Translations under genes and position numbers: made by a program
Origin: Caldilineaceae bacterium
GTDB taxonomy: Bacteria; Chloroflexota; Anaerolineae; Caldilineales; Caldilineaceae
Length of the DNA: 64,000 nucleotides
NCBI GenBank assembly: GCA_022824025.1
Contig: JAJEBF010000008.1
Coordinates: 1-64,000 of the forward strand
Direction of reading: 5' to 3'
Part shown: in pieces, positions 1 through 64,000 of the stretch
How positions within the stretch are numbered: the first letter of the stretch is position 1
Layout of the letters: the number at the start of each line of letters is the position of its first letter
The notes under the pieces: model-generated
Seen by the model: the letters and a program-made list of their open reading frames with translations, nothing else
Told to the model about the DNA's origin: nothing
The model's database searches: none

Positions 1-138
1 ATCCGCGGCGCTACCATATCACCGCGCCTCTCTTACCGACGCAGGCATTCTGCGCCCAGCACAGCAACACAAACTGCATTCTTGTCAACTATACTTGAAT
101 CCGCGACGTACAAAACCAGAACCCGGCGGCAAACTATC

Positions 139-300
139 CTACGCTCTGACGATAACCTCCAGCCCCTTCAGAGGAACCTGCAAGATGCACGGCAGGTTCA
201 AGCCGTCTACCACCGTCACGTATGCTGGCTGACGCCGATCATTCGCCCGGAAATCAGCGTCAGCCAGTTCCACCCTGGCGCCGAACACCTTTTCTACCAC
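139..300 (-). CDS. Possible small protein coupled to the Crp/Fnr gene
   Basis: A 53-codon frame starts at GTG 300 and overlaps the stop codon of the upstream regulator (294-296), so it could be translationally coupled. The predicted product is mixed hydrophobic and charged, with a C-terminal stretch rich in Val, Leu and Ile. There are no Cys pairs, signal peptide or recognisable domain. Codons look like coding DNA of this genome, but the length is too small to be sure. It could also be the 3' remnant of a longer gene. I do not recognise a function. Confidence 0.3.
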   Translation of the reverse strand: MVEKVFGARVELADADFRANDRRQPAYVTVVDGLNLPCILQVPLKGLEVIVRA

Positions 301-998
301 TCCCAGATGCCGGCGATCTCCTTCAACTTCTCAACGTCACGAACTCCGATGCGGCGGTAGCCCAGCTCCACCAAGCCCTGCCGTTTGAAATCCCGCAAAA
401 TGGCGCTCACCGTCTCCCGGTAGGTCCCGAGCCGGTCGGCCAGCACCTGGTGGCTGACCCCCTGAATTACCTCGTCCACATCGTTGCACAACTCAACCAG
501 AAGCGCCGCCAATCGTTCCGGCAGCTTCTTGTAGGCGACATCTTCCAACCTGTCCTCTACTTGAAGCAGCCGCCTGCCATATGTCTGCAGCATCCCCCAT
601 CCCAATATGGGGTACTGGAGCGTCATGTTGCGCGCTTCAGCAGCCGGAATGGACCAAACCGCAACTTCATCCTCCGCTTCAGCGAAAACATTCGCCTCCT
701 GCGGCCTGTTTAAAGCGCCTTCCCCAAATATGGCGGCTGGCCCTAGCGAACCAATGACGAGCCGCCGCCCTTCATGATTTGGACAGACCAGGTTGATCTT
801 GCCTTGCATGAGCACGAACATCTCTCTCTTCAGCGCAGCTGCATCGGCAACCACCTCATTTGGTCTGAACGAACGCATGCGCACATGTTTCCCGAACGAG
901 GGATCGTCGTTGTGAAGATCCATCAGTGTCTGCAGAAGTTCGGGGCTGCGACCCAAGTTTTCGTTGGCAACAGTGGGTTGATACGAATTATCGAACAT
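294..998 (-). CDS. Crp/Fnr family transcriptional regulator
   Basis: The 234-residue protein has the family architecture. An N-terminal cyclic-nucleotide-binding-like beta-roll spans about residues 40-125, including FGEGAL near 91-96. A dimerisation helix runs about 130-160, and a C-terminal winged helix-turn-helix lies about 180-220 (SHQVLADRLGTYRETVS then the RQGLVE wing). The Arg-Ser/Thr pair that contacts cAMP in Crp is not evident after FGEGAL, and there is no N-terminal Cys cluster as in FNR. The effector is therefore unlikely to be cAMP or an Fe-S cluster of that type. The ATG at 998 is preceded by AAGGA at suitable distance. Targets are unknown; the upstream 700-base gap probably carries its promoter. 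Confidence 0.9.
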   Translation of the reverse strand: MFDNSYQPTVANENLGRSPELLQTLMDLHNDDPSFGKHVRMRSFRPNEVVADAAALKREMFVLMQGKINLVCPNHEGRRLVIGSLGPAAIFGEGALNRPQEANVFAEAEDEVAVWSIPAAEARNMTLQYPILGWGMLQTYGRRLLQVEDRLEDVAYKKLPERLAALLVELCNDVDEVIQGVSHQVLADRLGTYRETVSAILRDFKRQGLVELGYRRIGVRDVEKLKEIAGIWEW

Positions 999-1722
999 GT
1001 ATCACATCCTTCCTGGTGGCTCCACTGAATTTGACCCATTTGCGTGGCGCCAGCTAAGGCGGGACCGATACCTCCGCCGGCTAATTGGCACGACTCATTC
1101 TGAAAGTGAACAAAGCCTGCGGCGCAAAATGCGCATATCCAGGCAAAGTTCCTGATCGCCTTGTCCGAAATTTAAGGAACTGTCTTCTGTCTCAAGTATA
1201 GCAGGCTTGGTCAACGATTCTTTCCCTTTTGTCCTTACAGGATCCTTACCAAACGTAAGCAAAACCTGTGCTGCTCAATCAGTATAGCTCTTTCAAGTTA
1301 CGTTTCTGTTGCGATTAAATTAGCATTCCATATAAATGTATGAAGTTGCCCGGCAGGCCCTAACCGAGAGAGAGCCGCCTCCGAACACAATCAGTGCCTT
1401 CCCGGAAATCAATAAACACCTGCGTATCCGTGCAAAGATCTCGCGCGTCTCTACCCAAAAAGCCGTGTTCGGGTCCTTGCCAATAAAGCCAATTGTGGAC
1501 TATTTCGTGTTATGCTAAACTAAAATTCGGCAAAAAGTCGCCAGACAAAGAACATCGGCAGCCCGATTTATCTTCACAAAAGACCAAAAGCTAAAGTGCT
1601 GACGCTTTTCGAAAACAATATGCCCTCTTACCTGGAGCCGTGCAGGCAGGATCCGCAATGGCCGGGTCGAGGTACGCTCTTTTCCCTTCATTCCATTCTA
1701 ATCACGTGATGAGAAAAGCGTA
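999..1722. other. Long intergenic region, AT-richer, no gene seen
   Basis: This region separates the divergent regulator and SH3 protein genes. It is clearly richer in A and T than the flanking coding DNA. The only frame of note, 60 codons at 1336-1518, has no ribosome binding site and no recognisable product. No tRNA, riboswitch or repeat was recognised. A weak promoter candidate for the rightward gene lies at 1493-1521. Confidence 0.6.
1493..1521 (+). promoter_or_regulatory. Candidate sigma-70-type promoter for the SH3 protein gene
   Basis: TTGTGG (1493-1498) and TAAACT (1516-1521) are separated by 17 bases. Use of this promoter would leave a leader of about 195 bases before the ATG at 1723. 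Both hexamers deviate from consensus, so this is weak. Confidence 0.3.
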
Positions 1723-3498
1723 ATGGCAGGAATTGTGAAGAGAATCGCCGCGGTTCTCGTAAGTATTGTCTGGCTCAGTCTCATTCTAGGACTGCTGGCC
1801 GGTTTTTTCGTGCCCGATCTGCACGCGCAGCTGCCTACACCGGTGAAGGAGCTCACTGACCCGATAGCGCTGCGTGAACGGTGGGAATCCTTCACCGATT
1901 CACTGATGTCAGGCATCGGCTTTCAGCCGCCTGCTGAACCCGATGCCACCGCAACGCCCACACCGGATTCTGCGCTGTCTATCCAGCCGACCGCCACCCC
2001 CGTTCCCGGAACGCCGACAACCGCGCCGCCGACGGCAGAACCCGCTACACCCACAACCGCGCCGGCTGTGAGTTCCGGCGACGGTGACACGCCGCCCGCC
2101 GCCGAAACATCCGTTTCGGTCTCAGTGTCTGAGGATGGTCAGGCCGACCTGCGCTCCGCACCCAGCGAAGATGCAGACGTTATTGGGCTCGTTGCCGCAG
2201 GTGGAAGGGTCAACCTCTCCGGCCGCGATGCCGCGGGCAGCTGGTATCGCCTGGATGACGGGCCATGGATTCACGCCGATGATCTCGTTGATCCCCCCTT
2301 GGATCAGATCCCAATCGTGACGGCGGAAACACAGCCCACCGCAGAAGAACCCGAAGAGCCGGCCGCCGATACGTCCGATACCGGGCCTCAATTACAGCCC
2401 GCTGCCGTCGCAGCCCTCGTCAATGCCGACTCCAATCTGCGCGCCGGCCCCGGCGTCGAATATGACCGCGTCGGCGGCATCAATTTCGGCGAGGAAGCGT
2501 CCATTGTCGGAATCTCGGAAGACGGCGAATGGTACTTGCTCGAAAGCGGCGCCTGGATCTTTGCAGCTCTCGTCACTGAAGCCGTAGACGTTCCGGTCGT
2601 CACCGAAGATGCCATGGCGGAACAGATGACAGCGACCGAACCCGAGCCGGTGGAGGACGGGCAAACTGGCACAGTAGAAGAACTGACAACGACAGACACC
2701 GAACAGGCCGAAACCGAACAGCCTGAAGCGGAACTGACTGAATCAGAACTAACTGAAGCCGAGCTGACAGACGCCGATGATGAACAGGCGCAACCGGTCG
2801 TCATCGCCCCGCTCGGCGCCAATCTGCGCGCCGGGCCAGGAGTCGAATTTGAACGCGTCGACGGCGTCGAACAGGGCCAGCTTCTGACAATTGTGGCGCA
2901 GGATGAGACCGGTGAGTGGTTGAAACTCGAAGATGCGTCCTGGATCTTCGCCGATCTGGTTGACAATACCCCCGCCGATCTCCCCTTGGAGTCGGCCGAA
3001 GTCGTGGAAACGGAAATCGATGATGCCGACGATGGCGAAGAGATTTCTGACGAGACGACCGCGCCGCCTGAAGATGCTGAGCAGGAAGAGACCGATGGTG
3101 AAGACGTTCAGCTTACCGACTCGACTGATGACGAACAGGATGAGCAGACAGACGGAGAGGATTCCCGGGAAGAGTCCAATCAGGTTGTCATCGCAACCAT
3201 AAATACGGACGCAAATCTGCGTAACGGGCCCGGCCTTGAGGCTACAATCGTCGATTCGGCCCCAGCCGGCGCCCAGGTGACCATCATCGACCGCTCCGAC
3301 GATGAACAATGGCTGCAGCTCGAAAATGGTTTCTGGATTTTCGCTGCCCTCGTCGACATCCTTCCTGCAGACGGGGTAGAGAATACCGATGGCGAAGCCG
3401 GGATTGAGGACAGCGAAAATCACGCCAGCAATGAAGATGTCGGCGAGGCACAGGCAGAACGGCCGCCGGCCTTTCAGGCGCTTCGCTTGCCTCTATGA
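1723..3498 (+). CDS. Membrane-anchored protein with four bacterial SH3 domains
   Basis: This 591-residue protein begins with an N-terminal hydrophobic segment (about residues 7-30) that acts as a signal or anchor, so the rest should be extracytoplasmic. A Thr/Pro/Ala-rich linker follows. Four SH3_3-type domains lie at about 129-190, 226-286, 356-412 and 486-546. Each shows the pattern of Asn/Asp-Leu-Arg-x-Gly/Ala-Pro and a closing Trp-Ile-x-Ala motif. Linkers between domains are very acidic, with short Glu-Leu-Thr-Glu repeats. Such domains usually bind peptidoglycan or other wall polymers, so a structural or scaffolding envelope role is likely. No catalytic domain is visible. Confidence 0.8.
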   Translation: MAGIVKRIAAVLVSIVWLSLILGLLAGFFVPDLHAQLPTPVKELTDPIALRERWESFTDSLMSGIGFQPPAEPDATATPTPDSALSIQPTATPVPGTPTTAPPTAEPATPTTAPAVSSGDGDTPPAAETSVSVSVSEDGQADLRSAPSEDADVIGLVAAGGRVNLSGRDAAGSWYRLDDGPWIHADDLVDPPLDQIPIVTAETQPTAEEPEEPAADTSDTGPQLQPAAVAALVNADSNLRAGPGVEYDRVGGINFGEEASIVGISEDGEWYLLESGAWIFAALVTEAVDVPVVTEDAMAEQMTATEPEPVEDGQTGTVEELTTTDTEQAETEQPEAELTESELTEAELTDADDEQAQPVVIAPLGANLRAGPGVEFERVDGVEQGQLLTIVAQDETGEWLKLEDASWIFADLVDNTPADLPLESAEVVETEIDDADDGEEISDETTAPPEDAEQEETDGEDVQLTDSTDDEQDEQTDGEDSREESNQVVIATINTDANLRNGPGLEATIVDSAPAGAQVTIIDRSDDEQWLQLENGFWIFAALVDILPADGVENTDGEAGIEDSENHASNEDVGEAQAERPPAFQALRLPL

Positions 3499-3680
3499 AA
3501 AAGTTGACTGAGGCTATCTGAATCACAATTGCGACAACCCATCTGACAGTGCCGCAGCGCCGTACCGGCCAAGGGTTCCGAAACTTTCGAGAACCATTCC
3601 GGCCGTGCGGCGTATTTATTTGTAAGCGCTCCATAAGCATTGGCGCGCACCCAACCGAATGAAGCCATGGAGATATCTTG

Positions 3681-4967
<1,287 letters not shown>

Positions 4968-5072
4968 ATGGCCGCAACCGCCCAGCCTGAATCTGTTGCC
5001 GCCCCCAAACAGGGCAAATGAAGGAGTTTCTCCCGGCGCTTTGCGTCGTCCGCGATCCACAGCAAGCCCGGT

Positions 5073-6494
5073 TTACGCCTGCAGCCGCTTTAGCGCGGCG
5101 CGGGCAGCGTGGAAGCCGCACATGCCGTGAACACCGCCGCCGGGCGGCGTCGAGGAGGAACACAGATACAGGCCGGGCGCCGGCGTGCTGTAGGGTGGAA
5201 ACCGCAGGAGGGGCCGCGTCCAGAGCTGCCTCAGGTCCTGAACGCCGCTATTGATGTCCCCGCCGACAAAGTTCGGGTTGTAGCGTTCGTAATCGGCGTT
5301 GTTCATCACCGACCGTTCCAGAATCGTGTCCCGGAATCCGGGGGCGAACCGTTCGATCTGCCCTTCGATCGCTGCCGTCATATCAACCCTCGAGGCGTGG
5401 GGCGTGTGGCAGTAAGCCCACAGCGTATGCCTGCCCGCCGGCGCCCGCGTCGCGTCGAACAGGCTGTGCTGCGCCGCCAGAACATAGGGCCGTTCTGGAA
5501 TGCGCCCGCGGTTTGTCGCCTCTTCCGAGGCCGCGATCTCCGCCAGCGTTCCCCCCAAATGCATTGTGCCGGCGCGCCGGCATATCTCCGCCCGCCACGG
5601 CACAGGCTCGCTCAGCGCATAGTCCACCTTAAACACGCCCGGGCCGTATCGAAACCCCTCCAGTCTGCGTCGATAGGCTGCCGGCAACCGACCCCCCGCC
5701 AGCCGCAAAACCTGCCGCGGCGTCACATCCAACAGCACGGCCCGGCTCGCAGGCAGCTCATCCAGCGACTGAACCTGCCAGCCAGCCACAATATCGCCGC
5801 CCAGGGCGCGCAAATACGCGCCCATCGCATCCGTAATCGCCTGCGCCCCGCCGCGCGCAAACGGCCACCCCACCGCGTGGGCCAGGATCCCCAACAACAT
5901 TCCGAATGCCGATGTAAATGGCTGCCGAAAGCTGAGGAACGAGTGGGCTACCAACCCTGCGAACAGAGCCCTCGCCCGCTCTTCACGAAAATACAAGCGC
6001 GACAACAGATGGGCCGGCATCGACGCAGCAAGACCGAAACGCACCAGCGTCGGCAGATGGACGCCCACTGGATACGGACCCAGCGCCATCGGCGCCAGCT
6101 TCACCCAGTCAGCCGCAGACGGGCCAATGAGACGGGTCCATCTCTCGCCGTCCAAACCAATCGAAGCCGCCGTATCCGCCAGTGAACGATAGAGCCCCAC
6201 CGCCGTGCCGTCATCCAACGGATGCGCCGCCGCAATCTCCGGCTGAACCCACTCGACCCCGTAGCGCTCCAGCGGCAAACTGCGCAGAAAAGGCGAGCCG
6301 GGCACGAGCGGATGGACAGCCGCGCACACATCGTGCCGGAAACCGGGCAGCGTGAGCTCGGCAGTGCGGTTTCCCCCTCCGATCGTCTCCCTGCCTTCGA
6401 TCACCAGCACCGAGCGCCCGGCCCGCGCCAAAGTAATCGCCGCCGCCAGCCCATTGGGCCCAGCCCCAACAACGACGGCATCATAGCTTGGCAT
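5073..6494 (-). CDS. Phytoene-desaturase-like FAD-dependent oxidoreductase
   Basis: The 473-residue flavoprotein has an N-terminal Rossmann dinucleotide-binding motif (VVGAGPNGLAAA, residues 8-19). The acidic residue binding the ribose is about 25 residues later, followed by GGGNRT. The C-terminus has the family's PPGGGVHGMCGFHAA segment, which closes over the FAD. It belongs to the NAD(P)/FAD-dependent oxidoreductases related to CrtI and CrtO. No carotenoid genes are adjacent, so the substrate cannot be assigned. It is separated from the convergent ArsA-like gene by about 100 bases. Confidence 0.85.
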   Translation of the reverse strand: MPSYDAVVVGAGPNGLAAAITLARAGRSVLVIEGRETIGGGNRTAELTLPGFRHDVCAAVHPLVPGSPFLRSLPLERYGVEWVQPEIAAAHPLDDGTAVGLYRSLADTAASIGLDGERWTRLIGPSAADWVKLAPMALGPYPVGVHLPTLVRFGLAASMPAHLLSRLYFREERARALFAGLVAHSFLSFRQPFTSAFGMLLGILAHAVGWPFARGGAQAITDAMGAYLRALGGDIVAGWQVQSLDELPASRAVLLDVTPRQVLRLAGGRLPAAYRRRLEGFRYGPGVFKVDYALSEPVPWRAEICRRAGTMHLGGTLAEIAASEEATNRGRIPERPYVLAAQHSLFDATRAPAGRHTLWAYCHTPHASRVDMTAAIEGQIERFAPGFRDTILERSVMNNADYERYNPNFVGGDINSGVQDLRQLWTRPLLRFPPYSTPAPGLYLCSSSTPPGGGVHGMCGFHAARAALKRLQA

Positions 6495-6590
6495 CTGTCA
6501 GCCTAAACGCCGGTGAGGTAAAGATAGCCTGAAGAACCGAATATGGTGTCCGGAGACGATCAAGGCATCGGGAAACACCGCGGTAGGATA

Positions 6591-7016
6591 TCAGTCCAAC
6601 TGAGGTGGATGCCATCCTGCCAGTATCCAGTGCCGTCTGGCGGGAAGAACATACTCGTTTTTCATGTGAAGTGCCTCGACGGTTACTTTTCCAATAGCCG
6701 TGATTCCCGAAATTCGTAGGCCGGCCTCACGCCATGCAAAGTGACTACTCCACACTTCCGTGCGTGGATTGAAGATTCGAACTTCCTCTTCAGTTTCAGG
6801 ATCTAGGGCGTGGGTTTGTGTGGCTTTGTAGCTATTGCACCAAGCGCAAGCGTAGCAAAGATTGTCAAGAGTTAAAGAGCCGCCTTTGCTACGCGGCCAG
6901 ATGTGTTCGATATGCATCTGCGCTCCGCTGATTCTCTGCGATGTCCGGCAGTATTCACAGCAAAAATGAGCACGCCGAGCAACCTGAATTCGTAACGATG
7001 CAGAGACAGACGCCAT
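6591..7016 (-). CDS. HNH endonuclease family protein
   Basis: The 141-residue protein shows a complete HNH zinc-finger nuclease core. There is a Cys-x-x-Cys at residues 20-23, the catalytic HIEH at 35-38, Asn 52, and a second Cys-x-x-Cys-Asn at 57-61. The C-terminal 70 residues contain a beta-rich segment with Trp and Arg. It follows the small gene at 7026-7436 after 10 bases, so the two probably form an operon. Both have lower GC than neighbours, which suggests acquisition. Its substrate, DNA defence or otherwise, is not determined. Confidence 0.85.
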   Translation of the reverse strand: MASVSASLRIQVARRAHFCCEYCRTSQRISGAQMHIEHIWPRSKGGSLTLDNLCYACAWCNSYKATQTHALDPETEEEVRIFNPRTEVWSSHFAWREAGLRISGITAIGKVTVEALHMKNEYVLPARRHWILAGWHPPQLD

Positions 7017-7025
7017 CTCTACTGG

Positions 7026-7436
7026 CTAGTCAGTCGCTTCAAGAACGGCTAGTAGCGGCTGACCGCTGCGCAAACTCAATAACGCATAGGCGCGTGCCTT
7101 ACGAAGCATGGCTTTGCCGTAACTCTCCCTTAGCTCCTGCAAGCGTACATGCTCTTGTAGAACAAGTGGGCGCTGCTCCACGTCAAGAAGCGCTTGAAGT
7201 TCACTCTGTTCCGCCGATGTCATTTCACCCTTCGCTATCTGCCAAAGGGACTCTTCATCGAAGAAGGTCATCTCTAGCAGTTCACTACGCATCGATGCAG
7301 GGACATCATGTATATCGGGTAGGCTGACCGATAATGCCCCTACCAAAATGTCCTCTACAGGGCGGTCCAGCGCTTGGGCTGCTTCGTGAGCCCGCTTCAG
7401 GAGAGAATCAGAAATTTCGAAAGTTAGAGTCGCCAT
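7026..7436 (-). CDS. Hypothetical partner of the HNH endonuclease
   Basis: The 136-residue protein starts with a short beta strand and helix (MATLTFEISDSLLKRAHEAA). The rest is predicted as helix, with many Glu, Leu and Arg. The N-terminus recalls ribbon-helix-helix antitoxin-type regulators, but I cannot confirm the fold. The arrangement directly upstream of an HNH nuclease with a 10-base gap argues that the two proteins act together, possibly as regulator and nuclease. No known toxin domain is seen. Confidence 0.6.
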   Translation of the reverse strand: MATLTFEISDSLLKRAHEAAQALDRPVEDILVGALSVSLPDIHDVPASMRSELLEMTFFDEESLWQIAKGEMTSAEQSELQALLDVEQRPLVLQEHVRLQELRESYGKAMLRKARAYALLSLRSGQPLLAVLEATD

Positions 7437-7523
7437 CTATGCCTGCCCTTAACTCAGACGTGTAGCTCCTACTGTGAGATTCTAACACCGGTTACTTCGC
7501 TCATCAATTCGCGATGCGATCGT

Positions 7524-7790
7524 CTACTCAACCAGCCGCAAGCGCTGCGGACTGCGGCCATCCACCCTCTCCAACACGCCCCGCGCCTCCAGATCGAGTT
7601 TGACCGAAACCACATACCAACCGACCGAGCCGTCAAAAACGTCTCCAATCTTCCGGCCTACCTCATCCGTCAGCTCGCTGAACGTAGTCCCCGGCTGTGC
7701 CCGCAGCGTCTCCTCAATCGCCTCCCGCACCGTGTCATACTTGCCTTTATCGATATTGACGCCCTGCTTTCCAGCCGGGTGAAGCGTCAT
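7524..7790 (-). CDS. Small conserved hypothetical protein (winged-helix-like)
   Basis: The 88-residue protein starts at ATG 7790 behind GAGAGG. The open frame extends further upstream to 8192, but that part would overlap the Rieske gene antisense to good coding sequence, so I reject it. The protein has a helix-turn-helix-like stretch (REAIEETLRAQPGTTFSEL, then DEVGRKIG), followed by a strand-helix-strand ending in a basic wing. It resembles small DNA-binding-like hypotheticals of the DUF6958 type, but this is from memory of the pattern only. Confidence 0.6.
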   Translation of the reverse strand: MTLHPAGKQGVNIDKGKYDTVREAIEETLRAQPGTTFSELTDEVGRKIGDVFDGSVGWYVVSVKLDLEARGVLERVDGRSPQRLRLVE

Positions 7791-7917
7791 GATCCTCTCT
7801 GTCACGTATTCCTCCCAAACGGCGGCGGCACGCAACCCGCGTCGTCCACCCTGGACTAAAGAGAGAGAGGCGAACCGCCTCTCTCTTCTCAACGCTCTCA
7901 TCGTACTGCAGTGGCTG

Positions 7918-9699
7918 CTATTCTCCTTCGAACAGCTTCTCATTGCGGTGCAGCCGGCGGGCGATGCCGAAGGTCTGGCCCTGCGCGCGCATCGTTGGCG
8001 CGTGCGCAGCCAGGTAGCGGGCCGCGGCCACCAGCACAAGCGTCGCCTCCTCCTGGGAATCCTCCTCCGCCGAAAGCAGGTCGTGTTGCCTGAAAGCCGC
8101 CTCCACACACTGAATCGTATGGAAGTTGCGATCCTCCCGCAGCAGCAGCGCGCCAAGCTCTGCCCGCAGCGCCTCCGCCCCGCCGCCTTCAAAGAGATAT
8201 TTGCCCACCGCGTTGCCGGCTTCGTTCACCTGCTGCTGCTGGTCCAGCAGATCCGCCAGCGGGGGAACCGCCGGCGCCGTGCCGTTGGAGCCATTGGCAG
8301 CCGGCAGCCTCGCCGCGGGGATGTTCAGGAATCGGTCGAGATAGATGCTCATCGCCGCGTCGAAAACACCGCGCAGCAGCAGCTGATACTCATCCGGCGA
8401 CTCGTACCCCGCCAAACGGCGCAGACCTTGATGGACCGCGTTGGCGAAAGTAAAGGTGTGCATAGCCGTATCCCAGTCGCCAAACTCGTTGCTCGTGTGG
8501 AAGCGCGCAATGCGCAGCGCCGCCGCATAGGTGACCGCGCCCGCCAACTCGACCTCGCTGGCGCCGCTCCGCAGCGCGTCCAACAGCGCCTTGGCGATGG
8601 CGTGCGGATCATCGGTCAGCAATATCTGCACCAGCTCGCCGCGTCCCGTCCAGCCACCGCGCTGCGCCTGACCCGCGGCCAGAGCAGCCGGAATCCGCTC
8701 CCGCGCATCGCCAAGCAAATCGATCAGATCGATCGGATTGCGCCACGCGTTCGACTCCTCCATCCGTTGCGCCGAAGCATAGCCGGGCACCAGGCTGGTC
8801 AAAACCCGTTCGGCCTTGTCCCAACCGACAATATCCAGCGCTTCAAACGCCTTGTTCGTAAAGTCCAGCGGATGTCCGACATCGATATAGCGGAAGTCAG
8901 TCGCCGCGCTGAACAGAATGTCGGCCATCTCCTCCGGACCGGCGCCCGCCTGCAGCGCTGTGATGATGCACCGTTCCGCGCCCTCCGCATCGCGCACCAG
9001 AATAAAGCGGCGGAACCACTGCTTCAGCGTCGGCAGGTCCGGGCTGCCGTCCGGCAGCGGCGTAACAGGAAATCGCGGCGAGCTGCCGGCCGAATCCGCC
9101 GCAACCGCAGCCAGGCCGTGCGCCAGCGCCCTCGCCCGGTCCTCGCGTCCCAGGCTGGGCAGAAGATTCTGGAAGCACGTGAGCATCGTCAGCCCCTGCC
9201 CCCAACCCGCCATGCGGTAACGAACCCCGAAATCCAGGCCCGCGGCAAAAGGCGACAGTGTGTCCCCGGCTTCGTCTACCATCGTGATCGCGGCCTTGGC
9301 CACGACCAGAGAAAGGTTGCGCTCCAGCCCGACGCCCAGCCGCTTGCGCTGGTGTTCCACCGGATCGTGCCGGGGGGTGACATCGACAAATACATCACCG
9401 TTCCGCACCTCCACCGGGAAGTTTGGCGTGTCGTCCGCCCACAGATCGAATGAACCCCCCGTGCAAAGATCAAAACGGGCGTGATGCCAGTGGCACGTCA
9501 GGATCCCATCATGCACGCTGCCCCTGTCCAGGGGAAAGCCCATATGCGGGCAGCGGTTGTCCAGCGCATAGATTTCGTCCTCATGGTGTACCAGCACGAT
9601 CACGTGCCCGTTCAGTTGGGCAGTATGCAGACCGTTTTCCTTGACTTCATCGACACTCGCAATGCGCTGGAAAGCGCCAGCAGAAACTGTAGTTGACAT
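7918..9699 (-). CDS. Rieske [2Fe-2S] protein with long helical C-terminal region
   Basis: 593 residues. The N-terminal 105 residues are a Rieske ferredoxin-type domain. Its ligands are all visible: Cys50-Pro-His52 and Cys69-His-Trp-His72, in the CxH / CxxH spacing. The remaining 480 residues are mostly helical, with many His and Trp (for example around residues 280-300) and no match I recognise. This is not the catalytic domain of ring-hydroxylating oxygenases, because the 2-His-1-carboxylate motif is not apparent. It probably transfers electrons to or from an unidentified cofactor in the C-terminal part. The gene stands alone, transcribed leftward. Confidence 0.8.
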   Translation of the reverse strand: MSTTVSAGAFQRIASVDEVKENGLHTAQLNGHVIVLVHHEDEIYALDNRCPHMGFPLDRGSVHDGILTCHWHHARFDLCTGGSFDLWADDTPNFPVEVRNGDVFVDVTPRHDPVEHQRKRLGVGLERNLSLVVAKAAITMVDEAGDTLSPFAAGLDFGVRYRMAGWGQGLTMLTCFQNLLPSLGREDRARALAHGLAAVAADSAGSSPRFPVTPLPDGSPDLPTLKQWFRRFILVRDAEGAERCIITALQAGAGPEEMADILFSAATDFRYIDVGHPLDFTNKAFEALDIVGWDKAERVLTSLVPGYASAQRMEESNAWRNPIDLIDLLGDARERIPAALAAGQAQRGGWTGRGELVQILLTDDPHAIAKALLDALRSGASEVELAGAVTYAAALRIARFHTSNEFGDWDTAMHTFTFANAVHQGLRRLAGYESPDEYQLLLRGVFDAAMSIYLDRFLNIPAARLPAANGSNGTAPAVPPLADLLDQQQQVNEAGNAVGKYLFEGGGAEALRAELGALLLREDRNFHTIQCVEAAFRQHDLLSAEEDSQEEATLVLVAAARYLAAHAPTMRAQGQTFGIARRLHRNEKLFEGE

Positions 9700-9859
9700 T
9701 CGTGGCCTCCCTGTCTCCTATTTCCAATCCTTCCACAATGCATCAGTTTGCACAGCCTACCATCAAGCGCTATCACGAAAAAGCGCCTGTTCAGCCAGCC
9801 TCAAGGCGCCGCTCTCCACGCCGCACCAATTCTCCGAGAATCGCCGCTCTCACTTTCCA

Positions 9860-11137
9860 TTAGCCGCCAACCACTGCCCTCTCCCGCTCCTCCCGAACTG
9901 CAGTCAGCGCGGCAAAACCCATCAGCGCCAGCGCAGTCCAGAACAGAAAAGGCGCGCCGGCGCCCATCGATTCCAGCCCGTTGCCAATCGGCGGGGCCAC
10001 CACGGATCCAATGCGAGAGATGGCCATGATCAGGCCGGTGGCCGTCCCGGCAAGAGCCGGGCCAATCCCGCGCAGCTCGATGATCAGCGTCATCATCGTC
10101 GCCATGTAGCCGTCCCGCATGATGCCCGCAAAAATGACGGCTATCCAGATCAGGATACCTTGCACGAATGAAAGTAGCCCGAAGCCAACAATCAACATGA
10201 GTGTCGCTGTCAGCAGCAGCGGACGGCGCACACCCATCCGATCGGACAGCAGCGTAACCGGAACGGTAAAGAGCAGACTCGCGAAATGGAAGCTGGCCAG
10301 CGCGCTGTCCGCCGCGCCCGGCTCCCATCCCTGCCCCCGTAGATACAGCGGCAAGTAGCCGAGCGCCCCCTGAATTGCGCCCCCGATGCCAAACATCGCC
10401 GCCGCAAGCAGCCACACGTTGCGCAAACGGCCGACCCGCAGCAATGAATCGCGTAAAGAAGGCCGTTCCACCGGCGCCGAGGCCGGCCCGGCGCCTGCCG
10501 GTTCAGGTTTCGTCAACGCCCACAACACACTGACGATGACCGCCAGCGCCCCGTAGAAGAGCAGCACGTTGCGCCATCCGCCCAGCAGCGGCGAAAGAAA
10601 TGTCGCGCTGACCAGCGAACCGAGCAGGAAGCCTAACGCCATGCCGGCCGACACCACCCCGTTCGCCATGCCCAGATGCTTCCCCGAAAACCACACGCCG
10701 CACGTCTTGTGCACGTTCATCGGCGCAGCCATCGGGAATAGACCGGCCACCAGCACAGTGACCGTCAGGCTGGCGTAGTCGTTAGCCAGCGCACGCGTCG
10801 CACCCGTCACCCCGGTCAGGAGGCAGGCGAACACCAACATCTGCCGCGCGCCGACACGATCCCCAACCACACCCCCCATCAGGCTCATCCCGATGCCCAA
10901 CAGCGAGGATGCCCCCCACACATAACCGATCTGCACCAGGCTCAGAGAAAGATCAGTGCCGATCTCATCGAACAGGACAGGCAGCGACATCATCGGCATG
11001 CCCACCACCAACGTGTGGGTCAGCGCCGCGAGCACAAGAATGTACCACCGGTACGCGCCGCCCTCGGCAGGTGCGGTTGCCGCCGTCGCCGGCGCCGAAT
11101 CACGGCGGGGATCAGACACTGGCGGTCGTCCCGCCAT
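9860..11137 (-). CDS. Major facilitator superfamily transporter
   Basis: 425 residues with about 12 hydrophobic membrane segments and a short polar N-terminus. The conserved loop 2-3 motif appears as GGVVGDRVGARQ, and the second half has the equivalent LSDRMGVRRP. I start at ATG 11137, which overlaps the SDR stop codon by 26 bases and implies translational coupling. The open frame continues to 11437, but that extension is Arg-rich shadow of the SDR gene. A GTG at 11119 is another option. The partner SDR suggests uptake or export of a small oxidisable organic substrate; identity unknown. Confidence 0.85.
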   Translation of the reverse strand: MAGRPPVSDPRRDSAPATAATAPAEGGAYRWYILVLAALTHTLVVGMPMMSLPVLFDEIGTDLSLSLVQIGYVWGASSLLGIGMSLMGGVVGDRVGARQMLVFACLLTGVTGATRALANDYASLTVTVLVAGLFPMAAPMNVHKTCGVWFSGKHLGMANGVVSAGMALGFLLGSLVSATFLSPLLGGWRNVLLFYGALAVIVSVLWALTKPEPAGAGPASAPVERPSLRDSLLRVGRLRNVWLLAAAMFGIGGAIQGALGYLPLYLRGQGWEPGAADSALASFHFASLLFTVPVTLLSDRMGVRRPLLLTATLMLIVGFGLLSFVQGILIWIAVIFAGIMRDGYMATMMTLIIELRGIGPALAGTATGLIMAISRIGSVVAPPIGNGLESMGAGAPFLFWTALALMGFAALTAVREERERAVVGG

Positions 11138-11909
11138 CGATGAGAATCTCTGATCCCGTGATGCTGGCCGCCCGGTCCGAAACCAGAAACAGCGCCATGT
11201 CCGCGATCTCGTCCGCTTTCGCCATGCGGCCCAATGGAACCGAAGCAACGCGGCGCGCGGTTGCTTCCTCCACCGATATGCCCTGCGCCGCCGCCTCCTG
11301 GCGGGCCAGGCTGCGCGCCCGCTCCGTATCCACAGGGCCGGGCGAAATGGCGTTGATTCGCACGCCATACGGAGCAAGGTCCTGGGAAATCCCCTTGGTA
11401 AAATTGATGATGGCCGCGTTGGCTGTGCCGCCCGCAAGAAATGTCGGCGTGGGGTTGTGGGCCGCCGCGCCCACGATGTTGACGATGCGCCCCTCCCGCC
11501 GCGCCTTCATCTGCGGCGCCAGCGCCCGCACCATCCGCATATATCCGAGCAGCTTCAGGTCCCATGCGCCATGGTAGGCATCGTCGCTCAGGCTGTAAAA
11601 GTCACCGCTCGGCGCGGAGCCGGCATTGTTGATGAGGATGTCCACCTGGCTCCACGTTCTGAGAGCAAGCTCGCACGTCCTCTCAACACCTGCGGCTGTG
11701 CTGACGTCCGCGCTGACCGACATCGCTTGCGCGCCGCTCTGCTCCGTATGCGCTTCGATCGCCGTCAGCGCCCGCGCCAGCCGTTCCTCGTCGCGCGCCG
11801 CGATCAACACGCTGACGCCTTCAGCGTAGAGCGCTTGCGCGCAAGCCAGTCCGATGCCCGCGCTGCCTCCGGTGATAATGGCGGTCTTGCCCGCAAGATT
11901 GAGTTGCAA
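11112..11909 (-). CDS. SDR-family oxidoreductase lacking the canonical catalytic residues
   Basis: 265 residues with a clear Rossmann core. TGGSAGIG (13-20) binds the cofactor, NNAG is at 94-97, and SPGPVDTERA follows the active-site region. The usual Ser...Tyr-x-x-x-Lys is not there. At the expected places are Gly147, Gly160 and Asn164, in a GGTANAA segment. Some FabG-annotated SDRs share this GGxxNAA pattern, so it may be a natural divergent subfamily. The start is TTG 11909, supported by a strong GGAGAAGG six bases upstream. It is coupled to the MFS gene by overlap. Confidence 0.85.
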   Translation of the reverse strand: MQLNLAGKTAIITGGSAGIGLACAQALYAEGVSVLIAARDEERLARALTAIEAHTEQSGAQAMSVSADVSTAAGVERTCELALRTWSQVDILINNAGSAPSGDFYSLSDDAYHGAWDLKLLGYMRMVRALAPQMKARREGRIVNIVGAAAHNPTPTFLAGGTANAAIINFTKGISQDLAPYGVRINAISPGPVDTERARSLARQEAAAQGISVEEATARRVASVPLGRMAKADEIADMALFLVSDRAASITGSEILIDGGTTASV

Positions 11910-11984
11910 AGTATGCCTTCTCCGTAAAGAGTGTGGCCCTGTAAGGCCTGCGCCCGCAAACTTCGGGCGACGGCGGCGCCGACC

Positions 11985-12989
11985 TTACCTGGCGATTTCG
12001 TCACTGTCTCCGTAAACCTCGCAACCCGGAAAAGTAAGCGAGAATCCGTACCAGCGGGCAAAGAGGTGCAGGGGCTGTTCAGTCGGCAACTCCTCCCCCG
12101 AGGGATCGTAATATCTGCCGTTGCGTACGGTCGCGCCGTCGGCCATGCGAAGGTCGCTGCCATCCCATTCGGCATCCTGCCCATCAACGAAGAGCGGCGT
12201 CGGCGTGCCGGATGCCGGGTCAAGGTAGACCAGCATGTTCCGGTTGTCGAGGACGTCGAACACCATACCGTCCCCCGCCTTGAGAATGTCGAGCGGATAG
12301 TAACGGCTTACCCTCTCCGTCCAGACGCCCAGCCCCATCTCCAAGCGCGGCCGCCGCGGGTCTTCCGCGCCCATCGAGCCCGCGAACCCCGGCGGCAAAA
12401 AGCGCCCCCTGGTCAATCGCACTAGGATCTTCATCAGGCCTACCGCCAGCCCGAAGGGCAGCGGCAGCCGCGACCGCGCGATTCGGGCGTCCGGGTACTG
12501 CGCCAAGGCCTGATCCGCACGCATATGCCGCAGCGGCTCCAATGCAAGACGGTGTCCCTTGAGCGGGCCGTACAGACATTCGCCCGTGACATGGTCCCAA
12601 TAGGAGCCGGTCTGGCGGTCCCCCATCAACGACAGGCCGTTATACAGGCCGCGCGTCGCAAAGGTGTACGTCTCCCCGTCAATGACCGGCGTCAGACCGA
12701 CGCCGCTGTTGCAAGGGGCTCAGAAAGTGGCCAGAAACGGAGTCCCGCTCCACTCGCCCTGCGCCACGTGATGGAAGATCATCTGGCTGGTAAGCAGAGC
12801 CAGCGCCGCGCCGCCCCGCTCCAGCACCAGCAGCGGCGTTTCCCTCCGCACGACACGTCCGCTCAGCGCGTCGTCCAGCCGTTCTGTGTGCTGGACGGCC
12901 AGCGGCCGGAACATATCTCGCCGGTGCAGGATTGCCCGTTTTGCGTCAAATGTCGCTGCGCCTGTCAGTTGGGTTGTGGTCGCGTCCAT
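11985..12989 (-). CDS. Predicted selenoprotein, DUF3179 family (in-frame TGA read as selenocysteine)
   Basis: I annotate one 334-residue product. Translation from ATG 12989 (AAGGG upstream) gives 89 residues ending in FLATF, then TGA at 12720-12722, then 244 residues in the same frame beginning APCNSGVGLTP. DUF3179 proteins normally have a Cys-x-x-Cys at this spot (TYCPLC-like, then N/R-SG). Here the TGA replaces the first Cys, giving Sec90-Ala-Pro-Cys93. The downstream half keeps the family landmarks GLYNG, DRQTGSYWDHVTGE and GPLKG. A stem-loop fitting a bacterial SECIS lies 14 bases after the TGA. A redox function is likely for the U-x-x-C pair, but no DUF3179 reaction is established. A premature stop or sequencing error is the alternative. 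No sel genes are in this window. Confidence 0.8.
12687..12722 (-). promoter_or_regulatory. Candidate bacterial SECIS element with its UGA codon
   Basis: On the minus strand the TGA (12722-12720) is followed by 14 bases, then CGGCGTC (12705-12699), loop GGTCT (12698-12694) and GACGCCG (12693-12687). The arms pair perfectly over 7 bp. A possible lower CAA/TTG pairing extends it across an internal loop. The loop guanines fall about 22 bases beyond the TGA, inside the window known for bacterial SECIS elements. GGUCU is also the sequence at the tip of the E. coli fdhF SECIS bound by SelB. Confidence 0.75.
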
Positions 12990-13068
12990 TTTCAGCCCTT
13001 TTTGCCAGTGCAGTACGGGAATTGTACTCTGGCCTCTGACCTTGGGACGCCTCGCCCCAGAGCCGCGT

Positions 13069-14124
13069 CTACGGTTCGGTCGAAAAGCGGAAAACGGTCG
13101 TCTGCGTATACTCTTCGCCGGGCCGCAGCACAATCGACGGAAAGTCCGGCTGGTTGGGCGCGTCGGGAAAGTGCTGTGTTTCAAGACAGAACCCGCCGCG
13201 GTGCGGATAGACCTGACCGCCCTTGCCCGCGTTCGCCGCTTCCATCTGGTTGCCTGTATAGAACTGCACACCCGGCTCGGTCGTCAGCACCTCCAACACC
13301 CGCCCGCTGCCCGGCTCGGACACGCGTGCCGCCAGCCGCAGCGTGCCGGGCTCTCCGTTGAGAACGAAGTTATGATCGTAGCCGCCGCCTGCTCGGATCT
13401 GCTCATCGTCGGCGTTGATGCGTGCGCCGATGGCAGTGGGCTGCCGAAAGTCGAAGGGTGTGCCGGTCACGTCCCGCACCTCACCAGTCACGATCAGCGA
13501 ACTGTCCATCGGGGTGAACGCGTCGGCATCGATCATCGCGACGTGGTCGTGGATATTGCCCTCGCCTGCCAGATTGAAGTAGCTGTGATTGGTCAGGTTG
13601 ACGATCGTCGGCGCGTCGCAGGTCGCATGGTAATCAAGACGCACCTCGTTGTCATCGTTCAGGCTGAGCCTCACCGTCGTTTCCAGCGCGCCAGGATAAT
13701 GATCTTCACCGTCCGGGCTGTCGTATGAGAGCAGCAGCCCGACCTCCCGTTCGTTCTGGAAAGGTTGCGCCTGCCATACGACCTTGTCGAAGCCGCCTTC
13801 TCCGCCGTGAAGATGGTCGTCGTTGACGTTGCGCGCAAGCTGGTAACGCACGCCGTCCAGCTCGAAGCGCCCGCCGCGTATGCGGTTTGCGCAACGGCCG
13901 ACCAGCACGCCGTAGTAAGGATGCCCGGCCAGATATTCGTCAAGCGTGTCGAAGCCCAGCACCACATCCCCCGCCTCGCCGTTGCGGTCCGGCGTCGATA
14001 GCGTACGGATCAGGCCGCCGTAGTCGAGTACGTCGATCTCTACGCCCATATTGTTGGCCAGCGAATACTGCCTGACCCCTTGCCCGCTCCTCGTTCTGCC
14101 GAATGCCTGGCTGTGCAGTTTCAT
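13069..14124 (-). CDS. galM: Aldose 1-epimerase (galactose mutarotase)
   Basis: 351 residues, the usual length for bacterial GalM. It interconverts alpha and beta anomers of aldoses in the cytoplasm. Diagnostic stretches include GRCANRIRGGRF, DDHLHGGEGGFDK with the substrate-binding His, TNHSYFNLAG with the catalytic His, and the C-terminal CLETQHFPDAPNQPDFPS with the catalytic Glu. It sits upstream of the selenoprotein gene on the same strand with an 80-base gap. Other Leloir genes are not nearby. The downstream sugar ABC transporter and Gfo/Idh enzyme fit a sugar-using organism. Confidence 0.93.
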   Translation of the reverse strand: MKLHSQAFGRTRSGQGVRQYSLANNMGVEIDVLDYGGLIRTLSTPDRNGEAGDVVLGFDTLDEYLAGHPYYGVLVGRCANRIRGGRFELDGVRYQLARNVNDDHLHGGEGGFDKVVWQAQPFQNEREVGLLLSYDSPDGEDHYPGALETTVRLSLNDDNEVRLDYHATCDAPTIVNLTNHSYFNLAGEGNIHDHVAMIDADAFTPMDSSLIVTGEVRDVTGTPFDFRQPTAIGARINADDEQIRAGGGYDHNFVLNGEPGTLRLAARVSEPGSGRVLEVLTTEPGVQFYTGNQMEAANAGKGGQVYPHRGGFCLETQHFPDAPNQPDFPSIVLRPGEEYTQTTVFRFSTEP

Positions 14125-14401
14125 TTCTCATTTGCTCACTAGGTCTAGTTTCCTCGATCTCCCACAATAGGAACTGGTGCAAGACTTCGGCGTGATTATT
14201 GTAACGAACTTTCGGAACGGTCTGGGAATCCGACTGCAAGAGCTATGACTTAAAGCAGTTTTGTCAACAGTCCGAGACAAGATACCAAGGGGCCATTGTG
14301 AAATTCAAAATAAGGCGCTGACCACTACAACTGGCACATGCCTGTCTTCAACCAGATTACGTTATCGGTTGAGGTCAAGGACTTAAAGGGGTAGTCCCAT
14401 T

Positions 14402-16957
14402 CTATGTTCTATCAGTTGCTATCTCGATCCTGGGTCTGATTCTTTCTCTAACCAACTCATAAAGGTTGATTTCTTCTTCCTCCGCAACTTCAAGAGTAAC
14501 TGCTAGGCCATATGGGATCTCCTCGTCGAGGGTCCCAGCGTCGGCGGTGCATTCGACAAAGAGTTCCACTGCGTCGCCTGGTAATTTGCTTTTTCTCAAT
14601 TCGAATATTTCGTGCTGAACAGTTCCTTTACGAACTTGCTGCCAATCACAGTTCTGTCTCTTGTGACCTTTGTCACTCTTTAGGCCATCCCCTGAAAGAA
14701 GCAACTTTGCTCGGCGAATCCCAACGTGAAATGGGTTGATTGGAGTAAACCATGTAAGAGTTATTGTCAATCTTAGAAAGTCACGCACATTGGTACCTTC
14801 GGGTAATGGGAAGGTGAAACGATGCCTCTGTCCTTCTTCTATATCTCCGAAACCGATCGCGGTTGCCCTCGTTTTGGTGCATTCCTGTACCCTATCAGCC
14901 TGTAGATTCCCGAAGCCAAGATATCTTGCAAGATATTTCGAAAACCTCTTTTCGTTTGTTGAATTCTTCAGATGGTCATACGCGACGGCATTCTGTTGCC
15001 ACGACGTGCCGTGAACGAGTAAAGTTTTTGTCAGCACGGCATCGTGACTCGATGGAATGCTAGGATTCTCCGCTCGAATTTCCTCTAACGTTTCAATAAT
15101 GTGCCCAGCATAATGAGTTACAATGGCTGTTGAATGGCTAGACCCTGCTTGGTAGGAAGTATTTGTAAGAATTTCAGGTCTAGATCCTGGGTATGCCACT
15201 CGAACTCCAGGAGGCCCATTGGAAGCCGTTACGGGTACAAGAACACTTTCGTCTCTTGGATCTCGGTCATAGAGGAGCCTGCCACCCCCGACAAATATGT
15301 CTGGTTTCACTGAGCCGCGATAACCAGGTCCTACACGACTGTAAGGAGAAGGCATAGCATAATCTTCTATCGGGTCAAAGCCTCGAACAGATGAAGGCAA
15401 GCTACCGGATGAATCTTGTTGTAGGGCACCCACCGTGAGCGCGTTTAGGGATTCGGCCGGCGAAAGTAGACGGTGGTTTCGTTGATTCCTGTCTATCTGA
15501 TTCAGGATTTCACTTCGGCAAGAAGTAACGGGTTCTGACGTATCTTCTCTATCGCTGAGCCGAATACTGCTCTCAAAATTTCCGGCACTAACAATGAACA
15601 AGACTTTGTACTTAAATGAAAGCCAGTCCAGCAGACGGGCCCAAGGGGAAATCTCATGAATGAACTGCTGATAGGTATTTCCCAGAGAAAGATTGATCAC
15701 CTTCACGTTTTGAGCAGATGGGGAATCACCCTCAAACATTTCTCTGATCACTATTTCTATAATGTCTTCTTGAAAAGCGGTAGAAGGCATTCCCTCTCTA
15801 CCAGAGTGAAGAAAGGGGTGGGGAATCAAGACCGGGCGAGAATATATTTGACGATCAAGCGATTGGATTTCAGTTTGACCCCTTCCTAGATCGCCGTGAC
15901 AGATTAGCGAAGCCATGGCAGTACCGTGCTTCTGCTGTGAAGGTTCATAATTCTCTAGAAAGTTGTCAGGATCATCGAAGTCAATTCGGTCCTCAAGAAA
16001 TTGATGATCTTGAAATGGGGCGCCATCCAGAAGTGCCAATACTGGAGGCTTATCTGAATCGAGTGGAGTCAAGCGAACTTCCAGCGGGTCTTCGTATATC
16101 TCTCCTACGCGGTCGATATGCTGTCCAATAGGTCTGAAATACTTGACTGATTCGCTACGAAAAACCGGAGGAAGTTGACTAGCCGGTTCTCCTATATCCC
16201 AGTCATGATTCACTAATCTATCAACGCTGTCAATGGGCAACGTAGCTTTCAGGGCATGAAAGGCGATTTCTTCCATGCTAATACGCTGCCCTACGTTTCC
16301 GCCCGCGCCTTCGATACTTTGTACGACTTCCTGGAAACTACCTTCGCGCCTAGCTTCACTTGTCCAGTAATGCAATTCAATTTCAAAATCGATTTCAGAC
16401 TGTGTTCCCCACTTTGCCTGGTATTCCTCTTTCCATAGATCTAAGATGCCTGTGTCTCTGAGTCTGTCACTAACGCTCCAACGCCGCAAAGTGAGAAGAA
16501 ACACAAATAGGTCCTTGAACTTCCCTAACCCATACTGAAGTTTCTCTCCCGCCTGATGCTTGTTCCAGAGTCTCAAAAGTTCATCTGTAGCAGATTTGTT
16601 GCTGGATAGGACATAGAATCGACCTCCCTTCACTTTTTTTCCTGTTTCAGTATCGTAAAGGTCGTGCAGTTCAATATCTTCTACGTCGATCTCGGCCAGC
16701 CATTCCAACCCTTGGATACGTCTCACAGCGTTCTGCAGGCCATCTATCTGACTGGAGGTCTCCATGACCAACACTCGCTCTATGTCGCCCGGCTCGTCCG
16801 ATACGAACGCTGACAATACGTTAGCGAACATTTCTTCAATCCGCCTTGCCTGCCCCTTCTTGTCCGTCGGCGCAGGTGAATTGGGTGGAAAGCCCTGACC
16901 CCGCGGCCTAACTACGGATTCTGGACTTGGTAACAGCAGAAGCGGTCTTTCAGGCAT
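14402..16957 (-). CDS. Large S8-family (subtilisin-like) serine protease paired with an AAA+ ATPase
   Basis: 851 residues without a signal peptide, so probably cytoplasmic. About 300 N-terminal residues of unknown fold precede the subtilase domain. The catalytic residues are visible: Asp311 (ALLDGA), His344 (QKHGTAMAS), oxyanion Asn460 (VSAGN) and Ser607 in GSSHSTA, replacing the usual GTSMA. The C-terminal 200 residues are beta-rich. The start overlaps the stop of the upstream ATPase by 8 bases, so translation is coupled. Base composition is clearly more AT-rich than neighbours, which indicates transfer. Such ATPase/subtilase pairs recur in bacteria and have been discussed as conflict or defence modules; here that role is inference. 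Confidence 0.87.
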   Translation of the reverse strand: MPERPLLLLPSPESVVRPRGQGFPPNSPAPTDKKGQARRIEEMFANVLSAFVSDEPGDIERVLVMETSSQIDGLQNAVRRIQGLEWLAEIDVEDIELHDLYDTETGKKVKGGRFYVLSSNKSATDELLRLWNKHQAGEKLQYGLGKFKDLFVFLLTLRRWSVSDRLRDTGILDLWKEEYQAKWGTQSEIDFEIELHYWTSEARREGSFQEVVQSIEGAGGNVGQRISMEEIAFHALKATLPIDSVDRLVNHDWDIGEPASQLPPVFRSESVKYFRPIGQHIDRVGEIYEDPLEVRLTPLDSDKPPVLALLDGAPFQDHQFLEDRIDFDDPDNFLENYEPSQQKHGTAMASLICHGDLGRGQTEIQSLDRQIYSRPVLIPHPFLHSGREGMPSTAFQEDIIEIVIREMFEGDSPSAQNVKVINLSLGNTYQQFIHEISPWARLLDWLSFKYKVLFIVSAGNFESSIRLSDREDTSEPVTSCRSEILNQIDRNQRNHRLLSPAESLNALTVGALQQDSSGSLPSSVRGFDPIEDYAMPSPYSRVGPGYRGSVKPDIFVGGGRLLYDRDPRDESVLVPVTASNGPPGVRVAYPGSRPEILTNTSYQAGSSHSTAIVTHYAGHIIETLEEIRAENPSIPSSHDAVLTKTLLVHGTSWQQNAVAYDHLKNSTNEKRFSKYLARYLGFGNLQADRVQECTKTRATAIGFGDIEEGQRHRFTFPLPEGTNVRDFLRLTITLTWFTPINPFHVGIRRAKLLLSGDGLKSDKGHKRQNCDWQQVRKGTVQHEIFELRKSKLPGDAVELFVECTADAGTLDEEIPYGLAVTLEVAEEEEINLYELVRERIRPRIEIATDRT

Positions 16958-17942
16958 TATTGGTTGGACTTTCCTTGAGTGTGAGTGCTATCTGTGAGCG
17001 CCACTGGCGGATTTTCTTCTCGGTAATTTTTTTTGCGTTGTCTTGCTGTCTGGTAAGCACAGCTCTCCGATATACATCGCGACAGAAATCCTCTGCCGCA
17101 GAAAAAGAGTCAAAATCAACTTTCTCAGTGATGGCCTCCGCTGGCATCCCGAAGATGAGAGCTGTCTGACTCTGATAGTCCTGAATGAAATGAATAAGTT
17201 GCTCACGCGTAGGTCTAGGCATCTCAATTCGGACTTGAAATCGACGCCATACCGCCGAATCCAGCAACTGTGCATGATTGCTCGCGACAACTACTATCGC
17301 GTAACTAGGTAACGCGTCAATTTGAAGCAACAAGGAGCTTACGACTCTCTTTATTTCTCCGGTTTCGTGAGTGTCTCCTCGTTCTTTCCCTACCACGTCG
17401 AATTCGTCGAAAAAGAGTAGACATTTTCGTTGACGAACATAATCAAACACCTTTTGCAATCGCGAGGCTGTTTCCCCTAAAAAGCTACCGACCAAGCCCT
17501 CATAGCGGACGACAAACAGTGGGACCATCAGTTCATACGCCAGAGCCTCGGCAAGAGTGGTTTTTCCGTTTCCCGGTGGCCCTATGAACATGATCCGGTT
17601 TCGGGGTGTCAGGCCATAGGTCCTCAAGAGATCCGATCTGTGATGTTCTTCGGCGATCTCAGAAATCACTTCACGATTATGGTCACTTAGGACGAGCTCC
17701 GACAATCGTCGTTCTGGCATACGGTCATGAAGCAACGTCGCGACGCCTCTGTCGAGAACTGAACCTCCATTGGTAACCACGTGACCGTTCTCGCGTAAGG
17801 CGGCGACTAGTCGGTCAGCAAGAATGTGATGCCGTTTTTCTCTTTCTTCTGCGATAATGCCTTCCACGATTCGGCGGAATTTCGTGTGATCTCCCTTACT
17901 ACCGGATTTCACCAGGTTTACTAGCAAATCGGCCCTAGCCAT
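16950..17942 (-). CDS. AAA+ ATPase partner of the subtilase
   Basis: 330 residues from ATG 17942, which has GGAGG seven bases upstream. A longer frame to 18026 lacks such a site. An N-terminal helical region of about 85 residues is followed by one AAA+ module: Walker A GPPGNGKTT (121-129), the pore-loop-like region near RYEGLVGSFLGET, Walker B CLLFFDEFD (174-182), sensor-1 Asn222 and the arginine-finger pair at 233-234. This resembles the FtsH/spastin-like clade. A likely job is to unfold or present targets to the subtilase encoded next, with which it overlaps. The gene has the same low GC as its partner. Confidence 0.87.
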   Translation of the reverse strand: MARADLLVNLVKSGSKGDHTKFRRIVEGIIAEEREKRHHILADRLVAALRENGHVVTNGGSVLDRGVATLLHDRMPERRLSELVLSDHNREVISEIAEEHHRSDLLRTYGLTPRNRIMFIGPPGNGKTTLAEALAYELMVPLFVVRYEGLVGSFLGETASRLQKVFDYVRQRKCLLFFDEFDVVGKERGDTHETGEIKRVVSSLLLQIDALPSYAIVVVASNHAQLLDSAVWRRFQVRIEMPRPTREQLIHFIQDYQSQTALIFGMPAEAITEKVDFDSFSAAEDFCRDVYRRAVLTRQQDNAKKITEKKIRQWRSQIALTLKESPTNNA

Positions 17943-18181
17943 GGTTGCACCTCCACTCGTACCGCCCTGCCCCTCTCTGGCCTTCTCCAAGCGGCCTTCT
18001 GCGGGCAATTGTCGGTACCAGAACAAATCTAACTCTGCTTTTGATCGCCAAATCCCTTATAGGATTTCCCAAATTCTGATGGTGGGAGGGTAGGTGGACA
18101 GGCGTTCAGGCACTTGAGTTCTCCTCTCGCGGAGAAAAGCCCGTATGACTAATTGTTCACCTTTGTCTAGTTGGCCTCCTA

Positions 18182-19174
18182 TCATCTGCAGCTTCCTTGC
18201 CGGTACTCCGCCAGCATCTGGTCCATCACCCACGATGTGCGCGCGCCGCTCACGCCTGTGCTGGGGCACTGCCCGCGGCCATTCAGTTCGTCGACGATCG
18301 TCTGAATCAGCGGCTGATGCACGTGGTCCGGCTGCGTAACCGGGATCTCTTCGGTCCCCGCGCTCGTTGTCAGCGCGATCGGGCTGGCGTCGAAACAGAC
18401 GTAGCCGATACGCCCCTTCGTGCCTTCGATCTCCGTCCAGTCAAGGTTTTCAAAGCCGCTGAACATCCACGTCCCCGTCCCCTGCACGCCCGATTCAAAG
18501 GTGAAGCTGCCGCACACAACATCCTCGGCGTCGTACAGCCCGGCCTGGTTTGCCGCGAACCCCTGCACGCGGCTGATCGGGCCCAGCAGATAGTCAAGAA
18601 TGTCCAGCATGTGAGAGCCCAAATCCAGAAAGAGGCCGGCGCCCGCAACCTCCGGATCAACCCGCCAACCTCTCTGGTCCGGAAACGCGTCACTCGGCCT
18701 CGGCCGCTGATAAAAGCGCGCATGGACCGAGCGCACATCCCCGATCACCCCCTGCGCGATCAAATCCTCTATCTTCAGAAATTTCGGCAGCCGCCGCCGG
18801 TAATAGCCCACCCACAGGGGCACGCCCGCGTCATCACAGGCGTCAATCATCGTCTGGCACTCGTCGTATGTGCGCGCCATCGGCTTTTCCACGTAGACCG
18901 GCTTGCCCGCCTCAGCCGCCTTGCACGTGTACGTCATGTGCGTGTCCGGCGGCGTGGCCACGTAGACCGCGTCCACCTCCGGGTCGTTGATCAGCCTGTC
19001 CCCGTCATCATACCAGCGCGCTACGCCGTGCCGCCGGGCGAAGTCTTCCGCCAGCGCCCCATTGCGCCGCATCACCGCCGTCAGCGCCGAGTTATCCGCC
19101 TTGTACAGCCCCGGCCCGCTCTTGACCTCGCACACGTCCCCGCAACCGACGATTCCCCAGCGAATTTCTGGCAT
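18182..19174 (-). CDS. Gfo/Idh/MocA-family NAD(P)-dependent oxidoreductase
   Basis: 330 residues. I begin at ATG 19174, behind AGGTGAGGA; the frame itself opens at 19243. The N-terminal Rossmann domain has GIVGCGDV (residues 7-14). The signature EKPMARTYDE carries the Glu-Lys-Pro motif typical of this family. The C-terminal alpha/beta sheet domain contains DLGSHMLDILDYLLG with the catalytic-region His. Family members oxidise sugars, inositols or related polyols, and the exact substrate cannot be read from sequence. It is the downstream member of a minus-strand run of catabolic-type genes. Confidence 0.88.
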   Translation of the reverse strand: MPEIRWGIVGCGDVCEVKSGPGLYKADNSALTAVMRRNGALAEDFARRHGVARWYDDGDRLINDPEVDAVYVATPPDTHMTYTCKAAEAGKPVYVEKPMARTYDECQTMIDACDDAGVPLWVGYYRRRLPKFLKIEDLIAQGVIGDVRSVHARFYQRPRPSDAFPDQRGWRVDPEVAGAGLFLDLGSHMLDILDYLLGPISRVQGFAANQAGLYDAEDVVCGSFTFESGVQGTGTWMFSGFENLDWTEIEGTKGRIGYVCFDASPIALTTSAGTEEIPVTQPDHVHQPLIQTIVDELNGRGQCPSTGVSGARTSWVMDQMLAEYRQGSCR

Positions 19175-19290
19175 AGTTCGGTCCTCACCTGGTTCGAATT
19201 GCGCTCTCTCTCTCCGCCAACCGCATTGTACCACGAGTGTCACCGGCGTTCATCAGCCCTGGCAGGCCCCCGGCGCCGAACCGCCGCCCC

Positions 19291-20019
19291 CTATTTCTTC
19301 AGGATAATCTCCTCAACTGACCTGCGCAGCTCCGCTCGCAGTTCGTCAGCATGGGTCAGCCAGATCGAGTGGGCCGCGCCGGGGATCTCGACGTAACGTC
19401 CGTTGGGCATCAACGTTGCCAGCTGCTGCGTCGGCCAGTTTGGGCGGATATCCTTGCCGCCGTTGATGAAGACGGCTGGCGCCTGCAGATCCGCGATCTC
19501 GCGGAAGAGGGCGGGGCGCTTGATGTACTCTTTCCAACTGCTGTTGCATTGCGGATTGACATCCGGGTCGGCGCTGAACACAGTTCCCCCAGTCTCCTCC
19601 CCAACTTCCTCCGATCCCCGCCGATAGGCTTCATGCCACGTCCTGTCATTCACTACCCGGCCGCCTGCAATCCCGATCAATCCCATCACCCGCGAAGGGT
19701 ACCGCAACGCGTAGGCGAGGGCCGCGCACGGCCCGAAGCTGTGTCCTGCCGCAACGCACCGCTCAACTCCATACGCCCGGCGGACCGCCTCGGCGTCGGT
19801 CAGCAGCGTGTCGACATCATAGCGTCCATCCCAGTCCGAGCGCCCGCAGCCGCGAGGTTCAAATCGGATTACCTGGCACAGGTCGTCGATCATCTCCGCG
19901 ACCGGCTCCAGATAGTCATCGCACCCCGGGCCGCCGTTGAACATCAGCAGCGGCGTGCCCTGACCGCTTGAAGTCGTCCAGAGTCGGGCACAGCCTGATT
20001 TCACATAGCGCTCGTCCAA
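19291..20019 (-). CDS. Alpha/beta hydrolase (proline-iminopeptidase-like)
   Basis: 242 residues. The oxyanion loop FNGGPGCDDY replaces the HGGPG of prolyl aminopeptidases. The nucleophile elbow is GHSFG (Ser near residue 94), the acid is in GGKDIRP, and the catalytic His is in GAAHSIW near the C-terminus. All members of the triad are present. The start is TTG 20019 with AAGGA eight bases upstream; no ATG is available nearby. The protein lacks a signal peptide. It lies just downstream of the CehA/McbA-type gene and may be cotranscribed. Confidence 0.8.
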   Translation of the reverse strand: MDERYVKSGCARLWTTSSGQGTPLLMFNGGPGCDDYLEPVAEMIDDLCQVIRFEPRGCGRSDWDGRYDVDTLLTDAEAVRRAYGVERCVAAGHSFGPCAALAYALRYPSRVMGLIGIAGGRVVNDRTWHEAYRRGSEEVGEETGGTVFSADPDVNPQCNSSWKEYIKRPALFREIADLQAPAVFINGGKDIRPNWPTQQLATLMPNGRYVEIPGAAHSIWLTHADELRAELRRSVEEIILKK

Positions 20020-20055
20020 CGCCGAATCCTTCTTCCTGCCGAGTCTTCCGCGGTT

Positions 20056-22620
20056 CTACGCCCCGTCATCGTGCCCGTGCGCCGGCGTGTGCTTGTGGTA
20101 AACGCCGTGCGCATGCATGCGCTGGTGCAGCCGGTTGTGCGCCGCTTCCAGCACCGCCCGCATCTCGCGAAAACGCTGCGCGTTCGGGCGGGGCGCGATC
20201 GTGTCAACATAGGCCAGGGCGCCCTCAATCTGCTCCAACACCGCCGACGCGTCCGGCTCACTGAAGAGAGGGCTATCCGCCACCAGGGTCTGCACCGCGC
20301 TCGTATGCGCCGCGATCTCGCCCTCCGCGCCGGTATAGCTCCCCCGCACCCGCAGCGCAATCCACGAAGAACCCGTTACCGCAACCTGCACGCTGCCAGC
20401 CGCGCTGTACTCTCCCTTTACGTCAATCTGGTCGACCACCAGCCCGCCCTGGACCACCTCCACCTGTTCGATCGGTATCAGCACCGACTCGACCCGCCAG
20501 TCGACGCCCACGCTCCCGCCGCCCGCCGGCAGCTGAACCTGGCCGCCCGGCGCTACGCCCTCAACCGTCAACTCCGCCAGCGGGCCGATCGTCATGAACG
20601 TGTTGCCCGCCTGCACGGCCGCCATCCAGTTCTCGTAGGTAAACGCCCGCTCACCCAGATGCGCGTAGGTGCGCACGCCGCCCAGCTGCGACGAGGCTGC
20701 CATCTTGTCCGAGCCGCCTACGATCGGCAGCTGGTAGCCCAGATTGAGGTAGCGGTACCAGTCGGCGATTCCATAGGGGTTGAGCTCCCGTTCGCAGGGG
20801 TTGAATGTCATCATTTCAATGGCATGGATCAGGCCGAGCACAATATCCGCGGCCCGCTCCAGCTGCGGATTCGGCGCGTGCGGCATCACCACCAGGCCAC
20901 CCTGGTCGATGCACTTCTGCGCCCATTCGGCCATCACCACCTCCTGCGGATCGCCCAGGGCCGACTCAGACGGGCCGCCGCTGCATAACGGGTGGATCAT
21001 CTTGCCGTTGTAGCCCAGCAGCGAGATGTGCCCGAGGATCTGCATGCGGTTTTCGGTCCCCACCCGCACCAGAAACTCGCCGTCGCCGCCGAACTCGCGC
21101 GCGCCCAAGGTTGTCCTGCCGTCAAAGTCGCTGACATTGCTGAACATTTCGCCCCACTGGCTGGCAAGCAGATTGACGACATGCACGTCCTCGGCCTGGC
21201 CTTCAAGCAGCGCCGTCGATGGGCTCAGAAAATGGACATGCGTATCCGCGGTCACCCAGCCCTTTTCCCGCCACGGAAGAACGCGTTCCAACTCGAACAC
21301 CAGCTCATCGGTATCCTCAGCGATCGTGACCCGTTTGCGGACCGGCGCCGTTTCATAGCCCTTGGTGATCTCCACGAACACCTCGCCCAGCGGCATATCC
21401 ACCTCGCAGTGACCGTCAATGTAGCAGTACTGGTTGCGGCCGTTGACGAACTCGCCGTAGTTGTCCTCAAACCAATGCGGATTCACCTTGCGATGGCGGC
21501 CGCGCGGCGGCAGATACTCGCCGTGCTCACCGTGGAAATGAATGCGCACCGGCGTCAGATTGTTGGTCCCCTTCTCCACAACCCGCACATTGACCAGCCT
21601 GTGGGCCGGCGCCACGCCGACTATGGCGTCAGATGGTTGACCGCCTTCAAGCTGCGACAGGTCGTAGACGATCGGCTCGTCACCGTCCACGCCGACGTGC
21701 AGCCAGGCCTGCGGATGCGCGCTGTACTCGACAATCAAATCCCTCTGCGATAACGCGGGCTGGACGTTTGCCTCATCACCCAGCCAGCGGTCGCCGTCAT
21801 AATCAAACGCGGCCCGCGCCGACATCACATAGCCCAGATCGATAGCCAGGTCTTCGTATTCGTCGATCGCGTTGAACTCGACGCCCTCCGGCAAAGTCAG
21901 CCGCAGTTTGCGCCGCACGCCCGGACGCAGAGGATGCTCGCTCAAATTCGTCAGACTGATCGCGTAGACGGTCGATCCCTCATTGCGCGGCTGTAAAACA
22001 AGGCGGCGGATTGGCTTGTCCGGATGCGGATTCTCCAGGGCGTAGAGCCACATTTTCTCTTCCATCTGGTCGCGCCCCGAACTGGTGCGCGTTTCGCCGC
22101 GACCGTACTCCGTGCTTGGGACCCGTCCCAACTGGATCTCCTCCGTAGCCGAGTTGAAGACCGTAGCCTTCGCCGCCGGGACCGTCTCGAAGGGACTGCC
22201 TCCCCACACAACGCGGCTCTGCTGAATGCCAAAACGGCGCCGGATCGCCGTTTCCTGTCGGCTCCCGTCCTCGTACTCAAAAACATAGGAGGAGACGTGC
22301 CCGCCCAGTTCGTTTCCATCCTGCGCGAAATCGGCAAAGCCATCCAGATAGTTGGTGACGCGGTCCGCCACCGCGTGCAGGAAAACCGCATAGGTGGCGC
22401 ACGCCCCATCCAGTTCAACGGTCACCGCATCCCCCTCCAGCAGGATAGCGGCGGGGCCTTCAAATCCTCCTAGCAGAAATGGGATTCCGTTGAAGGCGGT
22501 CGTCCCTGCCTTGTCTTTAAGCAAAGAGGGCACGCGCAATGTCTCCGGAAGGTCGGCGCGTCCGGCATTGAACGACTTCGACAGATCAACGGGCGTGAAA
22601 TGTGGGGAGACTGGATTCAT
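20056..22620 (-). CDS. CehA/McbA-family metallohydrolase (PHP-like domain)
   Basis: About 854 residues. ATG 22620 has GGAG six bases ahead; another ATG at 22632 is in frame but lacks a site. The N-terminal half is beta-rich and probably non-catalytic. The hydrolase part starts near the DTHVHF metal motif (about residue 460). It continues with further ligands such as the His in MPHAPN, the Glu in HAIEMMTFNP, and GGSDKMA. Named relatives hydrolyse carbaryl and similar esters, but most are of unknown substrate. No signal peptide is evident. It fits a cluster of hydrolases and a Gfo/Idh dehydrogenase. Confidence 0.82.
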   Translation of the reverse strand: MNPVSPHFTPVDLSKSFNAGRADLPETLRVPSLLKDKAGTTAFNGIPFLLGGFEGPAAILLEGDAVTVELDGACATYAVFLHAVADRVTNYLDGFADFAQDGNELGGHVSSYVFEYEDGSRQETAIRRRFGIQQSRVVWGGSPFETVPAAKATVFNSATEEIQLGRVPSTEYGRGETRTSSGRDQMEEKMWLYALENPHPDKPIRRLVLQPRNEGSTVYAISLTNLSEHPLRPGVRRKLRLTLPEGVEFNAIDEYEDLAIDLGYVMSARAAFDYDGDRWLGDEANVQPALSQRDLIVEYSAHPQAWLHVGVDGDEPIVYDLSQLEGGQPSDAIVGVAPAHRLVNVRVVEKGTNNLTPVRIHFHGEHGEYLPPRGRHRKVNPHWFEDNYGEFVNGRNQYCYIDGHCEVDMPLGEVFVEITKGYETAPVRKRVTIAEDTDELVFELERVLPWREKGWVTADTHVHFLSPSTALLEGQAEDVHVVNLLASQWGEMFSNVSDFDGRTTLGAREFGGDGEFLVRVGTENRMQILGHISLLGYNGKMIHPLCSGGPSESALGDPQEVVMAEWAQKCIDQGGLVVMPHAPNPQLERAADIVLGLIHAIEMMTFNPCERELNPYGIADWYRYLNLGYQLPIVGGSDKMAASSQLGGVRTYAHLGERAFTYENWMAAVQAGNTFMTIGPLAELTVEGVAPGGQVQLPAGGGSVGVDWRVESVLIPIEQVEVVQGGLVVDQIDVKGEYSAAGSVQVAVTGSSWIALRVRGSYTGAEGEIAAHTSAVQTLVADSPLFSEPDASAVLEQIEGALAYVDTIAPRPNAQRFREMRAVLEAAHNRLHQRMHAHGVYHKHTPAHGHDDGA

Positions 22621-22699
22621 GGTATTCTCCATTTCTGGCGCGCCTTATGGCGGGTGATGCAACTAAATCGTTTGCCTGCTTATTCTAGTCCACTTACCG

Positions 22700-23848
22700 T
22701 CAGGATTCTGCCAGCCAGCGGTCGAACCAGTCGAACGCCTCCCCCTGCATCGCAATGTCGAACTTGTGCTCGCCGGCATGGAATGTACAGCGGTAGTTTT
22801 CGGCCGCGCCGGCCTTTTCATACACCTGCCGCAGCATCACGTCGGCCCGCCTCATCTCATCAAGGGAAAACAGAGGGTCTTCCGTATTGTTCTGCACCAG
22901 GGTCGGCAGCGGCGTCCGCATCCCCAAAATGTCCGGGTAGTCCATCTCCGTCGGCAAATGCGGCACGTAGATCATCCAGGTATGCGTATGGCTCTTGTTG
23001 AGCAGAAAGTCCCGCCACGTCGTCATCATGCCGACACAGGCCGCGCAGCGCACGCGATCATCCAGGCCTGCCAGGTAGACTGTGCGCAGCCCGCCCCCCG
23101 ACAACCCGCCGATTCCGACCCGCTGCCCGTCCACATCGTCACGCCCGCACAGCACCTCCAGCGCGTACAGATCTTCGGCCAGCCACACCCCCGCCCACGT
23201 CGTCCCCGCGCTAAGCAACGACTTCGCCAGGGTCGATTCGTGGCCGCCCGCCCAGCGGTTATAAGCGGCAATGTACGCCGGGTCTTCCGACTCAATCTCC
23301 TCCATGCCATCGCGTATCGCCGCCGGCACATCCGCGATGCGGACCCGGCGGCTGCCAAACGCGAAGGCGTCATGCGCCAGGACAGCATACCCGCGCCGGG
23401 CCAGGCGATTGGCCCACCCCGCGCTGCCGTACGCCCGCTGCTGGTGATCAATGTTGACCGCGTTCTGTTCATCGTCCGTACGCGTAATCTTCTGCCAGCC
23501 GTGGAACTTGTGCCCGCCGTGATCGTGCAAAGCCAGCACGCCGGGCAACGGGCCCCGGGCGCCCGCCGGTTTCAACAGAACCGCCTCTGTGCGCGGGCCG
23601 TACGGCAGCTGCCACGAGAGCTCCTCCACCTGCAATCCATCATACTCGTACTGCCGGCCTGTCCGGACATCCCCCGCGCCGTCCGTGTTCGGCATCGCCA
23701 CCCGCTCGCGAAACCGCTGGCGCGCGGCTGGCCGCCAGGCCGCCGGGTCGGTCCAATGCGTATGCCGAAAAGAGAGAAAATTGGGGCCTTCATCGGCCAG
23801 GGAACTGGCCCACGAGCCGTAGGCGCCGAGCATCGAGAGAGAAGACAT
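22700..23848 (-). CDS. Alpha/beta hydrolase of the dienelactone hydrolase/acetyl xylan esterase type
   Basis: 382 residues from ATG 23848, which has AGGA upstream; a TTG at 23869 is also in frame. The core shows LHDHGGHKFHGW before the oxyanion region, the nucleophile elbow GGLSGGG (Ser about 247), NNTEDPLFSLDE with the acid, and FHAGEHKFD with the catalytic His. The long N-terminal part with many Trp matches the large bacterial esterase/peptidase-like hydrolases called abhydrolase_7 or AXE1-like. It precedes the CehA/McbA gene by about 80 bases on the same strand, so it is probably in one transcription unit. Confidence 0.8.
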   Translation of the reverse strand: MSSLSMLGAYGSWASSLADEGPNFLSFRHTHWTDPAAWRPAARQRFRERVAMPNTDGAGDVRTGRQYEYDGLQVEELSWQLPYGPRTEAVLLKPAGARGPLPGVLALHDHGGHKFHGWQKITRTDDEQNAVNIDHQQRAYGSAGWANRLARRGYAVLAHDAFAFGSRRVRIADVPAAIRDGMEEIESEDPAYIAAYNRWAGGHESTLAKSLLSAGTTWAGVWLAEDLYALEVLCGRDDVDGQRVGIGGLSGGGLRTVYLAGLDDRVRCAACVGMMTTWRDFLLNKSHTHTWMIYVPHLPTEMDYPDILGMRTPLPTLVQNNTEDPLFSLDEMRRADVMLRQVYEKAGAAENYRCTFHAGEHKFDIAMQGEAFDWFDRWLAES

Positions 23849-23999
23849 TCCTTTGATTTCCTGGTGCAAAGATTCGAATGGGTGAAAAGTGTGGTCGCAC
23901 GCCCGCGTAACGCGGTCCGCGCCGTTCGGGATACTATAGCAGGGTTTTGAAAGAGGGGGAAAGCGGCGCGCCGAGCGCGCGCTGCCGAAAACACAGAAA

Positions 24000-24029
24000 G
24001 GGGGGCCGCGATAGCAGCGCGATCCCCCC
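24000..24029 (-). terminator. Rho-independent terminator candidate after the VOC gene
   Basis: Read leftward, GGGGGG (24029-24024) pairs with CCCCCC (24005-24000). An inner CGCG/CGCG pairing sits in between, and TTTCTG follows the hairpin. It lies about 70 bases downstream of the VOC stop codon. Confidence 0.6.
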
Positions 24030-24100
24030 TCCCGTTACCAAAATCATGGCTTCGATAGAGCCTGCTCGGTCAGAACCTTCCCCTCACGGCAGGACACAAC

Positions 24101-24898
24101 CTAGTGCCCCGGCGGCGGGTCAACCGGGCCGTCAAACTGCATCGACGTGAAGACCCCGCCCTGCGGATCCCCGATTACGGCAAACCGTCCAACAGTGCCC
24201 GTATGGGTCGGCGGAACATGAATCGCGCCGCCCAACTCCTTTGCCTTCGCCGCGGTTGCCTCGATATCGGCTGACATGAAATAAGGCGTCCAACGGGGCG
24301 GCATCTCACCCCAATCATCGTCCATCTTCAACATGCCGGCCTGCATGCGCTCGCCCAACTTGAAGAGATGGTAACCGTTAGGATCCGAGTCATGGCCCCA
24401 GCCAAATACTTTCCCGTAGAAACTGCGCGCGGTGTCGACATCCCTCGTCTGCAGTTCATTCCACACCAGCGCGTTGGGCATGTTCACCAGCTGCGCGCCG
24501 ATATGCTCTTTTGGCTGCCACAAACCCACCATCGCCCCCGTCGGGTCCTGGATGACGATCATGCGTCCCGAATCCAGGACATCCATCGCCGGCATGGCCA
24601 CCGTTCCCCCGGCCTCAACCGCCTTGGCGGCCACGGCATCGACGTCGTCGTGCTTGATGTAGGATGACCAGACCGGTGGAATGCCCTGGTCCATCATCTC
24701 CTGCGGCAAACTGCTCAGGCCCGCGACGTTATAGCCGTCAATCTGGCACAATGAGTAGTGGTAGCCAAACTCCGTCGGAATATCAAAATACGCCCAACCG
24801 AACAGGCCGCTGTAAAACTCCTTGGCCGCCGCCGGGTCGGTTGTTGCCAGGTCCACCCAGCAGAACATGTTGTCCGGATAAGCCTTTACTACCTGCAT
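24101..24898 (-). CDS. VOC-family protein with two glyoxalase-like domains
   Basis: 265 residues consisting of two tandem vicinal-oxygen-chelate domains of about 125 residues each. Both contain a matching start (FCWVDLATTDPAAAKEFYSGLFGW and VWNELQTRDVDTARSFYGKVFGW) and a matching end (VIQDPTGAMVGLW and VIGDPQGGVFTSM). The Glu and His that bind metal in active glyoxalases are only partly preserved, so function may be non-glyoxalase. Similar proteins are annotated as antibiotic- or aldehyde-related, without proof. It reads leftward into a GC-rich hairpin terminator. Confidence 0.85.
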   Translation of the reverse strand: MQVVKAYPDNMFCWVDLATTDPAAAKEFYSGLFGWAYFDIPTEFGYHYSLCQIDGYNVAGLSSLPQEMMDQGIPPVWSSYIKHDDVDAVAAKAVEAGGTVAMPAMDVLDSGRMIVIQDPTGAMVGLWQPKEHIGAQLVNMPNALVWNELQTRDVDTARSFYGKVFGWGHDSDPNGYHLFKLGERMQAGMLKMDDDWGEMPPRWTPYFMSADIEATAAKAKELGGAIHVPPTHTGTVGRFAVIGDPQGGVFTSMQFDGPVDPPPGH

Positions 24899-25071
24899 GA
24901 AACTGTCTCCTTCGTGACTTTTTTTGGAAAGCGTTACGTCTGCAAGATGCAGACCCTTACCAGCATAGCACTCTTAGATCATGCGTGCTAAATTGGCATC
25001 GGTCGCGATCACACTTTAGGACGATGTCCCACCAAGACAGGTTCCATGCTGACGCCATAGAATACGAAAAA

Positions 25072-25095
25072 AGCCGACCGGCTTCCCGGTCGGCT
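25072..25095 (-). terminator. Rho-independent terminator of the catalase gene
   Basis: A perfect 10-bp stem (AGCCGACCGG pairing with CCGGTCGGCT) encloses the loop CTTC. In the leftward direction it is followed by a run of Ts, seen as the A tract at 25067-25072. It lies about 90 bases past the catalase stop. Confidence 0.85.
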
Positions 25096-25185
25096 CTGAA
25101 AAACACTGCGAATTGAAATCAGGCCCACTTGCACGTGTACCTACGCCCCTTTGCGTATGATCTCAATGCACATGTTGCTGGCGGT

Positions 25186-26748
25186 TCAGTCAGCAGCTTT
25201 GGCCAGCGACGCTTCCGGCTTTGCCAGTTCCGTATATGCTTCTGCGCTGGTCTTCGCAATCAGTTCAGCCAGAGACAGATCCGCGAGGGCGGCAACTTGA
25301 TCAGAGAGATGGTTGAGGTCCAGCTTCCCGGCCACGCCGCAAGCATAGTCCGGGTCGGCCTTATAGAAATGAACGAGCTGCCGCGTTTGGATTCGTTCGG
25401 GCACGCCATCCATCGCTTCGGCGATGTTGCTGAACAACTGCTCTTTCTGGTCGCCGCTCATCAGGCGGAAAAGGTTGCCAGGCTGCGTATAGTCGTCATT
25501 GCCGACGCGATGGTCGTAACGATCAGCATCACCGGATATCTTGAGCGGCGGCTCAAGGCTGCCCGAGTCTTCGACCGGCCCTCCCATGCTATTCGGCTCA
25601 TAGTTGACCGCACCGCCGGAGTTGCCGTCAAAACGCAGGTTGCCATCGCGGTGATAAGTGTGAACCGGGCACTGAGGCTGATTGGCTGGAAGGGCGGCAT
25701 AGTTGACACCGATGCGGTAGCGGTGGGCATCGGCGTAGGACATAATCCGCGCCTGGAGCATTTTGTCTGGCGAGAAACTGATGCCGGGAACGATGTTGGA
25801 GGGTTCAAACGCGGCCTGCTCGATGTCGGCAAAATAGTTTTCCGGGTTGCGATTGAGCTCCATGATGCCGATCTCGATCAACGGGTAATCGCCATGGGGC
25901 CAGACTTTGGTCAAATCGAAAGGGTTAAGGTGGTAAGTTTCGGCATCCTCTTCAGGCATCACCTGGACGCAGACGCGCCATTTCGGAAAATCCCCTTGTT
26001 CGATGGCTTCGAAGAGGTCTCGCTGCGAGCTTTCGCGATCCTGCCCGACGATCTCGGCCGCCTGGGCATTGGTCCATGTCTTGATGCCCTGCATCGTCTT
26101 GAAGTGGAACTTGATCCAGAAGCGTTCGTTCTCTGCATTGATAAAGCTGTATGTATGGCTGCTGTAGCCGTTGACAAAGCGATACCCCTGGGGCAGACCG
26201 CGATCACTCATCAGGATGGTGACCTGGTGCAGGCTTTCGGGGGAGAGTGACCAGAAGTCCCACATGGCTGTGCTGGAGCGCATGTTTGTCTTAGGGTCGC
26301 GCTTCTGGGTATGGATGAAGTCACCGAATTTGTAGGGATCGCGAACGAAGAAGACCGGGGTGTTGTTGCCGACCATATCCCAGTTTCCGTCTTCCGTGTA
26401 GAATTTGACGGCGAATCCGCGTACGTCGCGCTCAGCGTCTGCGGCGCCGCGTTCCCCTGCGACGGTCGAGAAGCGGAGCAGGCAGTCGGTCTGCTTGCCT
26501 ACTTCAGAGAAGATCCTGGCCTTGGTGTAGCGGGTGACATCATTCGTAACCGTGAAGTTCCCGTAGGCTCCCGAACCTTTGGCATGCACAACCCGCTCCG
26601 GGACGCGCTCGCGGTTAAAGGTGGCCATCTTCTCCAGGAGTTGATAATCCTGCATCAGAAGAGGACCGCGCGGGCCGGCGGTCAATGAGTTTTGATTGTC
26701 TCCAATTGGCGCCCCGTGGGCGGTTGTCAGCTTTTTGCGTTCAGTCAT
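25186..26748 (-). CDS. katA: Monofunctional heme catalase
   Basis: 520 residues, the small-subunit clade-3 type. It converts two hydrogen peroxide to water and oxygen in the cytoplasm. Recognisable features are the N-terminal [22 protein letters not shown], the distal His in [12 protein letters not shown] (about residue 54), the distal Asn near [15 protein letters not shown], and the proximal heme ligand in [20 protein letters not shown] short C-terminal tail is rich in Ala and Glu. ATG 26748 is preceded by AAAGGCG. It has its own promoter and terminator, so it is monocistronic. No OxyR- or PerR-type box was identified. Confidence 0.96.
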
Positions 26749-26794
26749 CGTTGTCGCCTTTCATGTGTATGAAGAGCCTCGTCCTGACTCTAAA

Positions 26795-26824
26795 AATATA
26801 CCGGGATTGAACTTTCTTGTCCAA
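26795..26824 (-). promoter_or_regulatory. Promoter of the catalase gene
   Basis: Read leftward, TTGGAC (26824-26819) and TATATT (26800-26795) are separated by 18 bases. The start codon is about 45 bases beyond the -10 element. Confidence 0.6.
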
Positions 26825-26859
26825 AAAAAGTATGATGGGGAGTCCCTGAAAGGGGACGA

Positions 26860-27495
26860 TTACCACAGCGTAATCACTCGCTCCTCGCCATCTTTGAGCG
26901 CCTGGCGATTGCGCCTGAGAGAGAAGGTTACGGCCAGGTAGGCAATGACGCCAAAAAGGACATAAGGCCAGGGCTCCAAACCGGCGACCGCAAAAACGGC
27001 CGCGCACACCAGCGAAGTCACGCTGACGCTGTAGGTGCCGATCGATGCCATACGGCTCCACCAGATCAGCAGGAGTCCGATCAGGCACACGATCGCGCCG
27101 ATCAGAGGCGAAATCGCCAGAATGGTGGCCGCGGTCGTGATGCCGCCTGCCCCGCCCTTGAAACCCATGTACAGCGACCAATTGTGACCAACCACCGCGG
27201 CTGCGCCCGCCAAAGCAGCGGCCGCAGCCACCGCTGTCGCGTCCATTTCGGGCAAAAACGCCCCCGCCAGGTAGCGTATGAGCAGCACAGCCGCCGCCCC
27301 TTTGAGCGCATCGCCCAAAAGCGTAGGGATGGCCGCCTTCAGGCCGGCCGCCCGCCACGCGTTCGTAGCGCCGGTGCGCCCGCTCCCTACTGTGCGGATA
27401 TCCACTCCGTATAGGCCGGTCGCCAGCAGACCGACCGGCGTTGACCCGAGCAGGTAGCCGAGCAGCGGTCCGGCGGCAATCAAAATAAAGTCCAT
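26860..27495 (-). CDS. plsY: Glycerol-3-phosphate acyltransferase PlsY-like protein
   Basis: 211 residues with five or more membrane segments, the family size. PlsY transfers the acyl group from acyl-phosphate to glycerol-3-phosphate at the inner membrane, the first step of phospholipid synthesis. The first cytoplasmic motif is GSGRTGATNAWRAAG, and the second is GHNWSLYMGFKGGAGG. The classical second motif reads FKGGKG, so one Lys is replaced by Ala. This may mark a paralog with altered activity. The gene is a leftward single unit, upstream of the catalase promoter. Confidence 0.87.
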   Translation of the reverse strand: MDFILIAAGPLLGYLLGSTPVGLLATGLYGVDIRTVGSGRTGATNAWRAAGLKAAIPTLLGDALKGAAAVLLIRYLAGAFLPEMDATAVAAAAALAGAAAVVGHNWSLYMGFKGGAGGITTAATILAISPLIGAIVCLIGLLLIWWSRMASIGTYSVSVTSLVCAAVFAVAGLEPWPYVLFGVIAYLAVTFSLRRNRQALKDGEERVITLW

Positions 27496-27679
27496 AGCAG
27501 ATCTTCACGCTTCTCCGCGCCACGGCAGACGCGGGTCTGGCCACTCCAGTGGCCTCTTTGTCCCCGCCGACCATTTGGCGCGGCCTTAACTTCTGCATCC
27601 TGATAGACTGAGCGACGATGGGGGTTCAGGCCCCGACCCGTCCAATACTTAGGCGTATGACGACCTTCGCCGGAGTTCG

Positions 27680-28123
27680 CTAACTGAATTCCGGCTCCTG
27701 CTCCGACGGTGAGTCCATCAGGTCGTCCGGCGTCCCCATATCCGCAGGAAGGTCCAGCGACTCTTCCGGGTTGCTCTCGCCCCGCATGTGCAGCTCCCCT
27801 TCAAGCGTGGCCCCTTCATCCAGCAAAAAGCTGTTTACATGCAGCGCGCCGCGCACGTAACAACCGGCCAGCAACTCGACGCGGTCGGCGCGTATGATAC
27901 CGTCAAAATAACCCCTGATACTCACATTGCGGGCGCGTATCTCGCAATTCACGCGCGCGCCCTCCGTCAAGATGACATTCGCCAGCGTTTCCAACAGGCC
28001 GCTTTCAACCACACCGTCGATCCGAATGCTGCTGTCGCTGCGCAACGAGCCGCTATACGTAGCCCTTGGACCGATAATCACCTCGATCGCGTCCGGCTGC
28101 GGTCGCTCATTTCGTCGAAACAC
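27680..28123 (-). CDS. Bactofilin family cytoskeletal protein
   Basis: About 147 residues. A central region (about 15-105) has the repeating short-strand pattern of the bactofilin beta-helix: IIGPRATYSGSL, IRIDGVVESGLL, VILTEGARV, ISIRG-like and ADRVELLAGCYVRG. It is flanked by a basic N-terminal tail and an acidic, Pro/Glu-rich C-terminal tail. Bactofilins polymerise without nucleotide and act in cell shape or envelope localisation. I choose GTG 28123 because AAGGGG lies seven bases ahead; the frame also allows TTG 28162, which has no clear site. No peptidase partner gene is adjacent. Confidence 0.88.
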   Translation of the reverse strand: MFRRNERPQPDAIEVIIGPRATYSGSLRSDSSIRIDGVVESGLLETLANVILTEGARVNCEIRARNVSIRGYFDGIIRADRVELLAGCYVRGALHVNSFLLDEGATLEGELHMRGESNPEESLDLPADMGTPDDLMDSPSEQEPEFS

Positions 28124-28519
28124 CTGTGTTCCCCTTTTCCATTCGCTCAGGGGTCCCGACAACCCCAGCCTGCTGCTGCCAGCCCAACTGGCAGATTCCC
28201 TCTCCTCAGCCCTGGGTAACGCAAAAGAGCCTCCATCTCCTGTCAGACAGAGGAACCGATTGCGGTGGGATGAGGAACGATCTCTGTCGCGCGCAGTCTA
28301 GCACATGCACTGGATCTGGGCAACCCCGTCCGCCTCATTCACTGCCGCGCGCCAAACAGGGAGCGGCCGTCCAGAGTGCTGAAGGCTCGTGGTGGACGCC
28401 GGGCCGTGCAAGGGCGCGCCGCGGACAGCGCGGGAACCGGAATCGACTCTGCGCGGTTCCTTTCAGTATCGGGCGTGTATGCGATTTCAGCAGGATCGAA
28501 ACAGGAGGAAAGGCAAGAA
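28124..28519. other. Divergent intergenic region between bactofilin and VanZ-like genes
   Basis: About 390 bases without a supported gene. It should hold the two divergent promoters, but I could not place convincing hexamers. No RNA gene or repeat was recognised. Confidence 0.5.
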
Positions 28520-28930
28520 ATGAAGCGCATTCTGGTACTGTTTTTTTGGATCGCCGGCATCCTTTTTCCAATGGGCTGGTTCATTCAGGTCTCACCGGTG
28601 GGCTACAGGCTTTTCAACAATCTGTTCAGCCCCCAGTGGATGCATGTTGCCATGCACACCTTTCTCTTCGCTGTCCTGGCCGCCCTTCTGATGCTGAATC
28701 TGTACGGCAGGCTGGCGGGGATGCGCGCCGTCTGGGTCGTGCTTGCCCTTGTCTTCACCGCCGCCCTCCTTCAGGAAGGCATCCAACTGCTCAGCGAGCA
28801 GCGCGTGTTGCACGGAGACACCTTCTTTGACATCGGCGTCGACATGGTGGGCGGCCTGCTCACTGTCCTCGGCTTCAGTAAGGTATCGGGAAGGCGCAAC
28901 AGCCGGCAAACCCATCCCGCGACGAAATAG
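28520..28930 (+). CDS. VanZ-like integral membrane protein
   Basis: 136 residues from ATG 28520, which is preceded by a strong AGGAGGA. The open frame reaches back to 28376, but that part has no site and is not hydrophobic. Four membrane segments are predicted, at about residues 3-22, 43-62, 67-90 and 110-128. The charged stretch QEGIQLLSEQRVLHGDTFFDIGVDMVGG between the last two is the hallmark of VanZ-like proteins. VanZ itself gives low-level teicoplanin resistance; most family members have no assigned role and probably act in the envelope. Confidence 0.8.
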   Translation: MKRILVLFFWIAGILFPMGWFIQVSPVGYRLFNNLFSPQWMHVAMHTFLFAVLAALLMLNLYGRLAGMRAVWVVLALVFTAALLQEGIQLLSEQRVLHGDTFFDIGVDMVGGLLTVLGFSKVSGRRNSRQTHPATK

Positions 28931-29245
28931 AGTCGGCCACTGAGACCGGGAGCAATGGCGCTCTTCCAACGCGCCGGTTTACAAGTCTCAATAGCCGTGG
29001 TCAACTACCAGGTAAGTGAAAGACTGTCTCAGACATGGTGGCGCTGCCACTGGAAATAGCCGGGCCTGTCTGATTCCGCATAATGCGTTTTGGCTAAAAC
29101 GGCTACTGTCGATCCTGCATCGATGGATGAGGCCATCATGACCAACCTGCCATATACACCCAAACCATGTACAATGAATCAGCCAGCGAACAACCCGTAC
29201 GCCACCGGCACGCCGCCGTGCCCCCCAACTCGCGGAACCCTGCCT
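28931..29245. other. Intergenic region before the CitE-like gene
   Basis: The frame of the next gene is open from 29090, but the residues encoded before 29246 are not conserved-looking, with many Pro and Asn. I leave the stretch as probable leader. Nothing else was recognised. Confidence 0.4.
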
Positions 29246-30136
29246 ATGACCCTGCGACTGCGTTCTCTACTCTTCATGCCGGCCGACTCGCCCCGTAAAA
29301 TCGTCAAGGGCGCCGGACTTCCCGCCGACGCGATCATCGCCGACCTCGAAGACGCGGTCGCGCCCAGCCGCAAACATGAGGCCCGTTCGCTCCTCGTCGA
29401 GGCGTTTCACGGCCTGCCGCAGGAGGGCCCTCTGCGCTGCATCCGCATCAACCCCGTCAACAGCCCGTACTGGCCCGATGATCTGCTCGAGACCTTCACC
29501 GCTAGACCCCAGGCCTACGTGATCCCGAAAGTCGAGTCCGCGGCCGACCTGCAACTCGTGAACGGGGAGCTGAACCGACTGGAGGACAAAGCTGGGGTAC
29601 CCAACGGGACTGTGCGGCTGTTGGCAATCGTGGAAAGCGCCGCAGGGGTGATCAATCTGCGCGACATCGCCGGCGCCGACCGCAGGCTCGCGGCGCTGGC
29701 CTTCGGCGCCGAAGACTTCGCCGGCAGTATCGGCGCCCGGCGCTCACGCGAGGGATGGGAAGTCTATTACGCCCGCAGCGCCGTCGTGACCGCCGCGGCC
29801 GCCTTCGGTCTCCAGGCGATCGACACGGTCTATACCGACCTGAATGACAAGACCGGTCTCGCTCAAGAGTGTCAGGATGTGAAGGATTTGGGTTTCCGAG
29901 GCAAACTGGCCGTCCATCCCGTGCAGGTGGACGTCATTAACCGTGCCTTTACCCCGGACCTCTCAGAGGTGGCTGCCGCAAGGCGGCTGATCGCGGTATT
30001 CGAGGCACACCAGCGCGCAGGCCAAGGCGTATGCGTCCTCGACGGCAGAATGGTGGATATGCCCATGTTCCGCGCCGCTAAGGACCTGCTAGCCAGGGCA
30101 GACTATGCGCCCGAGCAGGGCCGCAAGAAAACGTAA
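29246..30136 (+). CDS. HpcH/HpaI aldolase/citrate lyase family (CitE-like) CoA ester lyase
   Basis: 296 residues. The TIM-barrel family hallmarks are visible: LFMPADSPRKIVKGAGLPADAIIADLEDAV at the start (residues 7-36, with the metal-binding Glu-Asp), RINPVNSPYW with the CoA-side Arg, VESAAGVINL with the catalytic/metal Glu, and AFGAEDFAGSIGARR. The C-terminal segment GKLAVHPVQVDVINRAFTP is also typical. Relatives cleave malyl-CoA, citramalyl-CoA or citryl-CoA. No CitD/CitF partners are present, so a stand-alone malyl- or citramalyl-CoA lyase is plausible. ATG 29246 has no good ribosome site, and upstream in-frame ATGs exist, so the start is uncertain. Confidence 0.85.
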   Translation: MTLRLRSLLFMPADSPRKIVKGAGLPADAIIADLEDAVAPSRKHEARSLLVEAFHGLPQEGPLRCIRINPVNSPYWPDDLLETFTARPQAYVIPKVESAADLQLVNGELNRLEDKAGVPNGTVRLLAIVESAAGVINLRDIAGADRRLAALAFGAEDFAGSIGARRSREGWEVYYARSAVVTAAAAFGLQAIDTVYTDLNDKTGLAQECQDVKDLGFRGKLAVHPVQVDVINRAFTPDLSEVAAARRLIAVFEAHQRAGQGVCVLDGRMVDMPMFRAAKDLLARADYAPEQGRKKT

Positions 30137-30163
30137 AAGGAGAGTAGGAATCCGGTCCCCTCT

Positions 30164-30610
30164 CTACTTCCGAACCGGCCGCAAACCCAGATACACTTCC
30201 CGCCCGCCAAGCGTCTGTAGAATCGTGCGCGCCGGCTTCCACGGAATGAGTTGATTCAGCTCAGACGGGCTCAACGGCGTATTGTTGTTGGCCAGAAATA
30301 CGCGAAAACATGCCGCGATGAGCGAAAGATGTTCGTTGATGTAATCGGGATCCTTCGTGCAACGGCTGCGCAAACACTCCCACAGAGCATCTGTGCGGTG
30401 AACCTCTCCTGTCTCCGGGTCGATCCAGTCCACATCTTCCGTGTTTCTGTGATCCTGAAACCTGTCCCTGCATTCCGTGCACAGCTGATCGCGCAGGTAC
30501 AGTCGGAAATTGAGCCCGCTCTGCTCCCACCACGTATAGTCGATGTGAAACTTCGTGTTCACATCCGGTCGAAACCACGTCAGTTTCTGCCTAACCGCTG
30601 CCGCTGTCAT
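30164..30610 (-). CDS. Unrecognised protein, second gene of a two-gene unit
   Basis: 148 residues rich in Trp, Asp and Arg. One Cys-x-x-Cys-x-x-x-Phe (CTECRDRF, about residue 44) and two further Cys near residues 78 and 84 could make a small metal site. The C-terminal part, with SPSELNQLIPWKPARTILQTLGG, resembles a compact helical module. No membrane segment is seen. It follows the larger unknown gene on the same strand after a 65-base gap; GGAGGG lies about 12 bases ahead of the start. I do not assign a function. Confidence 0.6.
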   Translation of the reverse strand: MTAAAVRQKLTWFRPDVNTKFHIDYTWWEQSGLNFRLYLRDQLCTECRDRFQDHRNTEDVDWIDPETGEVHRTDALWECLRSRCTKDPDYINEHLSLIAACFRVFLANNNTPLSPSELNQLIPWKPARTILQTLGGREVYLGLRPVRK

Positions 30611-30675
30611 CGTCTATCTGTCCCTCCTCTTTTATCAAGTACCGGTGAAGAGCCCAAACCAGTGGCGTCACTTCC

Positions 30676-32409
30676 TCACCTTACCTTGAAGAAGCCGTCT
30701 CCCGCATCTTCGAAGCGCGGGTTGCTGATCAATGTGTAAAAGATGGGGCCCGGAGGACAGCGCCAGAACATGTTTACCGCACTGTAGATCGTCTTAACAT
30801 GCGCGGTGCCCTGGGGATTCAGTTTCGTGATCTCCGGCACAATCATCTCTACGATCTGCTCCAGCGCAGCGTCGTTCCCCTCAAAGCCAGCGTTAAACGC
30901 TTCCAGCCCCTCCCGGTCTTCAGATGTGACAATGACATGCTCATCGTACTCACAGGAGATCTGCACCTTGTTCATCTCAAAACCGAAAAGCCGCTGGTCG
31001 GCGTCCACTTTCGCAATGCGGCTCCACTCCCTCCTCATCCTGCGCGGGCGGAAGTCGATGACGACCTCATCCTGCTCTCCCGTGCGCTCCAGTGTGATCA
31101 ACGCGCTTACCGGCAGGTTGTGCGCCGCCATCCAATCCTTCAGCCCGCAAACGTAGCGCCCGTTGCGCACTACCCAGGCCGTGTAACGGTTCCCCCAACG
31201 GCCGTCGACCACGGTCACCATCGAACGCTCCTGCGCGCTTTGGGGGAATATCCCGCTCGTACGGCTGCTGAGCGGCAACGTGCCGTACAGCCAGTGGGGG
31301 AATGTCAGCGTGAAACTGACGTTGGGGACGACCGACGAAACCGGCGCGCTCGCAGCGCTCTCACCCCATTCGTCATCCAGCTCCCATTCCATTTGCAACA
31401 GTTCCACACTCAGAAGAGACCGGCTATAGCGGCTCAGGTTGGGCTGCAGAAGCGGCGGCGGCGTCAGCGCCTCCGGCGGTTCCAACCGCCCCAAAAACCA
31501 GAGCGGTCCGCGGCCGCTCCCTACCTGGTCGAAGCGGTCGTCGCCGCTCAGCGCATGATCCAAGCTGATCACCTGCATCGCCTCCGACACATCCTCCGCC
31601 TGCAAATCGAGTTCCGGCAGAAGCTCCTCCGTCGCCATTGGCCGGTTCTGCATCTCAAGCAACGCCTCGGCAATGTTCAAATGTCCTACATGAACCTCGG
31701 CAAGCATGTCGGCAAGCAGCCAGTATTCGTCAATTTGCACGAAATCTTCGTTTCGATCACCGTCTTCCAGAGTAAAGAGCAGACTTTCTTCAATTTCATC
31801 CCGGTACAGTGAATGGATCTCTTCCGCCGACAGAAGAGCTTCCTCATCGCCTGCCGAGTGGCCGTTCGTGCCATTGAGCCTGTGCCCTGTCTGCAGGTTC
31901 GCGGCAAATTCACGCGTCTCGTCCGTATCCGCAAAGCCGACACTGATGACATCGAACGCGCCATGCTCCGGGTTCTGGCCGGCGCGAGTCTCCAATACCT
32001 CGCCTACCACAAAGTCCATGGCGGGAAATATGAGCGTCTCCCCGACTTCATAGGGGTTCTTGGGCTGATAGACTTCGCCCTTCTTCAGCTCCGATTCCAT
32101 CCGCGCCGTCTCGCGACGCTGGTATTCCTGGATCAGGCGCAGAGCGAGTTGACCGGTCGTCATCGGAGACTCTGCATCCAGGATCAATTCATGGATAAAG
32201 TCCAGGTCTTCGCTGGTAACGCGGAACTGATCACGCCAAAATGAAGCAGTTTGGGTCCTTCGCAACAGCACGTCTTCCTCCTCCTGAAAAAGCAGGCCCC
32301 GCGCCTGCGCCGTTCTCCTGTGCGGCTTCTTCCCATTCGGGGCAAAAAGCGCTGACAAAGTCTTCTCGCGCTCCCGGCGCACTCGGGCAGAGCCGGTCTG
32401 CCGGGTCAA
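30676..32409 (-). CDS. Unrecognised acidic protein of 577 residues
   Basis: The start is TTG 32409, which has no clear ribosome site, so the true start may differ. The N-terminal 60 residues are basic. A long acidic region follows, with repeated helix-like segments such as DFIHELILDAESPMTTGQLALRLIQEY and LLADMLAEVHVGHLNIAEALLEM. Both resemble winged-helix or regulatory modules. The C-terminal half has beta-rich stretches and ends with a helix-rich domain. No nuclease, ATPase or membrane motif is visible. It is probably cotranscribed with the 148-residue protein downstream and could be a lineage-specific DNA- or RNA-associated factor. Confidence 0.6.
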   Translation of the reverse strand: MTRQTGSARVRREREKTLSALFAPNGKKPHRRTAQARGLLFQEEEDVLLRRTQTASFWRDQFRVTSEDLDFIHELILDAESPMTTGQLALRLIQEYQRRETARMESELKKGEVYQPKNPYEVGETLIFPAMDFVVGEVLETRAGQNPEHGAFDVISVGFADTDETREFAANLQTGHRLNGTNGHSAGDEEALLSAEEIHSLYRDEIEESLLFTLEDGDRNEDFVQIDEYWLLADMLAEVHVGHLNIAEALLEMQNRPMATEELLPELDLQAEDVSEAMQVISLDHALSGDDRFDQVGSGRGPLWFLGRLEPPEALTPPPLLQPNLSRYSRSLLSVELLQMEWELDDEWGESAASAPVSSVVPNVSFTLTFPHWLYGTLPLSSRTSGIFPQSAQERSMVTVVDGRWGNRYTAWVVRNGRYVCGLKDWMAAHNLPVSALITLERTGEQDEVVIDFRPRRMRREWSRIAKVDADQRLFGFEMNKVQISCEYDEHVIVTSEDREGLEAFNAGFEGNDAALEQIVEMIVPEITKLNPQGTAHVKTIYSAVNMFWRCPPGPIFYTLISNPRFEDAGDGFFKVR

Positions 32410-32568
32410 TCAATCGTCGCAAACAGTCGGGCCGCAGAGCAGGTTCTATCCATCCCGTCCTACGCTCCTCGCCGCCGCGGCAACGACTGCGCAGCCCAAA
32501 AATAAAGTATAGCGGTTCAGGCCCTAAAATTCAAGAACGCGCCAAACTGAATCGTGACTCGCCTCTGC

Positions 32569-34770
32569 TCAACCGCCGGCTACCAGCATCAGACGCGCCA
32601 GTTCGACCTCCGGCTCCCATACACCCAGCTCGACCGTCGGGCGCAGCGTCGCCGAGTCGTACACGACCAACCGCAACGTATATTCGCCCGCCCCGAGTTC
32701 AGCCGGGATGGCAACGTAGAAGACGGTGTCTACCGGCTCCTCCGCGGCCCAGCGGCCTGTGCGCCGGTGGCGCGAATCCAGTAGCAAGGCATCTTTCTGA
32801 TAGACGCGCCCGCCCGCGGGATCATGCAGTCGCAAGGAGATCGAATAGTCGGTTTCCAACCCTGGCGCCGTCTGCCATCGCAACGCCACCCATAAGGCGC
32901 GTGCCTCTCCCAGGTTGAGCGTCTCTTCGGTTGGCAGCTGCGCTTGGCCTTCCCCAGCCGCCAGCCCGTGCAGCGATATGCCGCCGTCATAATCAACTGT
33001 CCGCGGCTCCACATACTCGAAAAAGGTCCACGGACGATCCAACGCCATCTCGCCAAAGGTGTGAATCTGATAGCTGCCATACGCCTCAGTGCCCACATAC
33101 TTTCCATACTTGCCAAGCAGTGCGACCGCATGTTGCTCGGCAAGTATGTCTCCGCTGATGGCATCGCGGTTCCAGTCTACAAGCTTCACCGTCGCTGGAT
33201 TCTCCATCGCTCCCAGCGCCGATTCCAGTTCCTGCGCAAGGTAGGGCGCGCTCGCCGGAATCACATCGGCAGGCGCCGCGCCCTCGTACAGGTATTGGAA
33301 ACTGAAGTGCTCGCTGATTGTATAGGGAACCAGGTAGACCGTGTCCTGCTCTGCCGGCCCGTCGTTCAGATCCCGCGCCAACTCCGCCCACTCCGTCTCG
33401 TTCGCCTCATAGACCTCCGGCAGATTCGCCCACGTTCTGAAATAGGTGTGATACGTAAATGCGCCCTGCGCCAGAATCCACCCGGCCGCCGCAAGCCCCA
33501 GCGCGACGGCAACCCTGTTCTCATACTGTCCCAAGGCTGGCGCGCCTGCCCAGCGCACCCGGCTGCGTCGCGCCCACAAGAACTGCAACGCCTCCCATGC
33601 GCCTACCGCCGCGAGCAGGTAGATGACCGGCGTCGCGCCCATCATGCGCAGGAAGTGCGGCAAGATATCGTCTCTCGAAAGCGCTGCCGGCAGCAGCAGA
33701 ACAACCAGCCAGAGCAGCAGCAGCCGGTTAGCGGGCCGCTTCCAACGCCACAACGCCATTCCCGCGCCCAGCCAGAAAAGAAGCGCCTCCCAAGGCCTCA
33801 GCATCGACAGGCCGGCAAAGTTGTGCCGCCAGTTCGGGTCCCCGCGAATGCCGAAAACCAACAGATACTCCCACACGTTGCCCAGAAAGGAGCCCAACGC
33901 GTTGCCCTGCTCCTCGCGCAGTAGCCAGACCTCTCTGCTGCGCATGAGAAAGTGCTCCGGATGCAGCGCAAAATGGACTAAAATCGGCGCGGCAACCAGC
34001 CCGGCAACGCCAACAAACACCGCCGCCCACGGCAGTTCGCGCCGTACCCTTGTCCTGGAAATAGTGCCCAGAGGAACGAGAAAGCTCAGACCAAAGAACA
34101 GAAACAGGAACGGGGTGAAACGCGCCGGAATATACGTGTACGGCAACAGTCCCGTGCAAATCCCTGCCAGCGCAATCCGCTGCCAGCTCCGCGCCCGCCA
34201 CCCCTGCCACAGCAGCGCAAAGGCCAGGACAAGCAGCAAGGGCATATGGGTAACTTTGTTGTACGACGTGCGTCCAATAATCGTCTGGCTGACCGAGACC
34301 GCCATCAGCCCCGCCGTAATGCCGCCGATCGCCAGACCGCGCCACCGTGTCGCCCGCTCCTCTTCATCCTCGCCGAATAGCACGGCCCCCAGCCACAAGA
34401 CAGCAAACACCAGGCCCGCGCTGCCCAAAGCAGTGGGCAGATGCATCGCCAGCAACGTCCGCCCGAACAGGATCGTCGACAGGGCCAGCGCATAGATCGC
34501 CGACGGCTCCCGGCCCTGGTCCACGGGAAAGAAGATTGCGTGCTCACCGCGCAAAACCTGAAGCGCCAGCGCGCCGTCTATCCCCTCATCCCGATTGAGG
34601 CCCATCGGCAGCTCTGCCAACCCCGCAAAACGCAGCGCAACGACCACGATCGCCAGAACCAGCAGGGTCGCCCCGGTCGCCAACCTGAAGTGCCTGAGCC
34701 CGGCATCCGTCAACCCGGCCGCGCCTGTTCGATGTCTCCCTGATGATGAACTCTCAGCCACGCTGGTCAT
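32569..34770 (-). CDS. GT39-like membrane glycosyltransferase with C-terminal beta domain (copy 1)
   Basis: 733 residues. A cytoplasmic N-terminus is followed by about 12 membrane segments (residues about 30-470) and then a soluble part. The first outer loop has the Asp-Glu pair (NRDEGIDGALALQVL) that is catalytic in the dolichyl-phosphate-mannose-type GT39 family. The soluble tail ends in a beta-sandwich-like domain, with ALWVALRWQ, SLRLHDPAGG and the closing VELGVWEPEVELARL. It is paralogous to the gene at 37542-39722 along its whole length. Proteins of this type use polyprenyl-phosphate sugars to glycosylate lipids or proteins outside the membrane. Confidence 0.8.
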   Translation of the reverse strand: MTSVAESSSSGRHRTGAAGLTDAGLRHFRLATGATLLVLAIVVVALRFAGLAELPMGLNRDEGIDGALALQVLRGEHAIFFPVDQGREPSAIYALALSTILFGRTLLAMHLPTALGSAGLVFAVLWLGAVLFGEDEEERATRWRGLAIGGITAGLMAVSVSQTIIGRTSYNKVTHMPLLLVLAFALLWQGWRARSWQRIALAGICTGLLPYTYIPARFTPFLFLFFGLSFLVPLGTISRTRVRRELPWAAVFVGVAGLVAAPILVHFALHPEHFLMRSREVWLLREEQGNALGSFLGNVWEYLLVFGIRGDPNWRHNFAGLSMLRPWEALLFWLGAGMALWRWKRPANRLLLLWLVVLLLPAALSRDDILPHFLRMMGATPVIYLLAAVGAWEALQFLWARRSRVRWAGAPALGQYENRVAVALGLAAAGWILAQGAFTYHTYFRTWANLPEVYEANETEWAELARDLNDGPAEQDTVYLVPYTISEHFSFQYLYEGAAPADVIPASAPYLAQELESALGAMENPATVKLVDWNRDAISGDILAEQHAVALLGKYGKYVGTEAYGSYQIHTFGEMALDRPWTFFEYVEPRTVDYDGGISLHGLAAGEGQAQLPTEETLNLGEARALWVALRWQTAPGLETDYSISLRLHDPAGGRVYQKDALLLDSRHRRTGRWAAEEPVDTVFYVAIPAELGAGEYTLRLVVYDSATLRPTVELGVWEPEVELARLMLVAGG

Positions 34771-34884
34771 TCCTTGCTCCTGCCCGGTCCTCGTCGCAAC
34801 GTTTTCGCGCCGCGCCGCCTATTTCGGTCCCATCCGCGCCCTGAGCCGTCTGCAAGCGCCGAAGGGCGTCTTCCCGTTTGCGCT

Positions 34885-37293
34885 TCACGGGCTGGCATCC
34901 AATTGCAGCCGCGCCAGCAGCAGCTCCGGCTCCCACACACCGATTTCGACAGTCGGCGTGCTGGTCTCAGTGCTGTAAACGATCAGGCGCAGCTCGTATT
35001 CTCCCGGCTGAAGATCTGCCGGAAATTCAAGGTAATGCAGGGTTTCCACCGGTTCACCTGCAGGCCAGAGACTCGTGCGTGCATGGCTCGCGTTCCCCAG
35101 GACATCGTCCATCTGGTAGGACATCCCCCCTTCACGATCGTACAGGCGCAGCGAGACCGCAAAGTCGGTTTCCGTGTCGGGGTTCGTCTCCCACGACAGG
35201 ACCAGCCACAGAGCGCGGTCCCGTTCCGGACTGAAGAGCTGCCGCGCTGGCAGCTGTGCCTCGCCTTGACCCAAAGCAATCCCTGTCAGATCGATGTCAC
35301 CGTCGTATTGGACCGTCAGCGGCTCCAGCTGATCGTAGAGCGGCGGGATGCGCTGGTGAACCAGACGTTGAAGGCCGCCGGACAGAGAATCCAGAAAACG
35401 CTCAACTGGGTTGGACGAAGCGTCCCTTCCCGCATACAGGGGAATGGCCCCCTCCCAGCTCCCGCCCAGGAGGGCATCGAACTCAGCATCGTTCAGGTTC
35501 CTCTGTTTGACGAAGATCGATACGCGCGGGTGGTCGTACAAGCTCCAGCTTTCGTCGGCGCCCTGATCGGGGAAGGACCGACCCAACAACCGCGGCGGAG
35601 ACGTAAAGTCGGCCGCATGGACGAAGCCAAGCGCCTCACCGAACATCAACTCGTAGTAACGGATTGTCATCGGGTAGCGTTCAGGCAGCTGGTCAACACT
35701 ATCGTAGATGCGTTTGGAGCTGTAGATAACGTAGTCCGCCTCCTGCAGCTTTCTGCGGAGGATGTCGTACTTTTCCTCTGCGTCTTCGTCATACGGCAAC
35801 CAGTCGATGTGACGTAGACCGTGGCTTTCCATGTTCATGTCCGGTTCGCCGGGGATGCTCTTGGGCAAGGGGTCGTCCCAGCCCTCCCACAGGATGACTG
35901 AGCCGGACGGCGCGTTGGCATAGACCCATCGGCTGGCGGTGATCCAGGTATGCTCGCGGGCATAGACGCCGTTGACATAGGCCAGCGACCAGAAGATGCC
36001 CCCTCCGACCGCGACAACGTACAGCAGCGCGGCCGGCGCACGCGCCGCCAGGCGCAGTCTGCCGCTGGCGCCCAGTCGCCACAGCCAAACGATCAGGCCG
36101 GCCGCGAATAGCAGAACAAAGGGCAGGACGGGACTCATATAGCGGTTGAACTTGGCCAGAAAGCCGCCCGTAATGCCAAAGTAGGGGGCCAGCCACACCC
36201 ATACGATCAACTCGCCCGGCTTGGCCCGCAGCAGAACGGCCTTCCCCAGCGCCCAGACGCTGCCCGCCGCCGCGCCCAACCCCAGCGGCCAACCCATCCC
36301 CCATCTCAACTGCTGTTCAATGAAATAGATGTAAGGAGCCGTGTTGCGGTACTGGCGCGTGAAAGGAAGATCAGCGGTGCCCCGAACCATGCGGCCCTGT
36401 ACCACGAGTGTGGACTGGATGAAATTCACCCAGTCCAGCACCGCGTAGGGGCTGGTGACCAGAAAGGCGCCAAAGGCAATCAGCAGCGCAGCTGGCGCGC
36501 CGATCAGCATGCGTCCGGCGGCGCTGCTTCCTCGCCCGTCTCGGCCCGCATGTCGGGGACGGTATCGGGTCCGCCAGAGAACAACCAGAGCCGCCGCGAT
36601 CGGTACGGCCAGGATCGGCAGCATACTGAACTTGGTCGAGACTGCCAGCCCGGCGCCGACCCCTGCGCAGAGCACGCCCCGCCAGCTGTGATCCTGCACC
36701 ATCAACACCCCGCCGTAGATTGCCAGCGCAACAAAGGTCGTGCCGGCGGGGTCTATGGCGAAGAAATGGCTCAACTGAACTGCTTGGGCCGTGAAAGCGT
36801 ATAATGATGCGGCCAGCAGTCCTCCGGCCGCGCCGTAGAGCCTGCGCCCCACCAGGAAAAGCAGAAAGATCGTCAGCGTATCCAGCAATGCCATCAGCAG
36901 CCGACCGGCAAAGGCTGTGCCTGCGCAGGTTGTATTAGCCTGCTCCATTAACGCAATGTTCCTGTCCGGGAAGGGCAGCATTCTCGCTGGCGCCGCCAGA
37001 TAGTTCAGCAACTCGCCGGTGAGAATGCCCAGGTAAAGGGGAAAATGGCCGTAGGGAAAGAGGCGGCGTTTGGCGTTCTCCCGGTCCCACATGGGATTGA
37101 GTGGACTGCGCCGGGGACTGCGAAACTCGTCGATTGAAGAAGGCCAGCCTATGGCGGGCGCGTAGATGCAGGCCGTTTCCTTTTCGTCCGGGTGGGCATG
37201 TATCCCCCCGTCCCAGTTGACATTCCACGTGCGCAGCCCCAACCCGGACAGAATCACGATGCCGAGAAGAGCATATATGGCTGTCGAGCGCAT
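34885..37293 (-). CDS. GT39-like membrane glycosyltransferase with C-terminal beta domain (copy 2, divergent)
   Basis: 802 residues from ATG 37293 (GGGAG six bases ahead); a TTG at 37308 is also in frame. An initial membrane segment is followed by a loop with HAHPDEKETACIYAP, the Asp-Glu equivalent, and about 10 further segments to residue about 460. The soluble part contains a segment of about 270 residues that differs from the two neighbours. The last 130 residues share their C-terminal domain (ALWLVLSWE, SLRLYDREGG, VEIGVWEPELLLARLQL). All three genes lie in a row on one strand and are probably cotranscribed or at least coregulated. Confidence 0.8.
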   Translation of the reverse strand: MRSTAIYALLGIVILSGLGLRTWNVNWDGGIHAHPDEKETACIYAPAIGWPSSIDEFRSPRRSPLNPMWDRENAKRRLFPYGHFPLYLGILTGELLNYLAAPARMLPFPDRNIALMEQANTTCAGTAFAGRLLMALLDTLTIFLLFLVGRRLYGAAGGLLAASLYAFTAQAVQLSHFFAIDPAGTTFVALAIYGGVLMVQDHSWRGVLCAGVGAGLAVSTKFSMLPILAVPIAAALVVLWRTRYRPRHAGRDGRGSSAAGRMLIGAPAALLIAFGAFLVTSPYAVLDWVNFIQSTLVVQGRMVRGTADLPFTRQYRNTAPYIYFIEQQLRWGMGWPLGLGAAAGSVWALGKAVLLRAKPGELIVWVWLAPYFGITGGFLAKFNRYMSPVLPFVLLFAAGLIVWLWRLGASGRLRLAARAPAALLYVVAVGGGIFWSLAYVNGVYAREHTWITASRWVYANAPSGSVILWEGWDDPLPKSIPGEPDMNMESHGLRHIDWLPYDEDAEEKYDILRRKLQEADYVIYSSKRIYDSVDQLPERYPMTIRYYELMFGEALGFVHAADFTSPPRLLGRSFPDQGADESWSLYDHPRVSIFVKQRNLNDAEFDALLGGSWEGAIPLYAGRDASSNPVERFLDSLSGGLQRLVHQRIPPLYDQLEPLTVQYDGDIDLTGIALGQGEAQLPARQLFSPERDRALWLVLSWETNPDTETDFAVSLRLYDREGGMSYQMDDVLGNASHARTSLWPAGEPVETLHYLEFPADLQPGEYELRLIVYSTETSTPTVEIGVWEPELLLARLQLDASP

Positions 37294-37541
37294 TCTGTTC
37301 TCCCGCAATGCTCTTCAAGTTCCCTGCGCTGGGGCATGTTCGGGGCGCCGGCCCGTTTTCGCTGTCGCCCGGGTCGGTTCCCTGGAAACGGATGACTGTT
37401 CTGGCATTTGAAACAGTGCCGGAGCCGCCTCCGGGCCCGGTGGTTCAGCTGCCATGGGGGTTGCATTTTGCGCCCTCAGCGAAAATGCCGCCCCTTCCTG
37501 CCGGTCTGGAATCAACTGTTTGCGCCGCCGCCTCCTTCCTG

Positions 37542-39722
37542 TCACGGGCCCTCTCCCAGGCGCAGGCGCGCCAGCAGCAGTTCCGGCTCCCACACCCCGA
37601 TCTCGACAGTTGGAATCTGTGTTTCGGTGCTGTAAACGACCAGCCGCAGCTCATACTCGCCGCGAGCGAGATCGGTCGGGAATCCAAATTGGACCATGGT
37701 ATCGAACAGTTCGGAGGCCCCTCCGCTCCCGGTGAGCGTGTGATCCGGCTTCCACAGGACAATATCCCTCTGGTAAGACCTTTCGCCCTCGGTATTGTAG
37801 AGGCGCAACGATATCGCATAGTCGACATCTAACCCGGATTCCGTTCGCCACTGCAGGGCCATCCACAAAGTTCGATCCCGGCCCAGATCGAGATGCTGCT
37901 GCGAGGACCACTGCTCGACGCCTTGGCCCAGGGCGATCCCCTCGAGAGCGATGCCGCCATCGAAGTAGACTGCCAGCGGCTCCAGATGGTCATAAAATGT
38001 CCAGGGCTGATCCAGTGCAATATCGGTGTAGTTGTGGATCCGAAAGCTGCCGTATGCGTCACTACCCAGATAACGTCCATATTTGCCGAAAAGGACAGCA
38101 AACCGGTCGCTTTCATCGCCCGTCCAGGCAGCCCTGGAGTCCCAGTCCACAACTTTCACAGTGGATATGCTCTTCATGGCCGCCAGCGTAGATTCAATCT
38201 TCTGCGCCAGGTCGGGCATGGCGGTATGGAAAAGAAGGACTTGCGCCGCGCCTTGATACAAGTATTCGAAAGTTGGACTGCGAAATCCCTCCTCCAGCGC
38301 TTTATGGCGCTGTCCGTCGGGGATCAGATAGACAGATGTCTCATCGGGCGGCTGCAGGCTCAACAACTGGATCAGATCAACCCACCCCACCGCGTATTCA
38401 TGGTAGACTTCAGACCGGTACGCCCACTCCTCGAAATAAGTGCGATAGGTGCGAACGCCCTGAGCCAGGACTGCGCCGCTAACCACAAACGCCAGTGCGA
38501 TGGCGGCAATGCCTTTGCTGTCCCCAAAAAACCGCTCCCGCAGGAAACTGTACGCCTCCCACGCTCCGACAGCCGTTAGCAGATAGACTGCCGGCGCCGC
38601 GCCGATCATGCGCAGCGTGTTGGGATGGAGAACATCCCTGGCCAGCATCGCCGGCAGCAGCAGGACCGCCAGCCAGATCAGAAGCAGGCGGTAGGCGGGC
38701 CGCTGCCAGCGCCCCGCGGCCAGCCCCGCGCCTAGCCAGAAGAAGAACGTTTCCCATGGTCTCAGCATCGGCTGAGCGGCGAAGCTGTGCCGCCAGTTCG
38801 GATCGCCGCGAAAGCCAAACGCCAACAAATGGGCCCACACATTGCCCAGCAAGGCTCGCAGCGGTTCCCCCTGACTCCGATCAGGCTGGAGAATCAGTAA
38901 CTGGTTGCTGCGGATCACAAAATGCTCAGGGTGTAGGGCGAAATGTATGAGAATCGGCGCCGCGACCAGCCCGGCAACACCCAGAAAGATGCCTGCCCAA
39001 GGCAGCGCAGCCCGCAGGCGAGCCTTGCCTTTGGCCCAGGGCAGAAGAAAGCTCAATCCAAAAAAAAGAAACAGGAATGGCGTGAAACGCGCTGCAAGAT
39101 AGGTGTATGGCAGCAGCCCGGCGCACGCCCCCGCCAGCGCGACCCGCCACCAGCTCCTTCCCTCCCACCCGCGCCAGAGAAAAAATAGGCACAGGCCCAG
39201 CAAGAGCGGCAGAAAGTTGGCCCTGAGCGCCGCGCGTCCAATGATTGTTTGGCCCAATGACACCGCCAGAAGACCGGCGCCGATTCCGCCGACCAGCAGT
39301 CCGCGCCACGGTGTCGGCCGCCCGTCCTCTCTGCCAAAGAGCAGCCGCCCCAGCCAGAAAACGACAAAGACTGTGCCGGAGCTGGCCAGCGCAGTGGGCA
39401 GACGAAGAGCAAGCATCGTGCGCCCCAGAAAGGAGACGGCCAGCGCTATCGTATAGACGATCAGCCCCTCGCGCCCGTTGTTTGCAGGGAAGAAAACAGC
39501 GTGCTCTCCCTGCAATACCCGGAGGGCATCCATGCCATGCGCCCCTTCATCATGATGGAGCCCAATCGGGAGTTCATCCAGGCGCTGAATTCGCAGCAAC
39601 AAGACGGCAAATGCCAGGACGAACAGGATGCCCCCGGCGACAAGCGCGAGGCGGAACCGTTCGGTTTCTTCTGAGTCGGCTGCGCCGGCTGGACGTTCCC
39701 CTGATTTTGACGTTTCGGTCAT
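37542..39722 (-). CDS. GT39-like membrane glycosyltransferase with C-terminal beta domain (copy 3)
   Basis: 726 residues, closely similar to the 733-residue copy throughout. It shares the loop HHDEGAHGMDALRVLQGEHAVFF with the Asp-Glu pair, about 12 membrane segments, and the tail with TLWMALQWR, SLRLYNTEGE and VEIGVWEPELLLARLRL. It is the first gene of the leftward series and has the divergent glgC gene on its other side. A 232-base gap separates it from the second copy. The acceptor could be a cell-wall glycan, a protein or a lipid; sequence alone does not decide. Confidence 0.8.
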   Translation of the reverse strand: MTETSKSGERPAGAADSEETERFRLALVAGGILFVLAFAVLLLRIQRLDELPIGLHHDEGAHGMDALRVLQGEHAVFFPANNGREGLIVYTIALAVSFLGRTMLALRLPTALASSGTVFVVFWLGRLLFGREDGRPTPWRGLLVGGIGAGLLAVSLGQTIIGRAALRANFLPLLLGLCLFFLWRGWEGRSWWRVALAGACAGLLPYTYLAARFTPFLFLFFGLSFLLPWAKGKARLRAALPWAGIFLGVAGLVAAPILIHFALHPEHFVIRSNQLLILQPDRSQGEPLRALLGNVWAHLLAFGFRGDPNWRHSFAAQPMLRPWETFFFWLGAGLAAGRWQRPAYRLLLIWLAVLLLPAMLARDVLHPNTLRMIGAAPAVYLLTAVGAWEAYSFLRERFFGDSKGIAAIALAFVVSGAVLAQGVRTYRTYFEEWAYRSEVYHEYAVGWVDLIQLLSLQPPDETSVYLIPDGQRHKALEEGFRSPTFEYLYQGAAQVLLFHTAMPDLAQKIESTLAAMKSISTVKVVDWDSRAAWTGDESDRFAVLFGKYGRYLGSDAYGSFRIHNYTDIALDQPWTFYDHLEPLAVYFDGGIALEGIALGQGVEQWSSQQHLDLGRDRTLWMALQWRTESGLDVDYAISLRLYNTEGERSYQRDIVLWKPDHTLTGSGGASELFDTMVQFGFPTDLARGEYELRLVVYSTETQIPTVEIGVWEPELLLARLRLGEGP

Positions 39723-40173
39723 TCCTTTTCGTTTTGGGGTCTCCAGCCGGTTCGATGCCTTCCATTAGGGGACGCGTTTCCAATGAACCAGACTGCGCTG
39801 GTTACGACCAACTGACCGCTTATCTGGCCGGAGCGGGATCACCGCAAAATATATGAACTCGCTCAAACCACAGACTGCCAACAGTCCAGTCCGGCTGTCT
39901 TCGAACAGGGACCCATTCCTGGAAACTCAAACGTCAAGTATAGAGAGACCGGCAAGAAATCCCAAGTACGGGACTGCCTGAATGGCGCCAGGTGTCCTTG
40001 CCCTGCTGCCGCGGCCCCCTAAACCAGAAGCGTCTGCCCACGGCCGCGCCCGCGGCGAAAGCACACTTCACCCAGTCCTTCTGTTGGCCATTCACACGCT
40101 TTCAGATATGATAGACCCAAATCCGGGATCGCATCATCGCTTCGCCGCGCAGGCGCCGCTTGGAAGATCTCCC
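39723..40173. other. Divergent promoter region between glycosyltransferase and glgC
   Basis: About 450 bases without an independent gene. The glgC frame is open from 39982, but the residues encoded before 40174 look non-conserved. A promoter candidate for glgC is listed separately. Confidence 0.5.
40084..40112 (+). promoter_or_regulatory. Candidate promoter of the glgC pair
   Basis: TTGGCC (40084-40089) and TATGAT (40107-40112) are separated by exactly 17 bases. The start codon of glgC follows about 60 bases downstream, which suits a sigma-70-type promoter. Confidence 0.5.
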
Positions 40174-41433
40174 ATGAGAACTGTTGCTATGATTCTGGCT
40201 GGCGGAGAGGGCACCCGCCTGACCGTCCTTTCCGAAAAACGGGCCAAACCCGCAGTCCCCTTCGCCGGCAAATTTCGCATCATCGACTTCACAATCAGCA
40301 ACTGCGTAAATAGCGGCATCTTTACCGTCGGCGTCCTCACGCAATATCGTCCCCACAGTCTCAACGAACACATCGGCATCGGCAAACCTTGGGATCTCGA
40401 CCGTCAGCACGGCGGCATTCGCCTGTTGCAGCCCTACCAGGGCAGGGGCGAACACGATTGGTATGCCGGCACCGCCGACGCAATTTTGCAGAATCTGAAC
40501 TTCCTCTCCGAATACAATGCCGACGCCGCGCTGATCCTCTCCGGCGACCACATCTATAAGATGGACTACGGCCCAATGTTGGACTTCCACCAGCGCAAAA
40601 ACGCTGACCTGACCATCGCCGTAATGCCCGTGCCGATCGAAGAGGCCCACCGATTCGGCATCATGGAAACGAACTCCGCCGACGAAATCGTTCAGTTCTA
40701 CGAAAAACCGGAACAGCCCGCCAGCAACCTCGCTTCAATGGGCATCTATGTCTTCAACAGTCGCGTCCTGGCCCAGCGCCTGCAGGAAAAAGGGGCCGAC
40801 GGACCGCGCAGCGATTTCGGCAAACATGTCGTCCCTGCCATGCTGGCCTCCGGAGACCGCGTCTTCTCCTACCCCTTCACCGGCTATTGGGTCGATGTCG
40901 GCACCGTCGACGCCTACTGGAAAACAAGCCTCGAGCTGCTCCAGCCGGATCCGGCCCTGGACCTGTATACCGATAGCTGGCCCATCTCCACCCGCTCCGA
41001 AGAACGACCGCCCGCCAAGTTCGGCCCCCAATCCCAAGTCGTGCAGAGCATGGTGTCCAACGGCTGCGAAGTGCACGGACTGGTCAAAAACAGTATCTTC
41101 AGCCCCGGCGTCTACGTCAGCCCCGGCGCGGTCGTGCAGGATAGCATCCTCATGAACGATACCTGGATCGGACCCGGCGCCCGCGTCGAGCGCGCCATCA
41201 TCGACAAGCAGGTAATCGTCGGGTTCGGCGCCAGCGTGGGCAGCGCAAGCTCCGACTCGCCCCCGCCAAACGTCATGTTTCCCGATAAGCTCGACAGCGG
41301 TCATACCGTCGTCGGGAAAGGCGCATTCATCCCCGATGGCGCCAAAATCGGCGCCAATGTGATCGTCAACAGCGACAGGGGCGAGGAGCATTTCCCTCCG
41401 GACTTCGTCGTTGAGGACGGGCAGACCGTGTAA
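40174..41433 (+). CDS. glgC: Glucose-1-phosphate adenylyltransferase (ADP-glucose pyrophosphorylase), catalytic
   Basis: 419 residues. It makes ADP-glucose from ATP and glucose-1-phosphate for glycogen synthesis. The nucleotide-binding loop AGGEGTRL (residues 9-16) and the following [18 protein letters not shown] are intact. The catalytic Asp is in [10 protein letters not shown], and the sugar-phosphate Lys is in FYEKP. A C-terminal left-handed beta-helix (from about residue 290) carries the hexapeptide pattern. It overlaps nothing and is followed after 46 bases by a degenerate paralog. The open frame begins at 39982, but ATG 40174 matches the family start. Confidence 0.93.
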
Positions 41434-41479
41434 CCTTCCCGCTGCCCGCGTTTCAGTAAGAGCCCAAGGACTCTTCCCC

Positions 41480-42736
41480 ATGGCCTGTGCATTCGCTATG
41501 ATCATGGCCGGCGCAGATAACGCCGACCTCGGTGTCCTCACCGAGATCCGCTCCGAACCGGCCGTCCCCTTCGCCGGCAAGTTCCGCCTGATCGACTTTT
41601 CTCTCAGCAACTGTGTCAACAGCGGCATCCACAATGTCGCCGTGCTCACCCAATACCGCCCGCGCAGCCTCAACGATCACATCGGCATCGGCAAACCCTG
41701 GGATCTGGACCGCTCCAGCGGCGGCGTGCGCCTCCTGCAGCCCTACCGGGGCGGCCCCTACGGCGACTGGCAGCGCGGCTCCGCCGACGCCATTCGACGA
41801 AACCTGGACTACCTGCTCCAGCAGAAGGAAGAGTGCGTCCTGATCCTCTCCGGCAAACATATCTATCTGATGGACTACAGGCCCTTTCTTGCCCACCACC
41901 AGCGCACCGGAGCGCCCGTCACCATCGCCGTCCGCCGCGTCAGCCGCCACGAGACCCACCGTTTCGGCATCATCTCCTTGGACGCCGACGACCGCGTCGT
42001 CGAGTTCCAGGAAAAGCCGCGCCGCACACAGCAGAATCTGGCCAGCATGGGTGTCTATGTCTTTCAACGTGAATTCCTGGCCGAGGTCCTGAGTAACGCC
42101 GCCGGTGATGACATCGGCAGAGACATCCTGCCCGCGCTGGTCGCCCAGGGGCATGTCGCCAGCTACACCTACCCCGGCTACTGGGCCGATGCCAGCACCG
42201 TGCAAGCCTACTGGGACGCCAATATGAGCCTGCTGGCCGAGGAGCCGGCGCTTAATCTTTACGCGCCCGAATGGATCGTGCATACCCGCAGCCAGGAGCG
42301 GGCGCCCGTCAAACTGGGGCCGGCCGCAGACGTTGATGGAACGCTGCTCTCCAATGGCTGCCAGATCGAAGGCGCGGTCGAACGCAGCGTACTTTCCCCT
42401 GGGGTACAGGTTGGAGAGGGGGCCCTCGTCCGCGATAGCGTTATCCTCAACGACACCATCATCGAACCGGGCGCAGTCGTCGAGCGCTGTGTCGTCGACA
42501 AGGATGCCCGCATCTGCCGCGAAGCGCTTGTTGGCCACTCCGACAATAACACGCCCAATCCGGAGCTGCCGGTCCGACTCAACACCGGCCTCACCCTCGT
42601 CGGCAAGGGCAGCCTCGTCCCCGCCGGCATGCGCCTGGGACGCAATGTCGTGATCCATCCCTTCAGCGGCGCCGACGCCTTCGGCAATGGCAAGAGCGTG
42701 GAAAGCGGGGCGAGCGTCGGCCGCAATCTGCGGTAA
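41480..42736 (+). CDS. Catalytically degenerate GlgC paralog, probable regulatory subunit (GlgD-like)
   Basis: 418 residues, alignable with the upstream GlgC from end to end. The nucleotide loop reads AGADNADL instead of AGGEGTRL, and the first basic motif has [10 protein letters not shown] instead of [10 protein letters not shown]. The catalytic Asp of GDHIYKMDY is replaced by Lys in [10 protein letters not shown]. The sugar-side EKP and the beta-helix are kept. This is the expected pattern for a non-catalytic partner such as GlgD of Firmicutes, which forms hetero-tetramers with GlgC and tunes allostery. ATG 41480 has AAGGA about 11 bases ahead, and the pair is probably one operon. Confidence 0.85.
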
Positions 42737-42800
42737 CCCAGCCTGCCGCAAACTCGCCCGCCAGAGCCGCTTGCCTACTGAAGCTGTAGCGATCCCCGCG

Positions 42801-43184
42801 CTAACCTTGCCTCGCCCTGTATCCCAGTTCGTTCAGAAGCGCAACCAACCGCTCCCTCTGATCACCCTGGATTTCGAGGTCCGCGCCTTTCACCGCGCCG
42901 CCGCATCCCAACTTGCCTTTCAGGTGTTTCAGGAGACCGCGTTTGCCCGCTTCCGGGCTCTTGACGCCCGTAATGATCGAAACCGTCTTCCCTTTCCGCC
43001 CCTTCCGTTCCAGCCGGACGCGCACCGGTTGGGCGCCCTGGACGGCAAACGGCGCGGCTGGGTTTCGGGGAAGCTCCCGCGGAGGCTTTGCAGGTTCCGG
43101 TTCCGGATCCGTCGAGTAAACGAGCCGCGAACCTGCCCCCCGGGATGGACTCCGATCCGATTTCCTTGCCTTGCGCTTGGACAT
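42801..43184 (-). CDS. yciH: SUI1/eIF1-like translation factor (YciH family)
   Basis: 127 residues. The C-terminal 80 residues are a SUI1 domain with [18 protein letters not shown], then [17 protein letters not shown], and the end [15 protein letters not shown]. The N-terminal 45 residues are basic and Pro-rich, like an unstructured tail. Bacterial members bind the ribosome and may increase start-site stringency. The gene converges on the ADP-glucose pair, separated by 65 bases. Confidence 0.9.
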
Positions 43185-43571
43185 AATCTGTCTTTCTCTG
43201 TTGGCCGAACTGCAGATAGGAGTTGCTCCATGCAGTATATCATCAGCCAACGATTCGCCTCGTCTTCAGCGTGCCCTGGCTGCCGCAGGCTCCTCTTCGG
43301 GGGCGATGGCCGTTCGTGACCAATATGGGCGGGCGCGTGCCGCTCCAGGCCCGTAACTGAAACGCGGGCGCCGCCTCAACCGGCCGAGCAACGCCTCCCA
43401 ACCCCGCTCCTCCCGCGGCCGGCTCTGTCCCGACTGTCCTCAGAGGCGGAACAAGCCCTTCCCGCAGCAAAAACCATGATTTGGCATCTGCCCGCACTTC
43501 GACCACAATGGTCTGCGAAGCCCAGTATGTGGACATGCCGCTACCCCGATCCCATCTCAAGGAAGTCCGCC
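43185..43571. other. Divergent intergenic region
   Basis: About 390 bases between the SUI1-like gene and the duplicated-HTH gene. A minus-strand open frame of 105 codons (43243-43560) shows Gly/Arg-rich, unstructured composition with no ribosome site; I do not call it. No RNA gene was recognised. Confidence 0.5.
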
Positions 43572-44105
43572 ATGGACGCAGACAAACTGTCCCTCAGACG
43601 CGCCGTCTCCGGTGAGACCCGATTGCCCGACCCCGTAGACGATGCCATCCTGACGCTCGCGGTGCGCATGCGAGATCCTCTCTCCTACAAGGAGATCGCC
43701 GCGTCTTTCGGCATCGCCCGCGACCGCGTGCGCGAGCTCTGCCAGCCATACAGAGAATTTCTGCGCACGTCGGAGGAAGAAGAGCCAGCCCTTGCCTACA
43801 CGCGGCGGCCGTCACGCAAGGCGGTCCGCCCGCGCGCCATGTGGGAAAATGCGATGTTCGGAAACAGTGGGCGGGAGTCTTTTCAGAAGCAGCAGATCGT
43901 CAATGGCGTCGACCGCCTCTCCGATCCCGTTGACGATGCCATCCTGACGCTGGGAGTGCGTCTGCCCAATCCGCTTACCTACGAGGAAATTGCGTCTTTA
44001 ATTCAAATCTCGCGCGACGACGCAAGCAAAATCTGTGAGCCCTACAAGGAGTTCATCCGCAAAACAGGGGCATACGGCATCCGAGGGCTGACGAACACCG
44101 GTTAG
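43572..44105 (+). CDS. Protein with two copies of a helix-turn-helix-like repeat
   Basis: 177 residues from ATG 43572 (AAGGAAGT ahead). Two repeats of about 45 residues are obvious. The first runs 18-66 (LPDPVDDAILTLAVRM, then SYKEIAASFGI and RVRELCQPYREFLR); the second lies near 116-165 (LSDPVDDAILTLGVRL, then TYEEIASLIQI and ASKICEPYKEFIRKTG). Each has the look of a short DNA-binding helix pair, such as a sigma-70 region 4-like or AsnC-like HTH. A basic linker of about 40 residues joins them. It may bind a two-part DNA site as a monomer. I find no named family. Confidence 0.7.
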   Translation: MDADKLSLRRAVSGETRLPDPVDDAILTLAVRMRDPLSYKEIAASFGIARDRVRELCQPYREFLRTSEEEEPALAYTRRPSRKAVRPRAMWENAMFGNSGRESFQKQQIVNGVDRLSDPVDDAILTLGVRLPNPLTYEEIASLIQISRDDASKICEPYKEFIRKTGAYGIRGLTNTG

Positions 44106-44176
44106 CGCGCCGGGCGCACACCCGCTCCTCGCCGAAAACCTGCCATCATATCGCTCCGTCAGGCTGCCGCCCCTCC

Positions 44177-46024
44177 TCAACGCGCCGGCGCCGCGCTGAA
44201 TATCTGACGCAAAAGGTCAGCGCGTTCAACGTCTGTCGTCCAGCGGGGTTGGGCATAGTCCTCGAGGACCGCAGTCAGGATCTCCGTGCTGATCACCTTG
44301 CCGTCATGGATCGTATGGCGCGCAATCAGCGAAGTGCGCGTCTGCCAGCTCCACATCTGATCGAAGAAAAGATTCCCCAAACCGTATACGATGATCCCCG
44401 GCTTTTCGTCTCCATATCCATAGGGCTCCATCGCCTGCGGCACGTGGCTCTGCACTCCGGTTACAATATCGACGCCAGCCGCGCGCAGTTCACGAAAATC
44501 CTGCACCTGCCGGGATATCGGCGCCGGGTTGTAGATCTCCTCATGCTGCAGCTCAACCGCGATCACATCCACTTCGCTGCGCAGCGCCGCAATCCTGGCA
44601 AATAGGCGCTCTTTGTTTCCCCAGTAATGACAGACGCCCGGCTCCTCCTCGGTCGCCCAGGCAAAGCTGGGATAGTGCGCCAGCGCCGCAAAAAAGGCAA
44701 ATCGGTTGCCGTTGTGATTGAACAGCAGCGGCTCGCACGCCTCCGCCTCATTCAAACCGCTCCCATAGATGGGAATCCCGTTCGCCCGGTACCAGCCAAT
44801 CGATTCGCGCGCGCCGTCCCGTCCGAAATCGTTGACATGGTTTCCGCTCAACCCCACGATATCTGTGCCCACCGCCTCGAGCGTCGCCCAATAGGCCGGG
44901 TCGCTGCACAGGATCATGTTGTTCAACGATGGGTCAACATCACAGCCTGCAAGGAAGGGCACCTCATTGCTGATATGGGTGATGTCGGCCGCGCGCAGCG
45001 TCGGCGCAATCACCTGGGCGGGGTAATCATACCCGTTGGCCTCCATCCGGGCGGCCGTAACGCGCGCCATCGCCGTGACGCCCGTCATGATCAATGTCGT
45101 CACCTTGCCCGCTATGCGGTTCGTCGGCTGCGCAATGCGCGGCCGTAGAGCCGCGGCCACCTCTTCGCTCTCTGCGCCAAACACCGACACCACCGCGGTC
45201 AGCGGATATGTGGACGCGTCGAACGTGTTGCTCAGTATGTTCATGCCGTCCAGGCGCAATGCCTTCAGAACCGGCGTCAGGCCTTCGAAAGGCACGAGCC
45301 CCACAGAACCCGGGGTCACCTCCAGCACAGCCGGCAGAGCGCTGCCGCTGGCCGTCTGCACGGAATTGGCCGCCTCGACACCGAAAACCGCTTCCAGTTC
45401 AGACACGTATTCGGCGTCAACGACCAGCGGGCCGCCGCCTCTGCCCTGCCAGCGCAGAGTCAACTCAGCCATTGAAATCTCGTCCGGCACCGTGGCGAAG
45501 GCCGCCACCGGCGCCAGATAGCGCGTGTATAGAACACTGCCCGACGCCTCGGATCCAGCCGCCAATCTTATCTGCGCATCGGCGTTGCGGGGCTGATCGA
45601 GCAGAAAAACCGTCTTGCGCGTCCCGTTGGCCTCGATCTCTTCCAGCTCGAAGGCCGCCGTGAGCAGATGACTGTAATACCGTTCCGGCAACGACGTGTC
45701 GAGCGCAATCGTCAACCAACCGTTGCGGCTGTCTGCCTGTCGCGCCGCCGGCTGCAGTTGCGCCTCCGCGACGGTCCCGATTCCACCGGAGCCGTCCGTC
45801 CCGCCGGCAAACGACGCAATCGCCGCCGCCGCCGCCAACCCTACCGTTCCCAGCAGCACTGTGACCACCAGCCGGCTGGATGACTGCAAACGCATTACGC
45901 CCTTCCTCAAAGGCGCCATCCGGTCAACCGCAAACATGCCTCTCACGCCCGACCAGACGTCGAGCAGTCCAATGCGCAACTGCTGCCTATTCCGTTTGAA
46001 GATGGAGCCAAGTCGCTTCAACAT
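44177..46024 (-). CDS. CapA-family protein (poly-gamma-glutamate synthesis-type metallophosphatase fold)
   Basis: 615 residues. A basic N-terminal tail precedes one membrane anchor (residues about 45-70), after which the protein should be outside the membrane. A region of about 220 residues rich in Ala and Val precedes the CapA domain. The CapA domain (about 280 to the end) shows GLSGNHVNDFG, IYGSGLN, VIAVELQHEEIYNPAP, GVQSHVPQAMEP and VYGLGNLFFDQM. This matches the calcineurin-like fold of CapA/PgsA. CapB or CapC are not encoded nearby, so polyglutamate synthesis is not supported; a cell-surface hydrolase role is more likely. Confidence 0.83.
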   Translation of the reverse strand: MLKRLGSIFKRNRQQLRIGLLDVWSGVRGMFAVDRMAPLRKGVMRLQSSSRLVVTVLLGTVGLAAAAAIASFAGGTDGSGGIGTVAEAQLQPAARQADSRNGWLTIALDTSLPERYYSHLLTAAFELEEIEANGTRKTVFLLDQPRNADAQIRLAAGSEASGSVLYTRYLAPVAAFATVPDEISMAELTLRWQGRGGGPLVVDAEYVSELEAVFGVEAANSVQTASGSALPAVLEVTPGSVGLVPFEGLTPVLKALRLDGMNILSNTFDASTYPLTAVVSVFGAESEEVAAALRPRIAQPTNRIAGKVTTLIMTGVTAMARVTAARMEANGYDYPAQVIAPTLRAADITHISNEVPFLAGCDVDPSLNNMILCSDPAYWATLEAVGTDIVGLSGNHVNDFGRDGARESIGWYRANGIPIYGSGLNEAEACEPLLFNHNGNRFAFFAALAHYPSFAWATEEEPGVCHYWGNKERLFARIAALRSEVDVIAVELQHEEIYNPAPISRQVQDFRELRAAGVDIVTGVQSHVPQAMEPYGYGDEKPGIIVYGLGNLFFDQMWSWQTRTSLIARHTIHDGKVISTEILTAVLEDYAQPRWTTDVERADLLRQIFSAAPAR

Positions 46025-46460
46025 CGCGGTTCCACTACCTGTTTTATTTGGAAAGCTGAACCGTGAAAGTTCCCCGGCGCAGCGTCCAATCCAACACAAC
46101 CCATGTCAACAGGGTCCAATTCAGAAGTATATGGAGAACGTCAGCATTGGTCAACATCTCCTTCGGGCCGCCTTCCGCTTCGGCGAGAGCCGCCAAAAGC
46201 AGCAGCCTCTCCGTTACGCAACCCCCAGTCTGGAAGGCCCCGACCAGAGTAGCCGCTCCCAATTCCCCCGCCGGCTCCTTCCCGAATCAACAACCAGTTG
46301 TAGACCGGACGTTGACAAACGGGACGCACTTCGGTACATTTCCGTCTGATTCAAACAATTCAACCATGCAGTTTCAACGAGTTGTATGCGCACAGAGGCC
46401 CGCCGCAACGCCTTCGCCCACGGGGATAAAGAAGCGCATGCAGCGATCTAAGGAGTCAAA
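46025..46460. other. Divergent promoter region between capA-like and chrA genes
   Basis: About 435 bases with no supported gene. It includes a well-formed promoter for the chromate transporter and a leader of about 115 bases. No terminator or riboswitch was recognised. Confidence 0.5.
46312..46340 (+). promoter_or_regulatory. Strong sigma-70-type promoter of chrA
   Basis: TTGACA (46312-46317) is followed after 17 bases by TACATT (46335-46340). The -35 is a perfect consensus match. Confidence 0.7.
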
Positions 46461-47666
46461 TTGGCTACGGGAACCGTTGCTGACGTCGTCAAACTGTGCG
46501 GAAAACTGGGAATAATCGGATTCGGCGGGCCTGCCGCCCACATCGCGATGCTCGAAGATGAGGCCGTCAACCGCCGCAAATGGCTGAGCCGCGAACACTT
46601 TCTGGACCTGGTCGGCGCAACCAACCTGATCCCCGGCCCGAATTCGACCGAAATGATGATCCATATCGGCTACCAGCGCGCCGGTTGGCCCGGCCTGCTC
46701 GCGGCCGGCATTTCCTTCGTGCTGCCAGCCGTGCTCCTGTCCACGCTCATCGCCTGGATCTACGTGAAATTCGGCGCGTTGCCAGCCGTGCAGCCCTTCC
46801 TCGCCGGCGTAAAGCCTGCCGTGCTCGCTGTCATCCTCGGCGCCCTCTGGCGGCTCGGCAAAACAGCTTCAAAGCCCGCTGCGGCTGCGCAAACGCGCAT
46901 CGCCCTCGGCATCATCGGCATCGCGGTCGCGGTCGCCGTCTACCTGGGAGTCCCCGTAATCTGGTCGCTGATCGTCGGCGGCCTGCTGGGCATGCTTGCC
47001 CTGCGCGCCATCTCCGGCTGGGGCGCAGCGCCCGCGCTGCTCGCCCTGCCGGAGGGCCGGCCTGAACTCCCCTGGGCAGACCTTCTGCCTGCCCCGTCGC
47101 TCAAGTGGGCGGCCCTGATTCTTGCCGCCGCGGCGCCCGCCCTGACTCTCGGCGCGCTCGGTCTTTTCTTCCTCAAGGTCGGCAGCGTCCTCTACGGCAG
47201 CGGCTACGTCCTCGTCGCCTTTCTCGAAGGCGACCTGGTCCATGAATATGGCTGGCTCACACAACAGCAACTGCTCGACGCCATCGCCATCGGCCAGTTC
47301 ACGCCCGGCCCCGTCCTCTCCACCGCCGCCTTCATCGGCTACGTGCTGGCCGGCGTCCCCGGCGCAGCCGTCAGCGCCGCCGCCATCTTCGCGCCCTCAT
47401 TTGTCTTCGTCGCCATCCTCAACCCAATCGTGCCCCGCCTGCGCAGCTCCACCTGGATGGCCGCCTTTCTCGACGCCGTAAACGTCAGCGCCGTCGGCCT
47501 CATGGCTGCCGTTCTCGTGCGCCTCACCGGCGACATTGTCACCGCCTGGCCCGCCGCCGTGATCGCGCTCCTCGCTGCCGCCGCCGTGCTCCGCTGGCGC
47601 GTCACCTCCGCCTGGGTCGTCATCGGCGGCGCCCTGCTCGGCTGGCCGCTCTCACTGCTGGCTTAA
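46461..47666 (+). CDS. chrA: Chromate transporter, ChrA family
   Basis: 401 residues with two homologous halves, the long bidomain type. Each half carries the CHR signature: GFGGPAAHIAMLEDE and GPNSTEMMIHIGYQRAGWPG in the first, GSGYVLVAFLEGDLV and GQFTPGPVLSTAAFIGYVLAG in the second. About ten membrane segments are seen. ChrA proteins export chromate by proton antiport and relate to sulfate handling. The start is TTG 46461 with AGGAG five bases ahead; no ATG is available. The gene has its own promoter and no chrB regulator next to it. Confidence 0.9.
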   Translation: MATGTVADVVKLCGKLGIIGFGGPAAHIAMLEDEAVNRRKWLSREHFLDLVGATNLIPGPNSTEMMIHIGYQRAGWPGLLAAGISFVLPAVLLSTLIAWIYVKFGALPAVQPFLAGVKPAVLAVILGALWRLGKTASKPAAAAQTRIALGIIGIAVAVAVYLGVPVIWSLIVGGLLGMLALRAISGWGAAPALLALPEGRPELPWADLLPAPSLKWAALILAAAAPALTLGALGLFFLKVGSVLYGSGYVLVAFLEGDLVHEYGWLTQQQLLDAIAIGQFTPGPVLSTAAFIGYVLAGVPGAAVSAAAIFAPSFVFVAILNPIVPRLRSSTWMAAFLDAVNVSAVGLMAAVLVRLTGDIVTAWPAAVIALLAAAAVLRWRVTSAWVVIGGALLGWPLSLLA

Positions 47667-47793
47667 GGAGCCTTGACCATCCCGATCTATCTTTCGGGAC
47701 AATCCCTGTCGCTGCCCTTTTTCGCCTGAGCGCTAAACTTTACCTCCAAGTTCCCCCGCCTGGCAAGGCCGACCTTCTCAGGCCTCGCGCCGA

Positions 47794-48132
47794 CTATTCC
47801 TCGTCCCCTTTCTCCTCCTCCGCCGCGTTCAAAATATCTTCGAGATCGCGGTCGAGCTGGTCGGCGTTTTTCAACTTCTCGAAATAGACCCCAAGTGCCC
47901 TTTTGGCAATCATATTGGCGGCCAGGGCAGCTACCTTAGGACGGTGGCCCACTAGGATAAGGCGCTCGCGGACAACGTCCTCGGCTTTGTCGAGCTTAGT
48001 ATGGGTGGAGTGAAATTCACGCAACAGACCTTCATCGTCGGACTGCCACAGCGTATGAATGTGCCAGTATACCGGATGGGTCGCGTCGCCGGCACTGCCG
48101 ACAATGTCGTAGGTCTTTCTGATATCGTCCAT
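47794..48132 (-). CDS. Hypothetical protein of 112 residues
   Basis: The ATG at 48132 is preceded by AGGGG. The protein is predicted to be largely helical. It has an N-terminal part with several His and Trp (YWHIHTLWQSDDE) and a C-terminal coiled-coil-like stretch that ends in a run of Glu. No Cys is present and no domain was recognised. It converges on chrA, and the gene downstream of the gap is unrelated by sequence. Confidence 0.55.
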   Translation of the reverse strand: MDDIRKTYDIVGSAGDATHPVYWHIHTLWQSDDEGLLREFHSTHTKLDKAEDVVRERLILVGHRPKVAALAANMIAKRALGVYFEKLKNADQLDRDLEDILNAAEEEKGDEE

Positions 48133-48474
48133 TTTTTTGGCCCCTGCTGAGCCGCCGACACAGTCCGACAGCGAATTGTGGAAAGGGATACGCGCCCGAA
48201 CCTGGGTCCCGCTTGCCTAACCTTCTGAACGCAGGCACACCCATGCCCAAGTGCGCCCTCGACCTGCTCCAGGACCTGGCTTGCCTCGCAGCAGATGATA
48301 CGGCCAGACCGCGACGCAAGGAGCGTGTTTCCCAATGGAATTCAGACTTGATTGAACAACCGAAAGGATTGATTCCAACCACACCGAGAGGGGCTCGGTT
48401 CCTACCGAGATTCGCGCGCCGGCCTACTTGGTTCTCCGCAGTCCTTGACACGCAAAAATGAGAGGCGCCGGGCC
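48133..48474. other. Intergenic region with no recognised feature
   Basis: About 340 bases between two leftward hypothetical genes. Several short frames are open on both strands, but none has a ribosome site with matching codon use. I see no RNA gene, repeat or terminator. Confidence 0.5.
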
Positions 48475-49293
48475 TCAAACGCCGCGATACTGAAATGGTT
48501 GTCTGACCGCCCGAATCAGAGGAATCAAAGGGACGCCGTTCACATCCAGCCATCTTCCCCAGCACGAACTGTCAACAACGCCTTCACTGTGGCTCGTCAC
48601 GACCCGCTCCCAGTGCTCCGCGGAGTGAAAAAGATCCCCTCCTTTGGCGATATCCGTGGCATAGAGGAATCCCAGATAGACCAGAACGACCGGCATCCCC
48701 AGCGTAGCCAGCTTCCACGACCACGCAAAACGGTTCGACATCTGGTAATGACGGTCCCTCCCGATACGCCAGGCGCCGCCGCTCGCTGACTGCAGCCCCG
48801 CGGCCGCCTCCTCGATTGCATGCCCAATCCGTTCATGATTTTTGATAGAGCTATCCGACGCCGGCGCTCTCAACTTTTTTCCTGCTGACGCTCCCTTCAC
48901 CTCATTCCAGTGCGCCTTCGCCTCGACCAGCAAGAGCCCCTTCTTGCCGCGGATCGTGCATGTGCTCGCAATGTCCCAGTTCGGCGTCCTCGGACCGTGA
49001 TCCGCGGCTGCCATCCACCAGCTCGTTAAGTGGGCGCGCAAGGGCCCCGGCACAAGATCCGTCGCCTTGTCCAACTCCGCCTCAACAGCAGGCGCCGCGT
49101 CCCAGGAGCCGTCTTTCCGCTCCAAAGGCTTGCCATAGGGCATCCACAGATCGCCGCTTGAAACCTCTACCTCGTCAACGCCCACCAACCGGGTCAGCCG
49201 CGCAGCAACTTCCTCTTTTTCGCCGTCCACAAGCAACACACAGCGCGGCCGGCTGCCGCGGCTATCTTTCCCCAGGCTCTTCGACCAACTCAT
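48475..49293 (-). CDS. Hypothetical protein with a possible PD-(D/E)xK-like nuclease core
   Basis: 272 residues. In the middle, PNWDIASTCTIRGKKGLLLVEAKAHWNE (residues about 104-131) has the Asp, the later Glu-x-Lys and the strand spacing of PD-(D/E)xK nucleases. This is a loose match and may be coincidental. The rest has several Trp and Arg, and a hydrophobic segment (MPVVLVYLGFLYATD, near residue 200) that could be buried or membrane-associated. ATG 49293 has GAAAGGA ahead. It sits between TopA and another hypothetical on the same strand. Confidence 0.55.
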   Translation of the reverse strand: MSWSKSLGKDSRGSRPRCVLLVDGEKEEVAARLTRLVGVDEVEVSSGDLWMPYGKPLERKDGSWDAAPAVEAELDKATDLVPGPLRAHLTSWWMAAADHGPRTPNWDIASTCTIRGKKGLLLVEAKAHWNEVKGASAGKKLRAPASDSSIKNHERIGHAIEEAAAGLQSASGGAWRIGRDRHYQMSNRFAWSWKLATLGMPVVLVYLGFLYATDIAKGGDLFHSAEHWERVVTSHSEGVVDSSCWGRWLDVNGVPLIPLIRAVRQPFQYRGV

Positions 49294-49331
49294 ATCTTTC
49301 CTTTCTCAAAATCAGGCAACCGCGTACCGAG

Positions 49332-52244
49332 CTACCTCCGCCTGCGGCTGCCGCGACCGCGGCCCTTGCCGCTTTTCTCCTTCTCCGCCAGCATCGTCAA
49401 TGCCTGCTCCAACGTGATCCCCTGCGGGTCCGCCTCCTTCGGCAACTTCGCGTTCGTACGCTGGTGATTCACATACGGCCCGTAACGTCCGTCCAACACC
49501 CGCACAGGCTCCCCGTCTCCAGGATGCGCACCCAGCTCCTTCAGGACCGTGCGCGCGCTGCCGCCCCGGCGCCTGTCCGGCGCCTCCTTGATCAACGCCA
49601 GCGCCCGCGGCAGATCTACCTCCAGCACATGATCCGGCGTCTTCAGGCTCACAAACTTCCGGTTATGCACGACATACGGCCCGTACCGCCCCACGCCGGC
49701 CAGCACCTCTTCGCCGTCTTCCGGGTGTGTGCCCAGCAGCCGCGGCAGGCTCAGCAGTTGCAGCGCAGTCTCCAGGTCCAACTCCTCTTTGGCCATCCCT
49801 TTAAGCAGGCTGACCCGTTTCGGTTTCCCATTCGACCTGGCTGCCGCCTTCTCTGAACGCGCCTCCGCCTGCTTCCTGGGCTTGCCAGTACCCGCCACAA
49901 CCAGCGGCTTGAGCGTCTCAATGGCCTTGGCGCCCAAACGGGGCACCCGCTTCAACTCTGCCGCCGATGCAAACGGCCGTCCCGCGATAATCCCTTTCGC
50001 CAAACCGGGACCGATGCCCGGCAGCGCGGTCAACTCCCGCGCCGAGGCCGCGTTGATATCGACCGGGCCCGCAGGCGCTTTGGCCTTCCTCGATGTCCTC
50101 TCTTCTCTCGCCGCATCTTCGCCCAGCTGCACGTACGCGCCGTACCGCCCGTCCTTCACCAGAACCGGCATTCCGCTCTCCGGATCCTTCCCCAGAACAA
50201 CGGGCCCCTCCCGCTTAGCGCTTACCAGCGCTTCCACTGCTGCCGCATCCAAATCCCCCGGCGGCAAATCATCCGGCAGGCTGACCGTATGCCTGTCACC
50301 GTTGACCTCCCGCGCCAAGAAAGGGCCAAACTGACCGATTCGCACCTCGGCCGGCAGATCGGGAAAATCGACCTGGCCCGCTTTGCGCGGATCGATGGCG
50401 CTCTCCTTCTCCCGGACCTGGTTCTCCAGCCCCTGTTCGCTCAGATAGAACCGGTTGAGATATTCGAGCCAGTCAACCTCTCCCTCGGCGATGTCGTCCA
50501 GCGTCTGCTCCATCTCCGCCGTGAACTTCAGGTCCACCAGATCTTCGAAGTTGCTCTCCAATAGCTGGACAACCGCAAAGGCCACGAAAGTAGGCACCAG
50601 CTCCCGCCGCTGCTTGAAAACGTAGCCCCGGTTCTGAATCGTATCGATTATGGTAGCATAGGTGCTCGGCCGGCCGATACCCTCTGTCTCCAGCGCCTTC
50701 ACCAGGCTGGCCTCGGTGTAGCGGGCCGGCGGCTTGGTCGCGTGGCCAACCGCGTCCAGCTCCCGGCAGTCCACAGCCTCATCCTTTGCCAGCCGCGGCA
50801 ACGGCGACTCCTGGCTCTCAATCGCCGCGTCAGGATCATCGGAGCCTTCAACATAGGCGCGGAAGAACCCCGGAAACAGGATCTCCCTGCCCGATGCCCG
50901 GAAAAGCGCCTCCTCGACAGGCCCCCCTGCCGGCTGGCTCGCAGCCCGGATCATCACCGTCGTGGCGCGCAAACGCGCGTTCGCCATCTGCGTCGCCACC
51001 GTCCGCTTCCAGATCATGTCATACAGCGTCGCCTCATCGCCTGAAAGCGGCAACGTTTCCAGCGGCCGCATCGCGTTGCCCGCAGGCCGGATCGCCTCAT
51101 GCGCCTCCTGCGCGCCTTTCGAGCTGGTCCGGTATCGTCGCGGCTTCCCGGTCAGAAACTGTTCGCCGTAGCGTTCCCGGACTCTCCGGCGCGCCGCATT
51201 GACGGCCTCGTCGCTCAGATGCACCGAATCGGTGCGCATATAGGTGATATACCCGTTCTCGTATAGAGATTGGGCCACCCGCATCGTCCGCCGGGCCCCC
51301 CACCCTCCCTTGCGGTTCGCCTCCTGCTGCAGCGTACTGGTCGTGAACGGCGGCGATGGTGAACGCGACTGCTCCTTGCTTTCAACCGAGTGGACCGCCC
51401 AGACGCCGTCCAGCAGGCGCTGTTGCAGGGCCCTCGCCTGCTCCTCATCCAGCAGCAGAACATCCCCGCCTTTCTCATTGGGGTGCGTGATCACCCGCTT
51501 GCCTGCCGCGATCCGTCCCGTTGATTCATCGAAATCTCGCCCGCTCGCCACCCGCGTCCCGTTGACCGAAATCAGCGTTCCTTCAAAGCGGTGGGCCGTC
51601 CCGTCCGGGCGCTTATTCAACTGCGCCTTCAGATCCCAATAAGATCCGCTCACGAACGCCCGACGCTCCCGCTCCCGCAACACCAACAGACGCACCGCCG
51701 CGCTCTGCACACGGCCGGCCGACAGCTTCGGCGCAATCTTCTTCCATAGCAGAGGCGATATCGTATACCCCACCAATCGGTCGAGTATGCGCCGCGTCTC
51801 CTGCGCCCGCACCAGGTCACTGTCAATCGAGCGGGTCGACTTCAGCGCCTGCTCGATCGCCTCTCTGGTGATCTCGTGAAATATCATGCGCCTGACGGGA
51901 ACCTTCGGCTTCAGCACCTCGTGCAGATGCCAGCCGATGCTTTCGCCCTCCCGGTCCTCATCCGTCGCGAGCAGCACCTCATCCGCCTTCTTCAATGCCG
52001 TCCTCAAATCGGCGACAACTTTCTTCTTATTCGACGGAATCACATACAGCGGCTCAAACTCTTCCTCCACCTTGACCCCAAGCCGCGCCCAGGGCTCCCC
52101 CTTCACCTTCGCAGGTATCTCTGCAGCAGAGGCCGGCAAATCGCGCACATGGCCCATGCTCGCCTTGACTTCATAACCCCTTGGCAAAAAACCGCGAATC
52201 GTTCTTGCCTTGGTCGGAGATTCTACAATGACTAATTTCGACAT
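49332..52244 (-). CDS. topA: DNA topoisomerase I (type IA) with inserted helix-hairpin-helix domain
   Basis: 970 residues from ATG 52244, which gives the conserved start [15 protein letters not shown]. It relaxes negative supercoils by cutting one strand. The Toprim domain has Glu9 and the DEDREGE motif (95-101). The catalytic Tyr335 lies in ITYMRTDS. After the core there is no Cys4 zinc finger. Instead there are three beta-rich C-terminal repeats (with [21 protein letters not shown] and [10 protein letters not shown]) and a helix-hairpin-helix segment at about 725-785 ([25 protein letters not shown]). A basic Arg/Gly tail ends the protein. Confidence 0.95.
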
Positions 52245-52696
52245 TCTTCTTCTTATGGTTGATGGTTTATGAACAATGACTGAACGCAAAGACGTTCTAC
52301 CGATTCCGGCCCTATCTGCATTTCAGCCGAGATAGAATACACAAGAACATTAACACGGGCAAGTGAAATGTTAAGGAAATCGCGCGTTTCCCTTTCGCTC
52401 CCGGGAACTCGTACAAGGGCCGTACACTTCCCGTCATGCGCTCGTAAGCGCCCCGCAACGGCCCGCCCTTGCCAGCCACAGTACCAATTGTTCACCAGTA
52501 TCGTCTCTACACAACAGTGTTTACTCCCTCTTGTGGACTCAAGCCCTGACTGCTGACCACTGCAGTTCTTCAGAAGGCATCTGACCAAAGTCGGTTCTCA
52601 ACGCGATCTCGCTATCCGTTGACAGCCGCGGCCCTTCGACATATACTGAACACACTTCCTTACCCCTCATCTTCAATGCAACGGGGAGACAGATCC
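52245..52696. other. Divergent promoter region between topA and the FG-GAP lipoprotein
   Basis: About 450 bases without a supported gene. A good leftward promoter is listed below; the rightward one was not located. Confidence 0.5.
52334..52362 (-). promoter_or_regulatory. Candidate promoter of topA
   Basis: Read leftward, TTGCCC (52362-52357) and TATTCT (52339-52334) are separated by 17 bases. Transcription would start about 80 bases before the topA ATG. Confidence 0.5.
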
Positions 52697-54472
52697 GTGA
52701 ATGCACATCGGAACGGGCAATCGGTTTCTGTGATTTTTCCGAGGAAACAAGCTGGCTACGCGGGTGACCCGACGCCTGCCAATGCAGTGGTCAACGCTCC
52801 TCGGTTACTGACCCTCGGTGTTCTGCTGGCGCTCGTCTGTCTGGCGCTTAGCGGCTGCGCGCCGGGATTCCATCCTCTCTTGCTGACCGAGCCGACATCA
52901 GTCCGCGTTGAACGGGGCGGGCCGGCCCTCTCCACTTGTGAAGATCGCTTCATCACGCACGATCTGCCCCACAACACCACGACCGCGGACGGTATTATCC
53001 GCATGTACGAGGCCAACGGCGCCGGCGTCGCCATCAACGATCTCGACAATGACGGTGATCTCGATCTGGTCCTCGGCAACTACGACAACCCCAACTCCAT
53101 CTTCTGGAATGAAGGCGGCCTGCGCTTCCGCCAGGAGCAGATGCCGATTGGGCGCACGCGTGCCGTAGCCGCCGTCGATGTCGACGGTGACGGCTGGACC
53201 GATCTCACGCTGACACGCGTCGGCGGCGCGGTCAATTTCTGGCGCAATCGCGGCGCTGACGTGGCCGCCGACGCGCCCGGCCGTTTCGTCCAGGAGTTCG
53301 TCAACGGCCTCGCCAAGCCAGCCTACGCCATTGACTGGGCCGACCTCGACGCGGACGGCGACCTTGATGCAGTCACCGCCTCCTACGATATCGGCCTGCT
53401 GACCGAGCTGGGCAACGAGTATCTGCTCAGAGGCGAGAGCGGTGTCTATATCCACTGGAACGATGCCGACGGTTTCCGCGCCCAGCGGCTCACCGACGAA
53501 GCCCAGGCCCTCGCCATCACCCTCTGGGACGAAGACGGCGACGGCCGCCGCGACCTGCTCGTCGGCAACGACTTCGCCCTGCCCGATCAGTTCTGGCGCA
53601 ACAGCGTCGACGGCTGGCAGCTGGCAACCATCTTCCCCGAAACAACCCACAGCACCATGAGCTTCGACCTCGCCGACGTCGATAACTCCGGCCGCGCCGC
53701 GCTCTTCGCCAGCGACATGAAGCCGCCCGACAACAACCCCGAAACCATGCGCGCCTGGGCCCCCCTGATGGAGGCAGACCATCCACCCTTACCCGCCGGC
53801 GACCCCCAGCGAATGGAAAACGTGCTTCTCATCGCCGACCCCGGCGGCAATTTCCGGAATATGGGACGCGACCGCCAGCTCGACGCAACCGGCTGGAGCT
53901 GGTCCGGCCTGTTCGGCGACCTGGACCAGGATGGGCAGCTCGACCTCTACATCGTCAATGGCTTCGCCGAGTCCACGACCTTCGCCCATCTCGACGGGCA
54001 CGAGCTGGTCGAGCGCAATCAGGCCCTGCGCAACACCGGCGGCGGTTTTGAACGCATGCCGGACTGGGGCCTGGGCAGCGAACGCGGCGGACGCGGCGCA
54101 GCCCAAGGCGACCTCGACGGTGACGGCGACCTCGATATCGTCGTCAACAATCTGCGCGGCAATGCCCAGCTCTTTGAAAATCGCCTCTGCGGCGGCGCGT
54201 CATTGCAGGTCGAACTGCGCCAGCCCGGCAGCGCCAACCCGGCCGCCATCGGCGCCACGGCTTTTCTCGAGACGCCCGCAGGCCGCCTGCGCCGCGACGT
54301 GCGTGTAACCCGCGGCTACCTTTCCAGCGATCCGGGGCAGCTGCACTTTGGCTTCCCAGCCGATGCCCAGCCGCGCCTGCTACTAATCCGCTGGCCAGAC
54401 GGGAACTGGTCGACGCTGCCGGAGCCGGCTCCGGGGCGGCGGTTGACCATTTCCAGGGTAGACCACGAATAA
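52697..54472 (+). CDS. Lipoprotein with FG-GAP/VCBS repeats and a UnbV/ASPIC C-terminal domain
   Basis: 591 residues from GTG 52697, which has GGGGAG eight bases upstream. In-frame ATGs further upstream lack a site. The signal sequence ends in a lipobox (LALSGCAP), so the protein is a surface lipoprotein. At least six calcium-binding-type FG-GAP/VCBS motifs follow, each of the form DLDNDGDLDLVLGNYDN or DVDGDGWTDL. They probably form a beta-propeller, and the C-terminal part matches UnbV/ASPIC (VTRGYLSSDPGQLHFG). Such proteins are common in Chloroflexota and Planctomycetes-like genomes; the ligand is unknown. Confidence 0.85.
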   Translation: MNAHRNGQSVSVIFPRKQAGYAGDPTPANAVVNAPRLLTLGVLLALVCLALSGCAPGFHPLLLTEPTSVRVERGGPALSTCEDRFITHDLPHNTTTADGIIRMYEANGAGVAINDLDNDGDLDLVLGNYDNPNSIFWNEGGLRFRQEQMPIGRTRAVAAVDVDGDGWTDLTLTRVGGAVNFWRNRGADVAADAPGRFVQEFVNGLAKPAYAIDWADLDADGDLDAVTASYDIGLLTELGNEYLLRGESGVYIHWNDADGFRAQRLTDEAQALAITLWDEDGDGRRDLLVGNDFALPDQFWRNSVDGWQLATIFPETTHSTMSFDLADVDNSGRAALFASDMKPPDNNPETMRAWAPLMEADHPPLPAGDPQRMENVLLIADPGGNFRNMGRDRQLDATGWSWSGLFGDLDQDGQLDLYIVNGFAESTTFAHLDGHELVERNQALRNTGGGFERMPDWGLGSERGGRGAAQGDLDGDGDLDIVVNNLRGNAQLFENRLCGGASLQVELRQPGSANPAAIGATAFLETPAGRLRRDVRVTRGYLSSDPGQLHFGFPADAQPRLLLIRWPDGNWSTLPEPAPGRRLTISRVDHE

Positions 54473-54544
54473 GACTATGCAGTTGCTGAACTCGCCCGCC
54501 GGCTCGGCGCACGTTGTGCCGGTCCATGTAAGGAAAAGACTGAT

Positions 54545-55024
54545 ATGTCTGCATCCAGCACACAAAGAGAAGCGATCGAAAAGATCCGCCGTCTTCCCCG
54601 ACAGGTCGAAGACTTGGTTGCCGACCTTTCGCCGCAAGAACTGACCACTACATCGCTGCCAGGTGAATGGACCGTCGCCCAGAACGTCCATCACCTTGCA
54701 GATTCCCACATAAACAGCTATGTGCGCTGCAAGCTGATCGCAACCGAAGATAATCCAACTCTTAAGCCCTATGACGAGGGCGCGTGGGCCCTGTTCACCG
54801 ACAGCAGCGGCGCCGACCTGTCCCACTCCATCGCCCTGCTTAAAGCGCTTCACGCCCGCTGGGTAACATTCTGGGAAAACCTGCCGGAAGATGCCTGGCA
54901 GCGCGCCGGCTATCACCCTGAGAGCGGTCCCGTCACCCTGGCAAAGCAGCTTGAACACTACGTCGAGCACGGCGAAGCGCATCTGGACCAGATCAGGCGC
55001 ACGCTGGCCGCACGGCCAAGGTAG
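54545..55024 (+). CDS. DinB-family protein
   Basis: 159 residues with the four-helix bundle of DinB/YfiT-like proteins. Candidate metal-ligand His residues lie at 49-50 (NVHHLADSH), 142 and 146 (YVEHGEAHLDQI). The protein is cytoplasmic and probably a thiol-dependent enzyme or hydrolase; the family has many unassigned members. The ATG is 54545, with AAGGA about 11 bases ahead. It follows the FG-GAP lipoprotein gene by about 70 bases on the same strand, and a Uma2-type gene comes next. Confidence 0.85.
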   Translation: MSASSTQREAIEKIRRLPRQVEDLVADLSPQELTTTSLPGEWTVAQNVHHLADSHINSYVRCKLIATEDNPTLKPYDEGAWALFTDSSGADLSHSIALLKALHARWVTFWENLPEDAWQRAGYHPESGPVTLAKQLEHYVEHGEAHLDQIRRTLAARPR

Positions 55025-55147
55025 CGACTCGTCCGGGGGCGCCCTGTTGACGGCAGGACGCCCCCGCAGCAATCGTGTTCGAATCAGCGCGCATCCGTCC
55101 GCCGGGCGCGGGACGGTCCCTGTCCCGCCAGAGCGAGAGGAGAGAAC

Positions 55148-56017
55148 ATGGGATCTGTAGAAGCGCTGCATGATCTGCAAAGGAAACAGATAGAGCGGGA
55201 GAACGACCGAGCTGAGCCGGTCAATCCCCTCGCGCCCGATGAAGGACGCCGCGTCACCCTGGAAGAGTACTGGGAAAAGTGGTATGAGAACCCCCACCCC
55301 GACATTGACGTCAGCTACGAATGGAACAACGGCATTCTGGAGGCAAAACCCTTGGCGAACGCCCCCCAGGTCGAACTTGGAGTTTGGTTCCTCTTTCTGC
55401 TCGGTCAGTACCTCTACACGCATGACATCGCGCAACTGATCAATCTGGAGACCGGCTTTGTCCTCACGATGGAGGATGCATCCGAGCCGTCAGGAATTCG
55501 CCAAGCCGTGCGCAAGCCGGACATCGGCATCATCCTCAACAGCAACCCTGTCTCCTGGGGACGCGTCGACCAGCGCTCCTATGCCGGGGTCTGCGACGGC
55601 GTCGTTGAGTTCATTTCCGATTCCACGCAGGTCGAAGTTCTGCGGGATACTGAGGAAAAGAGACGTGACTACGCGCTGGCCGGTGTAGAGGAGTATTACA
55701 TACTCGACCCCAGCGGCGAACACATGCACTTTTTCCAACTGACATCGGACCGTCAATATGAAGAAATCCAACCGGACGCCGGCGAAGTGATCCGCTCGCA
55801 GCTTCTGCCCGGCTTCCAGTTCCGCCGTCCGCACCTCTATGAGCTGCCGGCGTTGGAAGAGCTTGCCCTGGACGAAGTGTATCAGGGGTATGTGCTTCTG
55901 AAATACCAGGCCGCCGTTGCCGCGGCCGAGGCCGAAAAGGCCGCCCGCCAACTCGCGGAAGACCGGCTGCAAGAGATCGAAGCCGAGCTCGCCCGACTGC
56001 GCCGGCAGTCTTCCTGA
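55148..56017 (+). CDS. Uma2-family PD-(D/E)xK endonuclease-like protein
   Basis: 289 residues. The Uma2 core is visible: VRKPDIGIIL (residues 121-130, catalytic Asp125), GVVEFISDST (151-160, catalytic Glu154) and EEKRRDYALAGVEEYYILDP (with Lys171). The C-terminal 50 residues form a charged coiled coil rich in Glu and Ala. The family belongs to the PD-(D/E)xK superfamily, and many members occur in multiple copies in Cyanobacteria and Chloroflexota. The physiological role is not established. GAGAGGAG precedes the ATG. Confidence 0.87.
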   Translation: MGSVEALHDLQRKQIERENDRAEPVNPLAPDEGRRVTLEEYWEKWYENPHPDIDVSYEWNNGILEAKPLANAPQVELGVWFLFLLGQYLYTHDIAQLINLETGFVLTMEDASEPSGIRQAVRKPDIGIILNSNPVSWGRVDQRSYAGVCDGVVEFISDSTQVEVLRDTEEKRRDYALAGVEEYYILDPSGEHMHFFQLTSDRQYEEIQPDAGEVIRSQLLPGFQFRRPHLYELPALEELALDEVYQGYVLLKYQAAVAAAEAEKAARQLAEDRLQEIEAELARLRRQSS

Positions 56018-56101
56018 ACACAGCCTGCCCGCAGTGGCGTCTTCCCCCTGGAAAACCGTGCTGGCGGCCCAAGAACAAGCTGAAGCGACCGAAATTCACG
56101 C

Positions 56102-56130
56102 TTGAAACGTTCCTTGGAATCCTGTACAAT
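56102..56130 (+). promoter_or_regulatory. Promoter of the sugar ABC transporter operon
   Basis: TTGAAA (56102-56107) and TACAAT (56125-56130) have a 17-base spacer, very close to consensus. Just downstream, at 56134-56152, a partly symmetrical site with central CGTACG flanked by CGCG on both sides could be a repressor operator. The operator reading is speculative. Confidence 0.65.
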
Positions 56131-56250
56131 ACACGCGTAGCGTACGTTCGCGGACTTTCAGCAGTTTACGCAACACCTCCGCGCTGCTATCGACCAGAAG
56201 CGCATTCGACCATTCACTTGCAGTTCCAGAAGTTCTTAGGGAGGAAAGAA

Positions 56251-57594
56251 ATGCAGAACCGACAATGGCAGAGCAGTCTCAGCTTCAAAGCGCTGATTGT
56301 CCTCGCCCTGACCGCCATGCTTCTCGCTGCCTGCGCCCCGATCGCGCCGGCTGACGACGGCGGTATGGCGGCAATGGACGAAAAGGTAACCATTACCTGG
56401 GCCATGTGGGGCAGCCCCGCAGAGGTCGCGACCCATCAGTCCGTGGCCGATGCCTTTATGGAAGAAAACTCTGATATTGCCATCGAGATCCTGGCCGAGC
56501 CCTGGGGTGACTACTTCACCAAGATCCAGACCCTCTGGGCCAGCGGTGACTCGTCGGTCGTCCCCGATGTCCTGTTCCTCTCGCCCATCGTGAACTATGC
56601 CTCGGAGGGCGTGCTGGAAAACCTTGATCCTTGGATCGAGGCCAGCGGCTACGACGTCGACGACTACTGGCCGTCCCTGCTGCAGTACGGCATGTACGAG
56701 GGCAGTGTGTACGGCCTCCCGCGCGACATCGGCCTCGAAGTGCTCTACTACAACATCGACATCTTCGACGAGGTCGGCGTCCCCTATCCCGATGACACCT
56801 GGACCTGGGACGATCTCAAGGCCGTCTCTGAACTCCTGACCGTCGTCGAAGACAGCGGCCGCGTCTCCCGCTATGCTCTGGGCATGGAGGGCGGCAAGTG
56901 GCTTCTCTGGGTTATGCAGAAAGGCGGCATGGCCCTCGACGACATGCGCAACCCCTCACGCTGCGCTCTGGCAGATCCGGAAGCTGTCGAAGCCGTACAG
57001 TTCTTCCGCGACATGATCGACAGCAACTACTTCATGCCTCCGGCCAACATGAGCCAGGCCGGCGGTGATGCCGCCGTCTTCCAGAGCGGCCAGGTGGCGA
57101 TGATCATCCAGAACGCCAGCCGCGTCTCGGCCTTCAACTCCGCCGGCATGAACTACGATGTCTCCGTCATCCCGATTCCCGCTGACGGCCAGCGCGCCTC
57201 CGCCGCCGGCGGCGCCGCCTGGGTGATGAGCTCACTCAGTGACAACAAGGAAGAAGCCTGGGAATTCCTGAGCTGGCTCCAGAGCACGGACGGCGGCCAG
57301 CGCATCTACACCGCCTCCGGTGAGATCCTGCCGGCGCTGCAGTCCACCGCCAAGTCCGACGCCTTCCTCAACAGCGGCCAGCCGCCCACCAACCGCCAGG
57401 CCTTCATCACCGAAGGCGAAAACGCGCGCATGGGCCGCATCGGCTACTTTGTCGAATATAGCGAAATTAACGGATCCTTCGTCAACCCCGGACGCGATCA
57501 GATCCTCATCGGCGAAGTCTCTGTCGCAGACGGTTTGAACGCCATCTGCGAGCAGGTCGACGCATTCCTGGCCGACAACGGATTCCCCAAGTAA
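56251..57594 (+). CDS. Sugar ABC transporter substrate-binding lipoprotein
   Basis: 447 residues from ATG 56251, with GGGAGGAAAG ahead. The signal peptide ends in a lipobox (LLAACAPI). The mature part is a type-1 solute-binding protein fold of the extracellular family 1 type, with ITWAMWGSPAEVA near the start and VLFLSPIVNYASEG, LPRDIGLEVLYYNIDIFDEVGVPYPDDTWTWDDL as hallmarks. It should bind an oligo- or monosaccharide outside the membrane and deliver it to the two permeases encoded next. It is probably made in excess, since a strong hairpin follows the gene. Confidence 0.92.
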   Translation: MQNRQWQSSLSFKALIVLALTAMLLAACAPIAPADDGGMAAMDEKVTITWAMWGSPAEVATHQSVADAFMEENSDIAIEILAEPWGDYFTKIQTLWASGDSSVVPDVLFLSPIVNYASEGVLENLDPWIEASGYDVDDYWPSLLQYGMYEGSVYGLPRDIGLEVLYYNIDIFDEVGVPYPDDTWTWDDLKAVSELLTVVEDSGRVSRYALGMEGGKWLLWVMQKGGMALDDMRNPSRCALADPEAVEAVQFFRDMIDSNYFMPPANMSQAGGDAAVFQSGQVAMIIQNASRVSAFNSAGMNYDVSVIPIPADGQRASAAGGAAWVMSSLSDNKEEAWEFLSWLQSTDGGQRIYTASGEILPALQSTAKSDAFLNSGQPPTNRQAFITEGENARMGRIGYFVEYSEINGSFVNPGRDQILIGEVSVADGLNAICEQVDAFLADNGFPK

Positions 57595-57614
57595 TCAGGT
57601 TCATTCCGAGGGAG

Positions 57615-57652
57615 GCAGGGGGAGAAGGCTTCGTCGCCTTCCCCCCCTCCCC
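57615..57652 (+). terminator. Intercistronic hairpin between binding protein and permease genes
   Basis: A G-rich left arm (57615-57630) pairs with a C-rich right arm (57637-57652) around the loop TTCGTC. There are about 13 base pairs and two mismatches. No T tract follows, so it more likely stabilises the upstream mRNA or partly stops transcription, a common way to raise binding protein over permease. Confidence 0.5.
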
Positions 57653-57683
57653 TTCGGTTTCCTGACTTGATTTCCTACCTCAC

Positions 57684-58646
57684 GTGACCGCGCAAACGGC
57701 CCCCGCACCCCAACATATCGCCGTTTCCCGCTGGCGCCGCTACCGGCCCGACCAGCAGTGGGAAGCCTATCTGTTCCTGCTGCCCAGCTTCATCGGCTTC
57801 CTGGTCTTCGTCGCCATCCCGGTGGTCGCATCCCTGGCGCTCAGCTTTTACGACTGGAACCTGCTCTCCCCGCCGGAGTTCGTAGGCTTCGAGAACTACT
57901 CGCAGCTCCTCACCAACGACCGGGTCTTTCGCAAAGTCCTCTTCAACACCTTCTACTTCATCGTCACCATCGTCCCCCTTCAACTTGCGTTCGGCCTCCT
58001 GCTCGCAGTGGCGCTTAACCAGGGCTTGCGCGGGCTTGAAATCTACCGGCTGATCTATTTCATGCCGGTTGTGACGACAATCGTCGCCGCCGCTCTCGTC
58101 TTTCAGTGGTTCTTCAACCGCGATTTCGGCATCCTCGCCGCAGCCATCTGGGAATTCGGCGCGACAACCGGTCTTCCCATCCAACCGCCAGACTGGCTCA
58201 ACGACCCCGACTGGGCCAAACCGGCGGTCGTGATCCTGACACTGTGGAAAAACTCCGGCTTTACCATGGTTATCTACCTTGCCGCGTTGCAGGGCGTGCC
58301 AGCCGAGCTGTATGACGCCGCCAAGGTCGACGGCGCCAGCGGCTGGCAGCGCTTCCGCTTTGTCACCTTTCCCATGGTCAGCCCGACCACTTTCTTCCTC
58401 ATGGTTATCCAGATGATCGGCGCCTTTCAGCTTTTCAGCGAGGCCTTCGTCATGACGCAGGGTGGCCCGGCCCAGGCCACGCTTACGATCGTCTACTACA
58501 TCTACCAGATGGCTTTCGAGTTCCAACGCATGGGCAGAGGAGCCGCCGTCGCCTGGGTGCTCTTTATCTTCATCTTTATCTTTACTCTCGTGCAGACGCG
58601 CCTGCAACGACGCTGGGTGCACTATGAAACAGGCGGGGAATCTTGA
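57684..58646 (+). CDS. Carbohydrate ABC transporter permease (MalF/UgpA type)
   Basis: 320 residues with six membrane segments. The EAA loop is present as ELYDAAKVDGASGWQRFRFVTFP, the contact site for the ATPase. The start is GTG 57684 with no strong ribosome site; translation may rely on the preceding hairpin region. The stop codon overlaps the next start by one base (TGATG), so the two permeases are coupled. It acts in the membrane with the binding protein upstream and the second permease downstream. Confidence 0.92.
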   Translation: MTAQTAPAPQHIAVSRWRRYRPDQQWEAYLFLLPSFIGFLVFVAIPVVASLALSFYDWNLLSPPEFVGFENYSQLLTNDRVFRKVLFNTFYFIVTIVPLQLAFGLLLAVALNQGLRGLEIYRLIYFMPVVTTIVAAALVFQWFFNRDFGILAAAIWEFGATTGLPIQPPDWLNDPDWAKPAVVILTLWKNSGFTMVIYLAALQGVPAELYDAAKVDGASGWQRFRFVTFPMVSPTTFFLMVIQMIGAFQLFSEAFVMTQGGPAQATLTIVYYIYQMAFEFQRMGRGAAVAWVLFIFIFIFTLVQTRLQRRWVHYETGGES

Positions 58647-59515
58647 TGACGACGACGCCTGCCGCGATTCGCCCCGAAACCGCTCCCGGCGCGACGTTCA
58701 GGACCGGGCGCATGGCGCTCCACGCCGCGCTGATCCTCGGCAGCGTCGCCATGCTGCTGCCCTTTGCCTGGATGCTCGCCACCTCTCTCAAGTCGCCGCC
58801 GCAGATCTTTACCTACCCTCCCTCACTTGTCCCCGACCCCGTCGTCTGGCGAAACTACCTCGACACAGTGCAGGCCATGCCGTTCGGGCGCTTCTATCTC
58901 AACAGCCTCTTCGTGGCGGTCAGTGTCACCACCCTCCAGATCCTCACCTCCTCACTGGCCGCTTTCGCCTTCGCCCGCCTGCGCTTCCGCGGCAGAGAAG
59001 TCCTCTTCCTCGTCTACCTGGCGACCCTGATGATCCCGTTCCACGTGACGATGATCCCCAACTTCATCCTGATCCGCTTCCTGCGCTGGTTCGATACCTT
59101 CTACGCCCTCATCGTCCCCACCGCCTTTTCCGTCTTCGCCGTGTTTCTGCTTCGCCAATACTTCCGCGGGATCCCCGTCGAGCTCGATGAAGCCGCGCGG
59201 ATGGACGGCGCCTCCTCCTTTCGCATTTGGGGCCAGGTGATCATGCCTCTCAGCGGGCCCGTCTTGGCCGCTCTCACAATCTTCGTCTTTCTTGGCTCCT
59301 GGAACGACTTCCTCTGGCCGCTGGTTGTCTCCAACTCCAACGCAACGCGCACAATTCCCGTCGGCCTGGCCACCTTCCGCGGCCAGTACAACACCGATTG
59401 GCACCTGCTCATGGCCGGCTCCGTCATCGCCCTGCTGCCCGTCCTCCTCGTCTATGTTTTTGCCCAGAAACGCTTCGTCGAAGGCATCACCCTCTCCGGT
59501 ATGGGCGGACGCTGA
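58646..59515 (+). CDS. Carbohydrate ABC transporter permease (MalG/UgpE type)
   Basis: 289 residues with six membrane segments and the EAA motif VELDEAARMDGASSFRIWGQVIMP. The ATG at 58646 shares its A with the stop codon of the first permease. The N-terminal 25 residues are polar and cytoplasmic. No ATP-binding subunit follows, so this system probably shares a common MsmK/UgpC-type ATPase encoded elsewhere. The exact sugar is not visible. Confidence 0.92.
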   Translation: MTTTPAAIRPETAPGATFRTGRMALHAALILGSVAMLLPFAWMLATSLKSPPQIFTYPPSLVPDPVVWRNYLDTVQAMPFGRFYLNSLFVAVSVTTLQILTSSLAAFAFARLRFRGREVLFLVYLATLMIPFHVTMIPNFILIRFLRWFDTFYALIVPTAFSVFAVFLLRQYFRGIPVELDEAARMDGASSFRIWGQVIMPLSGPVLAALTIFVFLGSWNDFLWPLVVSNSNATRTIPVGLATFRGQYNTDWHLLMAGSVIALLPVLLVYVFAQKRFVEGITLSGMGGR

Positions 59516-59634
59516 CGCCTACCTCTCCCGATTCCGGCAACCCCCCTGCAATCCCTGACAACACCGGCCGCAAAACACGCGCGTCCGCCCCTTTCCGATT
59601 TGCCAGCGAACAAATATTCTGATTCAATATACTC

Positions 59635-60258
59635 ATGACCGACCAGATCGGAGCCATCGTCAACTCCAATTCACATATCGACTACGTCTGCCAGCTCACA
59701 GGCTCTCTCGAACGCGAGCGGCAGCCCGCGCCCGATGCCTATGCCTTCGGCGCCTTCGTCGCCATCGACCTGCCCCGGCAACCAGGCGCCCCGCAGGGCC
59801 CTCCGGCAGAACCTCCTTCCCTGATCGGCGTCATCTACAACACACTCCTCGTCAATCCGAACTTTACCAACCTGGGACCCCGGCTCACCTCCCCTGCCGA
59901 ACAGACCGTGTTCAGCCCGGACCTGATCGACGAGACCGCGATGCTGGTCGGCATCCTGGCCCTCGGCTGGTATGACGGCGCGCGCATGCAGCAGGGAACG
60001 CCGCGCTTTGCAGCTGAGGTGAGCGCGCCCGTCCGCACTCTGACCGCAGGCGAAGTCCGTCAGTTCCACCGCGACACTGGCGGCAACCTGACGCTGCGCT
60101 ATGCGGCCGCGCTTCTCGCCCTCAACAACCCGCTGGTCCCTGCCCTCCTGCTGGAGATCATCGACCGCCTGGAAAGCCTCTTCCCCCGCGAACAGGCCCT
60201 CCTCCACGTCATGCGCGACAACGTTGCCTGGAAATCCATCGTTCGGCCCGCAGGATGA
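59635..60258 (+). CDS. HAS-barrel-like protein encoded with a HerA-type ATPase
   Basis: 207 residues. The N-terminal segment IGAIVNSNSHIDYVCQL, with FGAFVAIDL following, looks like the HAS-barrel beta domain found at the front of HerA-family ATPases. A helical C-terminal part (about 100-205) follows. It has no nuclease motif. The stop is 63 bases before the HerA-like gene on the same strand, so they are probably cotranscribed and may act as one complex. The family is not named with certainty. Confidence 0.65.
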   Translation: MTDQIGAIVNSNSHIDYVCQLTGSLERERQPAPDAYAFGAFVAIDLPRQPGAPQGPPAEPPSLIGVIYNTLLVNPNFTNLGPRLTSPAEQTVFSPDLIDETAMLVGILALGWYDGARMQQGTPRFAAEVSAPVRTLTAGEVRQFHRDTGGNLTLRYAAALLALNNPLVPALLLEIIDRLESLFPREQALLHVMRDNVAWKSIVRPAG

Positions 60259-60321
60259 GCCCTTCCCGCAACACCCGGCCATCATTTCCCGCGTCCCGGC
60301 TCCGGTGCAAGCGAGGTGTAA

Positions 60322-62013
<1,692 letters not shown>

Positions 62014-62042
62014 AGCCCTGCCGCGCCGCCTATCCCACCCCC

Positions 62043-62861
62043 TTACTCCACCCCCTGTAGCGGACGCCCCCACAACAACCTGCCGGCATAACGATGCGTG
62101 ATCATGCCGTCCCCGCCATCCACATGGCGCATCGCGATCTCAGCAAATAGCGCATCAGCCTCTGCCGCCTCCCTCGCGTCCATCCGGTCCCGCGAAAAGC
62201 CGTTGCGGGCATGGATGCTCTCCACCCACTCGCCAATTGGCTGCCGCCACTCGATCAAATCCGTCTTGGCGCTGCCCATCTGCCGGAAAAGCCCCCGCTC
62301 CTCCAGCTCCGCCAGAATCCCCGCCGCGCTATACGGCGCAAACTCCTTGTTCATCGAATAGCGAGCCAGCACAGGGCCCAACTCTGTCCGCATCCATTCC
62401 GGCCTCCTGTGCTCCATCCCCACCGCAACGAACAGCCCATCCTCCGCCAGCAGCCGTGCGAAGCGAGGGAATGCCACATCCCAGTTGAACCAGTGCAGAC
62501 TGGCCCCTGCCGTGATCAGACAATATGGCGGGTCCACGGAAGCCGATTCAATCGGGCCCTCGATCCAGCGCAGATTTGGGCGATCGCCCCCCGGCAGAAG
62601 TCTGCCCTCCCGGATAGCCGCCGCCGAAAAGTCCACCGCGTCCACCCGATCCACCAGCGCCGCCAGCGGACGCGCCACAAATCCTGTCCCGCAACCCGCA
62701 TCCAGCACCGTCCTCGGCACGCAGCGCTCCGGCATCAGGCCGGCCAGAAGATCAAATGTCGCCGCCGGATACCGGGGCCGGTACCGGTACGCCTGCACTA
62801 CGCTCTCGTCCTGAAAGATGCTGGAATACTCGAAGCCAAACTGGCCGGATTGCCCGCTCAT
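62043..62861 (-). CDS. Class I SAM-dependent methyltransferase
   Basis: 272 residues. Motif I is TVLDAGCGTGF (51-61) with the acidic end of strand 2 in VDAVDFSAAAI. The next core motifs are IEGPIES and LITAGASLHWFNWDVAFPRFARLL, as in the UbiE/biotin-synthesis-like Methyltransf_11 type. The substrate is not apparent. Its ATG shares ATGA with the stop of the upstream phosphoesterase gene, so the two are translationally coupled. It converges on the HerA-like gene. Confidence 0.85.
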   Translation of the reverse strand: MSGQSGQFGFEYSSIFQDESVVQAYRYRPRYPAATFDLLAGLMPERCVPRTVLDAGCGTGFVARPLAALVDRVDAVDFSAAAIREGRLLPGGDRPNLRWIEGPIESASVDPPYCLITAGASLHWFNWDVAFPRFARLLAEDGLFVAVGMEHRRPEWMRTELGPVLARYSMNKEFAPYSAAGILAELEERGLFRQMGSAKTDLIEWRQPIGEWVESIHARNGFSRDRMDAREAAEADALFAEIAMRHVDGGDGMITHRYAGRLLWGRPLQGVE

Positions 62862-63652
62862 CGCAACACCTCCGGCTCGCCCCAGGACCGCGCCCGCTCC
62901 CCCCGCAAGAAGCTGGCGATGAACTCAGCCTGCGGATGTTGCGCCTCCCGCGCCTTGCGCTCAGCCATTCCCCTGTCATACGGCACCGCCAGGTGCTCGA
63001 CCCGGTATCCGTCCTCGTCCGCCTCCAGCGCCGCATACGTGGCCCGTAGGCTCGGAATCAACGGATTGCCCACACTGCCCGGGTTGACCACATGCACACC
63101 GTCCAGATGAAAGTTCTGCGGCCAGTGCGTGTGTCCTACGCAAACCAGGTCGGCATCGCAACCCTCCAGCCTTGCGCTCATCTCCCTGTCCTCATACCAG
63201 GGCACGAACCCGTTGCCATCGTCTCGCCCCGGTGAGGCATGCGCCAGCAGAACGCGGCTGCCATTCGGCAGCGTCAGCCTTTCCTCCAGCGGCAAGCGCA
63301 ACATGAACGGCAGATGGCCCCCTGCAGCCATCGCGCCGGCCGTCCACGCAAACGACTCCAGAATCCCTATACAGTCACGCATCAAAGCAAGATCCGTCAC
63401 CTCCTCCAACGGTGTGGCCAGCGGTCTCGCTCCTGTCGTCAGATACCGTTCCGAATTGCCCCGGACGAATCGCGCGTTGGCCAGGCCCAGCACTCGCTCC
63501 ATCACCTCCAGCGGCTGCGCCCCGGCCGCCGCCAGATCACCCAGAATCCAGTATTCGTCGACCGCTCCATGATAGCGGGACCCGATATCGGCAAGCACCG
63601 CATCCAGAGCCACGCAGTTGCCGTGTATGTCCGAGAGAATCACAATACGCAT
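62858..63652 (-). CDS. Metallophosphoesterase (calcineurin-like)
   Basis: 264 residues from ATG 63652, giving MRIVILSDIHGN as in YfcE-type phosphoesterases; the frame extends to 63796, but the extra residues are not conserved-looking. The metal and catalytic motifs are complete: DIHGN (Asp8, His10), LGDLAAAG, RGNSERY, LLAHASPG and GHTHWPQNF. It probably hydrolyses a phosphodiester or phosphomonoester in the cytoplasm. The stop overlaps the methyltransferase start, which suggests joint expression. Confidence 0.88.
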   Translation of the reverse strand: MRIVILSDIHGNCVALDAVLADIGSRYHGAVDEYWILGDLAAAGAQPLEVMERVLGLANARFVRGNSERYLTTGARPLATPLEEVTDLALMRDCIGILESFAWTAGAMAAGGHLPFMLRLPLEERLTLPNGSRVLLAHASPGRDDGNGFVPWYEDREMSARLEGCDADLVCVGHTHWPQNFHLDGVHVVNPGSVGNPLIPSLRATYAALEADEDGYRVEHLAVPYDRGMAERKAREAQHPQAEFIASFLRGERARSWGEPEVLR

Positions 63653-63859
63653 AGTCAGATCGTGTCTCCTGCGCTGCCTTCCCCACCGGTTGCGGAAGGC
63701 GCTGCGGCCTGCCCCATCCCCCCCATCAACGGCGTCCGGCGTTCGCCCCGGCGGGCTGCTGGGGAAGGTTATGTTAGAATAGTTGTCGTTGCGCATCTCT
63801 TCATTCTAGCATATCCGTGGGGCTCAGGCTCCCCATCGCAGCAAGGAATTCGGCAAGAA

Positions 63860-64000
63860 ATGGCCGCCCCGCCCCTCCGCCACGAGATCGATCACGCCGC
63901 GAAACCAACAGGCTTCGCAAATGAAGAGCGCCCTTCTGCCCGACTGCAAGACGCCGCAGAACTTGCCGGCCAGATCCGGCTGGCCGCGTCGCGCCTTCAT
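63860..64000 (+). CDS. Partial hypothetical gene at the right window edge
   Basis: An open frame starts at ATG 63860 and runs off the window after 47 codons. AAGGA lies 12 bases upstream. The predicted N-terminus is Ala- and Arg-rich with a helix-like stretch, LQDAAELAGQIRLAAS. It would be divergent from the phosphoesterase gene. An overlapping frame on the other strand, from 64000 leftward, is also open, so the call is weak. No function can be proposed. Confidence 0.3.
   Translation, partial: MAAPPLRHEIDHAAKPTGFANEERPSARLQDAAELAGQIRLAASRLH

What the first reader, a model, noticed from the sequence alone, without database searches (positions are those of the whole stretch)
11985..12989. Probable selenoprotein: DUF3179-type gene with TGA at the first Cys of a C-x-x-C motif
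The sequence shows two in-frame halves split only by TGA at 12720-12722, with no frameshift. Family knowledge: DUF3179 proteins have TYCPLC-like residues exactly here, followed by N/R-S-G. Replacing the first Cys gives U-A-P-C, a classical redox selenoprotein pattern. The upstream half (89 residues) and downstream half (244 residues) are both intact. Inference: the protein is a Sec-containing oxidoreductase. Ordinary gene finding would call two truncated proteins or a pseudogene.
Basis: partly seen in the sequence, partly recalled or inferred. Interest (0 to 1): 0.9.

Follow-up and report, generated by a model that had tools for sequence, protein, structure and literature searches.

The report
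DUF3179 selenoprotein in Caldilineaceae bacteria
This gene, which looks broken by a stop codon, very probably makes a full-length protein carrying the rare amino acid selenocysteine: the stop is kept in every relative of the genus that has the gene, a matching RNA hairpin follows it, and the genome has the whole selenocysteine machinery. The selenoprotein family itself has been on record since 2007.

Summary
On the minus strand, 12989-11985, a 334-codon frame is interrupted only by TGA at 12722-12720 (residue 90, FU-APC). The protein hits DUF3179 (PF11376, E 2e-22). The selenoprotein reading passes every test I could run. SelA, SelB, SelD (itself with an in-frame TGA) and tRNA-Sec, the only UGA reader among the tRNAs examined, are in the genome. 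All 14 genus relatives that carry the gene have TGA at this codon. Of 80 homologous loci from a genome-contig scan, 70, from about ten phyla, have TGA at this column; the rest have Cys. A hairpin 15 nt after the TGA meets the published bacterial SECIS model and covaries (99.3% of cells paired against 86.7% shuffled), including a pair of two third codon positions. It is the most synonymously constrained stretch of the gene, and that covarying pair falls to chance in Cys homologues. TGA is otherwise the commonest stop in the window. DUF3179 (UxxC/T) is already listed as a selenoprotein family (Zhang & Gladyshev 2007, via two reviews), so this is a new member of a known kind. Extras: breadth of the mostly-Sec clade, repeated Sec/Cys switching, a predicted Rieske-like fold without Rieske ligands. 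Oxidoreductase function is inferred; substrate unknown.

The parts
11985..12989 (-). Full-length DUF3179 selenoprotein gene, 334 aa with Sec90, ATG start at 12989, TAA stop at 11985-11987; AAAGGG Shine-Dalgarno-like run just upstream
12720..12722 (-). In-frame TGA read as selenocysteine (residue 90, first position of U-A-P-C)
12711..12713 (-). TGC codon of Cys93, second position of U-x-x-C; invariant in the 43-sequence alignment
12688..12704 (-). bSECIS hairpin core: 6-bp stem GGCGUC/GACGCC, apical loop GGUCU, loop starting 21 nt after the UGA
   Evidence: lowest synonymous divergence of the gene
13069..14124 (-). Upstream neighbour, aldose 1-epimerase (galM, PF01263); conserved neighbour in the genus
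11112..11909 (-). Downstream neighbour, short-chain dehydrogenase (PF13561/PF00106); conserved neighbour in the genus
9860..11245 (-). MFS transporter (PF07690), exact start uncertain; conserved neighbour in the genus
7918..9699 (-). Protein with N-terminal Rieske [2Fe-2S] domain (PF00355); conserved neighbour in the genus

Best explanation
The gene encodes a full-length DUF3179 selenoprotein of a bacterium whose closest public relatives are Caldilineaceae (Chloroflexota) MAGs. Ribosomes do not stop at UGA 12722-12720. SelB, carrying Sec-tRNA-Sec (made by SelA with SelD selenophosphate), binds the stem-loop that follows at 12704-12688 and inserts Sec as residue 90. Sec90 and Cys93 form a U-x-x-C redox pair that most likely cycles between selenol/thiol and selenenylsulfide in reducing an unknown substrate. 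Shown by sequence: the frame, the column, the hairpin, the machinery, and selection on both halves. Inferred: actual Sec insertion, the oxidoreductase activity (my confidence in that step alone about 0.6), and joint expression with galM, SDR, MFS and the Rieske protein.
For: Frame and family. Machinery: tRNA-Sec with anticodon TCA, SelA 545.6 bits, SelB 326.9 bits, SelD 325.4 bits with its own in-frame TGA in ACAGUASK; selA, selB and tRNA-Sec present in all 17 genomes of the genus examined. Only the tRNA-Sec reads UGA among the tRNAs examined (tRNA-Cys has GCA, tRNA-Trp CCA). Column: all 14 same-genus orthologues and G035 have TGA, G099 has Cys; 70 of 80 genome-contig loci have a TGA copy, the others TGC/TGT. 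SECIS: 67 sequences, 99.3% paired vs 86.7% shuffled, covariation score 0.480 vs 0.209, 0/500 shuffles, slid partners 30-55% paired; the pair between two third codon positions (21-33) pairs in 68 of 69 vs 36.4 expected, but in 5 of 13 Cys forms vs 5.5 expected. The 8-codon windows starting 2-5 codons after TGA have pS 0.064-0.161 against a mean of 0.379. Ordinary stops of long window ORFs: 16 TGA, 10 TAA, 7 TAG. Published bSECIS criteria (PMC13188914) all met.
Against: No protein or selenium data. Folding the single window sequence is no better than its shuffles (z -0.43), so the hairpin rests on covariation. In the wider set three TGA-bearing MAGs have no selA match, which may be incompleteness. 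Two genus members (G004, G010) have the machinery but no orthologue was found, so the gene is dispensable. No substrate or redox partner is known.
Confidence: 0.94

Rival explanations
1. Pseudogene or sequencing error: a TGC/TGT (Cys) codon was mutated or misread to TGA and the gene is dead or falsely interrupted.
For: One TGA in an otherwise open frame; Cys is found here in some homologues.
Against: Same TGA in all genus orthologues, in separate assemblies including two single-contig genomes; dN/dS 0.19 downstream; TGA at the same column across about ten phyla with a covarying hairpin.
Confidence: 0.02
2. UGA is read as another amino acid (Cys or Trp by a suppressor tRNA or a changed code).
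For: The homologous residue is Cys where it is not TGA.
Against: The only UGA-reading tRNA found is tRNA-Sec; tRNA-Cys has GCA and tRNA-Trp CCA. TGA is the commonest normal stop in the window and ends this same gene in relatives. The hairpin's covarying pair is kept only in TGA forms.
Confidence: 0.02
3. UGA is a regulated stop: the short 89-residue form is the main product and the hairpin is an attenuator or translational switch, with Sec insertion as a minor or selenium-dependent branch.
For: Bacterial UGA-Sec decoding competes with termination (general knowledge); some genus members lack the gene.
Against: Both halves are under purifying selection, the first 60 codons after TGA most strongly (dN/dS 0.087); residue 90 is Sec or Cys and C93 is invariant, so the full-length protein is what selection keeps.
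Confidence: 0.02

Closest known systems
DUF3179 domain-containing selenoprotein (pfam11376, motif UxxC/T), credited to the Olavius algarvensis symbiont study (Zhang & Gladyshev 2007), tabulated in PMC9312934 and PMC13188914
   Same: Same Pfam family, Sec at the first position of UxxC, bacterial UGA/SECIS decoding
   Different: Caldilineaceae host and FUAPCNSG motif; I could not obtain the tabulated reference sequence, so whether it lies in the FUxxCN clade or in the WUPLCYTG / WUHACRSG clades is not tested
Canonical Cys DUF3179 (TFCPLCN), including a paralogue in the same genome (C23:50774-51418, L065)
   Same: Same Pfam family, C-x-x-C at the same place
   Different: Cys instead of Sec, about 30% identity, separate clade
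bSECIS consensus (review model in PMC13188914)
   Same: Loop size, G in the first two loop positions (GGU), UGA-to-loop spacing and stem length all fit
   Different: Stem sequence is family-specific
Rieske [2Fe-2S] ferredoxin fold
   Same: Predicted domain superposes (Z 8.7, rmsd 2.4 over 91 residues of 2de5_D; the 50 listed entries are Rieske-domain proteins)
   Different: No CxH / CxxH cluster ligands; profile comparison not significant (probability 1-2%)

Membership tests
Bacterial selenoprotein | In-frame TGA whose column is Cys in homologues | tested here: met
   TGA or TGC/TGT only
Bacterial selenoprotein | TGA conserved among orthologues | tested here: met
   all 14 same-genus orthologues
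Bacterial selenoprotein | SelA, SelB, SelC, SelD in the genome | tested here: met
Bacterial selenoprotein | bSECIS just downstream: loop 3-9 nt, stem 4-16 bp, G in first two loop positions, 16-37 nt from UGA, MFE <= -7.5 | tested here: met
   against the criteria in PMC13188914: loop 5, stem 6-7 bp, GGU, 21 nt, -13.4 kcal/mol
Bacterial selenoprotein | Sec shown in the protein | not testable with these tools
   needs mass spectrometry or 75Se labelling
DUF3179 (PF11376) | Pfam match above the curated cut-off | tested here: met
   80.5 bits vs 27; the best stretch covers residues 48-171 only
DUF3179 (PF11376) | CxxC (or UxxC) motif | tested here: met
Same clade as the published DUF3179 selenoprotein | Groups with the tabulated accession | not tested
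   Sequence not available in the held collections; 2007 paper not held
Rieske [2Fe-2S] protein | CxH ... CxxH cluster ligands | tested here: not met
   no such motif among conserved columns
Rieske [2Fe-2S] protein | Rieske fold | tested here: inconclusive
   Z 6.7 (whole model), 8.7 (domain), predicted model only; profile test not significant

The most novel reading that the evidence does not exclude
The FUxxCN[ST]G clade of DUF3179 is a mainly selenocysteine family across about ten phyla in which Cys forms are secondary (several Sec-to-Cys switches), built on a Rieske-like fold that lacks Fe-S ligands and uses a selenol/thiol pair instead. It would be an uncharacterised redox enzyme class and a case of repeated Sec-to-Cys change beyond FdhA and SelD.
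Probability: 0.3. Interest if true: 0.6.

Novelty: new member of a known kind. Interest (0 to 1): 0.38.

Why it matters
Routine annotation would record this gene as two fragments or a pseudogene, in this genome and in the dozens of Gemmatimonadota, Acidobacteriota and Chloroflexota MAGs found here. The covarying SECIS and the Sec/Cys column give a reliable way to re-annotate them. The family is a selenoprotein with no known substrate, and the Thermoactinomycetaceae among the hits (Marinithermofilum abyssi, Paludifilum halophilum, Melghirimyces thermohalophilus), whose records are named strains rather than MAGs, would make direct tests possible.

Tried and rejected
(1) Single-sequence folding as SECIS evidence: z -0.43, not informative; replaced by covariation. 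(2) Idea that DUF3179 is a Rieske protein whose Fe-S ligands were replaced by UxxC: the fold matches, but profile comparison is not significant, and on the nearly gapless superposition (model 18-116 on chain 4-98 of 2de5_D) residue 90 falls ahead of the cluster loops (ligand positions recalled from memory), so a one-for-one replacement of the cluster is not supported. (3) Search for relatives in the PDB by sequence: none. (4) NCBIfam: no model matches. (5) Conserved genomic neighbourhood outside the genus: none found. (6) Other selenoprotein genes in the window by codon usage across TGA: none. (7) Correlation of Cys forms with loss of selA: not clear, 4 of 6 Cys-only genomes still have selA. 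(9) The 2007 primary paper is not in the library, so its content is taken from the two reviews.

Full report
What is there. The minus strand of 12989-11985 holds one reading frame of 334 residues ending in TAA, with a single internal stop, TGA, at 12722-12720. The 89 residues before and 244 after are in one frame. The read-through product matches DUF3179 (PF11376, E 2e-22, residues 48-171, across the TGA). A mechanical ORF list gives two separate pieces. Scanning every in-frame TGA of the window for coding-like codon use on both sides returned only this one.

Host. The window is contig C15 of a 5.0-Mb assembly, 99.5% complete. The nearest public relatives are Caldilineaceae bacterium MAGs (Chloroflexota; record titles). 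That these bacteria may live in sponges is only my guess from the names of the MAG series, not a tool result.

Column. Sixteen other genomes of the genus were searched. Fourteen hold the orthologue (70-99% identity; in two assemblies, G003 and G007, the match is split between frames elsewhere in the gene) and all fourteen have TGA at this codon, as does the 40%-identical G035; both copies in G099 have Cys. The remaining two, G004 and G010, gave only the distant paralogue. In a scan of genome contigs, 80 loci were returned; 70 carry at least one copy with TGA at this column and ten have only TGC or TGT. By record titles and NCBI ranks the TGA forms come from Chloroflexota, Gemmatimonadota, Acidobacteriota, Pseudomonadota, Thermodesulfobacteriota, Bacillota, Planctomycetota, Myxococcota, Rokuibacteriota and Calditrichota. 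Residues 90 (C or U) and 93 (C) are invariant in a 43-sequence alignment.

Machinery. tRNA-Sec with anticodon TCA, SelA, SelB and SelD are in the genome; SelD itself carries an in-frame TGA in ACAGUASK. All 17 genus genomes have selA, selB and tRNA-Sec, including the two without the gene. Among the tRNAs examined, the only UGA reader is tRNA-Sec. TGA ends 16 of 33 long ORFs of the window and is the final stop of this same gene in several relatives, so the code is not changed.

SECIS. Fifteen nucleotides after the TGA comes GGCGUC-GGUCU-GACGCC (12704-12688). It meets each published criterion (loop 3-9 nt, stem 4-16 bp, G in the first two loop positions, 16-37 nt spacing, MFE at most -7.5; PMC13188914): loop 5 nt, 6-7 bp, GGU, 21 nt, -13.4 kcal/mol. 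Over 67 sequences 99.3% of cells are paired against 86.7% after shuffling, covariation score 0.480 against 0.209, 0 of 500 shuffles as high, and sliding the partners by one to three columns drops pairing to 30-55%. The pair at positions 21 and 33 joins two third codon positions, free of most protein constraint; it occurs as CG, GU, GC, AU, UA and UG and pairs in 68 of 69 TGA sequences (36.4 expected) but in 5 of 13 Cys sequences (5.5 expected). Within the genus, the lowest synonymous divergence of the whole gene lies on this stretch (pS 0.064 against a mean of 0.379). The fold of the single window sequence is not better than shuffles.

Selection. dN/dS is 0.26 before and 0.19 after the TGA, 0.087 in the first 60 codons after it. 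A pseudogene or truncated product would not show this.

Neighbourhood. galM, this gene, a short-chain dehydrogenase, an MFS transporter and a Rieske-domain protein lie on one strand with short gaps. The order is kept in the genus loci that reach far enough, and not outside it. Joint expression is inferred.

How it probably works. UxxC selenoproteins are commonly thiol/selenol oxidoreductases (general knowledge); Sec90 would attack the substrate and Cys93 resolve it as a selenenylsulfide. This is inference from the motif and its invariance; no substrate is known. AlphaFold2 gives a confident model (pLDDT 90.7; domain 93.4). Its N-terminal domain superposes on Rieske ferredoxins (Z 8.7, rmsd 2.4 over 91 residues), but Rieske ligands are absent and profile comparison finds nothing. 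I treat it as a lead.

Evolution. On a tree of the family the Sec and Cys forms need at least four changes, forced by well-supported branches, with Cys forms nested among Sec forms in Thermoactinomycetaceae (first tree). The direction depends on the root, but repeated Sec-to-Cys change is the simplest reading. The 2026 review calls Sec-to-Cys substitutions rare, with documented cases limited mainly to FdhA and SelD.

Comparison with the known. Two reviews list a DUF3179 selenoprotein with motif UxxC/T, citing Zhang & Gladyshev 2007. The finding is therefore a new member of a known selenoprotein family. Within DUF3179 at least three Sec-bearing motif groups exist: FUxxCN[ST]G (this one), WUPLC[YF]TG and WUHACRSG, beside the Cys group TFCPLCN. 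I could not test which group holds the published example.

Verdict. Observation confirmed, interpretation supported, novelty modest.

Noticed in passing
L054, L055, L057, L058, L060, L062, L063: More distant DUF3179 homologues in genomes of the same family and class carry TGA in WUPLC[YF]TG or WUHACRSG contexts, i.e. further Sec-bearing DUF3179 clades; their SECIS was not tested.
   Followed up: partly
L119, L132 (Thermoactinomycetaceae): Tandem DUF3179 copies, some with TGA and some with Cys at the same column, in named strains rather than MAGs: a natural Sec/Cys comparison.
   Followed up: partly
window 11988-12989 model, residues 59-161 (and 225-313): Predicted DUF3179 fold matches Rieske domains in the N-terminal part, with some weaker matches in the C-terminal part, though Rieske cluster ligands are missing.
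   Followed up: partly
G000:C39:34017-35438 (L009, L010): SelA of the genus is found as two matched stretches in one 580-residue frame, suggesting an insertion near model position 247 that other genera of the family lack.
   Followed up: no
L021 1501-2496 (G000:C55:44593-45588): SelD of this genome itself has an in-frame TGA at ACAG-U-ASK, so it is probably a selenoprotein too.
   Followed up: partly
L121, L131 (record titled Pleurocapsa minor GSE-CHR-MK-17-07R MAG): A record titled as a cyanobacterium appears to be the same as G099, which the genome search places in the same class as this Chloroflexota genome, so the public title may be a misassignment.
   Followed up: no
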